Origin: Flavobacteriales bacterium
Lineage (GTDB): Bacteria; Bacteroidota; Bacteroidia; Flavobacteriales_D; Crocinitomicaceae
NCBI GenBank assembly: GCA_947475275.1
Contig: CANJNE010000005.1
Coordinates: 1-55,575, forward strand
Length of the DNA: 55,575 nt
Reading direction: 5' to 3'
How positions within the stretch are numbered: the first letter of the stretch is position 1; every line of letters starts with the position of its first letter. A model generated the notes under the pieces. It was given only the letters and a program-made list of their open reading frames with translations. It was not told the DNA's origin and did no database searches. The position numbers were made by a program, and so were the translations under genes. Shown here in pieces: positions 1 to 55,575 of this stretch.

Positions 1-394
1 CATAGCTTGCTAGAATTACATTATTACCAATTTGACAATCGTGAGCAATATGAACATAAGTCATTAACAAACAATTTGAACCAATGACCGTTTTCCATTT
101 ATCTTTTGTCGCTCTATGAATGGTAACGCACTCTCGAATCTTTGTATTGTCGCCGATTTCTACAGTAGTATATTCTCCATCAAACTTTAAATCTTGCGGA
201 ACAACACCGATAACTGCTCCAGGAAAAATCTCACATTTCTCACCGATTCTTGCTCCTGGATAAATAGTTACATTTGGATGAATGCGCGTTCCCGCTCCAA
301 TTACAACGTCCTCAAATATTGTTGCGAAGGCATCAATTTGGACACCTTCTCCAATTTTCACATTACTCGAAACCTGGGCAAGATTACTTATCAT
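1..394 (-). CDS. lpxA: Acyl-[ACP]--UDP-N-acetylglucosamine O-acyltransferase LpxA (partial, 3' end outside window)
   Basis: LpxA catalyses the first step of lipid A synthesis, moving a 3-hydroxyacyl chain from ACP to UDP-GlcNAc in the cytoplasm. About 131 codons are visible, read from an ATG at 394. The protein is a left-handed parallel beta-helix built of hexapeptide repeats (runs such as VKIGEGVQIDA and ARIGEKCEIFPGAVIG). It contains the conserved block HIAHDCQIGNN, where the second His matches the catalytic base of E. coli LpxA, and the family segment VIGVVPQDLKF. The start codon overlaps the stop of the upstream lpxC/fabZ gene by one base (TAATG), so translation is probably coupled. The C-terminal helical domain lies beyond base 1. 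Confidence 0.95.
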   Translation of the reverse strand, partial: MISNLAQVSSNVKIGEGVQIDAFATIFEDVVIGAGTRIHPNVTIYPGARIGEKCEIFPGAVIGVVPQDLKFDGEYTTVEIGDNTKIRECVTIHRATKDKWKTVIGSNCLLMTYVHIAHDCQIGNNVILASY

Positions 395-1803
395 TACGCT
401 ATCTTATCTTTTATAACTTGTGCTAGCATCTCTGCCTCCATTACTTGTTTTCCATTAACATATGCCTTCCCTCCCATTTCTACTAAACCTCTTCGAATTG
501 GCGATAATAATGTCAATTCAAAAACTATGGTGTCACCCGGGATTACCTTCTGCTTAAATTTTACGTTATCAATTTTCATGAAATAAGTAGAGTATAAATG
601 AGGTTCTTCTACTTTACTCAAAGCAAAAATCCCTCCTACCTGCGCCATTGCTTCAATTTGAAGAACTCCAGGAAAAACAGGATTTCCCGGAAAGTGCCCT
701 GTGAAGATTGGCTCATTCATTGTAATATTTTTCACTCCCACTATAGAGTTCTCTGTGATTTCCATGATTTTATCTATCATTAAAAATGGAAAACGATGGG
801 GCAACATCCTTTCAATGTCGTGAATAGTGTATAGCGGGTCTTTAGTTAAATCAAACTGCCTTCCTTGTTTTTCTTGTTTTTTGATCTGATCTTTTAAAAT
901 CTTTGCAAATCTCACATTACCAGAATGTCCTGTCCTAGCACCAAGAATGTGCGCTTTTATTGGCTTGCCGACTAATGCTAAATCACCAACAATATCAAGC
1001 AATTTATGGCGCGCTGGTTCGTTCTCAAATTTCAATTTTGTGCTATTCAAAACACCAATTCCCTCAATGGATACTTGAAGATTTTCTTTTCCAAGTAATT
1101 TAGCCAAGCGGTTTAATTCTTCCGGAGAAACATCTAATTTATCAACCAAAACAATGGCGTTATCAAGATCTCCACCTTTAATTAGGTTATTTTTTGCCAA
1201 AAACTCTAGCTCTCTCAGAAAAACAAATGTGCGACAATTTGCAATTTCCTTATTGAACTCACCAATATTGTACATGGTTGCGTGTTGAGTACCTAAAACT
1301 GGCGATTTGTAATCAACCATGACAGTAATCCTATAGTTTTTGTCAGGAACTGCCAAAAACTCAATTCCTCTTTCTAGATCTTCCCATGGAATATTTTCGG
1401 TTAATTCAAGGTATTCTCTTTCGGCATTTTGCTCCTCATAACCCACCTCTTCAATTGCCTCCACAAAAGGCAAAGCACTTCCGTCCATTATCGGAACCTC
1501 AGGTGCATCGATTTTGATTAATGCATTATCAACTTGACAACCATAAAGTGCCGCCAAAATATGTTCCGTAGTGTAAATTCTAGCACCTTTATATTCCAAT
1601 GTTGTTCCTCTGTCGGTAGAAACAACCAAATCAACATCGGCTTTTACAACAGGAGTTCCCTCCAAATCAACACGTTGAAACTTATAACCATGATTTTCAG
1701 GGGCAGGACAAATTTCTACATTTACTTTTTCACCAGTGTGAAGCCCAATTCCAGATAACTTAACGACTTCCTTGAGGGTTCTTTGTTTTTCAGTTTGGCT
1801 CAT
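394..1803 (-). CDS. lpxC/fabZ: Bifunctional UDP-3-O-acyl-N-acetylglucosamine deacetylase / 3-hydroxyacyl-ACP dehydratase (LpxC-FabZ fusion)
   Basis: This 469-residue protein joins two enzymes. Residues about 1-310 are LpxC, the zinc deacetylase that commits the cell to lipid A synthesis: the expected zinc ligands are H81 ([11 protein letters not shown]), H266 and D270 (RHKLLD), and H293 in TGHSG is the likely general acid. Residues about 325-469 are FabZ, the fatty-acid elongation dehydratase, with MLPHRFPFL and the catalytic His370 ([11 protein letters not shown]) and Glu384. The fusion is known in Bacteroidota. It links the two pathways that compete for 3-hydroxyacyl-ACP. The gene overlaps lpxD by 14 bases upstream and lpxA by 1 base downstream. 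Confidence 0.97.
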
Positions 1804-2842
1804 TATTTTGAGTTAATGCTTTTATTTTCTTTTCTAATTCCTGAAGTTTATTAAGAATGAACGGTAGTTTTCGAAAACCAAAGTATGATTTTTTAAAATC
1901 TTCTAATGGAATTCCGGGAGAACCCATTAATGTTTCAGGTTTTTTGACGGTAGATGGAATACCTGATTGAGCCACAATTTTTGTGTCATCGGCAATATGC
2001 AAATGCCCACTGATTCCAGCCTGTCCGCCTACCATAACACGTTCTCCAATTTTGGCAGAACCAGCAACACCTACTTGAGCAGCCAAGGCTGAATTATAAC
2101 CGATTTCAACATTATGGGCAATTTGACAAAGATTATCGATTTTTACTCCTTTTTTAATCCTTGTTGAGCCCATAGTCGCGCGATCTATAGTAGTATTTGA
2201 TCCTATTTCTACATCATCTTCAACAACAACATTCCCAATTTGAGGTACCTTGTGAAACACTCCATTAGCATCAGGAGCAAACCCAAATCCATCAGCTCCG
2301 ATAACTGTCCCAGCGTGAATGATGCAATTTTCTCCAATAACACAATCATGATAAACACTAACACCGGGATGCAACACGGTTCCTTTACCTATGCTAACAT
2401 TGTCCCCGACATAACAATTAGGAAAGATTTGAACTCCTTCGGCGACTTTGACATGCTTACCTATGTAAGAAAAGGCACCAATATAAACTTCAGTGGCAAT
2501 ATTTGCTGATTCAGAAACAAAACTTGGCGTTTCAATTTCTGGAGTTTTTTTATTCATCTGAGCATACAACTCCAGTAATTTTGCAAAACACTGGTATGCA
2601 TCATCAACCTTAATAAGGGTTAGCGTTTCAGGTAATAATTTTGAGGGAGAAAAAGATTTGTTAACAATACAAATTGATGATTCTGTGCTGTAGATATACT
2701 CCTCATACTTCGGATTAGAAAGAAAAGAAAGTGCCCCGGGGTGTCCTTCTTCTATCTTGGCTAGTGTAGTAACCGTAGCACCCGAAAATCCAAAAACTTC
2801 CCCATTCAGCAATCCAGCAATTTGTTCGGCTGTAAACTCCAT
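1790..2842 (-). CDS. lpxD: UDP-3-O-acylglucosamine N-acyltransferase LpxD
   Basis: LpxD adds the second (N-linked) 3-hydroxyacyl chain in lipid A synthesis. The 350 residues show an N-terminal uridine-binding domain (about 1-100), then a hexapeptide-repeat beta-helix (about 105-310) and a C-terminal helix. The block [12 protein letters not shown] holds H243, matching the catalytic His of E. coli LpxD. The length is usual for the family. It is the first gene of the lpxD-lpxC/fabZ-lpxA run, and a TAATTTTG promoter element lies only 4 bases before the ATG. The start is firm because no upstream in-frame start gives a better N-terminus. Confidence 0.96.
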
Positions 2843-2846
2843 CTTT

Positions 2847-2854
2847 CAAAATTA
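2847..2854 (-). promoter_or_regulatory. Bacteroidota -7 element (TAATTTTG) upstream of lpxD
   Basis: On the minus strand TAATTTTG matches the TAnnTTTG element exactly and ends 4 bases before the lpxD ATG. No clear TTG (-33) box is visible at the usual distance. If the element is used, transcription would begin at or next to the start codon. Confidence 0.4.
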
Positions 2855-2916
2855 CAAATAAAGCGTTATTGACTTATTTTGAACCACAGGATTTATCAAC
2901 ATATTTGATTGAATTG

Positions 2917-3618
2917 TTAAGGGCATTGAATCGTTGAATCTGACTCAATGGCAATAACATTTATTTTGTTTTTATACCAAATTGCTTTCAACCCAAACTT
3001 TTGCCTTTGACCTTCAAAAATAGTAATGTGCTGTATAGCCTTAGGTTTTTTTGAAAAATTTGTTTTCGAAAAATCTATCTTACCTTCTTTCTTAATCACC
3101 TTAAATAATGCATCAGCATCCTTAAATCCTAAGGCTTTTATTCTACAATTCATAATTTCCGAAGAATCAAGAAATAGCATATGATCATCATTTGGATAAT
3201 GAATAATATTGCCAAATCCTTTTGTGGAGTTTTTTATGTCAGTAACCCGCCCTGCACTTACATATACCTCAGATATAAAACTTTCGTTTGGCAAAGAAAA
3301 AAAGAAATTTACAACACCTTTACCTTCAAGGTTTTTAGATAACTTATAAACTTTTAAATCCCCTTCGGTATCACTTTCTCCGAAATCAACATCACCATCG
3401 TTTAAAACTTGAATAATATCGTCCTCTGAGACACCACTGGCCTTCAATAATTTTAATTGACCATCAGACACAACGATTAACCTATCCAAAAAAGCATTCT
3501 TCACCCTATTTGAAGGCAACCATGAGCAACCCCTATTTTGAAAAAATATGAATACAAATACAAGACCTATTGAAAAGCCTATTCCATAATATTTCAATCT
3601 TTTTAAAAAGGATTCCAT
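2917..3618 (-). CDS. Membrane-anchored DUF4258-like protein of unknown function
   Basis: This 233-residue protein starts with a short basic stretch and one hydrophobic segment (about residues 11-26), followed by a soluble part probably facing the periplasm. Residues about 45-115 (including LLKASGVSEDDIIQVLNDGD) resemble the DUF4258 fold found in toxin-like and hypothetical proteins. I recall similar single-span DUF4258 proteins in Flavobacteriia, but no function is known to me. The C-terminal half (about 150-233) repeats a similar theme (IKALGFKDADALFKVIKKEG), so the protein may hold two related halves. It lies 53 bases downstream of trxA, beyond a hairpin, and ahead of the lpxD promoter. Confidence 0.6.
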   Translation of the reverse strand: MESFLKRLKYYGIGFSIGLVFVFIFFQNRGCSWLPSNRVKNAFLDRLIVVSDGQLKLLKASGVSEDDIIQVLNDGDVDFGESDTEGDLKVYKLSKNLEGKGVVNFFFSLPNESFISEVYVSAGRVTDIKNSTKGFGNIIHYPNDDHMLFLDSSEIMNCRIKALGFKDADALFKVIKKEGKIDFSKTNFSKKPKAIQHITIFEGQRQKFGLKAIWYKNKINVIAIESDSTIQCP

Positions 3619-3633
3619 CGTTCAAAATAAGAA

Positions 3634-3654
3634 TGGCTGCCCTCTGGACAGCCA
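3634..3654 (-). terminator. Hairpin after trxA, probable terminator or attenuator
   Basis: Between trxA and the DUF4258-like gene the minus strand can fold a 9-bp stem, TGGCTGTCC with GGGCAGCCA, with one G-T pair and a 3-base loop. It is followed by the U-rich run TTCTTATTTT. The T tract is interrupted, so termination may be partial and let the downstream gene be read at a lower level. Confidence 0.55.
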
Positions 3655-3671
3655 CTTTAAAGTAATTTCTT

Positions 3672-3989
3672 TTATAAAAGGGAATCGAGTTTAGAAGTCA
3701 ATTGTGCTTTAGGCACTGCTCCAACAGACTTGTCTGCTACCTCACCATTTTTTATAAAAAGGACAGTAGGTATGTTTCGAACTCCAAATTGTGCAGAGAC
3801 ACCTGGATTGTTGTCTACATCAACTTTTCCAATTATTGCTCTTCCTTCATATTCTGAATGCATTTCGTCGATAACTGGTCCAATCATTCTACAAGGTCCA
3901 CACCAAGCAGCCCAAAAATCCACAACCACAGGCTTGTCTGATTTTAACACCAGTTCTTCAAAGTTTGCATCTGTAATTTCTAATGCCAT
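3672..3989 (-). CDS. trxA: Thioredoxin
   Basis: Thioredoxin is the general cytoplasmic disulfide reductant. The 105 residues show the WCGPC redox motif (Cys30 and Cys33) within FWAAWCGPCRM, the buried DNNPGVSAQFGVRNIPT stretch with the cis-proline, and the GAVPKAQL end. There is no signal peptide, so it is cytoplasmic, and the length is standard for TrxA. It lies 87 bases after the small membrane protein gene at 4077, with a run resembling TAnnTTTA in between, and is followed by a hairpin. Confidence 0.96.
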   Translation of the reverse strand: MALEITDANFEELVLKSDKPVVVDFWAAWCGPCRMIGPVIDEMHSEYEGRAIIGKVDVDNNPGVSAQFGVRNIPTVLFIKNGEVADKSVGAVPKAQLTSKLDSLL

Positions 3990-4076
3990 AATAAAATATT
4001 TATTTGATAATTATTTCTTATTTGAATCGTAAAATTAGTTTAAATTATAAATCTAACTGACAAATATCTTTATTTT

Positions 4077-4490
4077 TTAGCTCAATTTATTAGTGCCATT
4101 AACTATTGAAATTTTTTTCATTGTCTTTTGATTTTCACTTTTCAAACAATAAAAATAATTTCCATCAACAAACGCTTTAGAATCGAATCTCACAATGTGA
4201 CCTCCCTCGGAACATTCTTTAGAAAACAATTCTTTTATAAAATTCATATCAACATCTAACAACTCGATTCGCACGTTTTTCAATATTTCACATGTAAAAT
4301 AAATAGTTACTTCACCTGAAGCTGGATTTTGTTCTACAGGGTACAAAATCGCATAATCCTTCTGAATTGGCTCTCCTCTACTGACATAAGCCAAAATTTT
4401 TCTGTAAACAATAAATAATATCAATAAGCCTAAAGTAACAGAAAGGGTTACAATAAGAATATTTGCTATTGAAAAACTTACTAAAATCAT
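4077..4490 (-). CDS. Single-span membrane protein with a domain resembling the type IX secretion sorting fold
   Basis: The 137-residue protein has one strong transmembrane segment (about residues 8-29), then basic residues (YRK, SRG), which by the positive-inside rule places the rest in the cytoplasm. Residues about 50-131 look like the small beta-sandwich of type A sorting domains and FlgD: PVEQNPASGEVTIYF, then RIELLDVDMNFIKEL, then GGHIVRFDSKAFVDGNYFY. I do not know a function. Its start overlaps the DUF493 stop by 4 bases (ATGA), so the two are translationally coupled. The similarity is a pattern seen by eye, not a database result. Confidence 0.6.
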   Translation of the reverse strand: MILVSFSIANILIVTLSVTLGLLILFIVYRKILAYVSRGEPIQKDYAILYPVEQNPASGEVTIYFTCEILKNVRIELLDVDMNFIKELFSKECSEGGHIVRFDSKAFVDGNYFYCLKSENQKTMKKISIVNGTNKLS

Positions 4491-4756
4491 AATGAAATCA
4501 CTCCTTTAATTTGACTTGCCTTTTCGTAAACTGAAATAATCGAATCTACATCCAACATCAATTCTTTAACTGAAATACTCATGTATTTTCCAGTTCTTGA
4601 CGCATGCATCACCAAATCACTTGACTCGTTGAACAACGCATTAATTTTTGCTACCGATTCAGAATTATTGGGCACAATAAACTTAAATAAATATACATCA
4701 GGCCAAACCTGCTGTTCTAATTGAAATTTTAATTTATCAAAAATTGAATCGCTCAT
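4487..4756 (-). CDS. DUF493 family protein (YbeD-like)
   Basis: This 89-residue protein matches the DUF493/YbeD family as found in Bacteroidota, with typical stretches VWPDVYLFKFIVPN, SRTGKYMSISVKELM and IKGVISL at the end. YbeD folds like an ACT-type regulatory domain and its role is not settled. There is no signal peptide. The gene sits 32 bases after the unknown 202-residue gene and overlaps the next membrane-protein gene by 4 bases. Confidence 0.8.
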   Translation of the reverse strand: MSDSIFDKLKFQLEQQVWPDVYLFKFIVPNNSESVAKINALFNESSDLVMHASRTGKYMSISVKELMLDVDSIISVYEKASQIKGVISL

Positions 4757-4788
4757 ATTTCTTTACATTACAAAAGTAACATAAAAGC

Positions 4789-5397
4789 TTATGCCGAAAA
4801 AAAATCCGGATTGGTTGCTATAAATTCTTTGGTAATAATATTTAGTCGGGTCGATTCATGCATCATTTCGAAAGAAAGTTGATTTTTATTTGACAGCAAC
4901 TGATCAAAACAAACCACACCATCCATGTTAAGCAATCTAATTTGCTCCAAAAACAACATAGAATCCATTTCCTTTGACAACTTCAATTCATTTTTTTCAA
5001 TTGAAAAATTTGGCCATTTTTTACCGAATAACAAAAAAAGCTCGATCGCTTGTTCAATTATTGAAATCACCTCTTTTATTTCATTTGTAAGGTGCAATTT
5101 TAATAAAAGTTTTGACTTATGTAAGTTGTATTGCTGAACACAATTTATGATATTGCTATCATCAATTAATAAGGCTTGATCGGATGGTTTAGTCGAATTC
5201 AATGCGCTGTAAAGCAGAACTTCTTGTTGAATGACTAACAATTTTTTTAATTTTTGAATTTTCGAGATGGCAAGCTTTGGATGAAAAGCATTTGAAAAGA
5301 AAAAATTCTTTATTTGAAAAGCTTCATACTCAATTTTTAAAGGAAGTTCATTAATATGTTTTGCATTTAAATAAATTAAAGCTTCGTTCGAATTCAT
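4789..5397 (-). CDS. Hypothetical helical protein (unknown function)
   Basis: I do not recognise this 202-residue protein. It has no signal peptide or membrane span, is rich in Leu, Lys and Ile, and its spacing of hydrophobic residues suggests a mainly alpha-helical bundle, with possible coiled-coil stretches at about 45-60 and 95-125. The start ATG overlaps the terC stop by 4 bases (ATGA), so it is translated together with terC and belongs to the menaquinone-terC operon. No catalytic motif is evident. Confidence 0.7.
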   Translation of the reverse strand: MNSNEALIYLNAKHINELPLKIEYEAFQIKNFFFSNAFHPKLAISKIQKLKKLLVIQQEVLLYSALNSTKPSDQALLIDDSNIINCVQQYNLHKSKLLLKLHLTNEIKEVISIIEQAIELFLLFGKKWPNFSIEKNELKLSKEMDSMLFLEQIRLLNMDGVVCFDQLLSNKNQLSFEMMHESTRLNIITKEFIATNPDFFSA

Positions 5398-6155
5398 TTA
5401 TCTAATCCTTTATTCTTTCGCATTCGAATATTCAGAAACTCAACCGTGAGGGCATAAGCCATTGCAAAATATATATAAGCTTTAGGAATATGTTGATTGA
5501 ATGCTTCAGCAACAAGAATAACACCAATGGTAACCAAAAATGCCAAAGCCAACATTTTAATTGTCGGGCGGTTATGAATAAATTCACTTATTGGTTTCGC
5601 AAACAACATCATAATAATCATAGAAACAATAACGGCAGCATATATTATAACCAAAGGATTATGCCCTGTCTCTCTTGCTAAATCGTTCGTCATACCAATT
5701 GCTGTTATTATGGAATCAAAACTAAATACAATGTCTATAAGCACAATTTGAATAATAATTGCACTCAATTTTTGTTTTGCACTTTTTGTCCCATCTTCTT
5801 TACCTTGAACGGAACGATGCATTTCAATTGTACTTTTATAGATAAGAAAGAGCCCTCCAAGTAACAATACCAAACTTTGCAAATCAAAATCCTTAAGAAA
5901 CTGAATGTTGGTATTTGGAAAAAGTGGCTCCGTCATTTTCATTAGCCATGCAACTAAGGCTAGCAACAACAGGCGCACCAACAATGCCAATGTCAATCCA
6001 AAGTTCCTCGCTTTTCTTTGATCTTTTTGAGATAATTTTTCAGTGACAATTGAAATAAAAATTATATTATCAATCCCAAGTACAATTTCCAATAAGGAAA
6101 GTATTAACAAATAAACTATTCCTTCCCAGGACAATAAAGCTTCAAAAAATTCCAT
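5394..6155 (-). CDS. TerC family integral membrane protein
   Basis: TerC-family proteins are inner-membrane proteins named from tellurite resistance. Several are now linked to manganese export (MeeF/MeeY and Alx) and to metal loading of exported proteins. The 253 residues carry about seven hydrophobic spans and the two family acidic motifs, EIVLGIDNIIFIS (about 22-34) and VDIVFSFDSIITAIG (about 138-153), which supply the intramembrane aspartates. It starts 22 bases after menD, as part of the same operon, and overlaps the next gene by 4 bases. The substrate cannot be told from the sequence. Confidence 0.92.
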   Translation of the reverse strand: MEFFEALLSWEGIVYLLILSLLEIVLGIDNIIFISIVTEKLSQKDQRKARNFGLTLALLVRLLLLALVAWLMKMTEPLFPNTNIQFLKDFDLQSLVLLLGGLFLIYKSTIEMHRSVQGKEDGTKSAKQKLSAIIIQIVLIDIVFSFDSIITAIGMTNDLARETGHNPLVIIYAAVIVSMIIMMLFAKPISEFIHNRPTIKMLALAFLVTIGVILVAEAFNQHIPKAYIYFAMAYALTVEFLNIRMRKNKGLDK

Positions 6156-6177
6156 TTCAATTAATCAAAAATCAAAA

Positions 6178-7884
6178 TTACGATTTTAATGATGTTGCAT
6201 TTAATTGATTAAAAAATTCATTCAACATCTTTACGTTTACTTCTTTCGGAGTAAAAATTTCCACTAATTTGGTTTTATCGTTATTACCTTCAAAAAATCC
6301 TGGTAATTCATCCTTTAACTCATCAATGGTTGAAACAGCTAAATATTCAATATCTCCCGCATCACATATACCTTTTGCATTCATATTATGAGTGGCTTCG
6401 AAATACTTTTCGAGCTGTTTTGTTGAAGATGGTCCAGGAATAATTCTAAATATACCACCTCCCGAATTATTGATTACTATAATTCTAAGGTTTCCTCCAA
6501 CGTAGGGATTAAAAAATGCATTACTATCGTAGAGGAAGGAAATATCGCCACTGATTAAAACATTAAGTTGAGAGGCATTTGCCACACTTGCCCCAACCGC
6601 ACTGCTAGAACTACCATCTATTCCACTCGTTCCACGATTGCAACAATATGAAATGGATCTCGAAGGATCAAAAAGTTGCATGTAACGAACAACAGAACTA
6701 TTTGCCATGTGCAGGTTTACTTCATCCGGAAGATTTTGAATTATTTCATGAAATACCGTAATATCTGAATACTCTAACTTACCAAGGACAAGTTCTATTT
6801 TATCCTGAATTTTAAAATCAATAGAATTCCAACGGCCTGCATAATTGGATTGAGAACGATTGAAAATAAGTCTATTTACTTCTTTAAAGAAAGATTTTGG
6901 TTCTGTTTGAAAAGAATGACTCAAACATTGATAGGTGTCCATGAAGGGAAATTCAAATCCAATTTTCCAACAAAAATCAGGTTTGTATTCTCTTAAAAAT
7001 GTTTTTATTTTCTTAGACACAACTGCACCTCCGATTGTAATCAATAACTCAGGTCTAAAATCTTCTTTTTCTTGTTCGGTCATTGCATTTAAAAACCGAT
7101 CAATACAATTTATAAAACGGCTGCTAGACAAATTGGATGTATTCTCAGTAATTACCAAAACTGAAGAATTTTCAGAAAATATTTCCAATTCTCTATTTAA
7201 TGCTTCGTCTTTAATGAGTTGACCACAAAGGACCAATATTTTTTTTCGCTCAAGATGACTCGTAATTATGGGAACGTGCTTTGAAGAGAAATGAAATTCA
7301 CCACTAATCAGTTGAATCTCTCTTTTAGGAAAATCAGACTTTTCTGAAGTATCATAAAGCGGCTCTGAAATACTTACATTAAAATGAATAGGTCCTTTCC
7401 AGTTCCCATTACCTTCATTAAAAGCAATAGCAGATTCCCTTTCCATATACCATTGTTCTTTATCATCATTGATATAATCTGAAAAATTACAACTGTATTT
7501 GACATGTTTATCAAAAACACCTTCTTGTCTTATAGTTTGTCCATCTCCCTGATCAATCCAGTGTAAAGGTCGATCAGCAGTAATTACAACCAATGGAATA
7601 CATTGATAATAAGCCTCGGCTATTGCAGGGTAATAATTCAAAGGAGCCGAACCTGAAGTACAAACCACACCTACGGGCTCACCGAGTTGCTGAGCCATGC
7701 CAAGAGCAAAAAAAGCAGCTGATCGTTCATCATGAATTACATAACAATTGACATCATTATGTTCATCAAAAGCAATTGAAAGAGGTGCGTTTCTTGAGCC
7801 TGGTGAAATGACAACATTTCGCATACCATGCGAAACACATTGACTTACCAGTAATTGAACACCTATTTTATTTGTGGATTTCAT
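6178..7884 (-). CDS. menD: 2-succinyl-5-enolpyruvyl-6-hydroxy-3-cyclohexene-1-carboxylate synthase MenD
   Basis: MenD is a thiamine-diphosphate enzyme that adds 2-oxoglutarate to isochorismate, the first committed menaquinone step. The 568 residues show the N-terminal VISPGSRNAPLSIAF block, the glutamate-bearing HDERSAAFFALG stretch, and the ThDP/Mg-binding motif SGDISFLYDSNAF with NNSGGGIFRI (about 445-480). The length fits the family. It overlaps menF by 4 bases (ATGA) and is followed by terC after 22 bases. Together with menF and menI this forms a menaquinone operon; menB, menC and menE are not in the window. Confidence 0.96.
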   Translation of the reverse strand: MKSTNKIGVQLLVSQCVSHGMRNVVISPGSRNAPLSIAFDEHNDVNCYVIHDERSAAFFALGMAQQLGEPVGVVCTSGSAPLNYYPAIAEAYYQCIPLVVITADRPLHWIDQGDGQTIRQEGVFDKHVKYSCNFSDYINDDKEQWYMERESAIAFNEGNGNWKGPIHFNVSISEPLYDTSEKSDFPKREIQLISGEFHFSSKHVPIITSHLERKKILVLCGQLIKDEALNRELEIFSENSSVLVITENTSNLSSSRFINCIDRFLNAMTEQEKEDFRPELLITIGGAVVSKKIKTFLREYKPDFCWKIGFEFPFMDTYQCLSHSFQTEPKSFFKEVNRLIFNRSQSNYAGRWNSIDFKIQDKIELVLGKLEYSDITVFHEIIQNLPDEVNLHMANSSVVRYMQLFDPSRSISYCCNRGTSGIDGSSSSAVGASVANASQLNVLISGDISFLYDSNAFFNPYVGGNLRIIVINNSGGGIFRIIPGPSSTKQLEKYFEATHNMNAKGICDAGDIEYLAVSTIDELKDELPGFFEGNNDKTKLVEIFTPKEVNVKMLNEFFNQLNATSLKS

Positions 7885-8858
7885 CTATTAATTTGGTTAA
7901 ATTCGACTTGATCCATTAGTGTGCGGCTTTTATTTTCTGTTTCTTGCCATTCAGCATGTGGATCAGAATGTTTTGTAATTCCCCCTCCCAAAAACAAAAA
8001 CATTTGGTCATCAATGAATCTTGCACATCTCAAGTTTACATAAAGTTCTGTTTCACTATCTCCACTCCAACCAAGAATACCTGAATATAAATCTCGATCA
8101 TGAACTTCTATTTGATGTATTTCCTCAAATGCTTCTTTTTTAGGGAACCCACAAACAGCAGGTGTCGGATGAATCCTCTTTATGAACTCACCAAGATTTC
8201 GCCGATCAAAATCAAAATATATTTTTGTCATCAAATGCTTAATAGGCCCTGCATTATATGAAATTGGATTACTCAACTGAACTTCCGCTGCAACATTTTC
8301 TAATTCACTTTTCAAGTATTCAGTAACTATTTTTTGCTCTTCCAATTCTTTTTCCCCCCAAGCATGAAAATCATCATTCTTTTTGGTTGCCGCAAGAGAC
8401 ATAGTATAACCCTTATTACCTTCAGCTTTGAGAAAAACTTCAGGTGTTGCTCCTATCCATGTTCCTATTAATTCAGAGGACAAAAGGTATACAAAGGCAT
8501 TTGGATAGGCCGCACAAAGTTTTTCAAAGTAATCATCCAAATTGAAATTTATTAACCCTATTTTTTTTATCCTCGACAAAACACATTTTTTCAAATCTCC
8601 ATTGTTCATTTTTGAAATCAAACTTTGAAATTGGGCTAGGTATTGATCGAAATCAACTTCGATTATTTTTTTTTCCAACCCTTTGTGAAAATGATTAGAT
8701 TTTGCATTTTCATTTTCACGAAAAACTAACCAATTTTTACCCTCAAAATCAGTGACAACAAAACCGAAAATATTCGATTGACCATCGATCCGCTCGAACT
8801 GCCCATTTTTTTCTTGGATTTCCTTTCCTGGAAATCTAAATTTCAATATATCAGTCAA
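7881..8858 (-). CDS. menF: Isochorismate synthase MenF (short N-terminus, probable TTG start)
   Basis: This enzyme converts chorismate to isochorismate for menaquinone synthesis. The 325 residues carry the chorismate-binding fold with the family stretches IGATPEVFLKAEG, HPTPAVCGFPKKEA, HDRDLYSGILGW and GGGITKHSDPHAEWQET, including the Mg-binding glutamates. The only start near the conserved N-terminus is TTG at 8858; no ATG lies between the upstream in-frame stop and about codon 85. The TTG overlaps the menI stop (TTGA), which supports coupling. The protein is shorter at its N-terminus than most menF/EntC proteins I know, starting directly at the FRFPGKE strand. Confidence 0.9.
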   Translation of the reverse strand: MTDILKFRFPGKEIQEKNGQFERIDGQSNIFGFVVTDFEGKNWLVFRENENAKSNHFHKGLEKKIIEVDFDQYLAQFQSLISKMNNGDLKKCVLSRIKKIGLINFNLDDYFEKLCAAYPNAFVYLLSSELIGTWIGATPEVFLKAEGNKGYTMSLAATKKNDDFHAWGEKELEEQKIVTEYLKSELENVAAEVQLSNPISYNAGPIKHLMTKIYFDFDRRNLGEFIKRIHPTPAVCGFPKKEAFEEIHQIEVHDRDLYSGILGWSGDSETELYVNLRCARFIDDQMFLFLGGGITKHSDPHAEWQETENKSRTLMDQVEFNQINR

Positions 8859-9286
8859 TTTGTTTGTTTTTTATCGATGATTAACACAGTCAAACGTCCT
8901 GTACAAATCAACTTATTGCTATCCATATCAAACAAATCAACTTGCCAAATGTGCGTAGTATTCCCACAATGTATTAATTTTCCGACAGCTTTAACCACCC
9001 CGCTCTTCATTGATCCGATATGGTTGGCATTGATTTCTAATCCAACTGGTGCTTTTTTTTCTAAATCAACAAGGCAAGCTGAACCCATAGATCCAATACT
9101 TTCAATGAGGACCATGCTTGCTCCCCCGTGCATCAAACCCATTGGTTGTTTTACTCTAGGTGTTACAGGCATTGTGGCAACAATAAAGTTTGAACCCACT
9201 TCTTGACATTCAATCTCAAGCACATCCATTAAGGTGCCTTTGTTGAATTCATTAATTCTCTCTTTGGTCCAACCGTCATTAATCAT
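8855..9286 (-). CDS. menI: 1,4-dihydroxy-2-naphthoyl-CoA thioesterase (MenI/YdiI-like hotdog thioesterase)
   Basis: The 143 residues form a PaaI-type hotdog thioesterase closely resembling E. coli YdiI (MenI), which releases dihydroxynaphthoate from its CoA ester in menaquinone synthesis. Matching blocks are LMHGGASMVLIESIG (with the catalytic Glu), VGLEINANHIGSMKSG and IWQVDLFDMD. Its position as first gene before menF and menD strongly supports the MenI role over a general acyl-CoA thioesterase. A TAAATTTG element ends 5 bases before the ATG, and the gene is divergent from murB. Confidence 0.88.
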   Translation of the reverse strand: MINDGWTKERINEFNKGTLMDVLEIECQEVGSNFIVATMPVTPRVKQPMGLMHGGASMVLIESIGSMGSACLVDLEKKAPVGLEINANHIGSMKSGVVKAVGKLIHCGNTTHIWQVDLFDMDSNKLICTGRLTVLIIDKKQTN

Positions 9287-9291
9287 AAATA

Positions 9292-9299
9292 CAAATTTA
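9292..9299 (-). promoter_or_regulatory. -7 element (TAAATTTG) upstream of menI
   Basis: The minus strand reads TAAATTTG, an exact TAnnTTTG match, ending 5 bases before the menI ATG. No TTG box is seen at the usual -33 distance. It is one of two mirror-image elements in the menI/murB divergent region. Confidence 0.4.
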
Positions 9300-9353
9300 A
9301 TAAAAACAAAAACTTCATGATTTTTAAGGTGGAAGTTCTAAAAGAATAAATAT

Positions 9354-9361
9354 TAACTTTG
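9354..9361 (+). promoter_or_regulatory. -7 element (TAACTTTG) upstream of murB
   Basis: TAACTTTG matches TAnnTTTG and ends 5 bases before the murB ATG at 9367. The -33 region has no clear TTG. If used, the murB transcript would have almost no 5' leader. Confidence 0.4.
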
Positions 9362-9366
9362 ATTCA

Positions 9367-10377
9367 ATGATTCAAAATAATGTAAACCTCTTAGATTTAA
9401 ACACATTTGGGATTGGTGTTTTAGCAAAACATTTTTCACGATTTGAAAGCGTTGAAAAATTAAAATTATTGCTAGAAAATCAGTCGAAAGAGGAAATCTT
9501 AATTCTAGGTGGCGGTAGTAACATACTTTTCACTAAGGATTTTAACGGTATTGTTTTAAAAAATGAAATCAAAGGTTTTAAAACTATAGAAGAGCATAAA
9601 GATGATGTTGTTGTTGAATCAGGTGCCGGCGAAAATTGGCATGAATTTGTTTTAAAATGCATAGACAATAATTTTTGTGGCCTTGAAAATCTCAGTTTAA
9701 TTCCAGGAAGTGTTGGGGCCAGTCCAATGCAAAATATCGGAGCATATGGTGTTGAAATTAAAGATGTTTTTGAAAAGCTAAGTGCTTATCACATCCCTTC
9801 GGGTGAAATACACGAATTCAATCACAGTCAATGCGAATTTGGCTACCGAGAAAGTGTATTTAAAAGAAAGCTCAAAGGTCAATATGTTATTCTTAATGTT
9901 TCATTTAGACTATCTAAAAAATCAAAAATTAACTCTTCATACGGTGCAATTGAAAGCGAACTAAAAAAAATGCGTATCATAAATCCTTCTATTAAAGATA
10001 TTAGCAATGCTGTAATCGCCATCCGTTCTTCTAAACTTCCCAATCCTAAATTAATTGGAAATGCCGGAAGTTTCTTTAAAAATCCAGTCGTTGACAGAAT
10101 GATTTTGAATGAAATTCAAAAAAATTATGAAGACGTACCTTTTTATGCTACCGATCACGATGACAAGGTAAAATTACCGGCTGGATGGCTTATCGAAAAA
10201 GCAGGTTGGAAGGGTAAAACATTTGAGCATTATGGCGTTCACAAAATGCAAGCTTTGGTTTTGGTAAATTACGGAAATGCAAATGGGAATGAAATCTTAG
10301 AATTGTCTAACCAAATTATCAATGATATCAATCAAAAATTTGGTGTTACCTTAGAAAGAGAGGTAAACATTCTCTGA
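9367..10377 (+). CDS. murB: UDP-N-acetylenolpyruvoylglucosamine reductase MurB
   Basis: MurB is the FAD/NADPH enzyme that makes UDP-MurNAc for peptidoglycan. The 336 residues open with LLDLNTFGIGV, followed by the FAD-binding ILGGGSNILF and the block GLENLSLIPGSVGASPMQNIGAYG. The catalytic serine lies in AGSFFKNP (about residue 230) and the end carries LEREVNIL with the conserved Glu. The layout with an inserted YRESVF-type region indicates the E. coli-like (type I) form. It is a single gene, divergent from menI and convergent with the DEAD-box gene one base away. Confidence 0.96.
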   Translation: MIQNNVNLLDLNTFGIGVLAKHFSRFESVEKLKLLLENQSKEEILILGGGSNILFTKDFNGIVLKNEIKGFKTIEEHKDDVVVESGAGENWHEFVLKCIDNNFCGLENLSLIPGSVGASPMQNIGAYGVEIKDVFEKLSAYHIPSGEIHEFNHSQCEFGYRESVFKRKLKGQYVILNVSFRLSKKSKINSSYGAIESELKKMRIINPSIKDISNAVIAIRSSKLPNPKLIGNAGSFFKNPVVDRMILNEIQKNYEDVPFYATDHDDKVKLPAGWLIEKAGWKGKTFEHYGVHKMQALVLVNYGNANGNEILELSNQIINDINQKFGVTLEREVNIL

Positions 10378-10378
10378 T

Positions 10379-11599
10379 TTACCAAACATCCTCTTTTCCA
10401 TCCTCTACATTTGATTCTTGAATGAGTTTTTTCCAATCATAACTGCCATCTTCAGAATCTCTTAAGATTTCAAGGTATTCATCTTTTTCAATTTCGTAGT
10501 GGGCAATTGATTCTCCAGTGTAATCCTCAATCACTTGCAATAAACCCCTTTCCTCTTCACTACAAAATGATATGGCCTGTCCTTTATTGTTACCTCTTCC
10601 TGTTCGACCACAGCGATGCACATAGTTCTCAGGATCATTTGGTAAATCATAATTGATAACATACTCTACCGTTGGAATATCAATGCCTCTTGCAGCGAGA
10701 TCCGTTGTTACAAGAACCCGATTTTCTCCATTTTTAAATCGCTCCAGTATTGCAAATCTTTCGGATTGATCAACGCCCCCATGCAAAGCTTCTGACTTCA
10801 ACATTACCCTATCCATAGCCGCAACTATGCGTTCAACTCTTACTTTGGTTCTAGCAAAAATGATAAACTTCAATTCTTCATATTCCTTTAAAATGTTTTC
10901 AAGAAAAAAACGCTTATCATCCATTTTTATGAATGCTACAGCGTGATTAACGTTCTTAGCGACTGGATTTTTAGGTGAAACTTGAATGCGAATTGCATTT
11001 TTAACAACATCATACGCCAGAGATTTAATCTTTTTGGAAATTGTGGCAGTAAAAAAAAGTGTTTGTCTATTTTTTGGAATCTTTTTTAAGATATCAACTA
11101 TATCTTTATGAAAGCCCAAATCAAGCATCAAATCTGCTTCATCTAAAATTAATGTTTTCAACTGAGTCACATCTATATAACCTTGGCTAATCAAATCGAA
11201 CATTCTTCCTGGCGTAGCGACTAAAATATCTACTCCCTTTTTTAAAGCATTTATTTGTTTTGCTTGTTCGGTCCCGCCGAATATCCCCAATATTTTTAGC
11301 TTTGAAGTTTTCCCTATGGTATTAAAAACTTCTGTGATTTGACTTGCCAACTCTCTTGTTGGAACCATTACTAGACAATTAACACCTTTAATTTTAGACT
11401 TTGAAACAATTAATTTATGCAGAACTGGTATCACAAATGCTGCTGTTTTTCCCGTTCCTGTTTGCGCCACCGCCATCACATCTTCACCGTTCAATATATG
11501 AGAAATTGTTTTGAATTGAATATCTGTAGGTTTCTTGTATCCCAAAGCATTCAACTGTTCTTTTATTAAAGGTGATATTGAATAATCATCAAACTTCAT
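10379..11599 (-). CDS. DEAD/DEAH-box RNA helicase
   Basis: This ATP-dependent RNA helicase shows all core motifs: Q motif KPTDIQFKTI, Walker A AQTGTGKTAAF, PTRELASQI, TPGRMFDL, DEAD, the TAT variant of motif III and HRCGRTGRG. It ends soon after the helicase core with a short acidic tail, as in RhlE/CshA-type cold-shock or ribosome-biogenesis helicases. I place the start at the ATG at 11599 (406 residues, MKFDDYSIS); a longer reading from TTG at 11617 would begin inside the T tract of the preceding terminator. The leader therefore carries a terminator hairpin ending about 15 bases before the ATG. Confidence 0.94.
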   Translation of the reverse strand: MKFDDYSISPLIKEQLNALGYKKPTDIQFKTISHILNGEDVMAVAQTGTGKTAAFVIPVLHKLIVSKSKIKGVNCLVMVPTRELASQITEVFNTIGKTSKLKILGIFGGTEQAKQINALKKGVDILVATPGRMFDLISQGYIDVTQLKTLILDEADLMLDLGFHKDIVDILKKIPKNRQTLFFTATISKKIKSLAYDVVKNAIRIQVSPKNPVAKNVNHAVAFIKMDDKRFFLENILKEYEELKFIIFARTKVRVERIVAAMDRVMLKSEALHGGVDQSERFAILERFKNGENRVLVTTDLAARGIDIPTVEYVINYDLPNDPENYVHRCGRTGRGNNKGQAISFCSEEERGLLQVIEDYTGESIAHYEIEKDEYLEILRDSEDGSYDWKKLIQESNVEDGKEDVW

Positions 11600-11614
11600 A
11601 CAACTTAAATTACT

Positions 11615-11645
11615 CAAAAAAGGGGCTTCCTAATTGGCGCCCCTT
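11615..11645 (-). terminator. Rho-independent terminator after the zinc-ribbon gene, in the leader of the DEAD-box gene
   Basis: On the minus strand AAGGGGC pairs with GCCCCTT around a 12-base loop and is followed at once by TTTTTT. It lies about 30 bases after the stop of the zinc-ribbon gene and about 15 bases before the helicase ATG. It should end the ChaN-to-zinc-ribbon operon, and any transcript reading into the helicase gene must pass it. Confidence 0.8.
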
Positions 11646-11674
11646 CAAATTTTTCTTAAATAAACAATAAAATA

Positions 11675-12418
11675 TTATTCTTCACTAGGTACCAAAATGC
11701 GTCCACAATGTTCACATACCAATACTTTCTTCTTAGATTGAATGTCCAATTGTCTTTGCGGTGGAATCTTATTAAAACATCCTCCACATGAGTCTCTATC
11801 CACAGGCACAACTGCCAAACCATTTTTGGCATTGGTTCTTAACCTGTTATATGCAAAAACCAAACGGTCATCGATTTTTTTCTTGGCATCATCGGATTTC
11901 TTAATCAAATCATCCTCCTCTTTTTGAGTTTCACCAACGATTTCCTGTAATTCATCTTTTTTCGTTTTCAAATCAGCAGCACGAAATTCGAAACGCTCTT
12001 TTGCTTCTGAAAGCAATTCCTGCTTATTGGTGATTTTTAATTTTGCTTCTTTACTTTTTTTATCATGAAGCTTAATTTCCAATTCTTGAAATTCAATTTC
12101 TTTAGCTAATGATTCAAATTCGCGATTGTTTCTCACATTATTTTGTTGCTCCTTGTATTTTGCAATTGCAGTTTCTGCATCTTTGGTAGCGTTCTTTCTG
12201 TCTAATATCTCCGTATCCAAATCCTTAATTTCTTCTTGAATTTTGGCAGTTCTCGTTTCCAAACCTTCAAGTTCATCTTCTAAATCTTGCACTTCTAAAG
12301 GTAATTCTCCACGAATTGTACGAATTCTATCAATCTCAGAATCAATCTTTTGCAAATCGTAAAGTGCATCCAATTTGTCTGCTACGGATACTTCTTTTTT
12401 TGTTGCAGTTGCTGCCAT
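11675..12418 (-). CDS. Coiled-coil protein with C4-type zinc ribbon (CdsZ/DUF164-like family)
   Basis: The 247 residues form a long charged coiled coil (about 15-190) followed by a C-terminal zinc ribbon with two Cys pairs, CGGCFNKIPP and CEHCGRIL. This is the architecture of the zf-RING_7/DUF164 family, whose chlamydial member CdsZ binds type III secretion parts. In Bacteroidota the gene commonly sits beside the Nif3-like gene, as here (3 bases apart), which suggests a housekeeping role, possibly in translation or RNA handling; that is inference. It is the last gene of the operon and is followed by a terminator. Confidence 0.9.
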   Translation of the reverse strand: MAATATKKEVSVADKLDALYDLQKIDSEIDRIRTIRGELPLEVQDLEDELEGLETRTAKIQEEIKDLDTEILDRKNATKDAETAIAKYKEQQNNVRNNREFESLAKEIEFQELEIKLHDKKSKEAKLKITNKQELLSEAKERFEFRAADLKTKKDELQEIVGETQKEEDDLIKKSDDAKKKIDDRLVFAYNRLRTNAKNGLAVVPVDRDSCGGCFNKIPPQRQLDIQSKKKVLVCEHCGRILVPSEE

Positions 12419-12421
12419 GTT

Positions 12422-13519
12422 TCAAAAATAATTTATCGGATTTGTATTTATTCCAGTTAAATGAACCGCAAAGGTAGTAAATTTTTTCTTTAACAATTCA
12501 ATTATCAAATTTGAGGTAAATTGTTCGCTTTCAAAATGCCCAATATCTGCAATTAAAATTTGCTGCTCTGAATCAAAAAATTGATGATATTTAAAATCTG
12601 ATGTTATATAAATATCTGCGTTTTTACTTCTGGCAACTGGCAGCAAGAAATCTCCAGCTCCACCGCAAAAGGCAACTTTTTTAACACTTCTGCCTAAAAG
12701 CTCAGTATGCCGAATGACTTTACATCCAAAAACTTCCTTAATATGATATAAAAATTTCTTTTCATCCATTTCTTCGTGCAACTCACCTATCATTCCAGCA
12801 CCTTCAGTCTGATTTTTATTTACGATAGGAATTAAATTGTATGCAACTTCTTCATATGGATGATTCGCATACATGGCTGAAAGCACTTTTTGCTGAATAT
12901 GCTTACTTAAAATAAATTCAGCTTTAATTTCTTGAACATGAGATAATTCATCAATTTGTCCAACTGCTGGATTTGAACCTTCTTTAGGTCTAAAAGTTCC
13001 TGCACCCTCAGCAAAAAAGCCACATTCTTGATAATTACCTATATTTCCTGCTCCTACAGAAAACAAGGAGCTTTTTAATACATCCAGATTTTCTTTTGGA
13101 ACAAAAACCTCAAGTTTTAACAAAGCATCACTTTTTGGATCGAGAATTTGAAGATTTTTTAGTCCAATCCTTTTACCAATTTCTGCATTCACTCCCAAAA
13201 TAGAATTGTCTAAATTCGTATGAATCGAAATTAAATTGACATTGTTTTGAACACACAAAATAATGGTTCTTTCAACATAATTTTTACCCGTCAAAGATTT
13301 TACCCCTTTAAAGATGAGTGGATGATGCGAAACTATTAAATTACACCCCAATCTAACCGCCTCAAGAACCACTTTCTCGGTACAATCTAAACACACCAAC
13401 ACACCTTTAACCTCTGATGTCGAAGCACCTATCAATAAACCTGAATTATCATAATCCTCTTGACTTCTAAAAGGAGCCAGCTGCTCTAAGTGAGATAAAA
13501 TATCCTGAACTAAAATCAT
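12422..13519 (-). CDS. Nif3-like dinuclear metal centre protein
   Basis: The 365 residues belong to the Nif3/YqfO family (GTP cyclohydrolase I type 2-like), which forms hexameric rings with a two-metal site; its reaction is unknown. Metal ligands are visible in VSHHPLIFKG (about 64-73), SIHTNLDN (about 98-105) and DIGHFESEQF near the C-terminus. An inserted domain at about 130-235 (LEVFVPKENLDVLK onward) is the PII-like insert found in longer members such as YqfO. It sits one base after the barrel gene and 3 bases before the zinc-ribbon gene. Confidence 0.92.
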   Translation of the reverse strand: MILVQDILSHLEQLAPFRSQEDYDNSGLLIGASTSEVKGVLVCLDCTEKVVLEAVRLGCNLIVSHHPLIFKGVKSLTGKNYVERTIILCVQNNVNLISIHTNLDNSILGVNAEIGKRIGLKNLQILDPKSDALLKLEVFVPKENLDVLKSSLFSVGAGNIGNYQECGFFAEGAGTFRPKEGSNPAVGQIDELSHVQEIKAEFILSKHIQQKVLSAMYANHPYEEVAYNLIPIVNKNQTEGAGMIGELHEEMDEKKFLYHIKEVFGCKVIRHTELLGRSVKKVAFCGGAGDFLLPVARSKNADIYITSDFKYHQFFDSEQQILIADIGHFESEQFTSNLIIELLKKKFTTFAVHLTGINTNPINYF

Positions 13520-13520
13520 T

Positions 13521-14267
13521 TTAAAGATATCGTATTAATCCAAATGAAACTCCCAATGCCCGCCCTTTATGAATGAAAGCATCTTTAGTATCGAAGGTTG
13601 AATTCAATTGTAAGCGATATTCTGGTGACACAAATACCGACCATTTTTCCTGTAACTTCAAGGAAACACCAACATTAAAAACTGTATTCAAAACAAAAGA
13701 AACAGGCGCGTATCCTTCCTTGACCTTCAAGGTTTCCCCGTCCTTAGAACCTTCATTATTTGTCCAATTTATTGCCTTATTGTAACCTAAAAACATTTGA
13801 GGAATAATCCCAAAACCTCCATAAACGTTGATTGTTTTACCATAATTGAAAACTAATTTTAATGGCATTCCAATGTAAGAATATGTAGTGTTATATGCAT
13901 AAGTAGAATCCAATTGACTAAAAGAATAACTTTCTCCATTTCTTAAAAGAGAAATTCCTCCTTCCCAATTAAGATAAGAACTGATTTTATTAGAAATGGA
14001 AAGCCCAAATGACCATGTATTTAATGCCGTTTCATCTTTAAAATAACCTAATGAATCACCGAAAGGAGATTTATTTACTTGCAAAGTACGAGTAGTTGAA
14101 GACCAATTTGCGGAAAAATTTAAAGCAGTACTTCCATCAAGGGGACTCTTGATTTTCTTCGTTTTTCCTGACTGAGCATCTTCGCTTCCTACAAGTACCT
14201 GTGATTTGACATCCAATGCCATTATTATGAAAAATAAACACGCAATCAATCTATAAATTTGTTTCAT
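13521..14267 (-). CDS. Putative outer-membrane beta-barrel protein
   Basis: The 248 residues start with a signal peptide (MKQIYRLIACLFFIIMALDVKS, cut near QVLVG). They continue with alternating amphipathic strands ending in aromatic residues (YSYIGMPLKLVFNYG, VFVSPEYRLQLN, LGVSFGLIRYL), the pattern of an outer-membrane barrel of the PF13568-like type. The terminal GVSFGLIRYL fits a barrel-closing strand. The function is unknown. It lies between the ChaN-like lipoprotein gene (1 base upstream) and nif3 (1 base downstream), so it is certainly co-transcribed with them. Confidence 0.75.
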   Translation of the reverse strand: MKQIYRLIACLFFIIMALDVKSQVLVGSEDAQSGKTKKIKSPLDGSTALNFSANWSSTTRTLQVNKSPFGDSLGYFKDETALNTWSFGLSISNKISSYLNWEGGISLLRNGESYSFSQLDSTYAYNTTYSYIGMPLKLVFNYGKTINVYGGFGIIPQMFLGYNKAINWTNNEGSKDGETLKVKEGYAPVSFVLNTVFNVGVSLKLQEKWSVFVSPEYRLQLNSTFDTKDAFIHKGRALGVSFGLIRYL

Positions 14268-14268
14268 T

Positions 14269-15132
14269 TTAATGCGTTTTAGTCATATCGTTATCAACAC
14301 AAATAATGTAATCAGCTTTTCCATAATGTTCTTTTTCCAGCTTTCCGGTGTCATCTTGAGTAACGGTTGAAATTGTGGCCAAAGATATATCTTCATTCTC
14401 ATTCAACAAGTACCAAATAATTCCCTGATAAAAATCTGTATGATAAGCTCCATTAAAATGTAAAAACACTTCATCGTTATTCCAATTTTTCAAAAGAAAA
14501 TAAGCCATTGTTGCATCCTTTATCGCTTGCGCCTCAACAAAATTAATAGCAGACCCCATGTGAGAACCCATTTCTAATAGAGCCGCATATTGTGAAAGGG
14601 TGGTATCAACAATAAAATCTAAAGGAGCCATATAGGATTTCTCTATATCTGAAAGGGAATCAAGAGAAGTTCGACCTCTTTTAAATAATCTCGATGCATA
14701 TGCTCGAGGTATATTGGAGGCCAGACAAAAAATATCATTTTGTTTGGCAAATTGAACAATAGGTTCATAATCTGTACTGTAATTCGACCAAAGCCTACAA
14801 CTGTCATTGAAGTTCTTATTGTCAATTACGCCGCTAATTAAATCATTTAAAAGAGATTGTTGATCTTGCTCAAACATTTCAAATCCCAATTTAAGCCTGT
14901 TTCCATGTTCAGAATACAAGTCTTTAGTGATTTCCAATTCCAACCAATGACTAATAGGGTTATCATGAAATTCACCAAAGAAAATAAACGACTGCTCAAG
15001 AAGCCCATTCTTCATTTTGTTCAAACTAACCTTCCTGCCTTTTGAATTGTATATAACAAACGCATCTTTTTGCCCGAATGCAATAACACAGTTTACAGAT
15101 AATAAAAAAGCAAGAATAAATTTACAAACCAT
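14269..15132 (-). CDS. ChaN family (haem-binding, Tiki-fold) exported protein
   Basis: ChaN of Campylobacter is an iron-regulated lipoprotein that binds haem. This protein has the family core: FFGEFHDNPISHWLELEI with the GE-H motif, GFEMFEQDQQSLL, and YLLLKNWN-type C-terminal elements ending with FNGAYHTDF (His). I place the start at the ATG at 15132, giving 287 residues with a clean signal peptide (MVCKFILAFLLSVNCVIAFG). A longer reading from TTG at 15159 adds a polar stretch before it. The cleavage site has Cys at -8 and no clean lipobox at the end, so the lipid anchor is uncertain. It heads the operon with the barrel, Nif3-like and zinc-ribbon genes. Confidence 0.82.
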   Translation of the reverse strand: MVCKFILAFLLSVNCVIAFGQKDAFVIYNSKGRKVSLNKMKNGLLEQSFIFFGEFHDNPISHWLELEITKDLYSEHGNRLKLGFEMFEQDQQSLLNDLISGVIDNKNFNDSCRLWSNYSTDYEPIVQFAKQNDIFCLASNIPRAYASRLFKRGRTSLDSLSDIEKSYMAPLDFIVDTTLSQYAALLEMGSHMGSAINFVEAQAIKDATMAYFLLKNWNNDEVFLHFNGAYHTDFYQGIIWYLLNENEDISLATISTVTQDDTGKLEKEHYGKADYIICVDNDMTKTH

Positions 15133-15204
15133 ATTTTGACCAAACTGAATCCTTTGCAATATTATTAAACTTCACAAAATAATTTCCTAATTTTATACTA
15201 CAGT

Positions 15205-17082
15205 ATGGATTTATTTACAAACAAATTTTCTGTAGTTAGAACAATTTGTCTTCGTTTAGGCATTGTACTTTTAATGCTAAGCCTCACTAGAATCGTTTTT
15301 TATATTTTTAATAGTGAAAGTTTTCTCGAGGCAGGTCCATGGGATTTCGTTTTGGGGATATTCTTTGACATTATTACTGTCAGTCTAGTTTTTACCCCGT
15401 TTATATTGATTGGATTAATACCTTCAATTAAATTTCAAAAATGGAAAAATATATTCCTAAAATTATATTTTCATGCAGCCAATAGTTTAATGCTTGCGCT
15501 CAATCTCATTGATGTAAAGTACTTTGAATACACAAACAAGAGATCAACTTTTGACCTATTTACCATATTGGGTGCAGGAGAAGATTTCAATCAGCTTTTC
15601 ACCACTTTTTTGATGCAGTTTTGGTACATCATTCTATTATTCATCGTATTAATTTTTCTTTCAGAATGGCTATACAGAAAGACTGATTACAAGAAACTAG
15701 AAGCATACAATTGGAAAAAAACTATTTTAAATTATGCTTTTTTTATTCCGGCAATTGTTATTATCGGAAGAGGTGGTTTTCAACTCAAACCAGTTAGTCC
15801 CATTGAGGCTGCAAGATTTGGCAATCCTCAAAATACAGCTCTAGTGCTGAACACGACATTCACGATGATCAAATCTTTTGGTAAAGAGCAATTAGAAATT
15901 AAAAACTATTTCACTGAAGATATAGCAAAAACATATTTCAATCCAATTCAAAAAAGTAATCCACAAAATATTCTAGAATCTCAAACAAATGTTGTTGTGA
16001 TCATTCTTGAAAGTTTTGGAAACGAATTCACAAATAAAAACGACATTCAACTTAGCTATACTCCTTTCTTTGACTCATTACTCAGCGAATCCTTAACCTT
16101 TGACAATGCAATTGCAAATGGAAGAAAATCTATCGAAGCTGTTCCTGCAATTTTATCATCCATTCCATCCTTAATGGAAAACCCATATATTTCTTCTTCA
16201 TACGCCAGTAATTCAATTACATCATTGGCAACAATTTTGAAAAAAGAAGGTTACCACACCTCTTTTTTCCATGGCGCAACCAATGGTTCAATGAGGTTTA
16301 ATGCTTTCAGTTCTCAAATTGGTTTTGATGCTTATTATGGTAGGACGGAATATAACAATGATGATCATTATGATGGTACTTGGGGCATTTCAGATGAATA
16401 TTTCAATCCATGGATGGCAAAAAAATTAACAACTTTTCAGCAACCATTTTTCTCAACACTGTTTACGATTTCTTCTCATCATCCTTATTACATACCTGAG
16501 CACATGAAAGATCGCTTAAAATATGGCAAAGAACCTATTTGTGCATCCTTAAATTATGCTGATTATGCCCTCAGAAAATTCTTTGAAATAGCAAAAAAAG
16601 AACCTTGGTATAATAATACCCTTTTTGTTTTGGTTGCAGACCACACTCCGGCAACAAATGATCCTGAATTTGCAGGTAAAAACAATATTTATCGCATTCC
16701 AATTGCATTTTATCACCCTAAAAATGAAAAAATTAAAAAGAAAGAAAATGTCATATTTCAGCAAATTGATATTTTACCAACAATTTTAGATTATTTAAAT
16801 ATAAATACTGAATATTATGCATTCGGTTCTTCTTACTTTTCAAACAACAAACGCTTCGCAATTAATTATTTGGAAGGTGTATATTACTATTTCTTTGACC
16901 ACTATATGATCACATACATCGAAGGTGAAGAGCCTGAATTTTATGACATAAATGCCCAAAAAAAAGGAAATAAATCTGTCAAAATTAATAATCAAACAAG
17001 CAGCTCAATTATCAATCATCTTAAAGCAATTATTCAGAGGTACAACAACGACATAATTAAAAATAGAACCTTTGTGAAATGA
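15205..17082 (+). CDS. LTA-synthase-like membrane phosphotransferase (sulfatase fold)
   Basis: The 625 residues have about five membrane spans in the first 200 residues and a large periplasmic alkaline-phosphatase/sulfatase domain from about 260. This is the architecture of lipoteichoic acid synthase and of phosphoglycerol or phosphoethanolamine transferases. The metal-site residues match LtaS: Glu269 (IILESFG), a serine nucleophile Ser309 (NGRKSIEAVP) in place of the LtaS threonine, and Asp479-His480 (VADHTP). SSHHPYYIP is also typical. Bacteroidota make no lipoteichoic acid, so the acceptor is unknown. The gene overlaps a lipid kinase gene by 4 bases, which hints at recycling of a diacylglycerol by-product. 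Confidence 0.88.
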   Translation: MDLFTNKFSVVRTICLRLGIVLLMLSLTRIVFYIFNSESFLEAGPWDFVLGIFFDIITVSLVFTPFILIGLIPSIKFQKWKNIFLKLYFHAANSLMLALNLIDVKYFEYTNKRSTFDLFTILGAGEDFNQLFTTFLMQFWYIILLFIVLIFLSEWLYRKTDYKKLEAYNWKKTILNYAFFIPAIVIIGRGGFQLKPVSPIEAARFGNPQNTALVLNTTFTMIKSFGKEQLEIKNYFTEDIAKTYFNPIQKSNPQNILESQTNVVVIILESFGNEFTNKNDIQLSYTPFFDSLLSESLTFDNAIANGRKSIEAVPAILSSIPSLMENPYISSSYASNSITSLATILKKEGYHTSFFHGATNGSMRFNAFSSQIGFDAYYGRTEYNNDDHYDGTWGISDEYFNPWMAKKLTTFQQPFFSTLFTISSHHPYYIPEHMKDRLKYGKEPICASLNYADYALRKFFEIAKKEPWYNNTLFVLVADHTPATNDPEFAGKNNIYRIPIAFYHPKNEKIKKKENVIFQQIDILPTILDYLNINTEYYAFGSSYFSNNKRFAINYLEGVYYYFFDHYMITYIEGEEPEFYDINAQKKGNKSVKINNQTSSSIINHLKAIIQRYNNDIIKNRTFVK

Positions 17083-17951
17083 AAAAAAGGATTTGTTTTA
17101 TAATCAACCCAATTTCAGGTGTGTCCAAAAAAAACAATTTACCTGAAATCATAAACTCAAATCTGGATAAAAATGTATTTGAAGCAGATTTTCAGTATAC
17201 AGAATCCAGAGGCCATGCAATAATCCTTTCCGAAGAGGCCGTTAAAAGAAACTTCGATGTTGTATGCGCAGTTGGTGGCGATGGGTCAGTTCACGAGGTA
17301 GCTAAAAGCCTAATTCATAGTAAATCTAGTTTAGCCATAATTCCATGTGGTTCAGGAAATGGTTTTGCGCGACATTTAGGTCTTCCGCTATCTATCAAAA
17401 AAGCTTTACATAGAATTAACAAGGGTAATGAGATTACAGTTGATACAGGTCTTCTTAACGAACATCATTTTATTAACGTATGTGGGTTCGGTTTTGACGC
17501 TCACATCGCCCATGAATTCGACAAATACCATAAAAGAGGATTTAATGCATACATGAGATTGGTTATCAAAGAATTCAAAAATTATAAACCACAAAGCGTG
17601 ATTCTTAAAACTAAAGATGAAAAAATTGAATCTGACATTTTCTTAACCACTATAGCTAATGCATCACAATTTGGTAATGGGTTTCAGATTTCTCCTTATT
17701 CAAATGTACATGATGGAAAATTTGAATTAATGCTTTACCGAAACGCTCCTTTTAGAAAAATGCTAACCGATTTAATTAAGTTTTTTAATGGAAGCATTCA
17801 TCGTTCATCTAATGTTACCATAAATTCATTTGAAGAAATAGAATTACATTTGGAAAATAATATTGCACATGCAGATGGCGAACCGATTATGCTTGAAAAT
17901 AATGTTGCGCGAGTAAAGGTAATCCCGAATAGTCTTAAAATTTTAACCTAA
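17079..17951 (+). CDS. Diacylglycerol/lipid kinase family protein (DgkB/YegS type)
   Basis: The 290 residues show the DAGK catalytic domain: INPISGVSKK at the start, the nucleotide-binding AVGGDGSVHEVAKSL (about 64-78), and IPCGSGNGFARHLGLP (about 88-103). The C-terminal half is the beta-sandwich lid, with HADGEPI near the end. It is a soluble enzyme that would phosphorylate diacylglycerol, undecaprenol-like or sphingoid lipids using ATP. Its start overlaps the preceding gene stop by 4 bases (ATGA), so the two are made together, and a DUF1569 gene follows after 5 bases. The lipid substrate is not decided by sequence. Confidence 0.93.
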   Translation: MKKRICFIINPISGVSKKNNLPEIINSNLDKNVFEADFQYTESRGHAIILSEEAVKRNFDVVCAVGGDGSVHEVAKSLIHSKSSLAIIPCGSGNGFARHLGLPLSIKKALHRINKGNEITVDTGLLNEHHFINVCGFGFDAHIAHEFDKYHKRGFNAYMRLVIKEFKNYKPQSVILKTKDEKIESDIFLTTIANASQFGNGFQISPYSNVHDGKFELMLYRNAPFRKMLTDLIKFFNGSIHRSSNVTINSFEEIELHLENNIAHADGEPIMLENNVARVKVIPNSLKILT

Positions 17952-17956
17952 AAAAA

Positions 17957-18409
17957 ATGAATTTCATTGAATTAGACCTTGAAAATATCCTAAAAACTTT
18001 AGAGAATCTTTCATCTGAAAGTAAGCCTAAATGGGGGAAAATGAATGCCCAACAAATGATTGAGCATTTAACAGTTGGTTTTAAAATGTCTACTGGAAAA
18101 GTTTCTTTCCCTAACGAAGTAAATGAAGAATTAATGGATAAGATGAAATTGTTTCTTCATTCCGACAAACCAATGAAAAAAGAAATTTCCGTTGCTTTTG
18201 CATCTGAAAATCCTGAATTGATTCATGAAGAGTTGGATTTGGCTATTGATGACTTTGTTATTGAATGGATAGATTTTGAAGAATATTATGAAATCAACAG
18301 CAAAGCAACAAATCCACACCCTTACTATGGAAATTTAAATTATGAAGAGTGGTGCCTGCTGCATATAAAGCATTTAACACATCATTTCGAACAATTCGGA
18401 TTACTTTAA
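17957..18409 (+). CDS. DUF1569 (DinB-like) protein
   Basis: The 150-residue protein matches DUF1569 as found in Bacteroidota, in which the stretch KPKWGKMNAQQMIEHLTVGF opens the domain and HPYYGNLNYEEW with HIKHLTHHFEQFGLL closes it. The histidines at the two ends (EHL and HLTHHF) could bind a metal as in DinB/YfiT four-helix bundles. In some relatives the domain is fused to PaaZ-type enzymes. The function is unknown. It ends the LTA-synthase/lipid-kinase operon, followed by a strong hairpin. Confidence 0.75.
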   Translation: MNFIELDLENILKTLENLSSESKPKWGKMNAQQMIEHLTVGFKMSTGKVSFPNEVNEELMDKMKLFLHSDKPMKKEISVAFASENPELIHEELDLAIDDFVIEWIDFEEYYEINSKATNPHPYYGNLNYEEWCLLHIKHLTHHFEQFGLL

Positions 18410-18412
18410 AAT

Positions 18413-18440
18413 AAAAATGCTTGTCGGGACAAGCATTTTT
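18413..18440. terminator. Bidirectional rho-independent terminator
   Basis: AAAAATGCTTGTC and GACAAGCATTTTT form a near-perfect inverted repeat with a minimal CGGG loop, and the A and T runs at its ends give a U tract in both directions. It lies between the DUF1569 gene (plus) and the small secreted protein gene (minus), so it can terminate both converging transcripts. Confidence 0.9.
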
Positions 18441-18454
18441 ATTTTAATCATAAA

Positions 18455-18685
18455 TTACTCTTGATTTAAAGATTTTCTTCTTAAAATTATTTGTTTTCCT
18501 AACTTGTTAATCAGATAATGATCTTTATTATTTTCCAGAGTTTTCTTCTCAAATTGGTTAATCACTTTTAGTTGAATTTGTTCATCCTTAAAATTGACTT
18601 TATAAATTGCTGCTGACTGCGCCTTAGTACCAACCGAATAAACCAGTAATCCGAAAATTATTAAACTTTTTCTTATTGTTTTCAT
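18455..18685 (-). CDS. Small secreted protein, unknown function
   Basis: The 76 residues begin with a signal peptide (MKTIRKSLIIFGLLVYSVGTKA, cut before QSA). The mature part of about 54 residues is basic and polar (IYKVNFKDEQIQLKVINQF) with no cysteines. I do not recognise it. The signal peptide, clean ATG and its own position ahead of a shared terminator support a real gene. It would be exported to the periplasm or beyond. Confidence 0.6.
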   Translation of the reverse strand: MKTIRKSLIIFGLLVYSVGTKAQSAAIYKVNFKDEQIQLKVINQFEKKTLENNKDHYLINKLGKQIILRRKSLNQE

Positions 18686-18750
18686 GATTTGCTTTTTTTA
18701 ATTTAGAGGGCTTTTTCAAATTATATGCCAAGCCAAAATATTTCAAGACT

Positions 18751-18909
18751 ATGATTGTCGTTTATGCATTAATATCCGGATTTACTGGTGGATTAATCAA
18801 TTATATTTTTAATCGCAAGCAAGGTCGTACCTCGCTATCCATATTCTTTATTGGTAGCTTTGTTTTTACTGCTCTATCCTACCTAATTTTAAAATTCATA
18901 CCAACCTAA
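18751..18909 (+). CDS. Small two-span membrane protein (52 residues), hypothetical
   Basis: An ATG at 18751 opens a 52-codon frame that ends with TAA at 18909. The product has two hydrophobic stretches (MIVVYALISGFTGGLINYIF and LSIFFIGSFVFTALSYLIL) joined by a basic turn, NRKQGRTS, which would place the loop in the cytoplasm with both ends outside. It lies 22 bases ahead of mutA on the same strand and may be co-transcribed. It is short, so conservation in relatives is needed to be sure. Confidence 0.45.
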   Translation: MIVVYALISGFTGGLINYIFNRKQGRTSLSIFFIGSFVFTALSYLILKFIPT

Positions 18910-18931
18910 TTTTTTCCAATTCTAAAATAAT

Positions 18932-20266
18932 ATGATAAAAATTGAAAATGAATTTCCACCTGTTAAACTCAAAGAATGGAAACAGCAATTGGAAAAAGAT
19001 TTATCAGCTGATCAATTAAATAAATTGGAAAGTTGGGATGAATTTCAAGATTTGATGTCAAATGCAATTCTTAATTCAGAAAACTCAAAAGTTGAATTAT
19101 CAAAAATTGGACAATTTCCTTTCACAAAAGGATATGGTAACAAAAACTTTGATTTCTACAATTCACAGACCATTATATTCGAGGAGGAGGAAAAATGTAA
19201 TTCCATTGCGCTAGAATGTCTGATGAAAGGCTGCTCATCTATACAATTTGATTTAGGTGATTTTACGATTTTGAATCTTGATGTTCTTTTTAATGAAATA
19301 GACTTTAGATACATTTCATGTTTTATTTCCATCCGAAATAGTAAACAATACGATTTAATAAAAACCTACTTCGGATCAATATTTCCTGAAAACCTTTTTA
19401 TAAGTTACGATCATTTCGAATTCCGAAATAACGATTTATTGGATATACTAATTGAGGAACTGAAATTTAAACAATTTAAAACATTCGTTATTTCAGGTCA
19501 TTACCTTCATGACACAGGTGCAAATGCAACACAAGAAATTGCTTTTTCCTTGGCAGTTGGAAATTTCTACTTGAATGAACTTCTTTCAAAAGGATTAGAT
19601 ATTGACCAAGCCTTGGCTTGTATCCATTTTACCTTTGGAGTAAGTGGGGATTACCTGGTTGAAATTTCAAAAATAAGGGCATTCAGAAAAGTTTGGTCAT
19701 TAATGGTTAGTAAGTACGAACCAAAACACATGTGCTCTTTTGTAACTTATATAACTTCATTCACAGCACTTAGTAATAAATCAATAACTGATAAATACAC
19801 TAACTTAATACGACAAACTTCCGAGGTATTAGCTGCAATGCATGCTGATGTTGACAGGATCAATGTAACACCTTATGAAAACCTTTTGGGAGATTCAGAT
19901 AAAAAATTTTCCAGAAAAATGGCTATCAATATTCCTTTAATTTTGATTGAAGAAAGCAAAATTAACGGTGATATTGATGTTTTGGGCGGAAGTTACACCG
20001 TTGAAGATATTACAAATCAACTTTGTGAAAATTCTTGGAAATTATTCGGTGATATGGAACAATTAGGAGGAATCCAAGAAAACGAAGCAAAAACCTATTT
20101 AAAAAACCTAATCTTAGAAAAAAGATTACTTAAAAAATCAAAAATTGAATCAAAGGAACTTATTTATGTTGGTGTCAACAAATACCAAACTACTGAAAAT
20201 GTTGAAAGTACATTAACAAATTATCCAGAATATATGAACTTACCGTTTTTCAATATTGAAATGTAA
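18932..20266 (+). CDS. mutA: Methylmalonyl-CoA mutase small subunit
   Basis: The 444 residues match the non-catalytic small subunit of the heterodimeric B12-dependent methylmalonyl-CoA mutase (succinyl-CoA to or from methylmalonyl-CoA). The TIM-barrel domain is recognisable by [34 protein letters not shown] and [13 protein letters not shown]. It ends at NIEM, just after the barrel, so it lacks the C-terminal B12-fold domain that larger small subunits (about 600 residues or more) carry. Such short forms occur in Flavobacteria. It lies 11 bases ahead of the large subunit gene. Confidence 0.92.
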
Positions 20267-20277
20267 ATTACTTTCTA

Positions 20278-22395
20278 ATGAAAAAAATTGAATTTGAAAA
20301 AATAACATGGGAAGAATTGAATAATAAGAATTCCGAGCGATTTAGCCTTTCCTTCAATAACACTAATCCAGAGCATTCAAATAAGGAGTACAATATTCCT
20401 GGGCACTTAAATTATGTTGCAGGTTTACCACCATATCTTCGGGGTCCATACAGTTCGATGTATGCCATTAAACCATGGACCATTCGCCAATACGCCGGTT
20501 TCTCAACTGCCGAAGAATCTAATGCTTTTTACAGAAGAAATCTTGCAGCAGGACAAAAAGGATTATCAGTTGCTTTTGATTTAGCTACACATAGGGGTTA
20601 TGATTCAGATCATCCAAGGGTAAAAGGTGATGTTGGTAAGGCAGGTGTCGCTATTGATAGTATTTTAGACATGAACGTTCTTTTTGATGGGATTCCATTA
20701 AATGAAATGTCTGTTTCAATGACTATGAATGGCGCTGTATTGCCTGTTCTTGCATTTTACATTGTTGCTGCCGAAGAACAAGGCGTTTCACCAGATCAAC
20801 TTTCCGGCACTATTCAAAATGATATTTTGAAGGAATTTATGGTAAGGAACACCTACATTTATCCTCCTGCACCTTCTATGAAAATTATAGCAGATATTTT
20901 TGAATTCACATCGAAGAAGATGCCAAAATTCAATTCTATTTCCATTTCTGGTTACCATATGCATGAGGCTGGCGCAACAGCAGCGCAAGAATTGGCCTAT
21001 ACGCTTTGTGATGGACTTGAATATGTTCGTGCAGGATTAAAAGCTGGCATCGACATAGATAATTTCGCTCCACGACTCAGCTTCTTCTGGGCAATTGGAA
21101 TGCAACATCATACGGAAATTGCAAAATTAAGAGCTGGAAGAATGCTTTGGGCCAAATTAATAAATGATTTCAATCCAAAAAATCCTAAGTCGATGGCTTT
21201 ACGAACCCATTGCCAAACTTCAGGTTGGAGTTTAACAGAACAGGATCCATTTAATAATGTAGCTAGAACTTGTGTTGAGGCCTTGTCAGCAGTTATTGGC
21301 GGAACACAATCTCTTCATACCAATGCACTAGATGAAGCAATTGCATTGCCTACTGATTTCTCCGCTCGGATTGCCAGAAACACCCAACTCTATATTCAAC
21401 ATGAAACAGGTATTACTAGATTTGTTGACCCTTATGGTGGTAGTGAAAAAATAGAGGAAAAAACTGAAGAATTAATGCAAGAAGCTTGGGCTTTGATTCA
21501 AGAGATCGAGGAATTAGGTGGAATGTCTAAAGCAATTGAAACAGGAATTCCCAAACTTCGAATAGAAGAGGCTGCCGCTATTAAACAAGCACGAATTGAC
21601 TCTGTAAAGGAAATTATTGTTGGTGTTAATCGTTTTCAATCTGAGGGGCAACAAGACGAGTTGGAAATTTTAGAAGTTAATAATGCTGAGGTTTTAGAAG
21701 CGCAAATAGAGCGTTTAAATTATCTTAAAAATTCAAGAGACAATAGCAAGGTTGAAACATACTTATCATCCCTTGAGGAAGCTGCCAAATCAGGTAATGG
21801 GAATTTATTGGAAATTGCAATCGAATGTGCTAGAAATAGAGCCACACTAGGTGAAATATCTTTTGCCTTGGAAAAAGTTTGGGGAAGATATAAAGCAACA
21901 ATAAGATCTATCAAAGGGATTTACTCAAGAGAGGCTATGGAAGATATTGATTTTAAAAACGCCCGAGAACTTTGTGAAAAATTTTCAAAATTAGAAGGTA
22001 GAAGACCTAGAATTCTGATTGCAAAAATGGGACAAGACGGACACGACAGAGGAGCAAAAATCATCGCTACCTCTTTTGCTGATATCGGTTTCGATGTAGA
22101 TATTGGCCCCCTATTTCAAACACCGGATGAAGCGGCTAGACAGGCAATAGAAAATGATGTACACATATTAGGCGTTTCTTCACTTGCCGCAGGACATAAA
22201 ACATTGGTTCCAGAAGTAATCGAAGAATTAAAAAAATTAGGCAGAGAGGATATAATGGTAATTGCAGGAGGTGTAATACCTCAGCAAGATTATGAATTCC
22301 TATACAAATCTGGAGTATTTGGCATTTTTGGACCAGGAACAAAAATTTCAAAAGCAGCAATCACCATTCTTGATTTACTTCTAAAAACCGTTTAG
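20278..22395 (+). CDS. mutB: Methylmalonyl-CoA mutase large (catalytic) subunit
   Basis: The 705 residues hold the catalytic TIM barrel (about 40-550), with [35 protein letters not shown] and [18 protein letters not shown], and a C-terminal cobalamin-binding domain. The DGHDRG motif at about 586-591 carries the cobalt-coordinating His and is followed by [10 protein letters not shown] and [12 protein letters not shown]. The enzyme links propionate or odd-chain and branched amino-acid catabolism to succinyl-CoA. It follows mutA by 11 bases. The G-protein chaperone (MeaB) and the epimerase are not in the window. Confidence 0.97.
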
Positions 22396-22474
22396 TTTAT
22401 TAGAATGGGTTGTATTTTGAAATTTCTTTACTACATTCGGCATAGTTATTGAATTGTTTACTGAAAATGTTAAT

Positions 22475-23221
22475 ATGAAAAATAAAATTTTATTCTTGCT
22501 TTTCAACTTTACCGTATTATTCTTAAACGGTCAACCCCCAAAATATGATGATCTTAAAATATTATTCGCAGATGCTCAATATGAAAAATTAGTTAAGGAT
22601 GCAGAAAAGTATGTGAATAAACCAGATTTATCAGAAGACCCTATTCCGAATGTTTATTTGTCAATGGGACTCTACAAAATTTCATTTACTTCTTTGGTTG
22701 AAGAAAATCCAGCATTTTCAGATTCAAGAGAGGCATCTTATGAAGCATTAAGCGCGGCGATAGAATTAGATAAAAACGGCACTAAACTAGATGAACACGC
22801 AGCTTTTATTGACGAAGTTCAAGAATACGTTATGGAGGTTATCGGTAATGAGGTTGAATTGGAGTCGTATACAAAAGCAGCATCATACATAAAAACTTAT
22901 GCAAAAGTTACCAAAAACGCCAAGGCAGCTGCGAAATTATACGAAGGCTATGTTAAATACTTAAAAGCTCCAGACGATGCAAGTTCTGCAGAATCTGCGT
23001 GGGAAAAAGCTATTAAAATGTTGACCAAAGACAGCTTGAATGACCCATCCAATTGGACTAAAAATGATCTAATATTAGCTAAAAACGGTTTACTTGGAAC
23101 AGTTAAAAGTATGATTGCAATAGAAAACATTGACAATATTGATATTCTATTGGAATATTATAAACCAGTGTTTAGAGAAGATGAAGAATTTCTTACAGAA
23201 TTAGAGAAAATTTATAGATAA
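22475..23221 (+). CDS. Secreted alpha-helical (TPR-like) protein of unknown function
   Basis: I place the start at the ATG at 22475, which gives 248 residues and a direct signal peptide (MKNKILFLLFNFTVLFLNG, cut before QPPK). A TTG at 22454 would only add seven polar residues. The mature protein is a run of amphipathic helices, with alternating Tyr/Ala/Lys pairs such as AAKLYEGYVKYLKA and SAESAWEKAIKML, which look like degenerate TPR repeats. The function is not known to me. It follows mutB by 79 bases and does not obviously belong to its operon. Confidence 0.7.
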   Translation: MKNKILFLLFNFTVLFLNGQPPKYDDLKILFADAQYEKLVKDAEKYVNKPDLSEDPIPNVYLSMGLYKISFTSLVEENPAFSDSREASYEALSAAIELDKNGTKLDEHAAFIDEVQEYVMEVIGNEVELESYTKAASYIKTYAKVTKNAKAAAKLYEGYVKYLKAPDDASSAESAWEKAIKMLTKDSLNDPSNWTKNDLILAKNGLLGTVKSMIAIENIDNIDILLEYYKPVFREDEEFLTELEKIYR

Positions 23222-23307
23222 CATCTTTTCAAGTTCAACAACCTCTTCTTTAAAACTTTTGATTGCATAAGATAAATTATAGGTTTATTTGTAATTAAAT
23301 TTAGTGT

Positions 23308-23592
23308 ATGATTAAATTCAAAAAATACATTAAAAATAAGTATGTAATCGCCACTTTCATTTTTTTGATTTATTCCTTATTTCTGGATGATGTTGATTTA
23401 TTTACAATCATTGATCAAAAACAGAAATTGAATAAACTCAATGTCACTCAATCTGAATTACAAGCCAAATTAAACTCTACAAAAATATCTCTTTCAAAGA
23501 TTAACAATCGCACAGAGCTTGAGCATTTTGCAAGAGAAATAAAGCTTTTCAAAAAAGATAATGAAGAAATTTTTGTAATTTCTTACGAATGA
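23308..23592 (+). CDS. Septum formation initiator family protein (DivIC/FtsB-like)
   Basis: The 94 residues show a short cytoplasmic start (MIKFKKYIKNK), one membrane span (about 12-27) and an extracytoplasmic coiled coil (KQKLNKLNVTQSELQAKLNS), followed by NNRTELEHFAREIKLFKKDNEEIF. The LEHFAREIKLFKKDNEE end is the conserved FtsB/DivIC tail. FtsB-like proteins bridge the divisome and activate septal peptidoglycan synthesis with FtsL and FtsQ. It is a single gene convergent with the SpoIID gene only 6 bases away. Confidence 0.88.
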   Translation: MIKFKKYIKNKYVIATFIFLIYSLFLDDVDLFTIIDQKQKLNKLNVTQSELQAKLNSTKISLSKINNRTELEHFAREIKLFKKDNEEIFVISYE

Positions 23593-23598
23593 TTTCGA

Positions 23599-24771
23599 CT
23601 AAAATCCATCATTTTTAGTCTGTCTATAGAATCTGTATGATTGTATATTTAAAAGATTTGCTCCAGGAAAATAAAATTGGAGTATATCACCATGAGAATA
23701 TCCCAATTTTGCCATTTTCATTGCACCTTCTTGACATAATCCAACTCCATGACCATACCCTCTTCCTGACAAAACAACGTCATCCCCTTCTGGCCAGCAA
23801 GAAAAAAATGTTGATTTCAAGGCGAATTTATCTCTAATATCTCTCAAAGGAATTCCCAGAACAGGATCGATATAAAAGGCTTTGCGCGTCTGTTGATCAA
23901 ATTCATAAATCAAAGAATTAAAAAGACTATCTTTTATTGGATAATTATAATTCTTGATCAAAAAATTAGACCATTCGGTTTTCGAAATTCTCTTCTCCCA
24001 TTCTGCTTGTTTCGTATAAATACAAAAAGTATCTAATCTCGTTTTTAAATATGGCAAACTTGAATTCCAAACATATTGAGGTTCAAATGTTTGACCTCCA
24101 CAATTGGCGTGAAAATAAGCATCAATTAAATAGTCTTTCCCATCAATTAGTACTAAATTCTTCGTTAATTGAACAGCTGAATCAATAGTAGTTGAATACC
24201 TCAACATATTCAAATAGGCTTGACAATGTACCCTATCGCACAAACCAAATCCCTCTTTGGCATGTTTATCTTTATATTTTAAAGCATAAGATCTGCTAAT
24301 TATAGCTTGAACCTTGTAATATTCAATATTCCATCCAACACCACCTTCAGATTCTACAACTCCAGCGACATATCTATCGATATCTATATTATTAACTATT
24401 GAAATTCCTGAATCACCAACAAACAATTCAAAATCATCTTGATATTTTCTTTGTTTAACTGACGGATCCTTACAATTAATTGTTATTGAAGAACCCACAC
24501 TATCTTGTACAAGATAAACGCGTTCAAAATCACCAATATCCTCTACACCTTTTTTTAAAAGAACTCTTTTACCAAGCTTTAAAGTTTCGATAAATTCATT
24601 CTTAAAAATAGTATCTATAAGTATGGAATCTCCATAAACGTAATATGGAGCATTATTGTATGAAAAAGTAATACGATTAAGATTATAATCTCGCAATAAG
24701 CCAATACGCAATTGTTGTCCTGATAAACAAAAACCAAAAAACAGAAATATTGCTGAGACGAGCCATTTCAC
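23599..24771 (-). CDS. SpoIID/LytB-domain exported protein
   Basis: The protein carries a signal peptide (MKWLVSAIFLFFGFCLSG, cut before QQLR) and a SpoIID domain. SpoIID is a lytic transglycosylase that cleaves denuded glycan strands. The central block is RYVAGVVESEGGVGWN, with the candidate catalytic Glu, followed by AIISRSYALKY and the C-terminal SGRGYGHGVGLCQEGAMKMA stretch. The only start ahead of the signal peptide is GTG at 24771; upstream codons contain no in-frame ATG. It sits 43 bases after lpxB on the same strand. In non-sporulating Bacteroidota the role is likely in cell-wall remodelling, by analogy. Confidence 0.88.
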   Translation of the reverse strand: MKWLVSAIFLFFGFCLSGQQLRIGLLRDYNLNRITFSYNNAPYYVYGDSILIDTIFKNEFIETLKLGKRVLLKKGVEDIGDFERVYLVQDSVGSSITINCKDPSVKQRKYQDDFELFVGDSGISIVNNIDIDRYVAGVVESEGGVGWNIEYYKVQAIISRSYALKYKDKHAKEGFGLCDRVHCQAYLNMLRYSTTIDSAVQLTKNLVLIDGKDYLIDAYFHANCGGQTFEPQYVWNSSLPYLKTRLDTFCIYTKQAEWEKRISKTEWSNFLIKNYNYPIKDSLFNSLIYEFDQQTRKAFYIDPVLGIPLRDIRDKFALKSTFFSCWPEGDDVVLSGRGYGHGVGLCQEGAMKMAKLGYSHGDILQFYFPGANLLNIQSYRFYRQTKNDGF

Positions 24772-24814
24772 ATTGACAAATTTAGATTTTGGTAAAATGA
24801 AAAAAATCTTAAAC

Positions 24815-25924
24815 TCAAATAGTTTTCAACAAAGTTTGTGCAACTTTTTTACTAGCCCCTTTACCTCCTAAAATTTCAATAAGCAAATTGTAATCCTCGA
24901 GTATTAAATCCCTCTTTTTTCCACCAATTATTACATTCTTTAATTCACAACGAACATTTTTAGGTATACATTCTTTTTGAATCAATTCTTTAACAACTTC
25001 TTTATTCATTATTAAGTTGACCAATGAAATAAACTTAATATGAACAAGTTTTTTAGCAATAAAGTATGAAATTGAAGAGCTCTTATAACAAACTACCTGA
25101 GGAACCTTGAAAAGTGCCGTTTCCAGTGTTGCAGTTCCAGAGGTTACTAATGCAGCCTCTGCATTTGCAAGAATACCATATGTATTTCCTTTTATAAAAC
25201 GAACATTTTTATTTTGATAAATTTCAAATTCTTTATCATCTAGATTGGGGGCGCATGCTACGATAATTTGATAGCATTGAAAATCCTCTAATGCCTCTAA
25301 CATAATAGGTAATTTGCGCATAATTTCTTGTTTTCGACTTCCAGGAAGAAGCGCAATTATCGGTTTATGCGACAAATGATATTTATCGAAGAATGACATT
25401 TTATCTGAAGTAATTTGATATTCTTCTATTGCATCTAAAAGAGGATTACCTACATATTCTACATTATAATCGTATTGCTCGTAAAACTCTTTCTCAAATG
25501 GAAGGATAACAAACATTTTATAAACGCAACGTTTAATTTTGAAAACTCTAGATTTTTTCCAAGCCCAAACTTGAGGAGAGATATAATAAAACACTTTGAT
25601 ACCGTTGGCATGAGCCCATTCCGCAATTCTCAAATTAAATCCAGGGTAATCAACTAAAACCAAAGCATCAGGCTTAAATTCTAGAATATCTTTTTTACAA
25701 AACCTTAGGTTCTGAATAATCTTTTTTATGTTAAAAAGTACTTCAATAAACCCCATAAAAGCTAGTTCTTTTATGTGTTTAACTAAAGTCCCACCAATAC
25801 TTTGCATGTAATTACCTCCCCAAAAACGAAAATTAATATTTTCATTTTCTTGCTTAAGTGCTTTCATTAGATTACCACCATGAAGATCACCAGAGGCCTC
25901 TCCTGCAATTATATAGATTTTCAA
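24815..25924 (-). CDS. lpxB: Lipid-A-disaccharide synthase LpxB (probable TTG start)
   Basis: LpxB joins UDP-2,3-diacylglucosamine to 2,3-diacylglucosamine-1-phosphate to form the lipid A disaccharide. The protein begins with the conserved YIIAGEASGDLHGG and continues with DYPGFNLRIAEWA, FYYISPQVWAWKKSR, LPGSRKQEI and SGTATLETAL. I choose TTG at 25924 (369 residues) because it places the usual N-terminus (MKIYIIAGEASG) exactly at the start. A longer reading to 25990 overlaps the upstream gene by about 46 bases and adds residues not conserved in the family. It follows the 103-residue membrane protein gene. Confidence 0.93.
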   Translation of the reverse strand: MKIYIIAGEASGDLHGGNLMKALKQENENINFRFWGGNYMQSIGGTLVKHIKELAFMGFIEVLFNIKKIIQNLRFCKKDILEFKPDALVLVDYPGFNLRIAEWAHANGIKVFYYISPQVWAWKKSRVFKIKRCVYKMFVILPFEKEFYEQYDYNVEYVGNPLLDAIEEYQITSDKMSFFDKYHLSHKPIIALLPGSRKQEIMRKLPIMLEALEDFQCYQIIVACAPNLDDKEFEIYQNKNVRFIKGNTYGILANAEAALVTSGTATLETALFKVPQVVCYKSSSISYFIAKKLVHIKFISLVNLIMNKEVVKELIQKECIPKNVRCELKNVIIGGKKRDLILEDYNLLIEILGGKGASKKVAQTLLKTI

Positions 25925-25944
25925 TTCTCGTTCCAAATGCTTCC

Positions 25945-26256
25945 TTAACCGTAATAAAAATTGATATATAGAATATATGGCAGGTAACATATTGTACCCA
26001 AAATGACACCCATTGCAAAGTTGTATTTTTCACGATTTAAAGACATGTAAAACCATAAAAGATTTGAAATACAAGAAATGGAAAGGTATTTACCTTTGAA
26101 AACAATCTCATTTCCGAATTTATGCCAAATAGTATCAAAAGGGTAATTCTGCACCCATGCCATAACAAAAATTACAATGGGAATAAAAACTACTGGTGAA
26201 ATTAATCCAACCAATAAACCTTTTGTATGCGATAACTTCCACTTTCTTAGATTCAT
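25945..26256 (-). CDS. Small integral membrane protein between surE and lpxB
   Basis: This 103-residue protein (ATG at 26256, overlapping the surE stop by 4 bases as ATGA) has hydrophobic stretches at about 16-38, 57-70 and 80-98, giving two to three membrane spans. I do not recognise a known domain. In Bacteroidota an unassigned small membrane protein of this kind is often found in this place, which suggests a link with lipid A or the surE-lpxB operon, but this is from memory and not proven. A start at 26265 (TTG) is less likely. Confidence 0.7.
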   Translation of the reverse strand: MNLRKWKLSHTKGLLVGLISPVVFIPIVIFVMAWVQNYPFDTIWHKFGNEIVFKGKYLSISCISNLLWFYMSLNREKYNFAMGVILGTICYLPYILYINFYYG

Positions 26257-27014
26257 AAATCCCAATTTTTTAATTCATCAATAGCATCATATGCAGTCAT
26301 ATCGAATTGAGTAGGCACAATACTTACCATTCCGTTGCTCAATGCATCAATATCAGTTCCTTTTATTTCCTCCCCATTAACAAATTCTCCGGTTAACCAA
26401 TAATAAGGTTTTCCAAATTGATCCAACCTTTTGTCAAAACGATCTTCCCAAAAAGCATGTGCTTGCGCACAAACTTGAAAACCTTTATATCCAACACCAT
26501 CAAATTTTGGAAAATTGACATTTAGACAGACATTTTTAGGAAAATTACCCTTCAAAGCCTCATTAATTAGTTTTTTGGACCAATGTTGTACTTCAGAAAA
26601 GTCAGCATCTGAATGAAAATCATCTAATGAAAAACCTATAGAAGGTATATTTTCCATAGCGCCTTCAACTGCAGCAGACATCGTTCCTGAATACAACACA
26701 TTAGTAGAATAATTGGCCCCATGATTTATACCTGAAAGAATCAAATCAGGTTTTTTTTTCATTATTTCATAGATCCCCAACTTAACACAGTCAACAGGAG
26801 TTCCTGAGCAAGTGTAAGCTTCAATGTTTTCAAAAATCAATGATTTTTCTAACCTCAAAATCTGATTCACCGTAATGGCATGCCCCATTCCGGATTGAGG
26901 TTTGTCAGGTGCTACGACTATTACGTCTCCAAATTCCTTTGCAACCTCAATAAGAGATTTTATTCCTTTTGATGAAATTCCATCATCATTTGTTACAAAT
27001 AATAAAGGACGCAT
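26253..27014 (-). CDS. surE: 5'/3'-nucleotidase SurE
   Basis: SurE is a divalent-metal nucleoside monophosphate phosphatase that is linked to survival in stationary phase. The 253 residues open with LFVTNDDGISSKGIKSL, which supplies the metal-binding Asp-Asp pair, followed by VVAPDKPQSGMGHAIT (Ser and Asn ligands) and LSGINHGANYSTNVLYSGT (Asn at the metal site). The conserved GTAAVEGA-type turn appears as GTMSAAVEGAMENIPS. It heads the surE-membrane protein-lpxB-spoIID operon and has an ATG start. Confidence 0.96.
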   Translation of the reverse strand: MRPLLFVTNDDGISSKGIKSLIEVAKEFGDVIVVAPDKPQSGMGHAITVNQILRLEKSLIFENIEAYTCSGTPVDCVKLGIYEIMKKKPDLILSGINHGANYSTNVLYSGTMSAAVEGAMENIPSIGFSLDDFHSDADFSEVQHWSKKLINEALKGNFPKNVCLNVNFPKFDGVGYKGFQVCAQAHAFWEDRFDKRLDQFGKPYYWLTGEFVNGEEIKGTDIDALSNGMVSIVPTQFDMTAYDAIDELKNWDL

Positions 27015-27133
27015 ACCCTATTGATTTATGGTAAAAATGCGAATGTAATGATTATCGTTATTTTAAATATTGATATAAGTGAATAATTAATTAATTTTAT
27101 ACGGACAGATGTCATTAATTTAGGTTTAGCTAT

Positions 27134-27712
27134 ATGAAATCGAGTGAATTGATTCATGATATTAGATTAATTACACATGATAATATATTAATTATCAAAG
27201 AACAATTAATTTCACTTAATGTGGATCAAAGAAATTGGAAATTTGATAAAAATGCATGGAACATTAACGAAATATTCATGCATTTAAACGAGTATGCTGT
27301 ATATTATCATTCAACCTTTATTAATAAAATCAACAAAACAAAATTTAAAGAACCGAAAGAAATATTTATCTCTTCACCATTGGGAAGAGCGGCGTGGGGA
27401 TCAATGAAATTGGGCAACCTAAAAAATATTAAACGCAAAATGAAGAGCCCAAAGCAATACAACCCTCTACATAATAATAAACCTCAAAATATCAGCGCGT
27501 TAGAGGATTTTTTGCAAAAACAAGAGGAAATGCTAAAAATAATTGATTTAGCGGAAACCGTAAATTTGAAAAAAGTAAAAATTCCTATATCGATTTCAAA
27601 AATAGTTCGACTTCGATTAGGAGATGCATTGCTATTTGTAAATTACCATAATGAAAGACATCTTCAACAGGTAAAGAATATTATTTTACATCCCAATTTT
27701 CCGAAATCATGA
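27134..27712 (+). CDS. DinB family protein
   Basis: The 192 residues fit the DinB four-helix bundle: a first-helix histidine in NEIFMHLNEYAVYYH and the paired histidines near the C-terminus, VNYHNERHLQQVKNI, which form the likely metal-binding triad. Members include bacillithiol- and mycothiol-dependent transferases, but many are uncharacterised. Its stop overlaps the start of the next gene by 4 bases (ATGA), so it is translated with the NlpC/P60 gene. No substrate can be assigned. Confidence 0.8.
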   Translation: MKSSELIHDIRLITHDNILIIKEQLISLNVDQRNWKFDKNAWNINEIFMHLNEYAVYYHSTFINKINKTKFKEPKEIFISSPLGRAAWGSMKLGNLKNIKRKMKSPKQYNPLHNNKPQNISALEDFLQKQEEMLKIIDLAETVNLKKVKIPISISKIVRLRLGDALLFVNYHNERHLQQVKNIILHPNFPKS

Positions 27713-28473
27713 AAGCTCCATTCGCATATTGCATGGTTAGCACTTCACCGATGCGCAAAAATCCTGAAGATACTTCAGAGATGGTAAGCCAATTGCTATT
27801 TGGAGAACCTGTGGAGATTATGGAAACCAAAGAAAATTGGTGTAAAATAAAAACCATTTTGGATAAGTATGAAGGTTATGTAGATCTTAAACATATTGCT
27901 CCTTTAAGTGAAACAGAAAAGAATGATTGGTTAGACAACCACCAATATCAACTTAATAAAACATTAACCATAGAAGGTAAATTAGGGAAATTTGTTACTG
28001 TAAGAGGTTCATTCATAGCTAATTGTGATACATCTTTTAATATTGGCAATTCTCTTTTTCGATTTGTAGCAAAAAACGATGAAAAACTCCCAACTCTTTT
28101 AGATTTGGCAGCAAATTATATTAATACTCCTTACATGTGGGGAGGTAAATCTCCTTTTGGAATAGATTGCTCTGGTTTTGTGCAATACGTTTTCAGGTTT
28201 TATAGTATCTCTCTACCTAGGGATGCGAAAGACCAATATTTGATAGGTAAACCTATTGCAATCGATAAAATCGATGAAGGTGATGTTGCTTTTTTTGAAA
28301 ATGATCAAGGAAAGATTACTCATGTTGGAATTTTAGATGGAAAGAACAAAATAATTCATGCATCAGGTTGGGTTAAATGGGATCACTTTGACGAAAACGG
28401 AATAACCAATACTGAATCAGGTGAATTAACACATAAATTAGCAGGAATTAAAAGATTTATAAGCGAAAAATAG
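27709..28473 (+). CDS. C40 family peptidase (NlpC/P60, SH3-like N-terminus)
   Basis: The 254 residues have an SH3b-like start (residues about 6-70, SPMRKNPEDTSEM to VDLKHI) and an NlpC/P60 domain from about 130. The catalytic Cys154 is in GIDCSGFVQYVF, His205 in THVGIL and His217 in IIHASGW. There is no signal peptide, so the enzyme is likely cytoplasmic, like YkfC, which cuts gamma-D-Glu-diamino acid bonds in muropeptides for recycling. That role is inferred from architecture. The gene overlaps dinB by 4 bases. Confidence 0.9.
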   Translation: MKAPFAYCMVSTSPMRKNPEDTSEMVSQLLFGEPVEIMETKENWCKIKTILDKYEGYVDLKHIAPLSETEKNDWLDNHQYQLNKTLTIEGKLGKFVTVRGSFIANCDTSFNIGNSLFRFVAKNDEKLPTLLDLAANYINTPYMWGGKSPFGIDCSGFVQYVFRFYSISLPRDAKDQYLIGKPIAIDKIDEGDVAFFENDQGKITHVGILDGKNKIIHASGWVKWDHFDENGITNTESGELTHKLAGIKRFISEK

Positions 28474-28488
28474 CATATTTGTAATACT

Positions 28489-29436
28489 ATGAAAATACTC
28501 ATTACCGGTGGAGCCGGATTTATCGGGAGCAACTTGGCTAAAAGATTGGTTAAAGATGGTCATGAAATCGTAATTCTTGATTCTTTGCTTCGTGGAAATA
28601 AATTAGATAAAGAAACCTACTCTCAGGTTAAATTTATTAAAGGCGATGTACGAGATTTGGCTGCAGTTACAGAGGCAAGTGAGAATTGTGATCTAATATT
28701 TCATTTTGCTGCTGTTTTAGGGGTTGATATTGTTGCCGACAATCCAGTTGAAACGATGGATGTTGAGGTAATTGGAACAAGAAATGTTGTAGAAGCAGCC
28801 TTTGTAAACAACGTGAAAAAAATTATGTATGCCTCAACTAGCGGGATATATGGACATTCTGCGATAGAAAATGCGTTAACAGAGGAAGTGCTTGTTGACC
28901 CTAGAACTTCCTATGCCATGGCAAAACGTTACAATGAAATTTATTTAGCCTCCCACCATGAAGAGAAAGGTCTCAACGTTATTTCACTTAGGTTTTTCAA
29001 CGTTTATGGGAAAAATCAGGATAACCGTATGGTAGTTCCAAGATTTTTTGAACAGGCACTTTCAAATGAAGACATTACAGTTTTTGGGAGTGGTAATCAA
29101 ACCCGAGATTTCACCTATATCGATGATACGGTTGAAGCATGTGTGCATTTAATGAATGTTAATGGTTGCCATATTATAAATATCGCAAACGAAGCAGAGT
29201 GGTGTATAACTGATTTGGCAGATAAAATTAAATCAATTACTGAATCATCCTCTAAAATAACCTATATCGAAGCGCCAAAAAAACGCTATGATTACGAAGT
29301 TGAGCGAAGAGTTGGAAGTTCTGAAAAGTTGCAAAAACTTACAAATTTCAAACCAATGACCTCTTTATCTGAAGGATTATCATTGATTTTAGAGGACAAT
29401 TACAAAAACCAAATTAATTACAATGAAATCGGATAA
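28489..29436 (+). CDS. NAD-dependent nucleotide-sugar epimerase/dehydratase
   Basis: The 315 residues are an extended short-chain dehydrogenase: Rossmann motif [15 protein letters not shown] (about 6-20), catalytic Ser/Thr in [11 protein letters not shown], and Tyr-x3-Lys in [12 protein letters not shown] (about 142-146). The C-terminal half has [20 protein letters not shown], typical of UDP-sugar epimerases. It probably acts on a UDP- or GDP-sugar for cell-surface polymers, but the sugar is not evident. It overlaps the start of glyA by 14 bases. Confidence 0.9.
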
Positions 29437-30697
29437 TCAGATTAAAGACCTCATAGAAAAAGAAAAACATCGTCAACTTAGTGGAATTGAACTCATAGCA
29501 TCAGAAAATTTTGTAAGTGATGAGGTTATGAGCGCAATGGGCAGTGTGCTAACTAACAAATATGCAGAGGGATTGCCGGGAAAAAGATATTATGGCGGTT
29601 GTCAAGTTGTTGATGAGGTTGAACAATTGGCGATAGACAGATTGTGTAAATTATTTGGTGCAACTTGGGCGAACGTGCAACCTCATTCCGGGGCGCAAGC
29701 AAATGCAGCCGTATTTCTAGCTTGTTTGCAACCAGGAGACAAGATATTGGGATTTGATTTAAGTCATGGAGGTCATCTCACCCATGGTTCTTCAGTAAAT
29801 TTCTCAGGTAAATTATATCAACCTTTCTTTTATGGTGTAAGTGAAGAAACGGGATTGGTTGACTATAACGCTTTAGAAGAAAAAGCACTCACTGAAAGAC
29901 CCAAAATGATTATTTGTGGGGCCTCTGCATATAGCAGAGATTGGGATTACAAAAGAATTCGTGAGGTTGCAGATAAAATAGGAGCAATTGTTTTAGCCGA
30001 CATTTCACACCCAGCCGGTTTAATCGCGGCAAAATTACTGAACGATCCTTTGGCACATTGTCATATAGTAACTACAACTACCCATAAAACGCTGCGTGGT
30101 CCAAGAGGAGGAATCATAATGATGCGTCACAACTTTGACAACCCTTTCGGATTGAAATGGAATAATGGAAATTTAAAATCTATGGCTGCGTTGCTTGACG
30201 CTGCTGTTTTTCCTGGGATTCAAGGTGGACCACTTGAACACGTTATTGCGGCAAAAGCAGTTTCATTTTATGAAGCGTTATCCCCCGAATATGTTGCATA
30301 CATGGAACGCGTTAGAGATAACGCGAAACTGATGTCAGATATTTTTATGGTTAAGGGTTATAACATCGTTTCAGGTGGAACTGAAAATCACTCGATGCTG
30401 ATTGATTTAAGATCAAAAGGCATTAACGGTAAAGATGCCGAAAATTCTTTAGTGAAAGCCGATATTACTGTGAATAAAAATATGGTTCCTTTCGATACGG
30501 AATCTCCTTTTATTACTTCCGGAATAAGAATAGGATCCTCTGCAATAACTTCAAGGGGTATTGGATTAAAAGAGATTCCTCAAATTGTAGATTTAATTGA
30601 TAATGTTCTCATGAATATGAATGATGAGGGTAAATTAATTGAAATTAAAAGCGAAGTTAATGCACTCATGTATCATCGACCTCTGTTTACTTGGTAA
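29423..30697 (+). CDS. glyA: Serine hydroxymethyltransferase GlyA
   Basis: GlyA is a PLP enzyme that converts serine and tetrahydrofolate to glycine and methylene-tetrahydrofolate, the main source of one-carbon units. The 424 residues carry [40 protein letters not shown] and the PLP lysine in [13 protein letters not shown]. The length is usual. It overlaps the epimerase gene by 14 bases, so expression is probably linked. It is convergent with the SDR gene 2 bases away. Confidence 0.97.
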
Positions 30698-30699
30698 AT

Positions 30700-31494
30700 T
30701 CAAGTAGCAGATTGTTTTTTTATAATTTTCCAAAATAACTTTGGAAAAAACCTTTTGATATAAACAGCATATATCTCTTTATTGCCTATCAGGACTTCCT
30801 TTTTTCTTTTAGTTACAGCATTTAGAATTTGCTGAGCACACTGATCTGCCGACATCCCAGAAGCTTGGTTATGATCCATTACCCCATGACTATAACCTGC
30901 AGCATTTAGAGCATTAACTGATATGTTCGTGTTAATTTTTCCAGGACAGACAATTGTCACGCGAATATTGTTCTTTTCATTTTCCAACATTAAACTTTCA
31001 TAAAATCCGTGTAGCGCATGCTTTGAAGCACTATAAGCAGACCGCAAAAAGAACCCAAATTTTCCGGCAATACTAGATATAACTACAAAATGACCGAATT
31101 TCTGTTGAATCATTATAGGTAATATAGCTTTAGTTAATGCAACATTACCGAAATAATTCACTTCCATGATTCTTCTATCAATTGCTAAAGAGGTTTCAGC
31201 AACTTCAGACCGTTGACTAATTCCACCACTTAAAAACAGGTAATCGATTCTTCCATATTTTTTTAACACAAAAGCAACTTTTTCATCGAAATTTTCAGAA
31301 TGTTCCAGATCAAGTGTTAATACAAAATGATTATCTTGATTTTTCATTTTTGATAAGCAGTCATTCAATGATTCTTCCTTTCTAGCTGATAAAATCACAC
31401 TAGATCCTTGAGACGCCAAATTAACAGCCAACTCCATTCCTATTCCTGAAGAGGCACCTATAATCCAAACAACTTTATTTTCGAAAACACTCAT
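30700..31494 (-). CDS. Short-chain dehydrogenase/reductase
   Basis: The 264 residues show the classical SDR plan: NAD(P) motif IIGASSGIGMELAVNLA (about 11-27), FLSGGISQR, Ser in VVISSIAGKFG (about 142) and catalytic YSASKHALHGFYESL with Tyr and Lys. The C-terminus has a hydrophobic and basic tail (VLIGNKEIYAVYIKRFFPKLFWKIIKK), as in the DHRS7-like family, so it may be membrane-associated. The substrate is unknown. It is convergent with glyA and divergent from gmhA. Confidence 0.88.
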   Translation of the reverse strand: MSVFENKVVWIIGASSGIGMELAVNLASQGSSVILSARKEESLNDCLSKMKNQDNHFVLTLDLEHSENFDEKVAFVLKKYGRIDYLFLSGGISQRSEVAETSLAIDRRIMEVNYFGNVALTKAILPIMIQQKFGHFVVISSIAGKFGFFLRSAYSASKHALHGFYESLMLENEKNNIRVTIVCPGKINTNISVNALNAAGYSHGVMDHNQASGMSADQCAQQILNAVTKRKKEVLIGNKEIYAVYIKRFFPKLFWKIIKKQSAT

Positions 31495-31586
31495 AATTCA
31501 AAAGATCAATCTTTGTAAATTTATCTTGTTTTATTTAATAATGGGTACGGAAAACTAAAATCCTTAATTTTACAAAAAACAAATCA

Positions 31587-32156
31587 ATGATTACAAATCG
31601 CATTGCAGATCACTTCATGGAAGCACATGAAGTTCTTAAACAATTTAACACCGCTGAAAACCATAAATTAATTGAGCGTTCTGCAATCGAGCTATCAAAA
31701 GCAATTCGAAATAATAAAAAAATCATAAGTTGTGGCAATGGTGGTTCAATGTGCGACGCCATGCATTTTGCTGAGGAATTAACTGGCAGATACCGAAATA
31801 ATAGAAGAGCAATTCCTGCAATAAGTATTTCAGACCCGAGTCATCTAAGTTGTGTTTCCAATGATTTTGGTTATGAATTTGTTTTTTCAAGATTTATTGA
31901 AGCATTTGGTCAAGAAGGAGATGTCCTTTTGGCAATATCTACCTCGGGAAACTCAACAAATGTGCTGAAGGCCATAGATGCTGCCAAAGAGAGAAAAATG
32001 ACCATCATTGGATTAACTGGAAAAGATGGAGGTCAGATGAAAGATTTGTGTGATATTGAAATTAGAGCACCGTATTCAGAATTTGCGGACCGTGCACAAG
32101 AAATTCATATCAAAGTAATTCATAGCCTAATCGATAGTATTGAAGAATTACTTTAA
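31587..32156 (+). CDS. gmhA: D-sedoheptulose-7-phosphate isomerase GmhA
   Basis: GmhA makes D-glycero-D-manno-heptose 7-phosphate, the first step to ADP-heptose for LPS inner core. The 189 residues form a SIS fold with [22 protein letters not shown], whose His and Glu match the zinc ligands, and the C-terminal [13 protein letters not shown], whose Gln and His complete the site. That C-terminal pair favours GmhA over the related DiaA. No other heptose genes are in the window. It is convergent with the membrane glycosyltransferase-like gene. Confidence 0.92.
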
Positions 32157-32157
32157 C

Positions 32158-33954
32158 TTATTTCTTTTCGTAAATAGTTAACTCAAAGTTATCGACATAT
32201 AAGGTTGAAGGTTTTTCCTTCCAGAAATCAAATTTAAATTCATCCTTAACATTTCTAATTTCAGGAGTAAGATATTCTAAGGTCATTTCGTGCCATTTAC
32301 CATCGCAACTATCCAGTGGAAATGTCATATAACCATATGGGCCCTCCTCCCTATCCACCATTAAAGCAAGAGAAGTCTTTGCTTCATACGAAGCTAAATA
32401 TTTAAACCTCATTGATATCCAGACATGATCTTTCTGGGTAATATTTTCATAATTTATCCTAGTCGAGAGTGCAAATTCTTGACTTACATCTGACACTAAA
32501 AATCCTTTGGGTAAATCGTCAAATTTTTTATTCATTATCATTTTTGATCGGTACTCTTCTCTATTTACAAAAGCTGTTTTTCCCCAAATTTCTCTATTAA
32601 CGAGTAAATGTTTTTTATCATCATCTGTTGCACTTGTTTTAAAAAAGGTTGCCCAATAGTATTCTTTGGTAGTTCGATATGGTTCTAAAATACCATTTTT
32701 AAGTTGCCACCATTGAAATTGATTCAAAAAAATACAAAAAGCGAAAAGGCTGAATACTGTGCCTTTGATCATAAATTTATTTTGTGCTTCAATTTGTATA
32801 ATCAAATAGCCCATCGGTATTAGCAACAATGGATAATAGGTTATCATTGGCCGAAGCGAAAACCCTGCTCCATACCACCATTCAGACCAACTCGCAACAA
32901 CATAAAAACAGATTAAAAAAGTAATAAATATTGTCGGAAAAATTTTCCTATTGTATTTCCAAAGAAAGTAGAACCCTATTAATGCAAAAATCATAATTGG
33001 TGTATACAGTAACCATCCTTTTCTATAACTAAATAATGCTTCCAAAATGTGTGGTGAAAATACATCAAGACCAACACCAGGATTTTTGTAAGAATCATAA
33101 ACAAATTGTCCGGTTTTAGTATACCAATAAGCAATTTGGGGAATAAAAAGTATACTACAAATAAGCAACATCAATAAGAATTGACGCTTTTTTTTATAGC
33201 AAATTTTCAATTTCTGAATTAAGGTTTGTTTATTATAAACACCCCATAACACTGGAACGAAAACAAATAAAACTTCACTCGGTTTTACCAATGCCATCAA
33301 ACTAATACCTGCGCCAATAGCTATTAAATTTTTAAACTCATAATTAGTATGCCAAAGGATTGTTTGCCATAAGACAAAGGTTGATAGCATAAATAATACA
33401 GCTACAGGTTCAAGATTTTTAAGCGTTAAATGATGGATGTAATTGGTACCAAAAACTAGAATAATAATTAGGATGGTTGAAATTTTTTCACTGAAGAAAT
33501 TCAATAATACACTTCTGATTAAGAACAAACCAATGGAGACATAAATCATGCAACCTATAACTACGGAAATTTGGTACGGTTCTGAAAATCCATCTTGGGA
33601 ATATCCAAAAATACTTGAAAACCAATGTCCAATTAAAAAAAATAGGGAATAGAAATAAGACATCCCGAATAAGAAAAAGTACATTGGCTTGCCATCTGGT
33701 GTGCTCGAAACTTGATAAAGTGTGCCAGAAAGTTTTTTTTCTTCATTTAATTCCTCCACCCAGGATTTATCGTCCAATAAAGGATCGTGTTGAATGTATG
33801 CAGCGGGAAGTGGAAGATAATATCCTAATACATCCCACGAGAACTCTTGATTTGAAATATTACCTATTCTGTATATAAACAAACTAACAGAAATAAGAGT
33901 AACAGTAATCAAAGTTGGGCTGGATATAAATTTTAATCTTAACCGCTTCAACAT
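32158..33954 (-). CDS. Polytopic GT-C-like membrane protein (possible glycosyltransferase) with C-terminal jelly-roll-like domain
   Basis: The 598-residue protein (ATG at 33954) begins with one span and a large loop (SWDVLGYYLPLPAAYI with an Asp in the first periplasmic loop, as in GT-C transferases), then has about nine more spans up to residue 430. The segment KGWLLYTPIMIFAL resembles family 39-type glycosyltransferases of Bacteroidota. Residues about 480-598 form a beta-rich extracytoplasmic domain (STRINYENITQKDHVWISMR, CDGKWHEMTLEYL and PSTLYVDNFEL) that looks like a carbohydrate-binding jelly roll. The donor and acceptor are unknown. The TTG at 33972 is a less likely start. Confidence 0.72.
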   Translation of the reverse strand: MLKRLRLKFISSPTLITVTLISVSLFIYRIGNISNQEFSWDVLGYYLPLPAAYIQHDPLLDDKSWVEELNEEKKLSGTLYQVSSTPDGKPMYFFLFGMSYFYSLFFLIGHWFSSIFGYSQDGFSEPYQISVVIGCMIYVSIGLFLIRSVLLNFFSEKISTILIIILVFGTNYIHHLTLKNLEPVAVLFMLSTFVLWQTILWHTNYEFKNLIAIGAGISLMALVKPSEVLFVFVPVLWGVYNKQTLIQKLKICYKKKRQFLLMLLICSILFIPQIAYWYTKTGQFVYDSYKNPGVGLDVFSPHILEALFSYRKGWLLYTPIMIFALIGFYFLWKYNRKIFPTIFITFLICFYVVASWSEWWYGAGFSLRPMITYYPLLLIPMGYLIIQIEAQNKFMIKGTVFSLFAFCIFLNQFQWWQLKNGILEPYRTTKEYYWATFFKTSATDDDKKHLLVNREIWGKTAFVNREEYRSKMIMNKKFDDLPKGFLVSDVSQEFALSTRINYENITQKDHVWISMRFKYLASYEAKTSLALMVDREEGPYGYMTFPLDSCDGKWHEMTLEYLTPEIRNVKDEFKFDFWKEKPSTLYVDNFELTIYEKK

Positions 33955-34060
33955 ACCGACAAGTATAAGCAATAAAATCTGGATTTTAGATAAAGGAAAA
34001 CAATTTCTATTTGTTTGAATACGTGTTGATAATTGAATAAAAAGAAGGCGAATAATCGGT

Positions 34061-34089
34061 TTGAAAAAGTTTCATTATGCTTACTTTTG
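34061..34089 (+). promoter_or_regulatory. Probable promoter for fur-STAS-purA
   Basis: TTG at 34061-34063 and TACTTTTG at 34082-34089 are 18 bases apart and match the Bacteroidota -33/-7 elements (TTG and TAnnTTTG). The fur ATG at 34107 lies 17 bases after the -7 element, leaving a short leader. Confidence 0.6.
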
Positions 34090-34106
34090 TTTTTTGATTT
34101 TTAATC

Positions 34107-34550
34107 ATGTCAAATCAAAACATTAACGATACAGTAAAAAATATATTTTCTGCTTATTTGGAGCAAAATGGCCACCGAAAAACGCCGGAAAGATTTGCTA
34201 TACTTGATGAAATATATAATTATGAAGGGCACTTTGATATTGAATCGCTCTATGTAAAGATGAAAAATCATAATTATAGGGTATCTCGTGCTACTTTGTA
34301 CAATACCACAGAATTGCTCTTGGCATGTAATCTAGTAAGAAAGCACCAATTTGGTAAAAATATTGCACAATTTGAAAAAGCACATGGATCCAAACAACAC
34401 GATCATTTTCTTTGTACAAATTCTGGTGAGTTAATTGAATTTTGTGATCCAAGAATTCAACATATTAAGGCAACAATAGAGGAACTTTTCGATGTGACCA
34501 TTCATCATCATTCCTTATATTTTTATGGCATTAAAAACAATAAAAAATAA
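34107..34550 (+). CDS. Fur family transcriptional regulator with a reduced cysteine set
   Basis: The 147 residues have the Fur winged-helix region ([27 protein letters not shown], then [19 protein letters not shown]) and the metal region [18 protein letters not shown]. Fur/PerR/Zur proteins are metal-sensing repressors. Here the usual first structural CxxC reads CTNS, and the C-terminal CxxC is absent, so the structural zinc site looks lost or altered, while the His-rich stretch (HDH and HHHS) could still bind a sensing metal. The metal and targets are unknown. It is the first gene before STAS and purA, 8 bases ahead of the STAS gene. Confidence 0.85.
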
Positions 34551-34558
34551 AAAGCACA

Positions 34559-34912
34559 ATGACATTCTCTTTTAATACTTCCGAAGAAAAAAATGTTTTT
34601 GTCTTGATTCCCTCGGGAAAAATACTCTCAGAAGAAGAAACATTTCAATTGGACAATGCAATACTAAACGCCATTGAAAGAGGAAGTAAAAACCTAATTA
34701 TCAATTTTAAGGACGTTTCTCATATCAATTCAACAGGAATCAGTTTCGTTATAAGATCGCTTACCAGATCAAGGATTCATAGTGGTGATTTGGCCATTTG
34801 TTGTGTTGAGGGAAATGTTGAAAGTATTTTCAACATTTCTAAGGTTTCGGATATAATTACAATTTTCGAAAATCAGGAGGAAGCTATTCGTTATTTTAAC
34901 CAAACATTATGA
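34559..34912 (+). CDS. STAS-domain protein (anti-sigma-factor-antagonist-like)
   Basis: The 117-residue protein is a stand-alone STAS domain: VFVLIPSGKILSEEETFQL as first strands, then IINFKDVSHINSTGISFVIR, where Ser or Thr in INSTGIS lies at the position phosphorylated in SpoIIAA/RsbV. Such proteins take part in partner-switching with serine kinases and PP2C phosphatases. No kinase or phosphatase gene lies in the window. Its stop TGA overlaps the purA start by 4 bases (ATGA), so the STAS protein and adenylosuccinate synthase are translated together. Confidence 0.88.
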   Translation: MTFSFNTSEEKNVFVLIPSGKILSEEETFQLDNAILNAIERGSKNLIINFKDVSHINSTGISFVIRSLTRSRIHSGDLAICCVEGNVESIFNISKVSDIITIFENQEEAIRYFNQTL

Positions 34913-36183
34913 AGGTAGATGTTTTACTTGGGCTCCAATGGGGCGATGAAGGTAAAGGAAAAATTGTTGATGTTCTTACACCTCGATATGATATTATTGC
35001 GCGTTTTCAAGGGGGACCAAATGCTGGACACACATTAGAATTTGAAGGAATCAAACACGTTCTTCATACCATTCCATCTGGAATTTTTAGGGAGAATGTA
35101 ATCAATATAGTTGGAAATGGTGTAGTGATAGATCCTGTGATTTTTCAAAAGGAACTCGAAAAACTAGAACCATTTAATATTAATGTCAAAGACCGTTTGC
35201 TTATATCAAAGAAAGCGCATTTGATCCTTCCAACACACCGATTGTTGGACGCTGCATCAGAAGCGGCAAAAGGGAAAAACAAAATAGGTAGTACGCTTAA
35301 AGGCATTGGTCCCACATATATGGACAAAACAGGCCGAAATGGTCTTCGTGTTGGAGACATCTATACAGCTAATTTCCAAGAAAAATACAATGCGCTAGTT
35401 GAAAAACACGTTGGAATTTTGAAGCACCATGAAAATTTCGAATACAACCTGGAAGAGCTAGAAAAACCTTGGATGGAAGGTATCAATGTTCTTCGCCAAT
35501 TAACTGCAATTGATAGCGAACAATATATCAATGATGCGCTTAAAAATGGCAAGAAAATTCTTGCTGAAGGAGCACAAGGAACCATGCTTGACATTGATTT
35601 TGGAACGTATCCATTCGTGACTTCATCAAATACAGTCACTGCAGGAACTTGTACAGGTTTGGGTGTAGCTCCAACTAAAATTGGAAATGTAATTGGAATA
35701 TTTAAAGCCTATTGTACCAGAGTAGGTAGTGGTCCTTTTCCAACTGAATTGAACGATGAAACTGGAGAGAGAATCCGAGCTTTAGGCCATGAATTTGGCG
35801 CTACAACAGGTCGTCCAAGGAGATGCGGATGGCTTGATATTCCTCAAATGAAGTATGCAATAATGATCAATGGGGTTACTGAACTTTCTATGATGAAATC
35901 AGATGTTTTAGGTTCATTTGAAAAAATCAAAGTTTGCACACATTATCTCTTAAATGGTGAAAAAATAGAACATTTCCCTTATGATGTGGTCGACTCGAAT
36001 TTGATTCCTGTTTTCGAAGAACTTGAAGGTTGGAATTGTGATTTAACGCAATTGAATAACTATTCAGAATCCCCTAAAGCTCTGCAGAACTATGTAAATT
36101 ATTTGGAACAAAAATTGGAGGTGCCAATTACCGTTGTATCTGTTGGTCCCGATCGCAAACAGACGCTGGATAATAAACATTAA
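34909..36183 (+). CDS. purA: Adenylosuccinate synthase PurA
   Basis: PurA joins IMP and aspartate with GTP to form adenylosuccinate, the committed AMP step. The 424 residues carry LGLQWGDEGKGKIVD (catalytic Asp13 equivalent and P-loop), GPNAGHTLEF, the GTP site and EGAQGTMLDIDFGTYPFVTSS. The length is normal. It overlaps the STAS gene by 4 bases and the OstA-like gene by 1 base (TAATG), so four genes from fur on are closely packed. Confidence 0.97.
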   Translation: MKVDVLLGLQWGDEGKGKIVDVLTPRYDIIARFQGGPNAGHTLEFEGIKHVLHTIPSGIFRENVINIVGNGVVIDPVIFQKELEKLEPFNINVKDRLLISKKAHLILPTHRLLDAASEAAKGKNKIGSTLKGIGPTYMDKTGRNGLRVGDIYTANFQEKYNALVEKHVGILKHHENFEYNLEELEKPWMEGINVLRQLTAIDSEQYINDALKNGKKILAEGAQGTMLDIDFGTYPFVTSSNTVTAGTCTGLGVAPTKIGNVIGIFKAYCTRVGSGPFPTELNDETGERIRALGHEFGATTGRPRRCGWLDIPQMKYAIMINGVTELSMMKSDVLGSFEKIKVCTHYLLNGEKIEHFPYDVVDSNLIPVFEELEGWNCDLTQLNNYSESPKALQNYVNYLEQKLEVPITVVSVGPDRKQTLDNKH

Positions 36184-37721
36184 TGCTTTTGATAAACCGA
36201 AATTTCAAAATTGCGCTACTCTTAAGCGCATTTTTTTTGAATCAGCATACTTATTTTGCTCAAAGCGGAACGCTCGAGCTTTTACCTGGTTCTGAATTGT
36301 TGGGCTATGATGTTAAAACAGGTGCTCACAGACTTATTGGAACCGTAAATTTTGTTTATCAAGGCAATACCATGTACTGTGATTCTGCTCATTATTTTGA
36401 AAAAAAGAAAGCGGTAAAAGCTTATGGTAATGTTCAAATAACCAAAGATGATGTGAATTTATATTGTGACTCTTTGTATTATGATGGAAAAAATAAGAAG
36501 GCAAAACTATGGGGACATGTCAGAGCAAGAGATATGGAATATAAAATCACCACAGATTCTTTGGATTATGATGCAAAAAAAGGCAGAGGAACATACAGAA
36601 ACAAAGGAAAAATAGAGAGTATTACATCAAACGAAAGCATTACCAGCCAATTCGGTTATTTCTATCCCGAATCCAAAGATTTTTTCTTTAAGGGAAATGT
36701 TAAATATCGAAATGGAGATCTTACTATGTCAACTGACACCCTTCAATTTACATACAGCAAACAATTGAGTACATTTTTTGGTCCTACAACCATAAAAAAA
36801 GGAAAAACGATAATGTTTTGCGAAAAAGGTTGGTATAATGTAAAAACTGAAGAAGGAAGTTTAATAGAAAATGCATATTTAATTGAAGAAAGTAAAACGA
36901 TAAAAGGAGATACACTATTATATCAACCGAAAAAAGGCTTGTCTATTGCAAAAGGGCATGTTTATTTTGAGGACACCATCGAAAAGTCAAAATTATACGG
37001 AAATTATGGTGAGATCTCTGATTTTGAGCATTCAACATTACTCACTGGTAACAGTCGTATTGTAAAGATTCAAAAAAATGATACCATTTATGTATCAGCG
37101 GATACTATTTTCAGTCAAAATGACACGCTAGATCAACCATTGTTTTATAATGCCTATCATAATGTGATGGTATACAATTCTGCGATGCAAGCGGTATCAG
37201 ACAGTTTGCATTTTGCTGATTCTATTCAAAAAATGGAATTATTTGGCAGTCCAATAATTTGGTCAAAAAACACCGAACTTAAAGCGGATACGATGCATGT
37301 ATATTTGGCTGATTCAGTCATAAAGAATGTTCACATGTATCATAATGCATTTGCCATAATGGAACTGGATTCTGGTGAATTCTATAATCAAGTAAACGGC
37401 AACATTATGGAGGCTTTATTTAGGGATGGTGAAATATACGAAACCATTGTGGATGGGAATGCTCAAACCATATTCTATCCAGAGGAGACTGTAAAAACCG
37501 ACAGCAACACCATTATTAAAAGAATGGGAATGAACGCTTTAATAAGCAATGACATCAAAATTTTCCTGGACAGTGGAGAGGTCACGAAATTGATTTACAA
37601 TACGGAACCTGAAGGAATTTTTTATCCCATGGAAGAATTAAATGCGGATGTTCAATTTATCGAAGGATTTTCGTGGAATGAAGCTTTGAGACCTAGAAAG
37701 CTATCATTTTCTATTCCTTAA
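36183..37721 (+). CDS. OstA-like protein (LptA/LptD N-terminal beta-jelly-roll repeats)
   Basis: The 512 residues start with a signal peptide (cut after HTYFA, before QSGT) and contain repeats of the OstA/LptA beta-jelly roll: GNTMYCDSAHYFEKKKAVKA, VNLYCDSLYYDGKNKKAKL, TTDSLDYDAKKGRGTYRN and so on, each with a DS-Y and GNV-like pattern. LptA and LptD carry LPS through the periplasm to the outer membrane. Bacteroidota have similar OstA-like proteins of this size, so an LPS-transport role is likely but unproven. There is no C-terminal barrel. It is convergent with rel/spoT, and the stops overlap by 4 bases. Confidence 0.88.
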   Translation: MLLINRNFKIALLLSAFFLNQHTYFAQSGTLELLPGSELLGYDVKTGAHRLIGTVNFVYQGNTMYCDSAHYFEKKKAVKAYGNVQITKDDVNLYCDSLYYDGKNKKAKLWGHVRARDMEYKITTDSLDYDAKKGRGTYRNKGKIESITSNESITSQFGYFYPESKDFFFKGNVKYRNGDLTMSTDTLQFTYSKQLSTFFGPTTIKKGKTIMFCEKGWYNVKTEEGSLIENAYLIEESKTIKGDTLLYQPKKGLSIAKGHVYFEDTIEKSKLYGNYGEISDFEHSTLLTGNSRIVKIQKNDTIYVSADTIFSQNDTLDQPLFYNAYHNVMVYNSAMQAVSDSLHFADSIQKMELFGSPIIWSKNTELKADTMHVYLADSVIKNVHMYHNAFAIMELDSGEFYNQVNGNIMEALFRDGEIYETIVDGNAQTIFYPEETVKTDSNTIIKRMGMNALISNDIKIFLDSGEVTKLIYNTEPEGIFYPMEELNADVQFIEGFSWNEALRPRKLSFSIP

Positions 37722-39949
37722 TCAAACTCTTCCTCTGAATCCCAACGTATCACGCGTTGAACACCTTCCACCTGCTCAAACTTCGACATAAGTTGTTCTA
37801 AATGTTGGGTATCATAAACCATCACTTTAATTCTTCCTTCGAAAATACCATCATCCGTCTCGAAAGATATAGATTTCATATTTACATTGTGTTGCTTGGA
37901 GATGATTTCTGTCAATCTATTGACCAAACCAATGTTATCAATTCCATTTATTTGAATTGCAGCAATACGTTCAATTAATTGTTGTGATTGCCATCTCGCT
38001 TTAATGCATCTGTAATCCATCTTAGACAGTAAATTCTCAGCGTTTGGACAATTGGTTCTATGTATTTTAATACCTTCACTTATAGTTATAAATCCAAAAA
38101 CCTCATCTCCAGGAATGGGATTGCAACACCGCGCCATTTGGTACTGAATGTTTTTAAAATCATCACCAATAACAATTACATCCTCTTTTTTATTTATCTT
38201 TTTGTAAACATCACTTTCATGTTTATCTTTTTTAGCTGTAGCTATCTTTTTTTCAACATGTAAAATTCCATTTACTTGCTTAAGGTCTCTTAATTTAGAA
38301 AGGTCTATTTTACCTTTTGCGATTCTAAAATACAACTCTGTAGCAGTAGGCATCTGAAAATATTTTTCAAGAAAACTTACATTTTCTCCACTGAATTTGA
38401 TATTGAATTGCTTGCATTTCCTTTCCAAGATCTCTTTCCCATCTTGAGCGATTAGCTTACGTTCTTCATTTAAAGAAGATTTAATTTTTTGTTTTGCTCT
38501 GGCCGATGTAACAAACCTCAACCATTCCTCATTTGGCTTCTGTTTACTCGAAGTAATAATTTCTAGTTGATCTCCATTATTCAATTGATAACTTAGTGGA
38601 ACCAATCTATTATTCACTTTTGCACCAATACATTTATCCCCAATATCGGTATGAATGTCATAGGCAAAATCTAAAATTGTTGATCCAACAGGCAAAACCC
38701 TCAATTCACCTTTCGGGGTAAAAACATAAATTTCATCAGCAAATAAGTTTGCTTTAAATTCGTTTATAAAATCTAATGCATTGGTATCTGGGTTATCTAA
38801 TAAGTCTCTGATTTCAGCAATCCATCGATCAAATTTGCTTTCTTCCGATTTGGATTCTTTGTACTTGTAATGCGCTGCTAAACCTTTTTCAGCTATTTCA
38901 TCCATACGCTTGGATCGGATTTGCACCTCTACCCATCTGCCTTGAGGAGACATAACCGTAGTATGCAACGACTCGTATCCATTTGCTCTTGGGGTGGAGA
39001 TCCAATCGCGCAACCTATCAGGACTCGGCTGATAAAAATCAGTAACTATACTGTATATTCTCCAACAATCAGGCTTTTCTAGTTCAATGGGCGTGTCGAC
39101 AATTATTCTAACTGCAAATACATCATAAACCTCTTCAAACGGAATGCCTTTCGAATTCATTTTTCGCCAAATTGACGATACAGATTTGGTTCTTGCCTTA
39201 ATTTCAAAGGCATACCCTTCATTGGTCAACGCCTCCTTCACAGGCTGCATAAATCTTCTTATGAACCGATTACGTACATCTTTAGTAGACTTAAGACTAG
39301 ATTCTATTTTAGAATAAACCTCCGGCTCGCAATACATTAAAGACAAGTCCTCCAATTCACTTTTTATTGAATACAAACCTAAGCGATGCGCGAGCGGTGC
39401 ATACAAAAATTTAGTTTCTGAAGCAATTTTAAGTTGTTTATCTACGCGCATACTCGATAAAGTACGCATGTTATGCAGACGATCTGCAAGTTTTATCAAT
39501 ACAACCCTTATATCGTCTGAAATAGTGAGAATCATTTTCCTGAAATTCTCGGCTTGAATTGATGCGTTTTCATCAAAAACCTCAGGAATTTTAGTCAATC
39601 CATCGATGATTAACCTCACTTTTGCTCCGAACAAATCTTCAACATCTTGTAAGGTAATATGCGTATCTTCAACGGTATCATGAAGTAAAGCACAGGTTAC
39701 AGCCGTAGCACCAAGCCCCATTTCCTCAGCACAAATTCTTGCAACGGCGATTGGATGATAGATATAAGGTTCACCGGACTTTCTACGCATGTCTTTGTGT
39801 GCTTCAACAGCAACATCAAATGCCTTTCGAATCAACCTTGTATCTTCTCTTGATCTTTCCTTTAAAGCCCTTAAAAGACCTTTGAACGCATTAAGAATTT
39901 CCTTACGTTCCTTTTCTAAGTCAATATGAAGATGTGGATTCGTACTCAC
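37718..39949 (-). CDS. Bifunctional (p)ppGpp synthetase/hydrolase (RelA/SpoT family)
   Basis: The 743-residue protein controls the stringent response. In order it shows the HD hydrolase domain with CALLHDTVEDT (about 86-97), the synthetase domain with DWISTPRANGYESLHTT, the TGS domain (YVFTPKGELRVLPVG onward, about 405-465), the CC/ZFD zinc-finger-type region (CCNPIPGDEVFGF) and a C-terminal ACT domain. The intact HDTVED suggests real hydrolase activity, as in the single Rel of Bacteroidota. The N-terminus starts with GTG at 39949; no ATG lies between it and the upstream stop. It follows fahA by 12 bases. Confidence 0.96.
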   Translation of the reverse strand: MSTNPHLHIDLEKERKEILNAFKGLLRALKERSREDTRLIRKAFDVAVEAHKDMRRKSGEPYIYHPIAVARICAEEMGLGATAVTCALLHDTVEDTHITLQDVEDLFGAKVRLIIDGLTKIPEVFDENASIQAENFRKMILTISDDIRVVLIKLADRLHNMRTLSSMRVDKQLKIASETKFLYAPLAHRLGLYSIKSELEDLSLMYCEPEVYSKIESSLKSTKDVRNRFIRRFMQPVKEALTNEGYAFEIKARTKSVSSIWRKMNSKGIPFEEVYDVFAVRIIVDTPIELEKPDCWRIYSIVTDFYQPSPDRLRDWISTPRANGYESLHTTVMSPQGRWVEVQIRSKRMDEIAEKGLAAHYKYKESKSEESKFDRWIAEIRDLLDNPDTNALDFINEFKANLFADEIYVFTPKGELRVLPVGSTILDFAYDIHTDIGDKCIGAKVNNRLVPLSYQLNNGDQLEIITSSKQKPNEEWLRFVTSARAKQKIKSSLNEERKLIAQDGKEILERKCKQFNIKFSGENVSFLEKYFQMPTATELYFRIAKGKIDLSKLRDLKQVNGILHVEKKIATAKKDKHESDVYKKINKKEDVIVIGDDFKNIQYQMARCCNPIPGDEVFGFITISEGIKIHRTNCPNAENLLSKMDYRCIKARWQSQQLIERIAAIQINGIDNIGLVNRLTEIISKQHNVNMKSISFETDDGIFEGRIKVMVYDTQHLEQLMSKFEQVEGVQRVIRWDSEEEFD

Positions 39950-39961
39950 AAAAATGTAATT

Positions 39962-41236
39962 TTAGAGCGCTGGAAGAATTTTTGATCTTACTTCGCCAAA
40001 ACCAATTCTAACACCACCTTTCACGGAATGTCCTCGCATAATTACAGTGTCATTATCTTGAATAAACTTACGTTCTGACCCATCAACCAGTGCAATTGGT
40101 TTTGTTCCTTTCCATGCCAATTCTAACATAGAACCAAATGAATCCGGTGTTGCTCCTGAAATCGTTCCAGAACCCATCAAATCACCATTTCGAATATTGC
40201 AACCATTTACAGTATGATGAGCAAGTTGTTGAGACATATTCCAATACATATATTTAAAATTGGAACGACAAATAACGGTTTCTTCTGTATTTTCAGGTTT
40301 GATAGAAACTTCGAGTTCAATATTGTATGATTTTTTACCTTCAAATTTCAAATACGCTAATACTTCAGGATCTTGCTTTGGCGAATCCACCTTGTATGGT
40401 TGGAGCGCATCCAAGGTTACAATCCAAGCAGACATTGAGGAAGCAAAATTCTTTGCTAAAAATGGTCCTAGTGGCACATATTCCCACGTTTGAATGTCTC
40501 TTGCAGACCAATCGTTAAATAAAACCATTCCAAAAATAAAATGCTCAGCTTCCTCAGTTGAGATCGATTGTCCTAAGGGCTTACCATCAAATGTTATGAA
40601 TGCTGTTTCCAATTCAAAATCTAAATTTCGACAAGGAGCAAAAACCGGATCACCTTGAGGATCAGGTTTAATTTGACCTTTTGGTCTGTGTATATCAACA
40701 CCAGAAAGAATTACAGAACTCGCTCTTCCATGATATCCAACAGGTATCCACAACCAATTCGGTAACAAAGCATTCGCAGGATCCCTAAACATCATTCCGA
40801 CATTTGTTGCGTGCTCTTTGGACGAGTAAAAATCTGTGTAATCACCTATATTCACAGGCATAGACATCTGCACCGATGAAACGGGTATTAAAATATTATC
40901 AAATCCGCCTTCTAATGAATGAAGTTCAATATTATCAATGCTTAATAAATCAGAAATTCGGTCTCGTAAATTCCTCATTCCTGTTTTTCCATGCCCCATC
41001 AATTTATTCAAAAATGAATTATTCAAATCAGAAGCAGATAAATTTAAATTATTTAAAAAACCATTTTGGTAAAGCTCGAAAAGATCTAAAACATGATCTC
41101 CAATTCTCACCCCTACCCTTTTAGATTTTTTGTCACTATAGAAAATTCCAAAAGGTAAGTTTTGAATTGGAAAATCAGAATTTTCAGGAATTTTTACCCA
41201 TGATTTCAAGTTAGGGTTATTTGCTTTTATTTCCAC
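39962..41236 (-). CDS. fahA: Fumarylacetoacetase FahA
   Basis: FahA hydrolyses fumarylacetoacetate to fumarate and acetoacetate, the last tyrosine/phenylalanine-catabolism step. The 424 residues show DFYSSKEHATNVGMMFRD with the catalytic His, GYHGRASSVILSG, DFELETAFITFDGKPLG (metal-binding Glu), and NDWSARDIQTWEYVPLGPF. The start is GTG at 41236, giving MEIKANNPNLKSWVKI, similar to relatives. It lies 12 bases after ychF and 12 bases before rel. That is a surprising neighbourhood for a catabolic enzyme; other tyrosine-pathway genes are not visible here. Confidence 0.96.
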   Translation of the reverse strand: MEIKANNPNLKSWVKIPENSDFPIQNLPFGIFYSDKKSKRVGVRIGDHVLDLFELYQNGFLNNLNLSASDLNNSFLNKLMGHGKTGMRNLRDRISDLLSIDNIELHSLEGGFDNILIPVSSVQMSMPVNIGDYTDFYSSKEHATNVGMMFRDPANALLPNWLWIPVGYHGRASSVILSGVDIHRPKGQIKPDPQGDPVFAPCRNLDFELETAFITFDGKPLGQSISTEEAEHFIFGMVLFNDWSARDIQTWEYVPLGPFLAKNFASSMSAWIVTLDALQPYKVDSPKQDPEVLAYLKFEGKKSYNIELEVSIKPENTEETVICRSNFKYMYWNMSQQLAHHTVNGCNIRNGDLMGSGTISGATPDSFGSMLELAWKGTKPIALVDGSERKFIQDNDTVIMRGHSVKGGVRIGFGEVRSKILPAL

Positions 41237-41248
41237 AACTATAAATAT

Positions 41249-42346
41249 TTAGACATTAAATCGGAAATGCATAATATCTCCGTCTTCTACAACATACTCT
41301 TTTCCTTCAACCTTAAATTTACCAGCCTCTTTTACCGCATTCTCCGAACCTAAATTTACGTAGTCCTCATATTTCATGACTTCCGCGCGAATAAATCCTT
41401 TCTCAAAATCTGAATGAATGACTCCCGCTGATTGAGGTGCGGTCATCCCTTTTTTAATGGTCCATGCCCTCACTTCCTTAACACCAACCGTAAAGTATGT
41501 TTGTAGCTCTAAAAGTTGATAAGCTGATCGAATTAATCTATTTACTCCAGGTTCATCAAGGCCTAATTCATCTAAAAACAATTGCCTTTCCTCATATGTT
41601 TCCAATTCTGTAATATCAGCCTCGATCTTTGCTCCAATCACCAGTACTTCGGCGTTTTCAGAATTAACTGCTTCCTTAACTTGATCCACATATTTATTTC
41701 CTGTTTTCACTGATCCTTCATCCACATTGCACAAATAAAGAACTGGCTTAGAGGTTATTAATTGAAATTTTTTAACAATTTCCCATTCCTTTTCATCAAA
41801 ATCTAATGTTCTAACAGACTTACCTTGCTCCAATGAAAGTTTAATCTTAGCAGCTAAGTCATTCTCTTTAACAATTTCTTTATCTCCAGATTTTAATGTT
41901 CTGGCCAAAGAGGCAATTCTCTTCTCAATACTTTCTAAATCTTTGAGCTGAAGTTCGATGTCGATAATCTCTTTATCTCTTATTGGATTAACGCTTCCAT
42001 CTACATGTATGATATTGCCATCATCAAAACACCTTAAAACATGTATAATCGCATCCGTTTCTCGAATATTTGCTAGAAACTGGTTTCCAAGTCCTTCACC
42101 TTTTGATGCACCTTTAACCAATCCAGCAATATCAACAATTTCCATAGTTGTTGGAATAACCTTTTCGGGGTTTGCCAAACCTTCGAGTATTGCTAATCTT
42201 GGGTCAGGAACGGAAATTGTTCCAATATTGGGTTCTATGGTGCAAAATGGAAAGTTAGCAGATTGCGCTTTAGCATTAGATAGACAATTGAACAACGTTG
42301 ATTTACCAACATTTGGAAGTCCAACGATTCCGCATTTCAGAGACAT
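41249..42346 (-). CDS. ychF: Redox-regulated ATPase YchF (OLA1 family)
   Basis: YchF is an Obg-like P-loop protein that prefers ATP to GTP and binds the ribosome. The 365 residues carry GLPNVGKSTLFNCL, DIAGLVKGASKGEGLGNQFL and NVDEG in place of the usual NKxD, matching the loss of GTP specificity. The C-terminal TGS domain ends with YVVEDGDIMHFRFNV. The length is usual. It heads the ychF-fahA-rel operon, and a TATCTTTG element lies 12 bases ahead of the ATG. Confidence 0.97.
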   Translation of the reverse strand: MSLKCGIVGLPNVGKSTLFNCLSNAKAQSANFPFCTIEPNIGTISVPDPRLAILEGLANPEKVIPTTMEIVDIAGLVKGASKGEGLGNQFLANIRETDAIIHVLRCFDDGNIIHVDGSVNPIRDKEIIDIELQLKDLESIEKRIASLARTLKSGDKEIVKENDLAAKIKLSLEQGKSVRTLDFDEKEWEIVKKFQLITSKPVLYLCNVDEGSVKTGNKYVDQVKEAVNSENAEVLVIGAKIEADITELETYEERQLFLDELGLDEPGVNRLIRSAYQLLELQTYFTVGVKEVRAWTIKKGMTAPQSAGVIHSDFEKGFIRAEVMKYEDYVNLGSENAVKEAGKFKVEGKEYVVEDGDIMHFRFNV

Positions 42347-42358
42347 AAGTTTTTTTTA

Positions 42359-42366
42359 CAAAGATA
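42359..42366 (-). promoter_or_regulatory. -7 element (TATCTTTG) upstream of ychF
   Basis: The minus strand reads TATCTTTG, a TAnnTTTG match, 12 bases ahead of the ychF ATG. A TTTG copy lies only about 13 bases upstream, closer than usual, so the -33 element is unclear. Confidence 0.5.
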
Positions 42367-42444
42367 ATTAATCAACAAAGCATTTGAACATTTATCAATA
42401 ATTGTATGCTAAAAATGCTATAAATTAAGCCTTTTACTTACAAT

Positions 42445-42978
42445 ATGCTTTCATCTCTAACAATATACTTTTTGTTAATTTTCATCCCAATAATTATTGT
42501 TCTAATAGGAATTAACCTTCCTAATTACCTCAACCTTACAGAGGAAATTAATATTGAGAAAGCACCATCAGTTATCTTCAAGTATTTTGCTGATTTACAA
42601 GAATTTATAAAATGGAGCCCATGGTTTAAAAATGCTAAAAACTCAAGAATTACATACAATGATGATACAATGACTGTAGGAAACCAATTGAAGTACAAAA
42701 CTACAAATCGTTCTTTTGAAAAAACAATTGAAATAAGTCATTTGGAAATCAATCAAAAAATAATTTTAGAAATAGATTTTGGTTTGTCAAAAAAAGGAAA
42801 TATAGAAATTAACTTGGTTGAGAATGAAAAAGATAAAACTATTATAAAATGGAATTTCTATTTACCTTTGGGAAACAATCCAATTGAGAGGTGGTTTGGC
42901 TTATTTATTAAGCATTCATTCAAGAAAAAACTCAAAAAAGGATTGGATAAACTAAAGTTAAAAATAGAAAATTCGTGA
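42445..42978 (+). CDS. SRPBCC (START-like) domain protein with N-terminal membrane span
   Basis: The 177 residues have one N-terminal membrane span (about 5-24) and an SRPBCC/polyketide-cyclase-type fold: EINIEKAPSVIFKYFADLQEFIKWSPWF followed by strands and the long final helix (IKHSFKKKLKKGLDKLKLKI). These folds bind hydrophobic ligands; the ligand is unknown. The C-terminal stop overlaps the next gene start (GTGA), so it is translated with the M28 peptidase. It is divergent from ychF. Confidence 0.82.
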   Translation: MLSSLTIYFLLIFIPIIIVLIGINLPNYLNLTEEINIEKAPSVIFKYFADLQEFIKWSPWFKNAKNSRITYNDDTMTVGNQLKYKTTNRSFEKTIEISHLEINQKIILEIDFGLSKKGNIEINLVENEKDKTIIKWNFYLPLGNNPIERWFGLFIKHSFKKKLKKGLDKLKLKIENS

Positions 42979-44357
42979 ATTTTAAAACACTTTATTTACC
43001 AATATTATTAATATCAAATTACTACTGCGCTCAAACCAATGATTCCTTATTTATACGAGAAGCATTTAATCTGGCATTAAAAGAGGGGAAGGCCTACGCT
43101 GACTTAAAGAGTTTATGTAAAGATATTGGTCCTAGATTGTCAGGATCAGCAGAGGCTCAAATGGCAGTAGAATGGAGTTACACGAAATTAAAATCATATA
43201 ATTTTGACAGCGTTTACCTTCAAGAAATTAAGGTTCCACATTGGGAAAGAGGTACTAAAGAAGCGGGGTGGATAAAATCTGAAAATGGAGAATTAACTAA
43301 GGTCAACTTATTAGCATTAGGCGGCTCAATAAGTACCAATGGAATTCTCGAAGGTTCTATTGTTGAATTCAATACTTTGCAAGCTTTAAAAGAGGCATCC
43401 AAATCAGAGGTTGAAGGAAAAATTGTTTTTCTTAATCAAGCAATGGATGAGACACAAATCAACACATTTAAGGCGTATGGCGGTTGTTACCCAATTAGGG
43501 GAGATGGAGCAGTTGAAGCAGCCAAACTTGGAGCAGTTGCAGTCATTATAAGATCTTTGGCAATGCCTATTGATAACCATCCTCACACTGGATCGATGCA
43601 TTATGATGAAGGCGTTGATAAAATTCCTGCCGCAGCCATTTCTACTGCAGATGCTGAGTATCTTTCAGAACTGCTAAAAACTCAGAAGGCCAAATTTGTT
43701 CTTGAAATGGACTGTAAGATTTTTCCCGATGCAACTTCTTACAATGTAATAGCAGAAATTAAAGGCGTAGAAAATCCTAATAATATTATAACATTTGGAG
43801 GCCATTTAGATTCATGGGACGCAGGTGAAGGTGCTCATGACGATGGTGCTGGTGTAATACATTGTATGGAAGCCCTGCGAATTTTGAAAGAATCAGATTA
43901 TAAACCCAAAAACACGTTACGAGTTGTGTTTTTCATGAATGAAGAAAATGGAAATATGGGTGGGAAATCATACGCTAACTGGGTCAAAGAAAAAGGTGAA
44001 GTTCAAATTGCTGCACTTGAAAGTGATCGAGGTGGATTTAGTCCACATGGATTTAGTTGTGATGGTTCCAGCATTTATTTAAATTTTCTTGACTCCATTG
44101 CTCATCTGTTCATGCCATACGAAATGTATGAATTTGACAAAGGTTATGGAGGTGTCGATATTGGTCCATTAAAGCAAATCTATGAGGGGATTCCTCTATT
44201 CGGATTTATTCCAGATTCACAGCGTTATTTCGATTTTCACCATGCGCCATCGGATGTTTTCGAAAATGTAAATAAAAGAGAATTAGAATTAGGTGCTGGG
44301 GCTATTGCCTCATTTGTTTATTTGTTAGATAAATATTTAGACACTTTGAAACAGTGA
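42975..44357 (+). CDS. Secreted M28 family zinc peptidase
   Basis: The 460 residues carry a signal peptide (MNFKTLYLPILLISNYYC, cut before AQTN) and an M28 aminopeptidase domain with an inserted PA-like segment at about 115-250. The two-zinc ligands are seen in FGGHLDSWDAGEG (about 275), HDDGAG (bridging Asp), MNEENG (Glu), ESDRGG and DFHHAPSD. It resembles the plasma glutamate carboxypeptidase-like family that trims small peptides. The start is GTG at 42975, overlapping the preceding stop by 4 bases. It is probably in the periplasm or outer membrane. Confidence 0.92.
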   Translation: MNFKTLYLPILLISNYYCAQTNDSLFIREAFNLALKEGKAYADLKSLCKDIGPRLSGSAEAQMAVEWSYTKLKSYNFDSVYLQEIKVPHWERGTKEAGWIKSENGELTKVNLLALGGSISTNGILEGSIVEFNTLQALKEASKSEVEGKIVFLNQAMDETQINTFKAYGGCYPIRGDGAVEAAKLGAVAVIIRSLAMPIDNHPHTGSMHYDEGVDKIPAAAISTADAEYLSELLKTQKAKFVLEMDCKIFPDATSYNVIAEIKGVENPNNIITFGGHLDSWDAGEGAHDDGAGVIHCMEALRILKESDYKPKNTLRVVFFMNEENGNMGGKSYANWVKEKGEVQIAALESDRGGFSPHGFSCDGSSIYLNFLDSIAHLFMPYEMYEFDKGYGGVDIGPLKQIYEGIPLFGFIPDSQRYFDFHHAPSDVFENVNKRELELGAGAIASFVYLLDKYLDTLKQ

Positions 44358-44387
44358 GTGTTAATAAATTACCAAATTATTAAGCAA

Positions 44388-44413
44388 TTGTCGGTGCTTA
44401 ATTTCTAATTTTG
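44388..44413 (+). promoter_or_regulatory. Probable promoter of the alpha-oxoamine synthase gene
   Basis: TAATTTTG at 44406-44413 is an exact TAnnTTTG, with TTG at 44388-44390 15 bases upstream (slightly tight). The gene starts at 44462, so the leader is about 45 bases. Confidence 0.45.
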
Positions 44414-44461
44414 TAAAAAGTTATTTTAAGCACTGAGTGCGCCATTAAATGAAATCACCAT

Positions 44462-45709
44462 ATGGTACAAGATATTTTTGAAAAAATAAAGAGTAACCGA
44501 GGACCTATAGGTCAGCATGCAAAAGAGTCTCATGGATATTTTACTTTCCCAAAACTAGAAGGCGAAATCGGTCCTCACATGATATTCAGAGGAAAAAAAC
44601 GTTTGAATTGGAGTTTGAATAACTATCTAGGTTTGGCAAATCATCCAGAAGTTAGAAAAGCTGATGCAGATGCCGCAGCAGATTTTGGTTTCGCAGCTCC
44701 TATGGGTGCACGTATGATGAGTGGAAATTCCAATTATCATGAACAACTTGAATCTGAACTTTCTGCATTTGTAGAAAAACAAGATACCATACTATGTAAT
44801 TTTGGATATCAAGCAATGGTATCTGCAATAGATTGCTTGGTTGATAGAAGAGATGTAATCGTTTATGATGCTGAATCCCATGCCTGTATTTTAGACGGGG
44901 TAAGATTGCACATGGGTAAACGTTATGTTTTCAAACACAATGACGTTGAGGATTGCGAAAAGCAACTTGAACGCGCTACCAAATTAGCAGAAGAACAAGG
45001 CGGAGCGATTCTCGTAATTACCGAAGGTGTATTTGGTATGAGGGGTGATCAAGGTAGGGTAAAAGAAATAGTTGATCTAAAGAAAAAATTCAATTTCAGA
45101 TTGTTTGTTGATGATGCACACGGAATTGGAACTCTTGGTGCAAAAGGCGGGGGCACTGGTCAAGAACAGGGTTGTCAAGATGGTATCGATGTTTATTTTG
45201 GAACTTTTGCAAAATCCTTTGGTTTGATTGGTGGTTTCATTTCATCTGATGAGCAAGTTGTAGAATATTTACGTTACAATATGCGTTCTCAGATTTTTGC
45301 AAAGGCATTGCCGCTTCCATTAGTTGTAGGGGCTTTGAAAAGATTAGAACTCATGCGAAACCTTCCGGAATTGAAAGACAATTTGTGGAAAATCACTAAT
45401 GCGCTTCAAAAAGGTTTGATAGATGCTGGTTTCGATATAGGAGTTACTGACTCTTGTGTAACGCCTGTTTATATGAACGGTTCAATTCCTGAATCTACCA
45501 ATTTAATTTATGACTTAAGAGAAAATTATAACATCTTCTGTTCAATGGTTGTATATCCTGTTGTGCCGAAGGGAATGATTATTCTTCGTCTTATTCCAAC
45601 TGCTGTGCACACCCTTGAGGATGTTGAATATACCATTGAATGTTTCTCAAAAATCGTTGGAAAATTAAAAGCTGGTGAATACATGTCTGACAAAATTGCT
45701 TCAGTATAA
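44462..45709 (+). CDS. Alpha-oxoamine synthase family PLP enzyme (serine-palmitoyltransferase-like)
   Basis: The 415 residues form a fold-type I PLP enzyme of the AONS/KBL/SPT group: NNYLGLANHPEVRKA, GARMMSGNSNYHEQLESEL, FVDDAHGIGTLG and the PLP lysine in GTFAKSFGLIGG (about 249). This sequence type in Bacteroidota is annotated variously as serine palmitoyltransferase, KBL or 8-amino-7-oxononanoate synthase. The extended N-terminus (KESHGYFTFPKLEGEIGPHM) is found in the long-chain type. A role in sphingolipid or sulfonolipid (capnine) base synthesis is the best guess, condensing an amino acid with an acyl-thioester. It is a single gene followed by a terminator. Confidence 0.88.
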   Translation: MVQDIFEKIKSNRGPIGQHAKESHGYFTFPKLEGEIGPHMIFRGKKRLNWSLNNYLGLANHPEVRKADADAAADFGFAAPMGARMMSGNSNYHEQLESELSAFVEKQDTILCNFGYQAMVSAIDCLVDRRDVIVYDAESHACILDGVRLHMGKRYVFKHNDVEDCEKQLERATKLAEEQGGAILVITEGVFGMRGDQGRVKEIVDLKKKFNFRLFVDDAHGIGTLGAKGGGTGQEQGCQDGIDVYFGTFAKSFGLIGGFISSDEQVVEYLRYNMRSQIFAKALPLPLVVGALKRLELMRNLPELKDNLWKITNALQKGLIDAGFDIGVTDSCVTPVYMNGSIPESTNLIYDLRENYNIFCSMVVYPVVPKGMIILRLIPTAVHTLEDVEYTIECFSKIVGKLKAGEYMSDKIASV

Positions 45710-45743
45710 AAAGCTGAATAAGATATTTATCGATAAAATATTT

Positions 45744-45769
45744 AAGAGCTTCATTTGGAGCTCTTTTTT
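45744..45769 (+). terminator. Rho-independent terminator after the alpha-oxoamine synthase gene
   Basis: AAGAGCT and AGCTCTT pair around an 8-base loop, and are followed by a run of seven T. This lies about 35 bases after the stop and ends the plus-strand transcript before the convergent T9SS cargo gene. Confidence 0.85.
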
Positions 45770-45842
45770 ATTGAATAAATTGTGTGCTAGCTGGTTGTTA
45801 AATAAAAGTTTCAAGATTTAACTTAAAAAAGAAATAGCCATA

Positions 45843-48563
45843 TTATCGAACCAACTGAAAGAAAGTTTCTCCATCTTTCTCCGTTCCATCTAGTCCCTTG
45901 ACATAATATTTAACAAAATAGGTTCCTTCGGTTGCTGGATTTCCATTTACGAAACCATCCCATCCTTCATTTAATTCATCAATCGTATACATCAAAAGAC
46001 CCCATCTATTCAAAATCTCCGCTTTAAACAGAACTCCATTCTCTACATGAATAATGTATTCCTCATTTGCATCATCACCATTTGGAGTAAAGATATTCGG
46101 AACATCAAAAGTCATTTCAGGATAAGGAATAACCTCAATAGAATCTAAAAATACACTATCACAAATTCCATTAGACGCAGTGAGTGAAATGTAATAAACA
46201 CCCGGCTGAACATATTCTGAGAACTGGTTGCTAAAATCATTTACTGTATTGGTATTTCCATTACCAAATTCCCAAACAAAAGAATTCGAAAATGTCGAAT
46301 TATTTATAAAATCAACTGATAATGGAGCATAACCAAAATAGGTGGAAGCCATATAATCAGGAATTGGCAATGGCAGAACCGTAACAACAACTTCCGCTTC
46401 TGATACACATCCTTGTGAGACTCCTGCTACCTGAAATGTTTGACTACCTGAAGGCACAAAAGGTATCCCATTAGCTATACTAGGACTCCATGTAATCTGA
46501 TTTGCACCTGAAGCATAAAGTACTATCGATTCACCAAAACATATTAAAGTATCATTAGAAACTACCAATTCAGGAATAGGATTGACCGTAGCAGCAACAT
46601 TAACAGGGTTACTAACGCAACCATTTTCAGTAACCATTAAACCATACTGACCAGTTCCATTTATTGAGGTATTTTCAATAATTGGATTCTGATCATTTGA
46701 ATTAAATCCACTTGGACCTGTCCATTGATAGCTGTCAAAACCACTAGAAGAGGAAAAAATTAAACTATCGCCTGCACAAATGTCATTATCAAAAATGCTC
46801 GGATCTGCCACTGGAACAGGATTGACACCAATGATAATAGTATCTTGAATTTGTGTAGCGCATCCATCATCTGACAAGATGATGAGGATATATTCTCCTG
46901 GAAGATTACCAAGGTTGAAACTCGAGGGATCACTAAGGACAGGTTGTGGTAAACCATCAATACTGTAAAAAATGGAAACAAGTCCAGTCCCAATAACGGA
47001 AATAGTAATATCATCTATTACCTCACCATCGCAATACTGACCTCCACCTGATAGATCAGCAATAATTGGAGATGGAAAAGCCTCTACAGTAGCTGAACCA
47101 GAGAATGAACCTGTACAAAGCGTGGTATCAGTAACAGAAACAATTGTATAAATACCGTCAGCAGGATCAATTAGCGAGGTATCCGAATAAACTACAATTG
47201 GCGTTTGAGGAATTCCATTAAATGCGTAGAAAATGGTTACCGGAAAATTCCCTGTTACATCAAAATCAACGGTTGGAATAGTATCACCAAGACAATAATT
47301 CCCACCCCCTGAAATTGTCGCTACTGGACATGGACAAGGTGGTATATTAACCGTAATACTCGCTGCACAAGAATCAGAACCATTCGTATATACTACATTG
47401 TATGTACTCGTAGATGTTATCCCCAAATTTTGAAGCGGATTATCCACATTTTGCGGTGTATATGTGTAATTATACCAATAGGGCTGACAATTTGCTAAAG
47501 AGGTAATTGTTACATTATCCAAGCCCCAGTGGTCGTTTTGAGCGCCAGAGGAACCCGTTTGTGCCCAATGAATAATTGTTGCCGGTGTTTGCGCCACAAG
47601 CGGAATGGTGTAACAATACTGATTCCAACTGGTCATTTGAGGATCAGTTCCACCGCTTTGAGTATTATTCCCAACACCTGCTGGCCCAAAATATTCTAAA
47701 GTTGTCCAACTCGCACCTCCGTTGGTACTGTATTCCAAATAAACTCCTTCGTCTGGCAAATCAATACCTTCGCAAGGACTAGGCGCACCTTGGGTGGCAA
47801 AATCTAAATAGAAACAAATTTCACCTCCGCAAGACAAGTCCAGTGGAATTGTTTGAATAATTCTTGGATGTTGGGCAGAACTTCCCATCCACAAGTATGT
47901 TCCGCCGTCGACAGATGGGTCACATGGGTTATCAAATGAGGCAGCCACATTAGAGGTCCATCCTGTACCAGCATTTCCAAAATCGAAATCATTATCTAAT
48001 GCCAAGATAGATGCACCTTGACCTTCAGCAATTAAACTGATTTGACCACCATTACAATCCAAAACACCAGGTGAAAAACATTGACCGTTTCCAATAAATA
48101 AATTATTTCCTACTGTTGGGCTCGGTCCGGCTTGAAAAACAACGTTGCCTTCTCCATCAGTAAGAGAATAACTACATTCAGAAGGCCAACTTCCAGCTGT
48201 GAGGTAATTGACTACAATAACCTGCGCATCACAAACTGGTACTAAAATTTCAGAACCATAACCTGTCGCCGAATAAGGCCCATATGTAACACCATTTACT
48301 ACAATACTCATTGATGCTCCATTCCAGCCGTCCCCGTAGCTATCAAACATTTCTAATAAATATTCACAACAACCACCCTGAACAGTAGGCACTTGAGAAC
48401 TTAGATTTACTTGACAAGGAGTTGAACATGCAGGACAACTTCCCCCACAATCAACACCTGTTTCGTTTCCATTCTGAATACCATCGTTACAGGTTTGGGT
48501 ATAAAAATGGCCAGCTGTCAGAAATGTAAAAATAAAAACCGATATGTATCTCAAAGTCTTCAT
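45843..48563 (-). CDS. Large secreted protein with type B (gliding-motility-type) T9SS C-terminal domain
   Basis: The 906 residues start with a signal peptide (to about residue 22) and a Cys-rich Ca-type stretch (CNDGIQNGNETGVDCGGSCP), followed by a domain with FDSYGDGWNGASMSIVVNG, a beta-sandwich with an expected glycan- or protein-binding shape (about 190-370), and repeated Ig/SprB-like and PKD-like segments (GGGNYCLGDTIP, WTGPSGFNSNDQNP, YMASTYFGYAPLSVDFINN). The C-terminus (about 815-906) is a CHU_C-type sorting domain: IFTPNGDDANEEYIIH, ILNRWGLLMYT, GTYFVKYY. This directs export by type IX secretion. It overlaps the upstream gene by 4 bases. Confidence 0.88.
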   Translation of the reverse strand: MKTLRYISVFIFTFLTAGHFYTQTCNDGIQNGNETGVDCGGSCPACSTPCQVNLSSQVPTVQGGCCEYLLEMFDSYGDGWNGASMSIVVNGVTYGPYSATGYGSEILVPVCDAQVIVVNYLTAGSWPSECSYSLTDGEGNVVFQAGPSPTVGNNLFIGNGQCFSPGVLDCNGGQISLIAEGQGASILALDNDFDFGNAGTGWTSNVAASFDNPCDPSVDGGTYLWMGSSAQHPRIIQTIPLDLSCGGEICFYLDFATQGAPSPCEGIDLPDEGVYLEYSTNGGASWTTLEYFGPAGVGNNTQSGGTDPQMTSWNQYCYTIPLVAQTPATIIHWAQTGSSGAQNDHWGLDNVTITSLANCQPYWYNYTYTPQNVDNPLQNLGITSTSTYNVVYTNGSDSCAASITVNIPPCPCPVATISGGGNYCLGDTIPTVDFDVTGNFPVTIFYAFNGIPQTPIVVYSDTSLIDPADGIYTIVSVTDTTLCTGSFSGSATVEAFPSPIIADLSGGGQYCDGEVIDDITISVIGTGLVSIFYSIDGLPQPVLSDPSSFNLGNLPGEYILIILSDDGCATQIQDTIIIGVNPVPVADPSIFDNDICAGDSLIFSSSSGFDSYQWTGPSGFNSNDQNPIIENTSINGTGQYGLMVTENGCVSNPVNVAATVNPIPELVVSNDTLICFGESIVLYASGANQITWSPSIANGIPFVPSGSQTFQVAGVSQGCVSEAEVVVTVLPLPIPDYMASTYFGYAPLSVDFINNSTFSNSFVWEFGNGNTNTVNDFSNQFSEYVQPGVYYISLTASNGICDSVFLDSIEVIPYPEMTFDVPNIFTPNGDDANEEYIIHVENGVLFKAEILNRWGLLMYTIDELNEGWDGFVNGNPATEGTYFVKYYVKGLDGTEKDGETFFQLVR

Positions 48564-49003
48564 TTTTGAATTGTAAGATTTTCAATACTAATTCTGGTTA
48601 ACTGAGCATTTCCTTTGTATGCAGCATCAATAAATTTTGAAAAAACTACAAATCGCTGATCAAAAAAGTCACAATTTCCTGTTTGAATAGCATTAGATAA
48701 CAATTCTAACTCAAAGGTATATTCCTCTGGATATTCACATGTTTTACAAATACCATTGTAATATAAATTAGGTTGCCAACTTAATTTTATTTTTTCGGGG
48801 CTTCGATTTATAAATGTTAAGATTAAAACTTCTTGGTCAAAGCCGATATTCGGAAAACAATTCACTTTTTCATAACTCACAGAAATAATTGAATCTTCAA
48901 AAAGAATTCCTGAATCACCAATTACTTGATCTTGTATATTATTCTTCTGAGCAATGGCTATGACACTCATTAGAAAAAACGATATAAGTAGTGTATATTT
49001 CAA
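48560..49003 (-). CDS. Small secreted protein upstream of the T9SS cargo (unknown)
   Basis: The 147 residues begin with a signal peptide (MKYTLLISFFLMSVIAIA, cut before QKNN). The mature part is beta-rich with four cysteines (KVNCFPNIG, GICKTCEYP, TGNCDFF) that could form two disulfides. I do not recognise a family. The start is TTG at 49003, because no ATG lies between the upstream in-frame stop and the signal peptide. Its stop overlaps the 906-residue cargo start (ATGA), so the two are translated together and probably act together. Confidence 0.7.
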   Translation of the reverse strand: MKYTLLISFFLMSVIAIAQKNNIQDQVIGDSGILFEDSIISVSYEKVNCFPNIGFDQEVLILTFINRSPEKIKLSWQPNLYYNGICKTCEYPEEYTFELELLSNAIQTGNCDFFDQRFVVFSKFIDAAYKGNAQLTRISIENLTIQK

Positions 49004-49114
49004 TATGAAGTTAAATTAAACAAATTCAATGAACATTTGACGAGAATAGCTCCCAAAAAGTTGCAAAAACATTCAGTTAATTCAATTAAATATTTAGTCT
49101 CAGATTATAACCAC

Positions 49115-49597
49115 TTAAGGTTTAATTAGCAGACAAACTGCATAAGCTTTTATAGCAGAACGTTTTCCAAAAGAATCAACTTGTTCGTGAGTGGTAGCTT
49201 TAATAGAAATCCGATCCAATTCAACCTCTAGTAACTTTGAAATTACTTCCATCATTTCAGGAATATGAGGATTTAATTTAGGTTTTTCAAGAACCACGGT
49301 TGAATCGATATTTTGAACTTGGTATCCTTTATTTTTAATGATGCTGAATACTTTCGCCAATAAAATTTTTGAATCTACTCCTTTATATTGAGGATCCGTA
49401 TCAGGAAAATGAAAACCAATATCTCTCAAATTTAATGCGCCAAGTAGCGCGTCGCAAATAGCATGAAGCAGCACATCAGCATCCGAATGACCTACGCTAC
49501 CTAAATCGGATTCAATTTTTTTTCCTCCAACATAAAGTTCGTGAGTGTCAGCTAAACGGTGCACATCTATACCAAATCCAACGCGAATATCTTTCAT
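49115..49597 (-). CDS. ispF: 2-C-methyl-D-erythritol 2,4-cyclodiphosphate synthase IspF
   Basis: IspF makes the cyclic diphosphate in the MEP isoprenoid pathway. The 160 residues show GFGIDVHRLADTHELYVGGKKI (zinc ligands Asp and His), GHSDADVLLHAICDALLGAL (His), IGFHFPDTDPQYK and TTHEQVDSFGKRSAIKAYAVCLL. The length is usual. It lies 3 bases after porV, so it is in the same transcript as T9SS genes, which is an odd pairing. No other MEP genes are in the window. Confidence 0.97.
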   Translation of the reverse strand: MKDIRVGFGIDVHRLADTHELYVGGKKIESDLGSVGHSDADVLLHAICDALLGALNLRDIGFHFPDTDPQYKGVDSKILLAKVFSIIKNKGYQVQNIDSTVVLEKPKLNPHIPEMMEVISKLLEVELDRISIKATTHEQVDSFGKRSAIKAYAVCLLIKP

Positions 49598-49600
49598 TTG

Positions 49601-50896
49601 CTATTCTGGAGCTGAACTTGAAGAAGAACGGCTTCCTCCAAAATGGTATCTTAAGGTAAACCTTAATGTATTCGCTAAAGGACTTTGACGCGTTACAGCA
49701 GCAAGATAAGAAACATCGATTCCCAGCATATTATATCTGAAACCAATACCTGCATTGAAATACTGACGATTCCCCTTGTTCTTATTTTCATAGAAATATC
49801 CTGCTCGAATTGCTAAGACATTATTGTACCAATATTCGAGACCAGCGCATATATTTATCTCCGCAAGTTCTTCCTTAAATCTTGAACCTTTAACAACTTG
49901 ATATGTTCCATCGGCATTTTGAATGTAATCTCCATTATCATCGACAGCTACCGTTCCTGGAGCATCATAAAATGATTGAAACATCCCAGATATAATCCCA
50001 ACATCATCTGACTTTCCAGCCAACATGGTATAGTCATCTGATTGACCATCTCCATCAGCATCAACAAAATCATAAAAAGCCGGAGTTGGAACAAGCAATT
50101 TTTGTAAATCGATAGCAAACAAAAGACTATTATATCCATCTAATTCTGCCTTGAAAGAGTTTCCAATTTTCAAATTCATAGGAAGAAAATCTCTGGATTG
50201 TAATTCAGAATAAGCAATTTTATTTCCGATATTATTTAGTGTTGCAGCAAAAGTGTAAGTACCATCTATATTACCAATTTCAGCTTCATCGTTTAAATAT
50301 GTAAATGAAATATCTGTTGCACCTGCTACTCCAGCCTTCGTATTAACTCCAGCAACAGTTAATCCACCGGTTAAATTCGAATAGATAAACTTACCATTTA
50401 TTCCAACACTTGTTTTATCACTCAACTGAAAGGCGTAACCTCCCGTAAGTTCAAATTCACTTGGCTTGTCGTCACGTATTACATTTCCACTTGCATCGGT
50501 GAATGTAATTTCACCCAAACTAAAAAATCTCAAAGCACCAGTTACGGCTGATCGTTCACCAATTTTTCCATATCCTGACAAGTAAGACAAGTGAATATCA
50601 TTGGTTAATTGTCTTAACCAAGGTGTGTAAGACATGCTTAATTCAGCCTTTTCTTTGGCAAAAATCAACATCGAGGTATTCCAATAAACTGAATTCGAAT
50701 TTGCACTCAAAGCTGTTCCTGCATCCCCCATTCCACCAGCTCTAGAGTCAGGGGTAATAGCAACAAAAGGGACAGCGGTGGTAATTGTATTTAATTGTAA
50801 ATCATTATCTGTAGCTCCTGAAGTCGGTTGAGCATATGTGTATTGCGATACTAACAAAACAACCAGAACAACAAAATAGTGAATCTTCTTCATCAT
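49601..50896 (-). CDS. porV: Type IX secretion system outer-membrane protein PorV (LptO)
   Basis: PorV is a 14-strand FadL-like outer-membrane barrel that carries cargo from the translocon to the PorU sortase. The 431 residues begin with a signal peptide (cut before QPTSG) and the family stretches VPFVAITPDSRAGGMGDAGTA, SVYWNTSMLIFA, WLRQLTNDIHLSYLSGYGK, and a C-terminal YHFGG. These match PorV/LptO. It follows porU by about 51 bases, with a TATATTTG element in the gap, and is followed directly by ispF. A doubled ATG (MMKK) makes the start at 50896 or 50893. Confidence 0.95.
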   Translation of the reverse strand: MMKKIHYFVVLVVLLVSQYTYAQPTSGATDNDLQLNTITTAVPFVAITPDSRAGGMGDAGTALSANSNSVYWNTSMLIFAKEKAELSMSYTPWLRQLTNDIHLSYLSGYGKIGERSAVTGALRFFSLGEITFTDASGNVIRDDKPSEFELTGGYAFQLSDKTSVGINGKFIYSNLTGGLTVAGVNTKAGVAGATDISFTYLNDEAEIGNIDGTYTFAATLNNIGNKIAYSELQSRDFLPMNLKIGNSFKAELDGYNSLLFAIDLQKLLVPTPAFYDFVDADGDGQSDDYTMLAGKSDDVGIISGMFQSFYDAPGTVAVDDNGDYIQNADGTYQVVKGSRFKEELAEINICAGLEYWYNNVLAIRAGYFYENKNKGNRQYFNAGIGFRYNMLGIDVSYLAAVTRQSPLANTLRFTLRYHFGGSRSSSSSAPE

Positions 50897-50915
50897 CTGT
50901 GCATTTATTTAAAGG

Positions 50916-50923
50916 CAAATATA
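50916..50923 (-). promoter_or_regulatory. -7 element (TATATTTG) between porU and porV
   Basis: The minus strand reads TATATTTG, an exact TAnnTTTG, 19 bases ahead of the porV ATG. It suggests a separate internal promoter, letting porV-ispF be expressed without porU. No clear -33 box is seen. Confidence 0.45.
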
Positions 50924-50947
50924 AGCAATTCCTTGTGCTTAATTCAC

Positions 50948-53900
50948 TTATTTTAATAAAACTAATTTTTCACTTTTTTCGGCAATTTTACCGTCATGTG
51001 ATTTTACTTTCAATGTGTAAACATATACACCTTTAGCTAATTGATCTCCGAATTCATCTCGACCATCCCAAGGAATTCCCTCTGATCGAAACCCCTCTGT
51101 TTTTACATTTTGATTGATGGTTCGAACCAATTTACCAGAAACGGTGAGAATTTGAACTTGCACTTCTAAGTCAGAGCAAATTTGATTGTGCTCAAAATAA
51201 AATGATGTATTTGTTGTAAATGGATTTGGATAATTCAACACATGATCCAAAACAATATCAGTTGCTTCTTGAACTACAAATTCAATCTTAGCTTCTGATG
51301 AATTGTTGTTGACATCCCATACCTTAAGAGATAAGGTGTGTATCCCTTTATCTAATGTTGGCAATTGATAACTTAATTTGCCAGATTGGTAAGAGTCCAA
51401 ATCAGCTGTGTAATACGTATTCAAAACAATTGGATTAGAGGTGTTTTCATCAAGCACAGCGGTAAGATCATGCCCAATGCCATTACCAACTGTATTGATT
51501 CCGTTTTCATCAAACAAATGAGCTAGAATAATAGGCGATTCATTGGTTATCCCTCCATCTACAAAATTTTCATCGTTCATGAATAAATCAATCTCTGGAC
51601 CTACAACATCATTTATCCCATTTGGATCTATTCCTCCGATTACAAAGCGATTATCGCTTCCACCGGCATCAATTAATGAGTTCGCAGCATAATAGCTTAT
51701 TTTTCCATTACCGAAAGAAAAATCTATATCCTTAGGGACTACGAACGAAAATTCAAAATAACCATTAGAAACACTAGATTGACCTTTGTACACAACATTC
51801 TTTTGTAATTCGAAAGGAATTTCTGGCGAATCAGGATCCTGACCTAAAGTGTACTTCGTTTTAATTTTATCAAAAATTGATGGTGACAAAATACCATTAA
51901 AATTATTCAAAACGTTTCCATTCCAATCTTCTAAATGACCTTTAATTGTCATTTTACTTAATGCACGAACGGTGTCCGAAGCAAGAGCTGGATGAATTCC
52001 GTTGATACTATCAGTAACAATTCTATATCTCGGCAAAGCTAATTTTAAAGCTGGGTCACCGATTAAAGTAAAACTTCTTTTGTTTTCAGAGGACCCCGAA
52101 GCATTTTTTGTTAGCCTCATTATTTCTCCAAAAGACAGTGGCTCGTTTTCTGAATCGCGCTCAAATACATTTTCAAAAAACTTTTTACCCGTGATGGTAT
52201 TCACTCCAAAAAATACAGATCTCGTTGTAGTCATCAGAGCAATTGCTCCACCTAACGGATTTAAAGAAACCCACTCACCTGCAGAAACGCGATTAGGATC
52301 GTCAAACTTTGTAAATTCACAAGTAGCAGAAACAAACAAATTCAACCGATTGATATTTTTCCAATCTTGAATCTGAGGAACCGTTACAATTCTCTCTTCA
52401 GCAAGACCAACCTCTCCACCATGTCCAACATAATTTACCACCAAGGCCCCATTTTCCACTCTATCCGTGATTGCTTCAAAAACGTCAGGATATCTTTGAC
52501 CACCTGCGGAAGTTTCTTGGGTGTATGCATCTGAATAAAGTTTATCACAATTCATTTCTGGATGATTTGTTTTAACCTCTAAATATTGAGGCTCCGTGTC
52601 CTGCTGAACAAAATATCCACCTTCTTCATCATCGGCAATTTGAACAAATTTCAAACGCCAATCTCCAAAAGTGCTTAACGTTCCGTTACTTATATCGCAA
52701 GAATTTCCTGTATTTGAGCTAATGAATAAATTCGATCCATTTTTCAAATAATGTTCAATCTTATCAACCTGTTCTTTAGCCATTTGATTATCCGAAATCA
52801 ACAACCTTCCAACACCGATATCCAATAAATCCGAAGGGCCAATTGATTCATTGTCATCCAACATACCAAAATAGTCATCAGCAACCATAGCAGAAATATG
52901 GTTCTCTCCATTTGGAAACTCATAAGTTGGAACGAAATAATTATTATTAGCAACTCTATTTTTAGGGTCATAGGTGGCATCCCCGAAAAGCAAGAGGTAT
53001 TTAGGCATGAGTTGCTGATTTCCAGCCGCTCTATCATAGAACATTTTCGCAAACATTTTTAATGCCGTTGGATCTAACATTCCTGAACTGTACTCATTGT
53101 ATACTTGCTCTGTGGTTACTAAATGAACAGAAAGTCCATTTGTTTCATGAAGCTGAGCCAAACGGTTTGCTTGTACAATGAAATCAGGATGTGTAATAAT
53201 TAAATAATCTGCCTGCTCCAAACCATGCAAATTCTGATTAAGAACATACCCAACAAAAGACGGCGTTAAAAAACTTACTCCATTGGATGCAACGAATTCT
53301 TTTAAACTATCCAATTCAGATTTGAAACGAAATAATCCGGTTGTATTTTCTCCTTGAATTAAAAATGGATGGTGTCTATCTGTTATATCCCAAACAAAAC
53401 CAGTACTCGGAAAAGCTGACAACTCAAATTCACCAACAGTACCAACACCAATGGTCGATAAATCTCTAAAGTTCAATTGTTGTCCATAAAAATTGAGAGA
53501 TCTTCGAGTATTTAAAGTAATTCTATCAAGATAAACAAGAGTGCTCGGAGAATTTCTTGTTATCGTAATTTTGAAATTCAGCGCAGAAGAACCGGTATTA
53601 AAAGTATGAGACTTTTGAGAGGTAACATAATCCGAAGAAACTGATGGTAAACTGAAGGCTCCCAAAACGGTATTATTTAATGTATACTTTTGCTCAGTTC
53701 CTGAAGTTGATCTGGCATTCGTTGCAATTGAAGTATTGAAGCTTGAGGGATAAGTGCTAACAATATTTGGCACATTAAAACTGAAAGTCTGTTCCAATTC
53801 GATGTCAAATAGTTCCCCATACCAACGTTGCCCTCCTTTTACAAGGTTAACATCATCATATTCATATATGTCAAAGTAAGAATAAGTGTTTATTGTATGA

Positions 53901-54793
53901 GTTGGTAAGGATCCTACTGTTGCTGCAGGAATAATTCTTTCAGGAGTCTCGTTAGCATTGATGTTTATAAAGTAACATGATACGTCAGAATAAACATTTT
54001 TCTGACGATCAAATGATGAAGATCCATTAGCATGCCATCGGTCAGGTCCCCAAGCATAGAATAAAATATAATCACCGTCATCAAAGCTTCCATCTCCACC
54101 TCCAACAATCTGAATAGAATTTTTAGCCAAATCATCCGTTCTATATTCAGAATTGAGTTCAGGAAGCATCCCATCTCCATTACCATAAATATTAATGTGA
54201 TTAGGGTTTAATCCAGAGGTTTGAATTCCGCAACTTTCCAAAAAGGCATTGTCTATCTTGTAAACCCCATCTTTGGTAACAGCTATCTTATACCAATCAC
54301 CCGAACCTACACTTAAAGCAGAATTGCTAACAAAATCTTTTTCTACTGAATTGATGTTATTTGCTTCTTTAACTTCTAATTCAACGGCTGTAATTCTATT
54401 TAAAACACCATTCTTGAACACGTAAGGTTGCATGTAAAACACCAGTTGAGACTCGCCCATCGATTTAGTAACCTTTAATTCATTGTTCAGTGACTCTGTA
54501 AATGAGATATCTAAATTCTGAAAATACTTTACATCTTCAACTGGTGCAGGAACCAATTGAAAAGATTTTAATTCCACCTGATAATTTGAACTTTTCAGGT
54601 TGGATGTCCAATAAAATGAAGGAACCCCATGGTCATAATCTTGACCTGTAATCACCGGCCTTTTAAGCTCTTTTTCGTTGTATAAAAAGAGTTCTGATTG
54701 CTGCCAATCGATGTTTAAACTGACTATTTCTTGAGAAAACAATAGGCCAAAAGGACTTAGAAATAAAATTAAACAAAAAAAGGAAAAACGCAT
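50948..54793 (-). CDS. porU: Type IX secretion system sortase PorU (C25 peptidase)
   Basis: PorU removes the C-terminal signal of T9SS cargo and links the protein to A-LPS or releases it. I place the start at the ATG at 54793 (1281 residues), which gives a signal peptide at once (MRFSFFCLILFLSPFGLLFS, cut before QEIV); a longer reading to 54949 adds 52 residues with no signal character. The C25 peptidase domain runs from about 540 to 930, with catalytic His in YVGHGGEVG (about 793) and Cys in SATCEFTKF (about 824). The end holds a sorting-type domain (LNYPNPFTTNTSF, FGDQLAKGVYVYTLK) of its own. It is divergent from a PorP/SprF-like gene. Confidence 0.94.
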   Translation of the reverse strand: MRFSFFCLILFLSPFGLLFSQEIVSLNIDWQQSELFLYNEKELKRPVITGQDYDHGVPSFYWTSNLKSSNYQVELKSFQLVPAPVEDVKYFQNLDISFTESLNNELKVTKSMGESQLVFYMQPYVFKNGVLNRITAVELEVKEANNINSVEKDFVSNSALSVGSGDWYKIAVTKDGVYKIDNAFLESCGIQTSGLNPNHINIYGNGDGMLPELNSEYRTDDLAKNSIQIVGGGDGSFDDGDYILFYAWGPDRWHANGSSSFDRQKNVYSDVSCYFININANETPERIIPAATVGSLPTHTINTYSYFDIYEYDDVNLVKGGQRWYGELFDIELEQTFSFNVPNIVSTYPSSFNTSIATNARSTSGTEQKYTLNNTVLGAFSLPSVSSDYVTSQKSHTFNTGSSALNFKITITRNSPSTLVYLDRITLNTRRSLNFYGQQLNFRDLSTIGVGTVGEFELSAFPSTGFVWDITDRHHPFLIQGENTTGLFRFKSELDSLKEFVASNGVSFLTPSFVGYVLNQNLHGLEQADYLIITHPDFIVQANRLAQLHETNGLSVHLVTTEQVYNEYSSGMLDPTALKMFAKMFYDRAAGNQQLMPKYLLLFGDATYDPKNRVANNNYFVPTYEFPNGENHISAMVADDYFGMLDDNESIGPSDLLDIGVGRLLISDNQMAKEQVDKIEHYLKNGSNLFISSNTGNSCDISNGTLSTFGDWRLKFVQIADDEEGGYFVQQDTEPQYLEVKTNHPEMNCDKLYSDAYTQETSAGGQRYPDVFEAITDRVENGALVVNYVGHGGEVGLAEERIVTVPQIQDWKNINRLNLFVSATCEFTKFDDPNRVSAGEWVSLNPLGGAIALMTTTRSVFFGVNTITGKKFFENVFERDSENEPLSFGEIMRLTKNASGSSENKRSFTLIGDPALKLALPRYRIVTDSINGIHPALASDTVRALSKMTIKGHLEDWNGNVLNNFNGILSPSIFDKIKTKYTLGQDPDSPEIPFELQKNVVYKGQSSVSNGYFEFSFVVPKDIDFSFGNGKISYYAANSLIDAGGSDNRFVIGGIDPNGINDVVGPEIDLFMNDENFVDGGITNESPIILAHLFDENGINTVGNGIGHDLTAVLDENTSNPIVLNTYYTADLDSYQSGKLSYQLPTLDKGIHTLSLKVWDVNNNSSEAKIEFVVQEATDIVLDHVLNYPNPFTTNTSFYFEHNQICSDLEVQVQILTVSGKLVRTINQNVKTEGFRSEGIPWDGRDEFGDQLAKGVYVYTLKVKSHDGKIAEKSEKLVLLK

Positions 54794-54891
54794 GACGGTA
54801 AAATATTCTCGTAAATTTAAAATTATTATGCAAAATGCAGGACTCGAAAAAAACGAATCATTTGTTGTTTTATTTTGTTGGAATTGCAATA

Positions 54892-54926
54892 TTTGTAACC
54901 TTAAATGAAAAATTGCGTTATCTTTG
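54892..54926 (+). promoter_or_regulatory. Probable promoter for the PorP/SprF-like gene
   Basis: TTTG at 54892-54895 and TATCTTTG at 54919-54926 match the -33 and -7 elements, with 23 bases between them (at the long end of normal). The ATG at 54958 is 31 bases further on. This lies in the 164-base divergent region shared with porU. Confidence 0.55.
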
Positions 54927-54957
54927 GTCAGATTTCGCGATTTAGACATACTTATAA

Positions 54958-55575
54958 ATGAAACAATTTTTTAAGCTTCTTGTTTGTACGCTGGCAATAT
55001 TAAACTGCACTGATGTAAAAGCACAAGACCCAACATTTACGCAGTTTTATGCAAATCCACTTTATTTGAATCCAGCTTTGGCAGGTTCTTATGGATGTGG
55101 TCGTCTCGCCATGAATTATAGAAACCAATGGCCATCGTTGTCTGGTAACTATGTTACATATAGTGCTGCTTATGATAATTATTTCAAAAATATTTCAGGT
55201 GGCTTTGGGGTTTTGGCAACACATGATCAACAAGGTCAAGGTACTATTAATACTTCCATGATAGGATTGGTTTATTCCTATCATCTAAGATTACCCAACA
55301 GAAAATGGAAAATGTTTTTTGGAGTCCGAGCTGCATGGTATCAAAAGTTTTTAGATTGGGATAAATTAACCTTCGGAGACATGATTGATCCAAGAAGAGG
55401 TTTTATTTACCAAACCGGCGATGTTCCAAGAGGTGGGTCCCGAGGTTTTTTCGACGCATCTGTTGGAACCGTACTTTTTAATAAAAACTTTTTTATTGGA
55501 GCAGCTGCGCATCACTTAAATGAACCCAACGAATCAATGATTATTGGAACATCGAGACTACCGATGCGTTTTACA
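54958..55575 (+). CDS. PorP/SprF family type IX secretion membrane protein (partial, 3' end outside window)
   Basis: The 206 visible codons begin with a signal peptide (MKQFFKLLVCTLAILNCTDVKA, cut before QDPT) and the typical PorP/SprF opening FTQFYANPLYLNPALAGSY, followed by MNYRNQWPSL, VYSYHLRLPNRKWKMFFGV and GAAAHHLNEPNES. PorP and SprF are outer-membrane proteins needed for secretion or anchoring of particular T9SS cargo such as SprB, usually encoded next to the cargo or to other T9SS genes. The gene runs off the end of the window without a stop. It is divergent from porU. Confidence 0.92.
   Translation, partial: MKQFFKLLVCTLAILNCTDVKAQDPTFTQFYANPLYLNPALAGSYGCGRLAMNYRNQWPSLSGNYVTYSAAYDNYFKNISGGFGVLATHDQQGQGTINTSMIGLVYSYHLRLPNRKWKMFFGVRAAWYQKFLDWDKLTFGDMIDPRRGFIYQTGDVPRGGSRGFFDASVGTVLFNKNFFIGAAAHHLNEPNESMIIGTSRLPMRFT

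Follow-up and report, generated by a model that had tools for sequence, protein, structure and literature searches.

In Gram-positive bacteria, the lipoteichoic acid synthase LtaS uses phosphatidylglycerol (PG) and DgkB recycles the diacylglycerol, forming a two-step cycle. In E. coli, OpgB/MdoB and DgkA combine headgroup transfer to an envelope acceptor, the periplasmic glucans, with recycling of diacylglycerol. Both LtaS and OpgB are generally taken to be PG users. OpgB has been described as a phosphoglycerol transferase (PMC12658134), and mcr-3, which encodes a transferase that uses phosphatidylethanolamine (PE), has been reported beside dgkA (PMC7559476). Here we describe a relative of LtaS whose gene has stayed with that of a lipid kinase across a class in which no sampled genome has PgsA over cut-off, and we consider which headgroup it is likely to transfer.

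An overlapping transferase-kinase gene pair

The window (the whole stretch of DNA that was analysed, 55,575 nucleotides from a Flavobacteriales bacterium of the Crocinitomicaceae) carries the pair and its immediate neighbours in the following arrangement:

14269-15159, minus strand: ChaN-like gene for a haem-binding protein, divergent from the synthase
15160-15204, plus strand: 45-base divergent spacer between the ChaN-like gene and the synthase, the presumed promoter region
15205-17082, plus strand: LtaS-type membrane phosphotransferase (the synthase), ORF of 625 aa
17079-17951, plus strand: YegS/DgkB-type soluble lipid kinase (the kinase), ORF of 290 aa
17957-18409, plus strand: DUF1569 protein, ORF of 150 aa

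The bases ATGA at 17079-17082 are common to the synthase stop and the kinase start, which agrees with the reading frames and 4-base overlap given in the original prediction. After the kinase stop comes a gap of 5 bases and then the start of DUF1569. The spacer holds a promoter-like match at 15171-15199, to which we give no weight because many such matches occur across the region, and a scan of the locus found no terminator-like site. The ChaN-like gene is kept beside the synthase in 14 of the 61 order-set loci.

The pair is conserved across the class

A survey of related genomes, proposed with the original prediction, found the pair to be conserved. The 299 genomes surveyed in the order divide into 117 that carry synthase and kinase, 4 that carry just the synthase, 8 that carry just the kinase and 170 that lack both. 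Presence was scored with cuts of 194 bits for the synthase and 152 bits for the kinase, which we placed visually where the listed scores showed gaps, and the Fisher test on this set ignores relatedness. The genes are adjacent and co-directional in 87 of the 117 genomes with both. Outside genus g2 every pair is adjacent (76/76), whereas inside it 11 of 41 are; the other 30 g2 pairs are split, with both genes still in the genome. DUF1569 still adjoins each of the four split g2 kinases that we fetched.

The linkage extends beyond the window's family. In a class sample of 295 genomes, 137 from outside this family have the synthase among the matches listed, and the kinase lies directly behind it in at least 61 of them, representing at least 20 families beyond the window's own. 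A further 35 of the 137 have no kinase among the matches listed, where one may still be present. Adjacency was counted as kinase 3' of synthase; hence, the kinase is 3' in every adjacent case counted. These counts rest on the 299-genome order set and the 295-genome class set. The neighbourhoods compared below (60 from the order and 40 from the class) were picked from match lists, mostly from genomes with both genes, and their adjacency rate is biased. Synthase and kinase genes adjoin each other far more often than chance would allow. The two sets of protein distances are correlated over 86 loci (Mantel r 0.77, reached by 0 of 2000 permutations), a value that shared descent alone would also give.

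The nearest named relatives are two MAGs, one of Flavobacteriales at 80% identity and one of Fluviicola at 52%. A scan of named relatives covered 9 loci; within the DNA covered, the kinase is beside the synthase in L049 and L050 and not beside it in Flavobacterium silvisoli (L051). The kinase at L050:9824-10743 shifts frame partway in this MAG, through assembly error or in reality. Full-text searching, with most subscription papers outside its reach, found no paper on this pair.

Neighbouring genes and separated pairs

The DUF1569 protein matches PF07606 (E 2.1e-9, 38.1 bits, cut-off 21), and its gene had been suggested as a possible member of the system. The suggestion holds in part: the gene follows the kinase in 35 of the 61 order-set loci, window included, but it is beside the pair in none of 40 class loci from outside the order set. 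We therefore rejected DUF1569 as a core part; it is a lineage-specific, family-level accessory addition. Four histidines (His37, His139, His142 and His143) are conserved in 35 DUF1569 sequences, and DinB_2 (PF12867) matches weakly (E 0.012, 16.5 bits against a cut-off of 24.8). A single-sequence structure model was unusable (pLDDT 46.8). The histidines and the weak match suggest a small metal enzyme, and no more. Across the 61 order-set loci, we found no conserved neighbour able to name an acceptor. The most frequent neighbours beyond DUF1569 are methylmalonyl-CoA mutase subunits (17-18 of 61 loci), an arrangement that looks like local synteny.

The genes can part, as shown by loci that hold either one alone. 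Eight of the 125 kinase-bearing order genomes have no synthase by our cut. Two of them, from one genus (G153 and G187; loci L187 and L188), keep the kinase, DUF1569 and the downstream mutase gene with no synthase match there, and these are natural losses of the synthase. In G244, a C-terminal synthase match lies directly upstream of the kinase, and in G045 its neighbour, in the opposite orientation, is a divergent LtaS-like gene that is spread over two overlapping frames (L191:1018-2845). G166 and G215 have no synthase match; their kinase is beside an Exo_endo_phos gene (L192:5695-6729 and L193:3397-4431), whose product is perhaps another lipid-headgroup cleaving partner. Conversely, four genomes have no kinase match: G189, G198 and G256, whose synthase is divergent, and G169, in which it stands at about 40%. 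In G189 and G198, DUF1569 directly follows the synthase.

Some further LtaS-like sequences were seen along the way. Contig C28 of the source genome encodes a second LtaS-like membrane protein near a thioredoxin gene (L002:1264-3153, minus strand), with no kinase within the DNA covered, and many other members of the window's family likewise show a second, weaker match. At G270:C7:726899-728763, the synthase match is broken into two pieces, and an intact kinase comes right after them.

A predicted LtaS-type catalytic core with a changed headgroup pocket

The synthase has an N-terminal membrane region, with hydrophobic segments between residues 7 and 192, and a C-terminal catalytic domain at about 245-620. 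It matches the Pfam Sulfatase family (PF00884; E 2.6e-36, 125.9 bits, cut-off 25), and its site residues are Glu269, Ser309, His356, Asp397, His425, Asp479 and His480. In a sequence search of solved structures, the closest relative is VP1736 of Vibrio (3lxq, E 5.6e-36), and LtaS and LtaP match at E 3e-18 to 8e-14. In NCBIfam the best matches, to LtaS and to phosphoglycerol transferase I, all stay far under cut-off: the curated LtaS model NF053595 gives 89.4 bits against a cut-off of 970, and the OpgB models NF003000 and NF009027 give 42 against 574 and 56.5 against 572.

A structure model (pLDDT 67.9, built with ten sequences, loops around the site below 50) gave a similar ranking. It superimposes on VP1736 with a Z score of 34.9 (rmsd 3.1, 367 residues) and on LtaS and LtaP with Z scores of 31-33, the matched region being about 230-625. 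Taken together, VP1736 and the LtaS-class chains score 31-35 over 347-367 residues, compared with about 24 for sulfatases and about 22 for PbgA (rmsd 16 over 430 residues). Among the best sequence and fold matches listed, LtaS-type proteins are nearest, and EptA/MCR do not appear; this absence carries no weight against kinship with EptA/MCR, although we do not file the synthase as EptA.

The metal in LtaS is reported to be held by Glu255, Thr300, Asp475 and His476 (PMC9131456). When aligned to solved LtaS, with LtaS residues counted from the aligned chain, Ser309 falls on Thr300, and Glu269, Asp479 and His480 fall on the metal ligands. Likewise, His356 falls on His347, Met363 on Trp354, Phe365 on Arg356 and His425 on His416. 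We aligned 99 synthases: the window's, 60 from the order and 38 from the class, leaving out L173 and L176, whose synthase was missed by the gene caller. Glu269, Ser309, Asp397, His425, Asp479 and His480 are identical in all 99, so that the nucleophile is always serine, whereas LtaS has threonine.

The pocket differs from that of LtaS, where glycerol phosphate can bind His347, Arg356 and His416, with Arg356 able to hydrogen-bond (PMC9131456). The two histidines are kept here as His356 and His425, but the LtaS set of contacts is incomplete, since Phe365 replaces the arginine in 97 of 99 sequences; Met363 likewise occurs in 97 of 99. Overall, the invariant catalytic residues and the exchange of Arg356 and Trp354 for Phe and Met indicate a catalytic core that is probably intact and a headgroup pocket that appears changed in a conserved manner. 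Filing the synthase as LtaS or OpgB was rejected because of the curated scores, the missing glycerol-phosphate arginine and the lack of a matching donor pathway.

A YegS/DgkB-type lipid kinase

The kinase matches DAGK_cat (PF00781, E 2.5e-28) and YegS_C (PF19279, E 3.8e-20), both over cut-off, and belongs to TIGR00147 (YegS/Rv2252/BmrU; 154.9 bits, cut-off 118.65); the equivalog models listed beside TIGR00147 were not reached. Its GGDG and GSGNG motifs are conserved in the alignment, and its nearest chains are DgkB-type and YegS (E about 1e-18 to 1e-21). The two assignments of the original prediction, a DgkB/YegS-type kinase and an LtaS-like site of Glu269, Ser309, Asp479 and His480, were thus borne out. 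Diacylglycerol, as the by-product of headgroup transfer, would be the simplest substrate. Elsewhere, the source genome encodes a DgkA-type protein that may be another diacylglycerol kinase and could share this task.

Phosphatidylethanolamine is the favoured donor

No genome of the order (0/299) or of 198 sampled from the class has PgsA (TIGR00560) over cut-off, compared with 6 of 14 controls; the nearest in the order, G132, reaches 95 bits against 109.1. At E 1e-12 the model matches 1 of 198 class genomes versus 8 of 14 controls. At E 1e-3 it matches 249 of the 299 order genomes, and the match in the source genome is a PssA-like protein. This protein (102 bits against a cut-off of 107) is the single CDP-alcohol transferase (PF01066) of the source genome, which also has a Psd gene. 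Our search for a PG route covered PgsA; PG could still be made by another route, through phospholipase-D type cardiolipin/PG synthases.

PE is reported for the Crocinitomicaceae isolate 4-911, and the available text of that paper does not contain the word phosphatidylglycerol (PMC12313589). PE and PI are reported from B. thetaiotaomicron (PMC8791184). Diphosphatidylglycerol has been described in some other families of Bacteroidetes (PMC6767994), and PG may therefore occur in parts of the phylum. As judged from these genomes, the absence of PgsA over cut-off, the lone PssA-like transferase together with Psd, and the replacement of the LtaS arginine favour phosphoethanolamine over phosphoglycerol as the transferred group.

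A proposed phosphoethanolamine transfer cycle

We consider it somewhat more probable than not that the pair transfers phosphoethanolamine from PE to an envelope acceptor and recycles the diacylglycerol through the kinase. Acting on PE of the inner membrane's outer leaflet, the synthase would remove phosphoethanolamine by way of a Ser309-linked, metal-dependent intermediate. It would then pass the group to a candidate acceptor, such as lipid A/core or a different glycan or glycolipid of the surface, and diacylglycerol would remain. The kinase would phosphorylate this diacylglycerol from the cytoplasmic side, giving phosphatidic acid, which could return to PE through CDP-diacylglycerol, PssA and Psd. 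The gene order, the class-wide linkage, the intact catalytic residues, the PssA-like and Psd genes and the lack of any PgsA over cut-off were observed directly; from these we infer the donor, the product, the acceptor, the kinase substrate and the coupling. The original prediction of a transfer cycle onto an envelope acceptor is supported in part, by a conserved, co-directional transferase-kinase pair of Bacteroidota that fits headgroup transfer and recycling; of the two headgroups it had offered, phosphoethanolamine is favoured and phosphoglycerol is not.

Co-occurrence, adjacency, the invariant site, the lack of PgsA, the Arg to Phe exchange and the mcr-3/dgkA precedent all count for the PE cycle. 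Counting against it, the nearest proteins among the matches listed belong to the LtaS type, in which PG is the donor of the known members, and not to EptA/MCR, which use PE. The parting of the genes, including the 30 of 41 split g2 pairs, the second DgkA-type kinase and the lack of a linked acceptor gene also weigh against it. As for the acceptor, the window encodes LpxB (24815-25990, minus strand) and an OstA/LptA-like protein (36183-37721, plus strand), which indicates synthesis and export of lipid A, one candidate for the acceptor. In Capnocytophaga canimorsus (Flavobacteriaceae), phosphoethanolamine is reported to be added to lipid A by EptA, encoded in an lpxE-eptA operon (PMC4730577).

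Alternative explanations

The closest sequence and fold relatives, VP1736 and LtaS, and the best NCBIfam matches, far under cut-off as they are, would suit transfer of phosphoglycerol from PG as in LtaS/OpgB, with the kinase recycling diacylglycerol. Set against this are the lack of PgsA over cut-off in every sampled genome of the order and class, a source genome whose only CDP-alcohol transferase is PssA-like, the loss of the glycerol-phosphate arginine to phenylalanine, and the PE of isolate 4-911, with no PG named in the available text (PMC12313589); we regard this route as improbable. It is also unlikely that the genes are co-inherited for expression, with the kinase serving general phospholipid turnover from several diacylglycerol sources and only loosely linked to the transferase. 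Kinases without a synthase (8/125 genomes, two with conserved surroundings) and the split g2 pairs (30/41) point that way, but both genes stay in all 30 split genomes and they are usually missing together (170 of 299 lack both).

The large protein might instead act mainly as a sensor or a regulator that binds lipids, as PbgA/YejM does, or might simply hydrolyse phospholipids with no acceptor involved, in which case the kinase would clear diacylglycerol or set the level of phosphatidic acid. PbgA is a full-length structural relative and no acceptor gene is linked; yet the LtaS-type metal ligands and nucleophile are invariant (99/99), unlike those of YejM, and LtaS-class matches score well over PbgA, making such a role quite improbable. 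The kinase could also act on a sphingoid base or ceramide, its place by the transferase reflecting sphingolipid headgroup chemistry such as ethanolamine phosphoceramide, which Bacteroides is reported to make (PMC8791184). Sphingosine kinase 1 is a distant match (E 0.007), but DgkB and YegS are much closer. Serine palmitoyltransferase (NF047600) is over cut-off in 1 of 299 order genomes, G215, which has the kinase and no synthase, and on this ground we rejected a sphingolipid link for the order. The two candidates scanned in the source genome fall under the cut-off, and the protein at 44462-45709 (plus strand) of the window is close to cysteate C-fatty acyltransferase (28eh, E 2.6e-176), not serine palmitoyltransferase; the organism therefore probably makes sulfonolipids, not sphingolipids. 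A sphingoid-base substrate, which the original prediction had named as grounds for refuting it, is thus highly improbable.

Returning to the PE cycle, a broader form of it is plausible at somewhat less than even chance: a class-wide, PG-independent cycle of Bacteroidia in which an LtaS-descended transferase switched to PE, with a changed pocket, a serine nucleophile and a dedicated kinase, and decorates a common, so far unrecognised envelope component. The PE reading predicts PE-fed phosphoethanolamine transfer in Bacteroidota and offers a role for the protein annotated as 'YegS family lipid kinase'. If true, this reading would give aquatic and other Bacteroidota a further envelope modification. 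It also cautions against the automatic label 'LTA synthase'.

Comparison with known systems

Like PbgA/YejM, the synthase joins a membrane part to an LtaS-type periplasmic domain. The site of YejM is reported as altered (Asp268, Thr302, Asn403, Arg451 and His468; PMC7576196), whereas the metal and nucleophile residues here are intact in 99 of 99 sequences. The EptA/MCR system, as seen in mcr-3-dgkA, resembles the pair in placing a transferase beside a diacylglycerol kinase gene and in the donor expected here, PE. It differs in that the synthase is nearest the LtaS type among the matches listed and in that its kinase belongs to a family unrelated to DgkA.

With OpgB/MdoB-DgkA, the pair shares a Gram-negative host and a proposed cycle that moves a headgroup onto an envelope acceptor and recycles the diacylglycerol. 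However, the synthase scores far under the OpgB models, no PG route was found, and the kinase is a soluble YegS-type protein in place of the small membrane protein DgkA. The LtaS-DgkB system is similar in its membrane transferase, with a site of Glu, a hydroxyl nucleophile, Asp and His, and in its soluble DgkB-type kinase. In contrast to that system, serine here takes the place of threonine, the arginine and its neighbouring tryptophan have become phenylalanine and methionine in 97 of 99 synthases, and the host is a Gram-negative in which no PgsA was found and the two genes are adjacent and overlapping.
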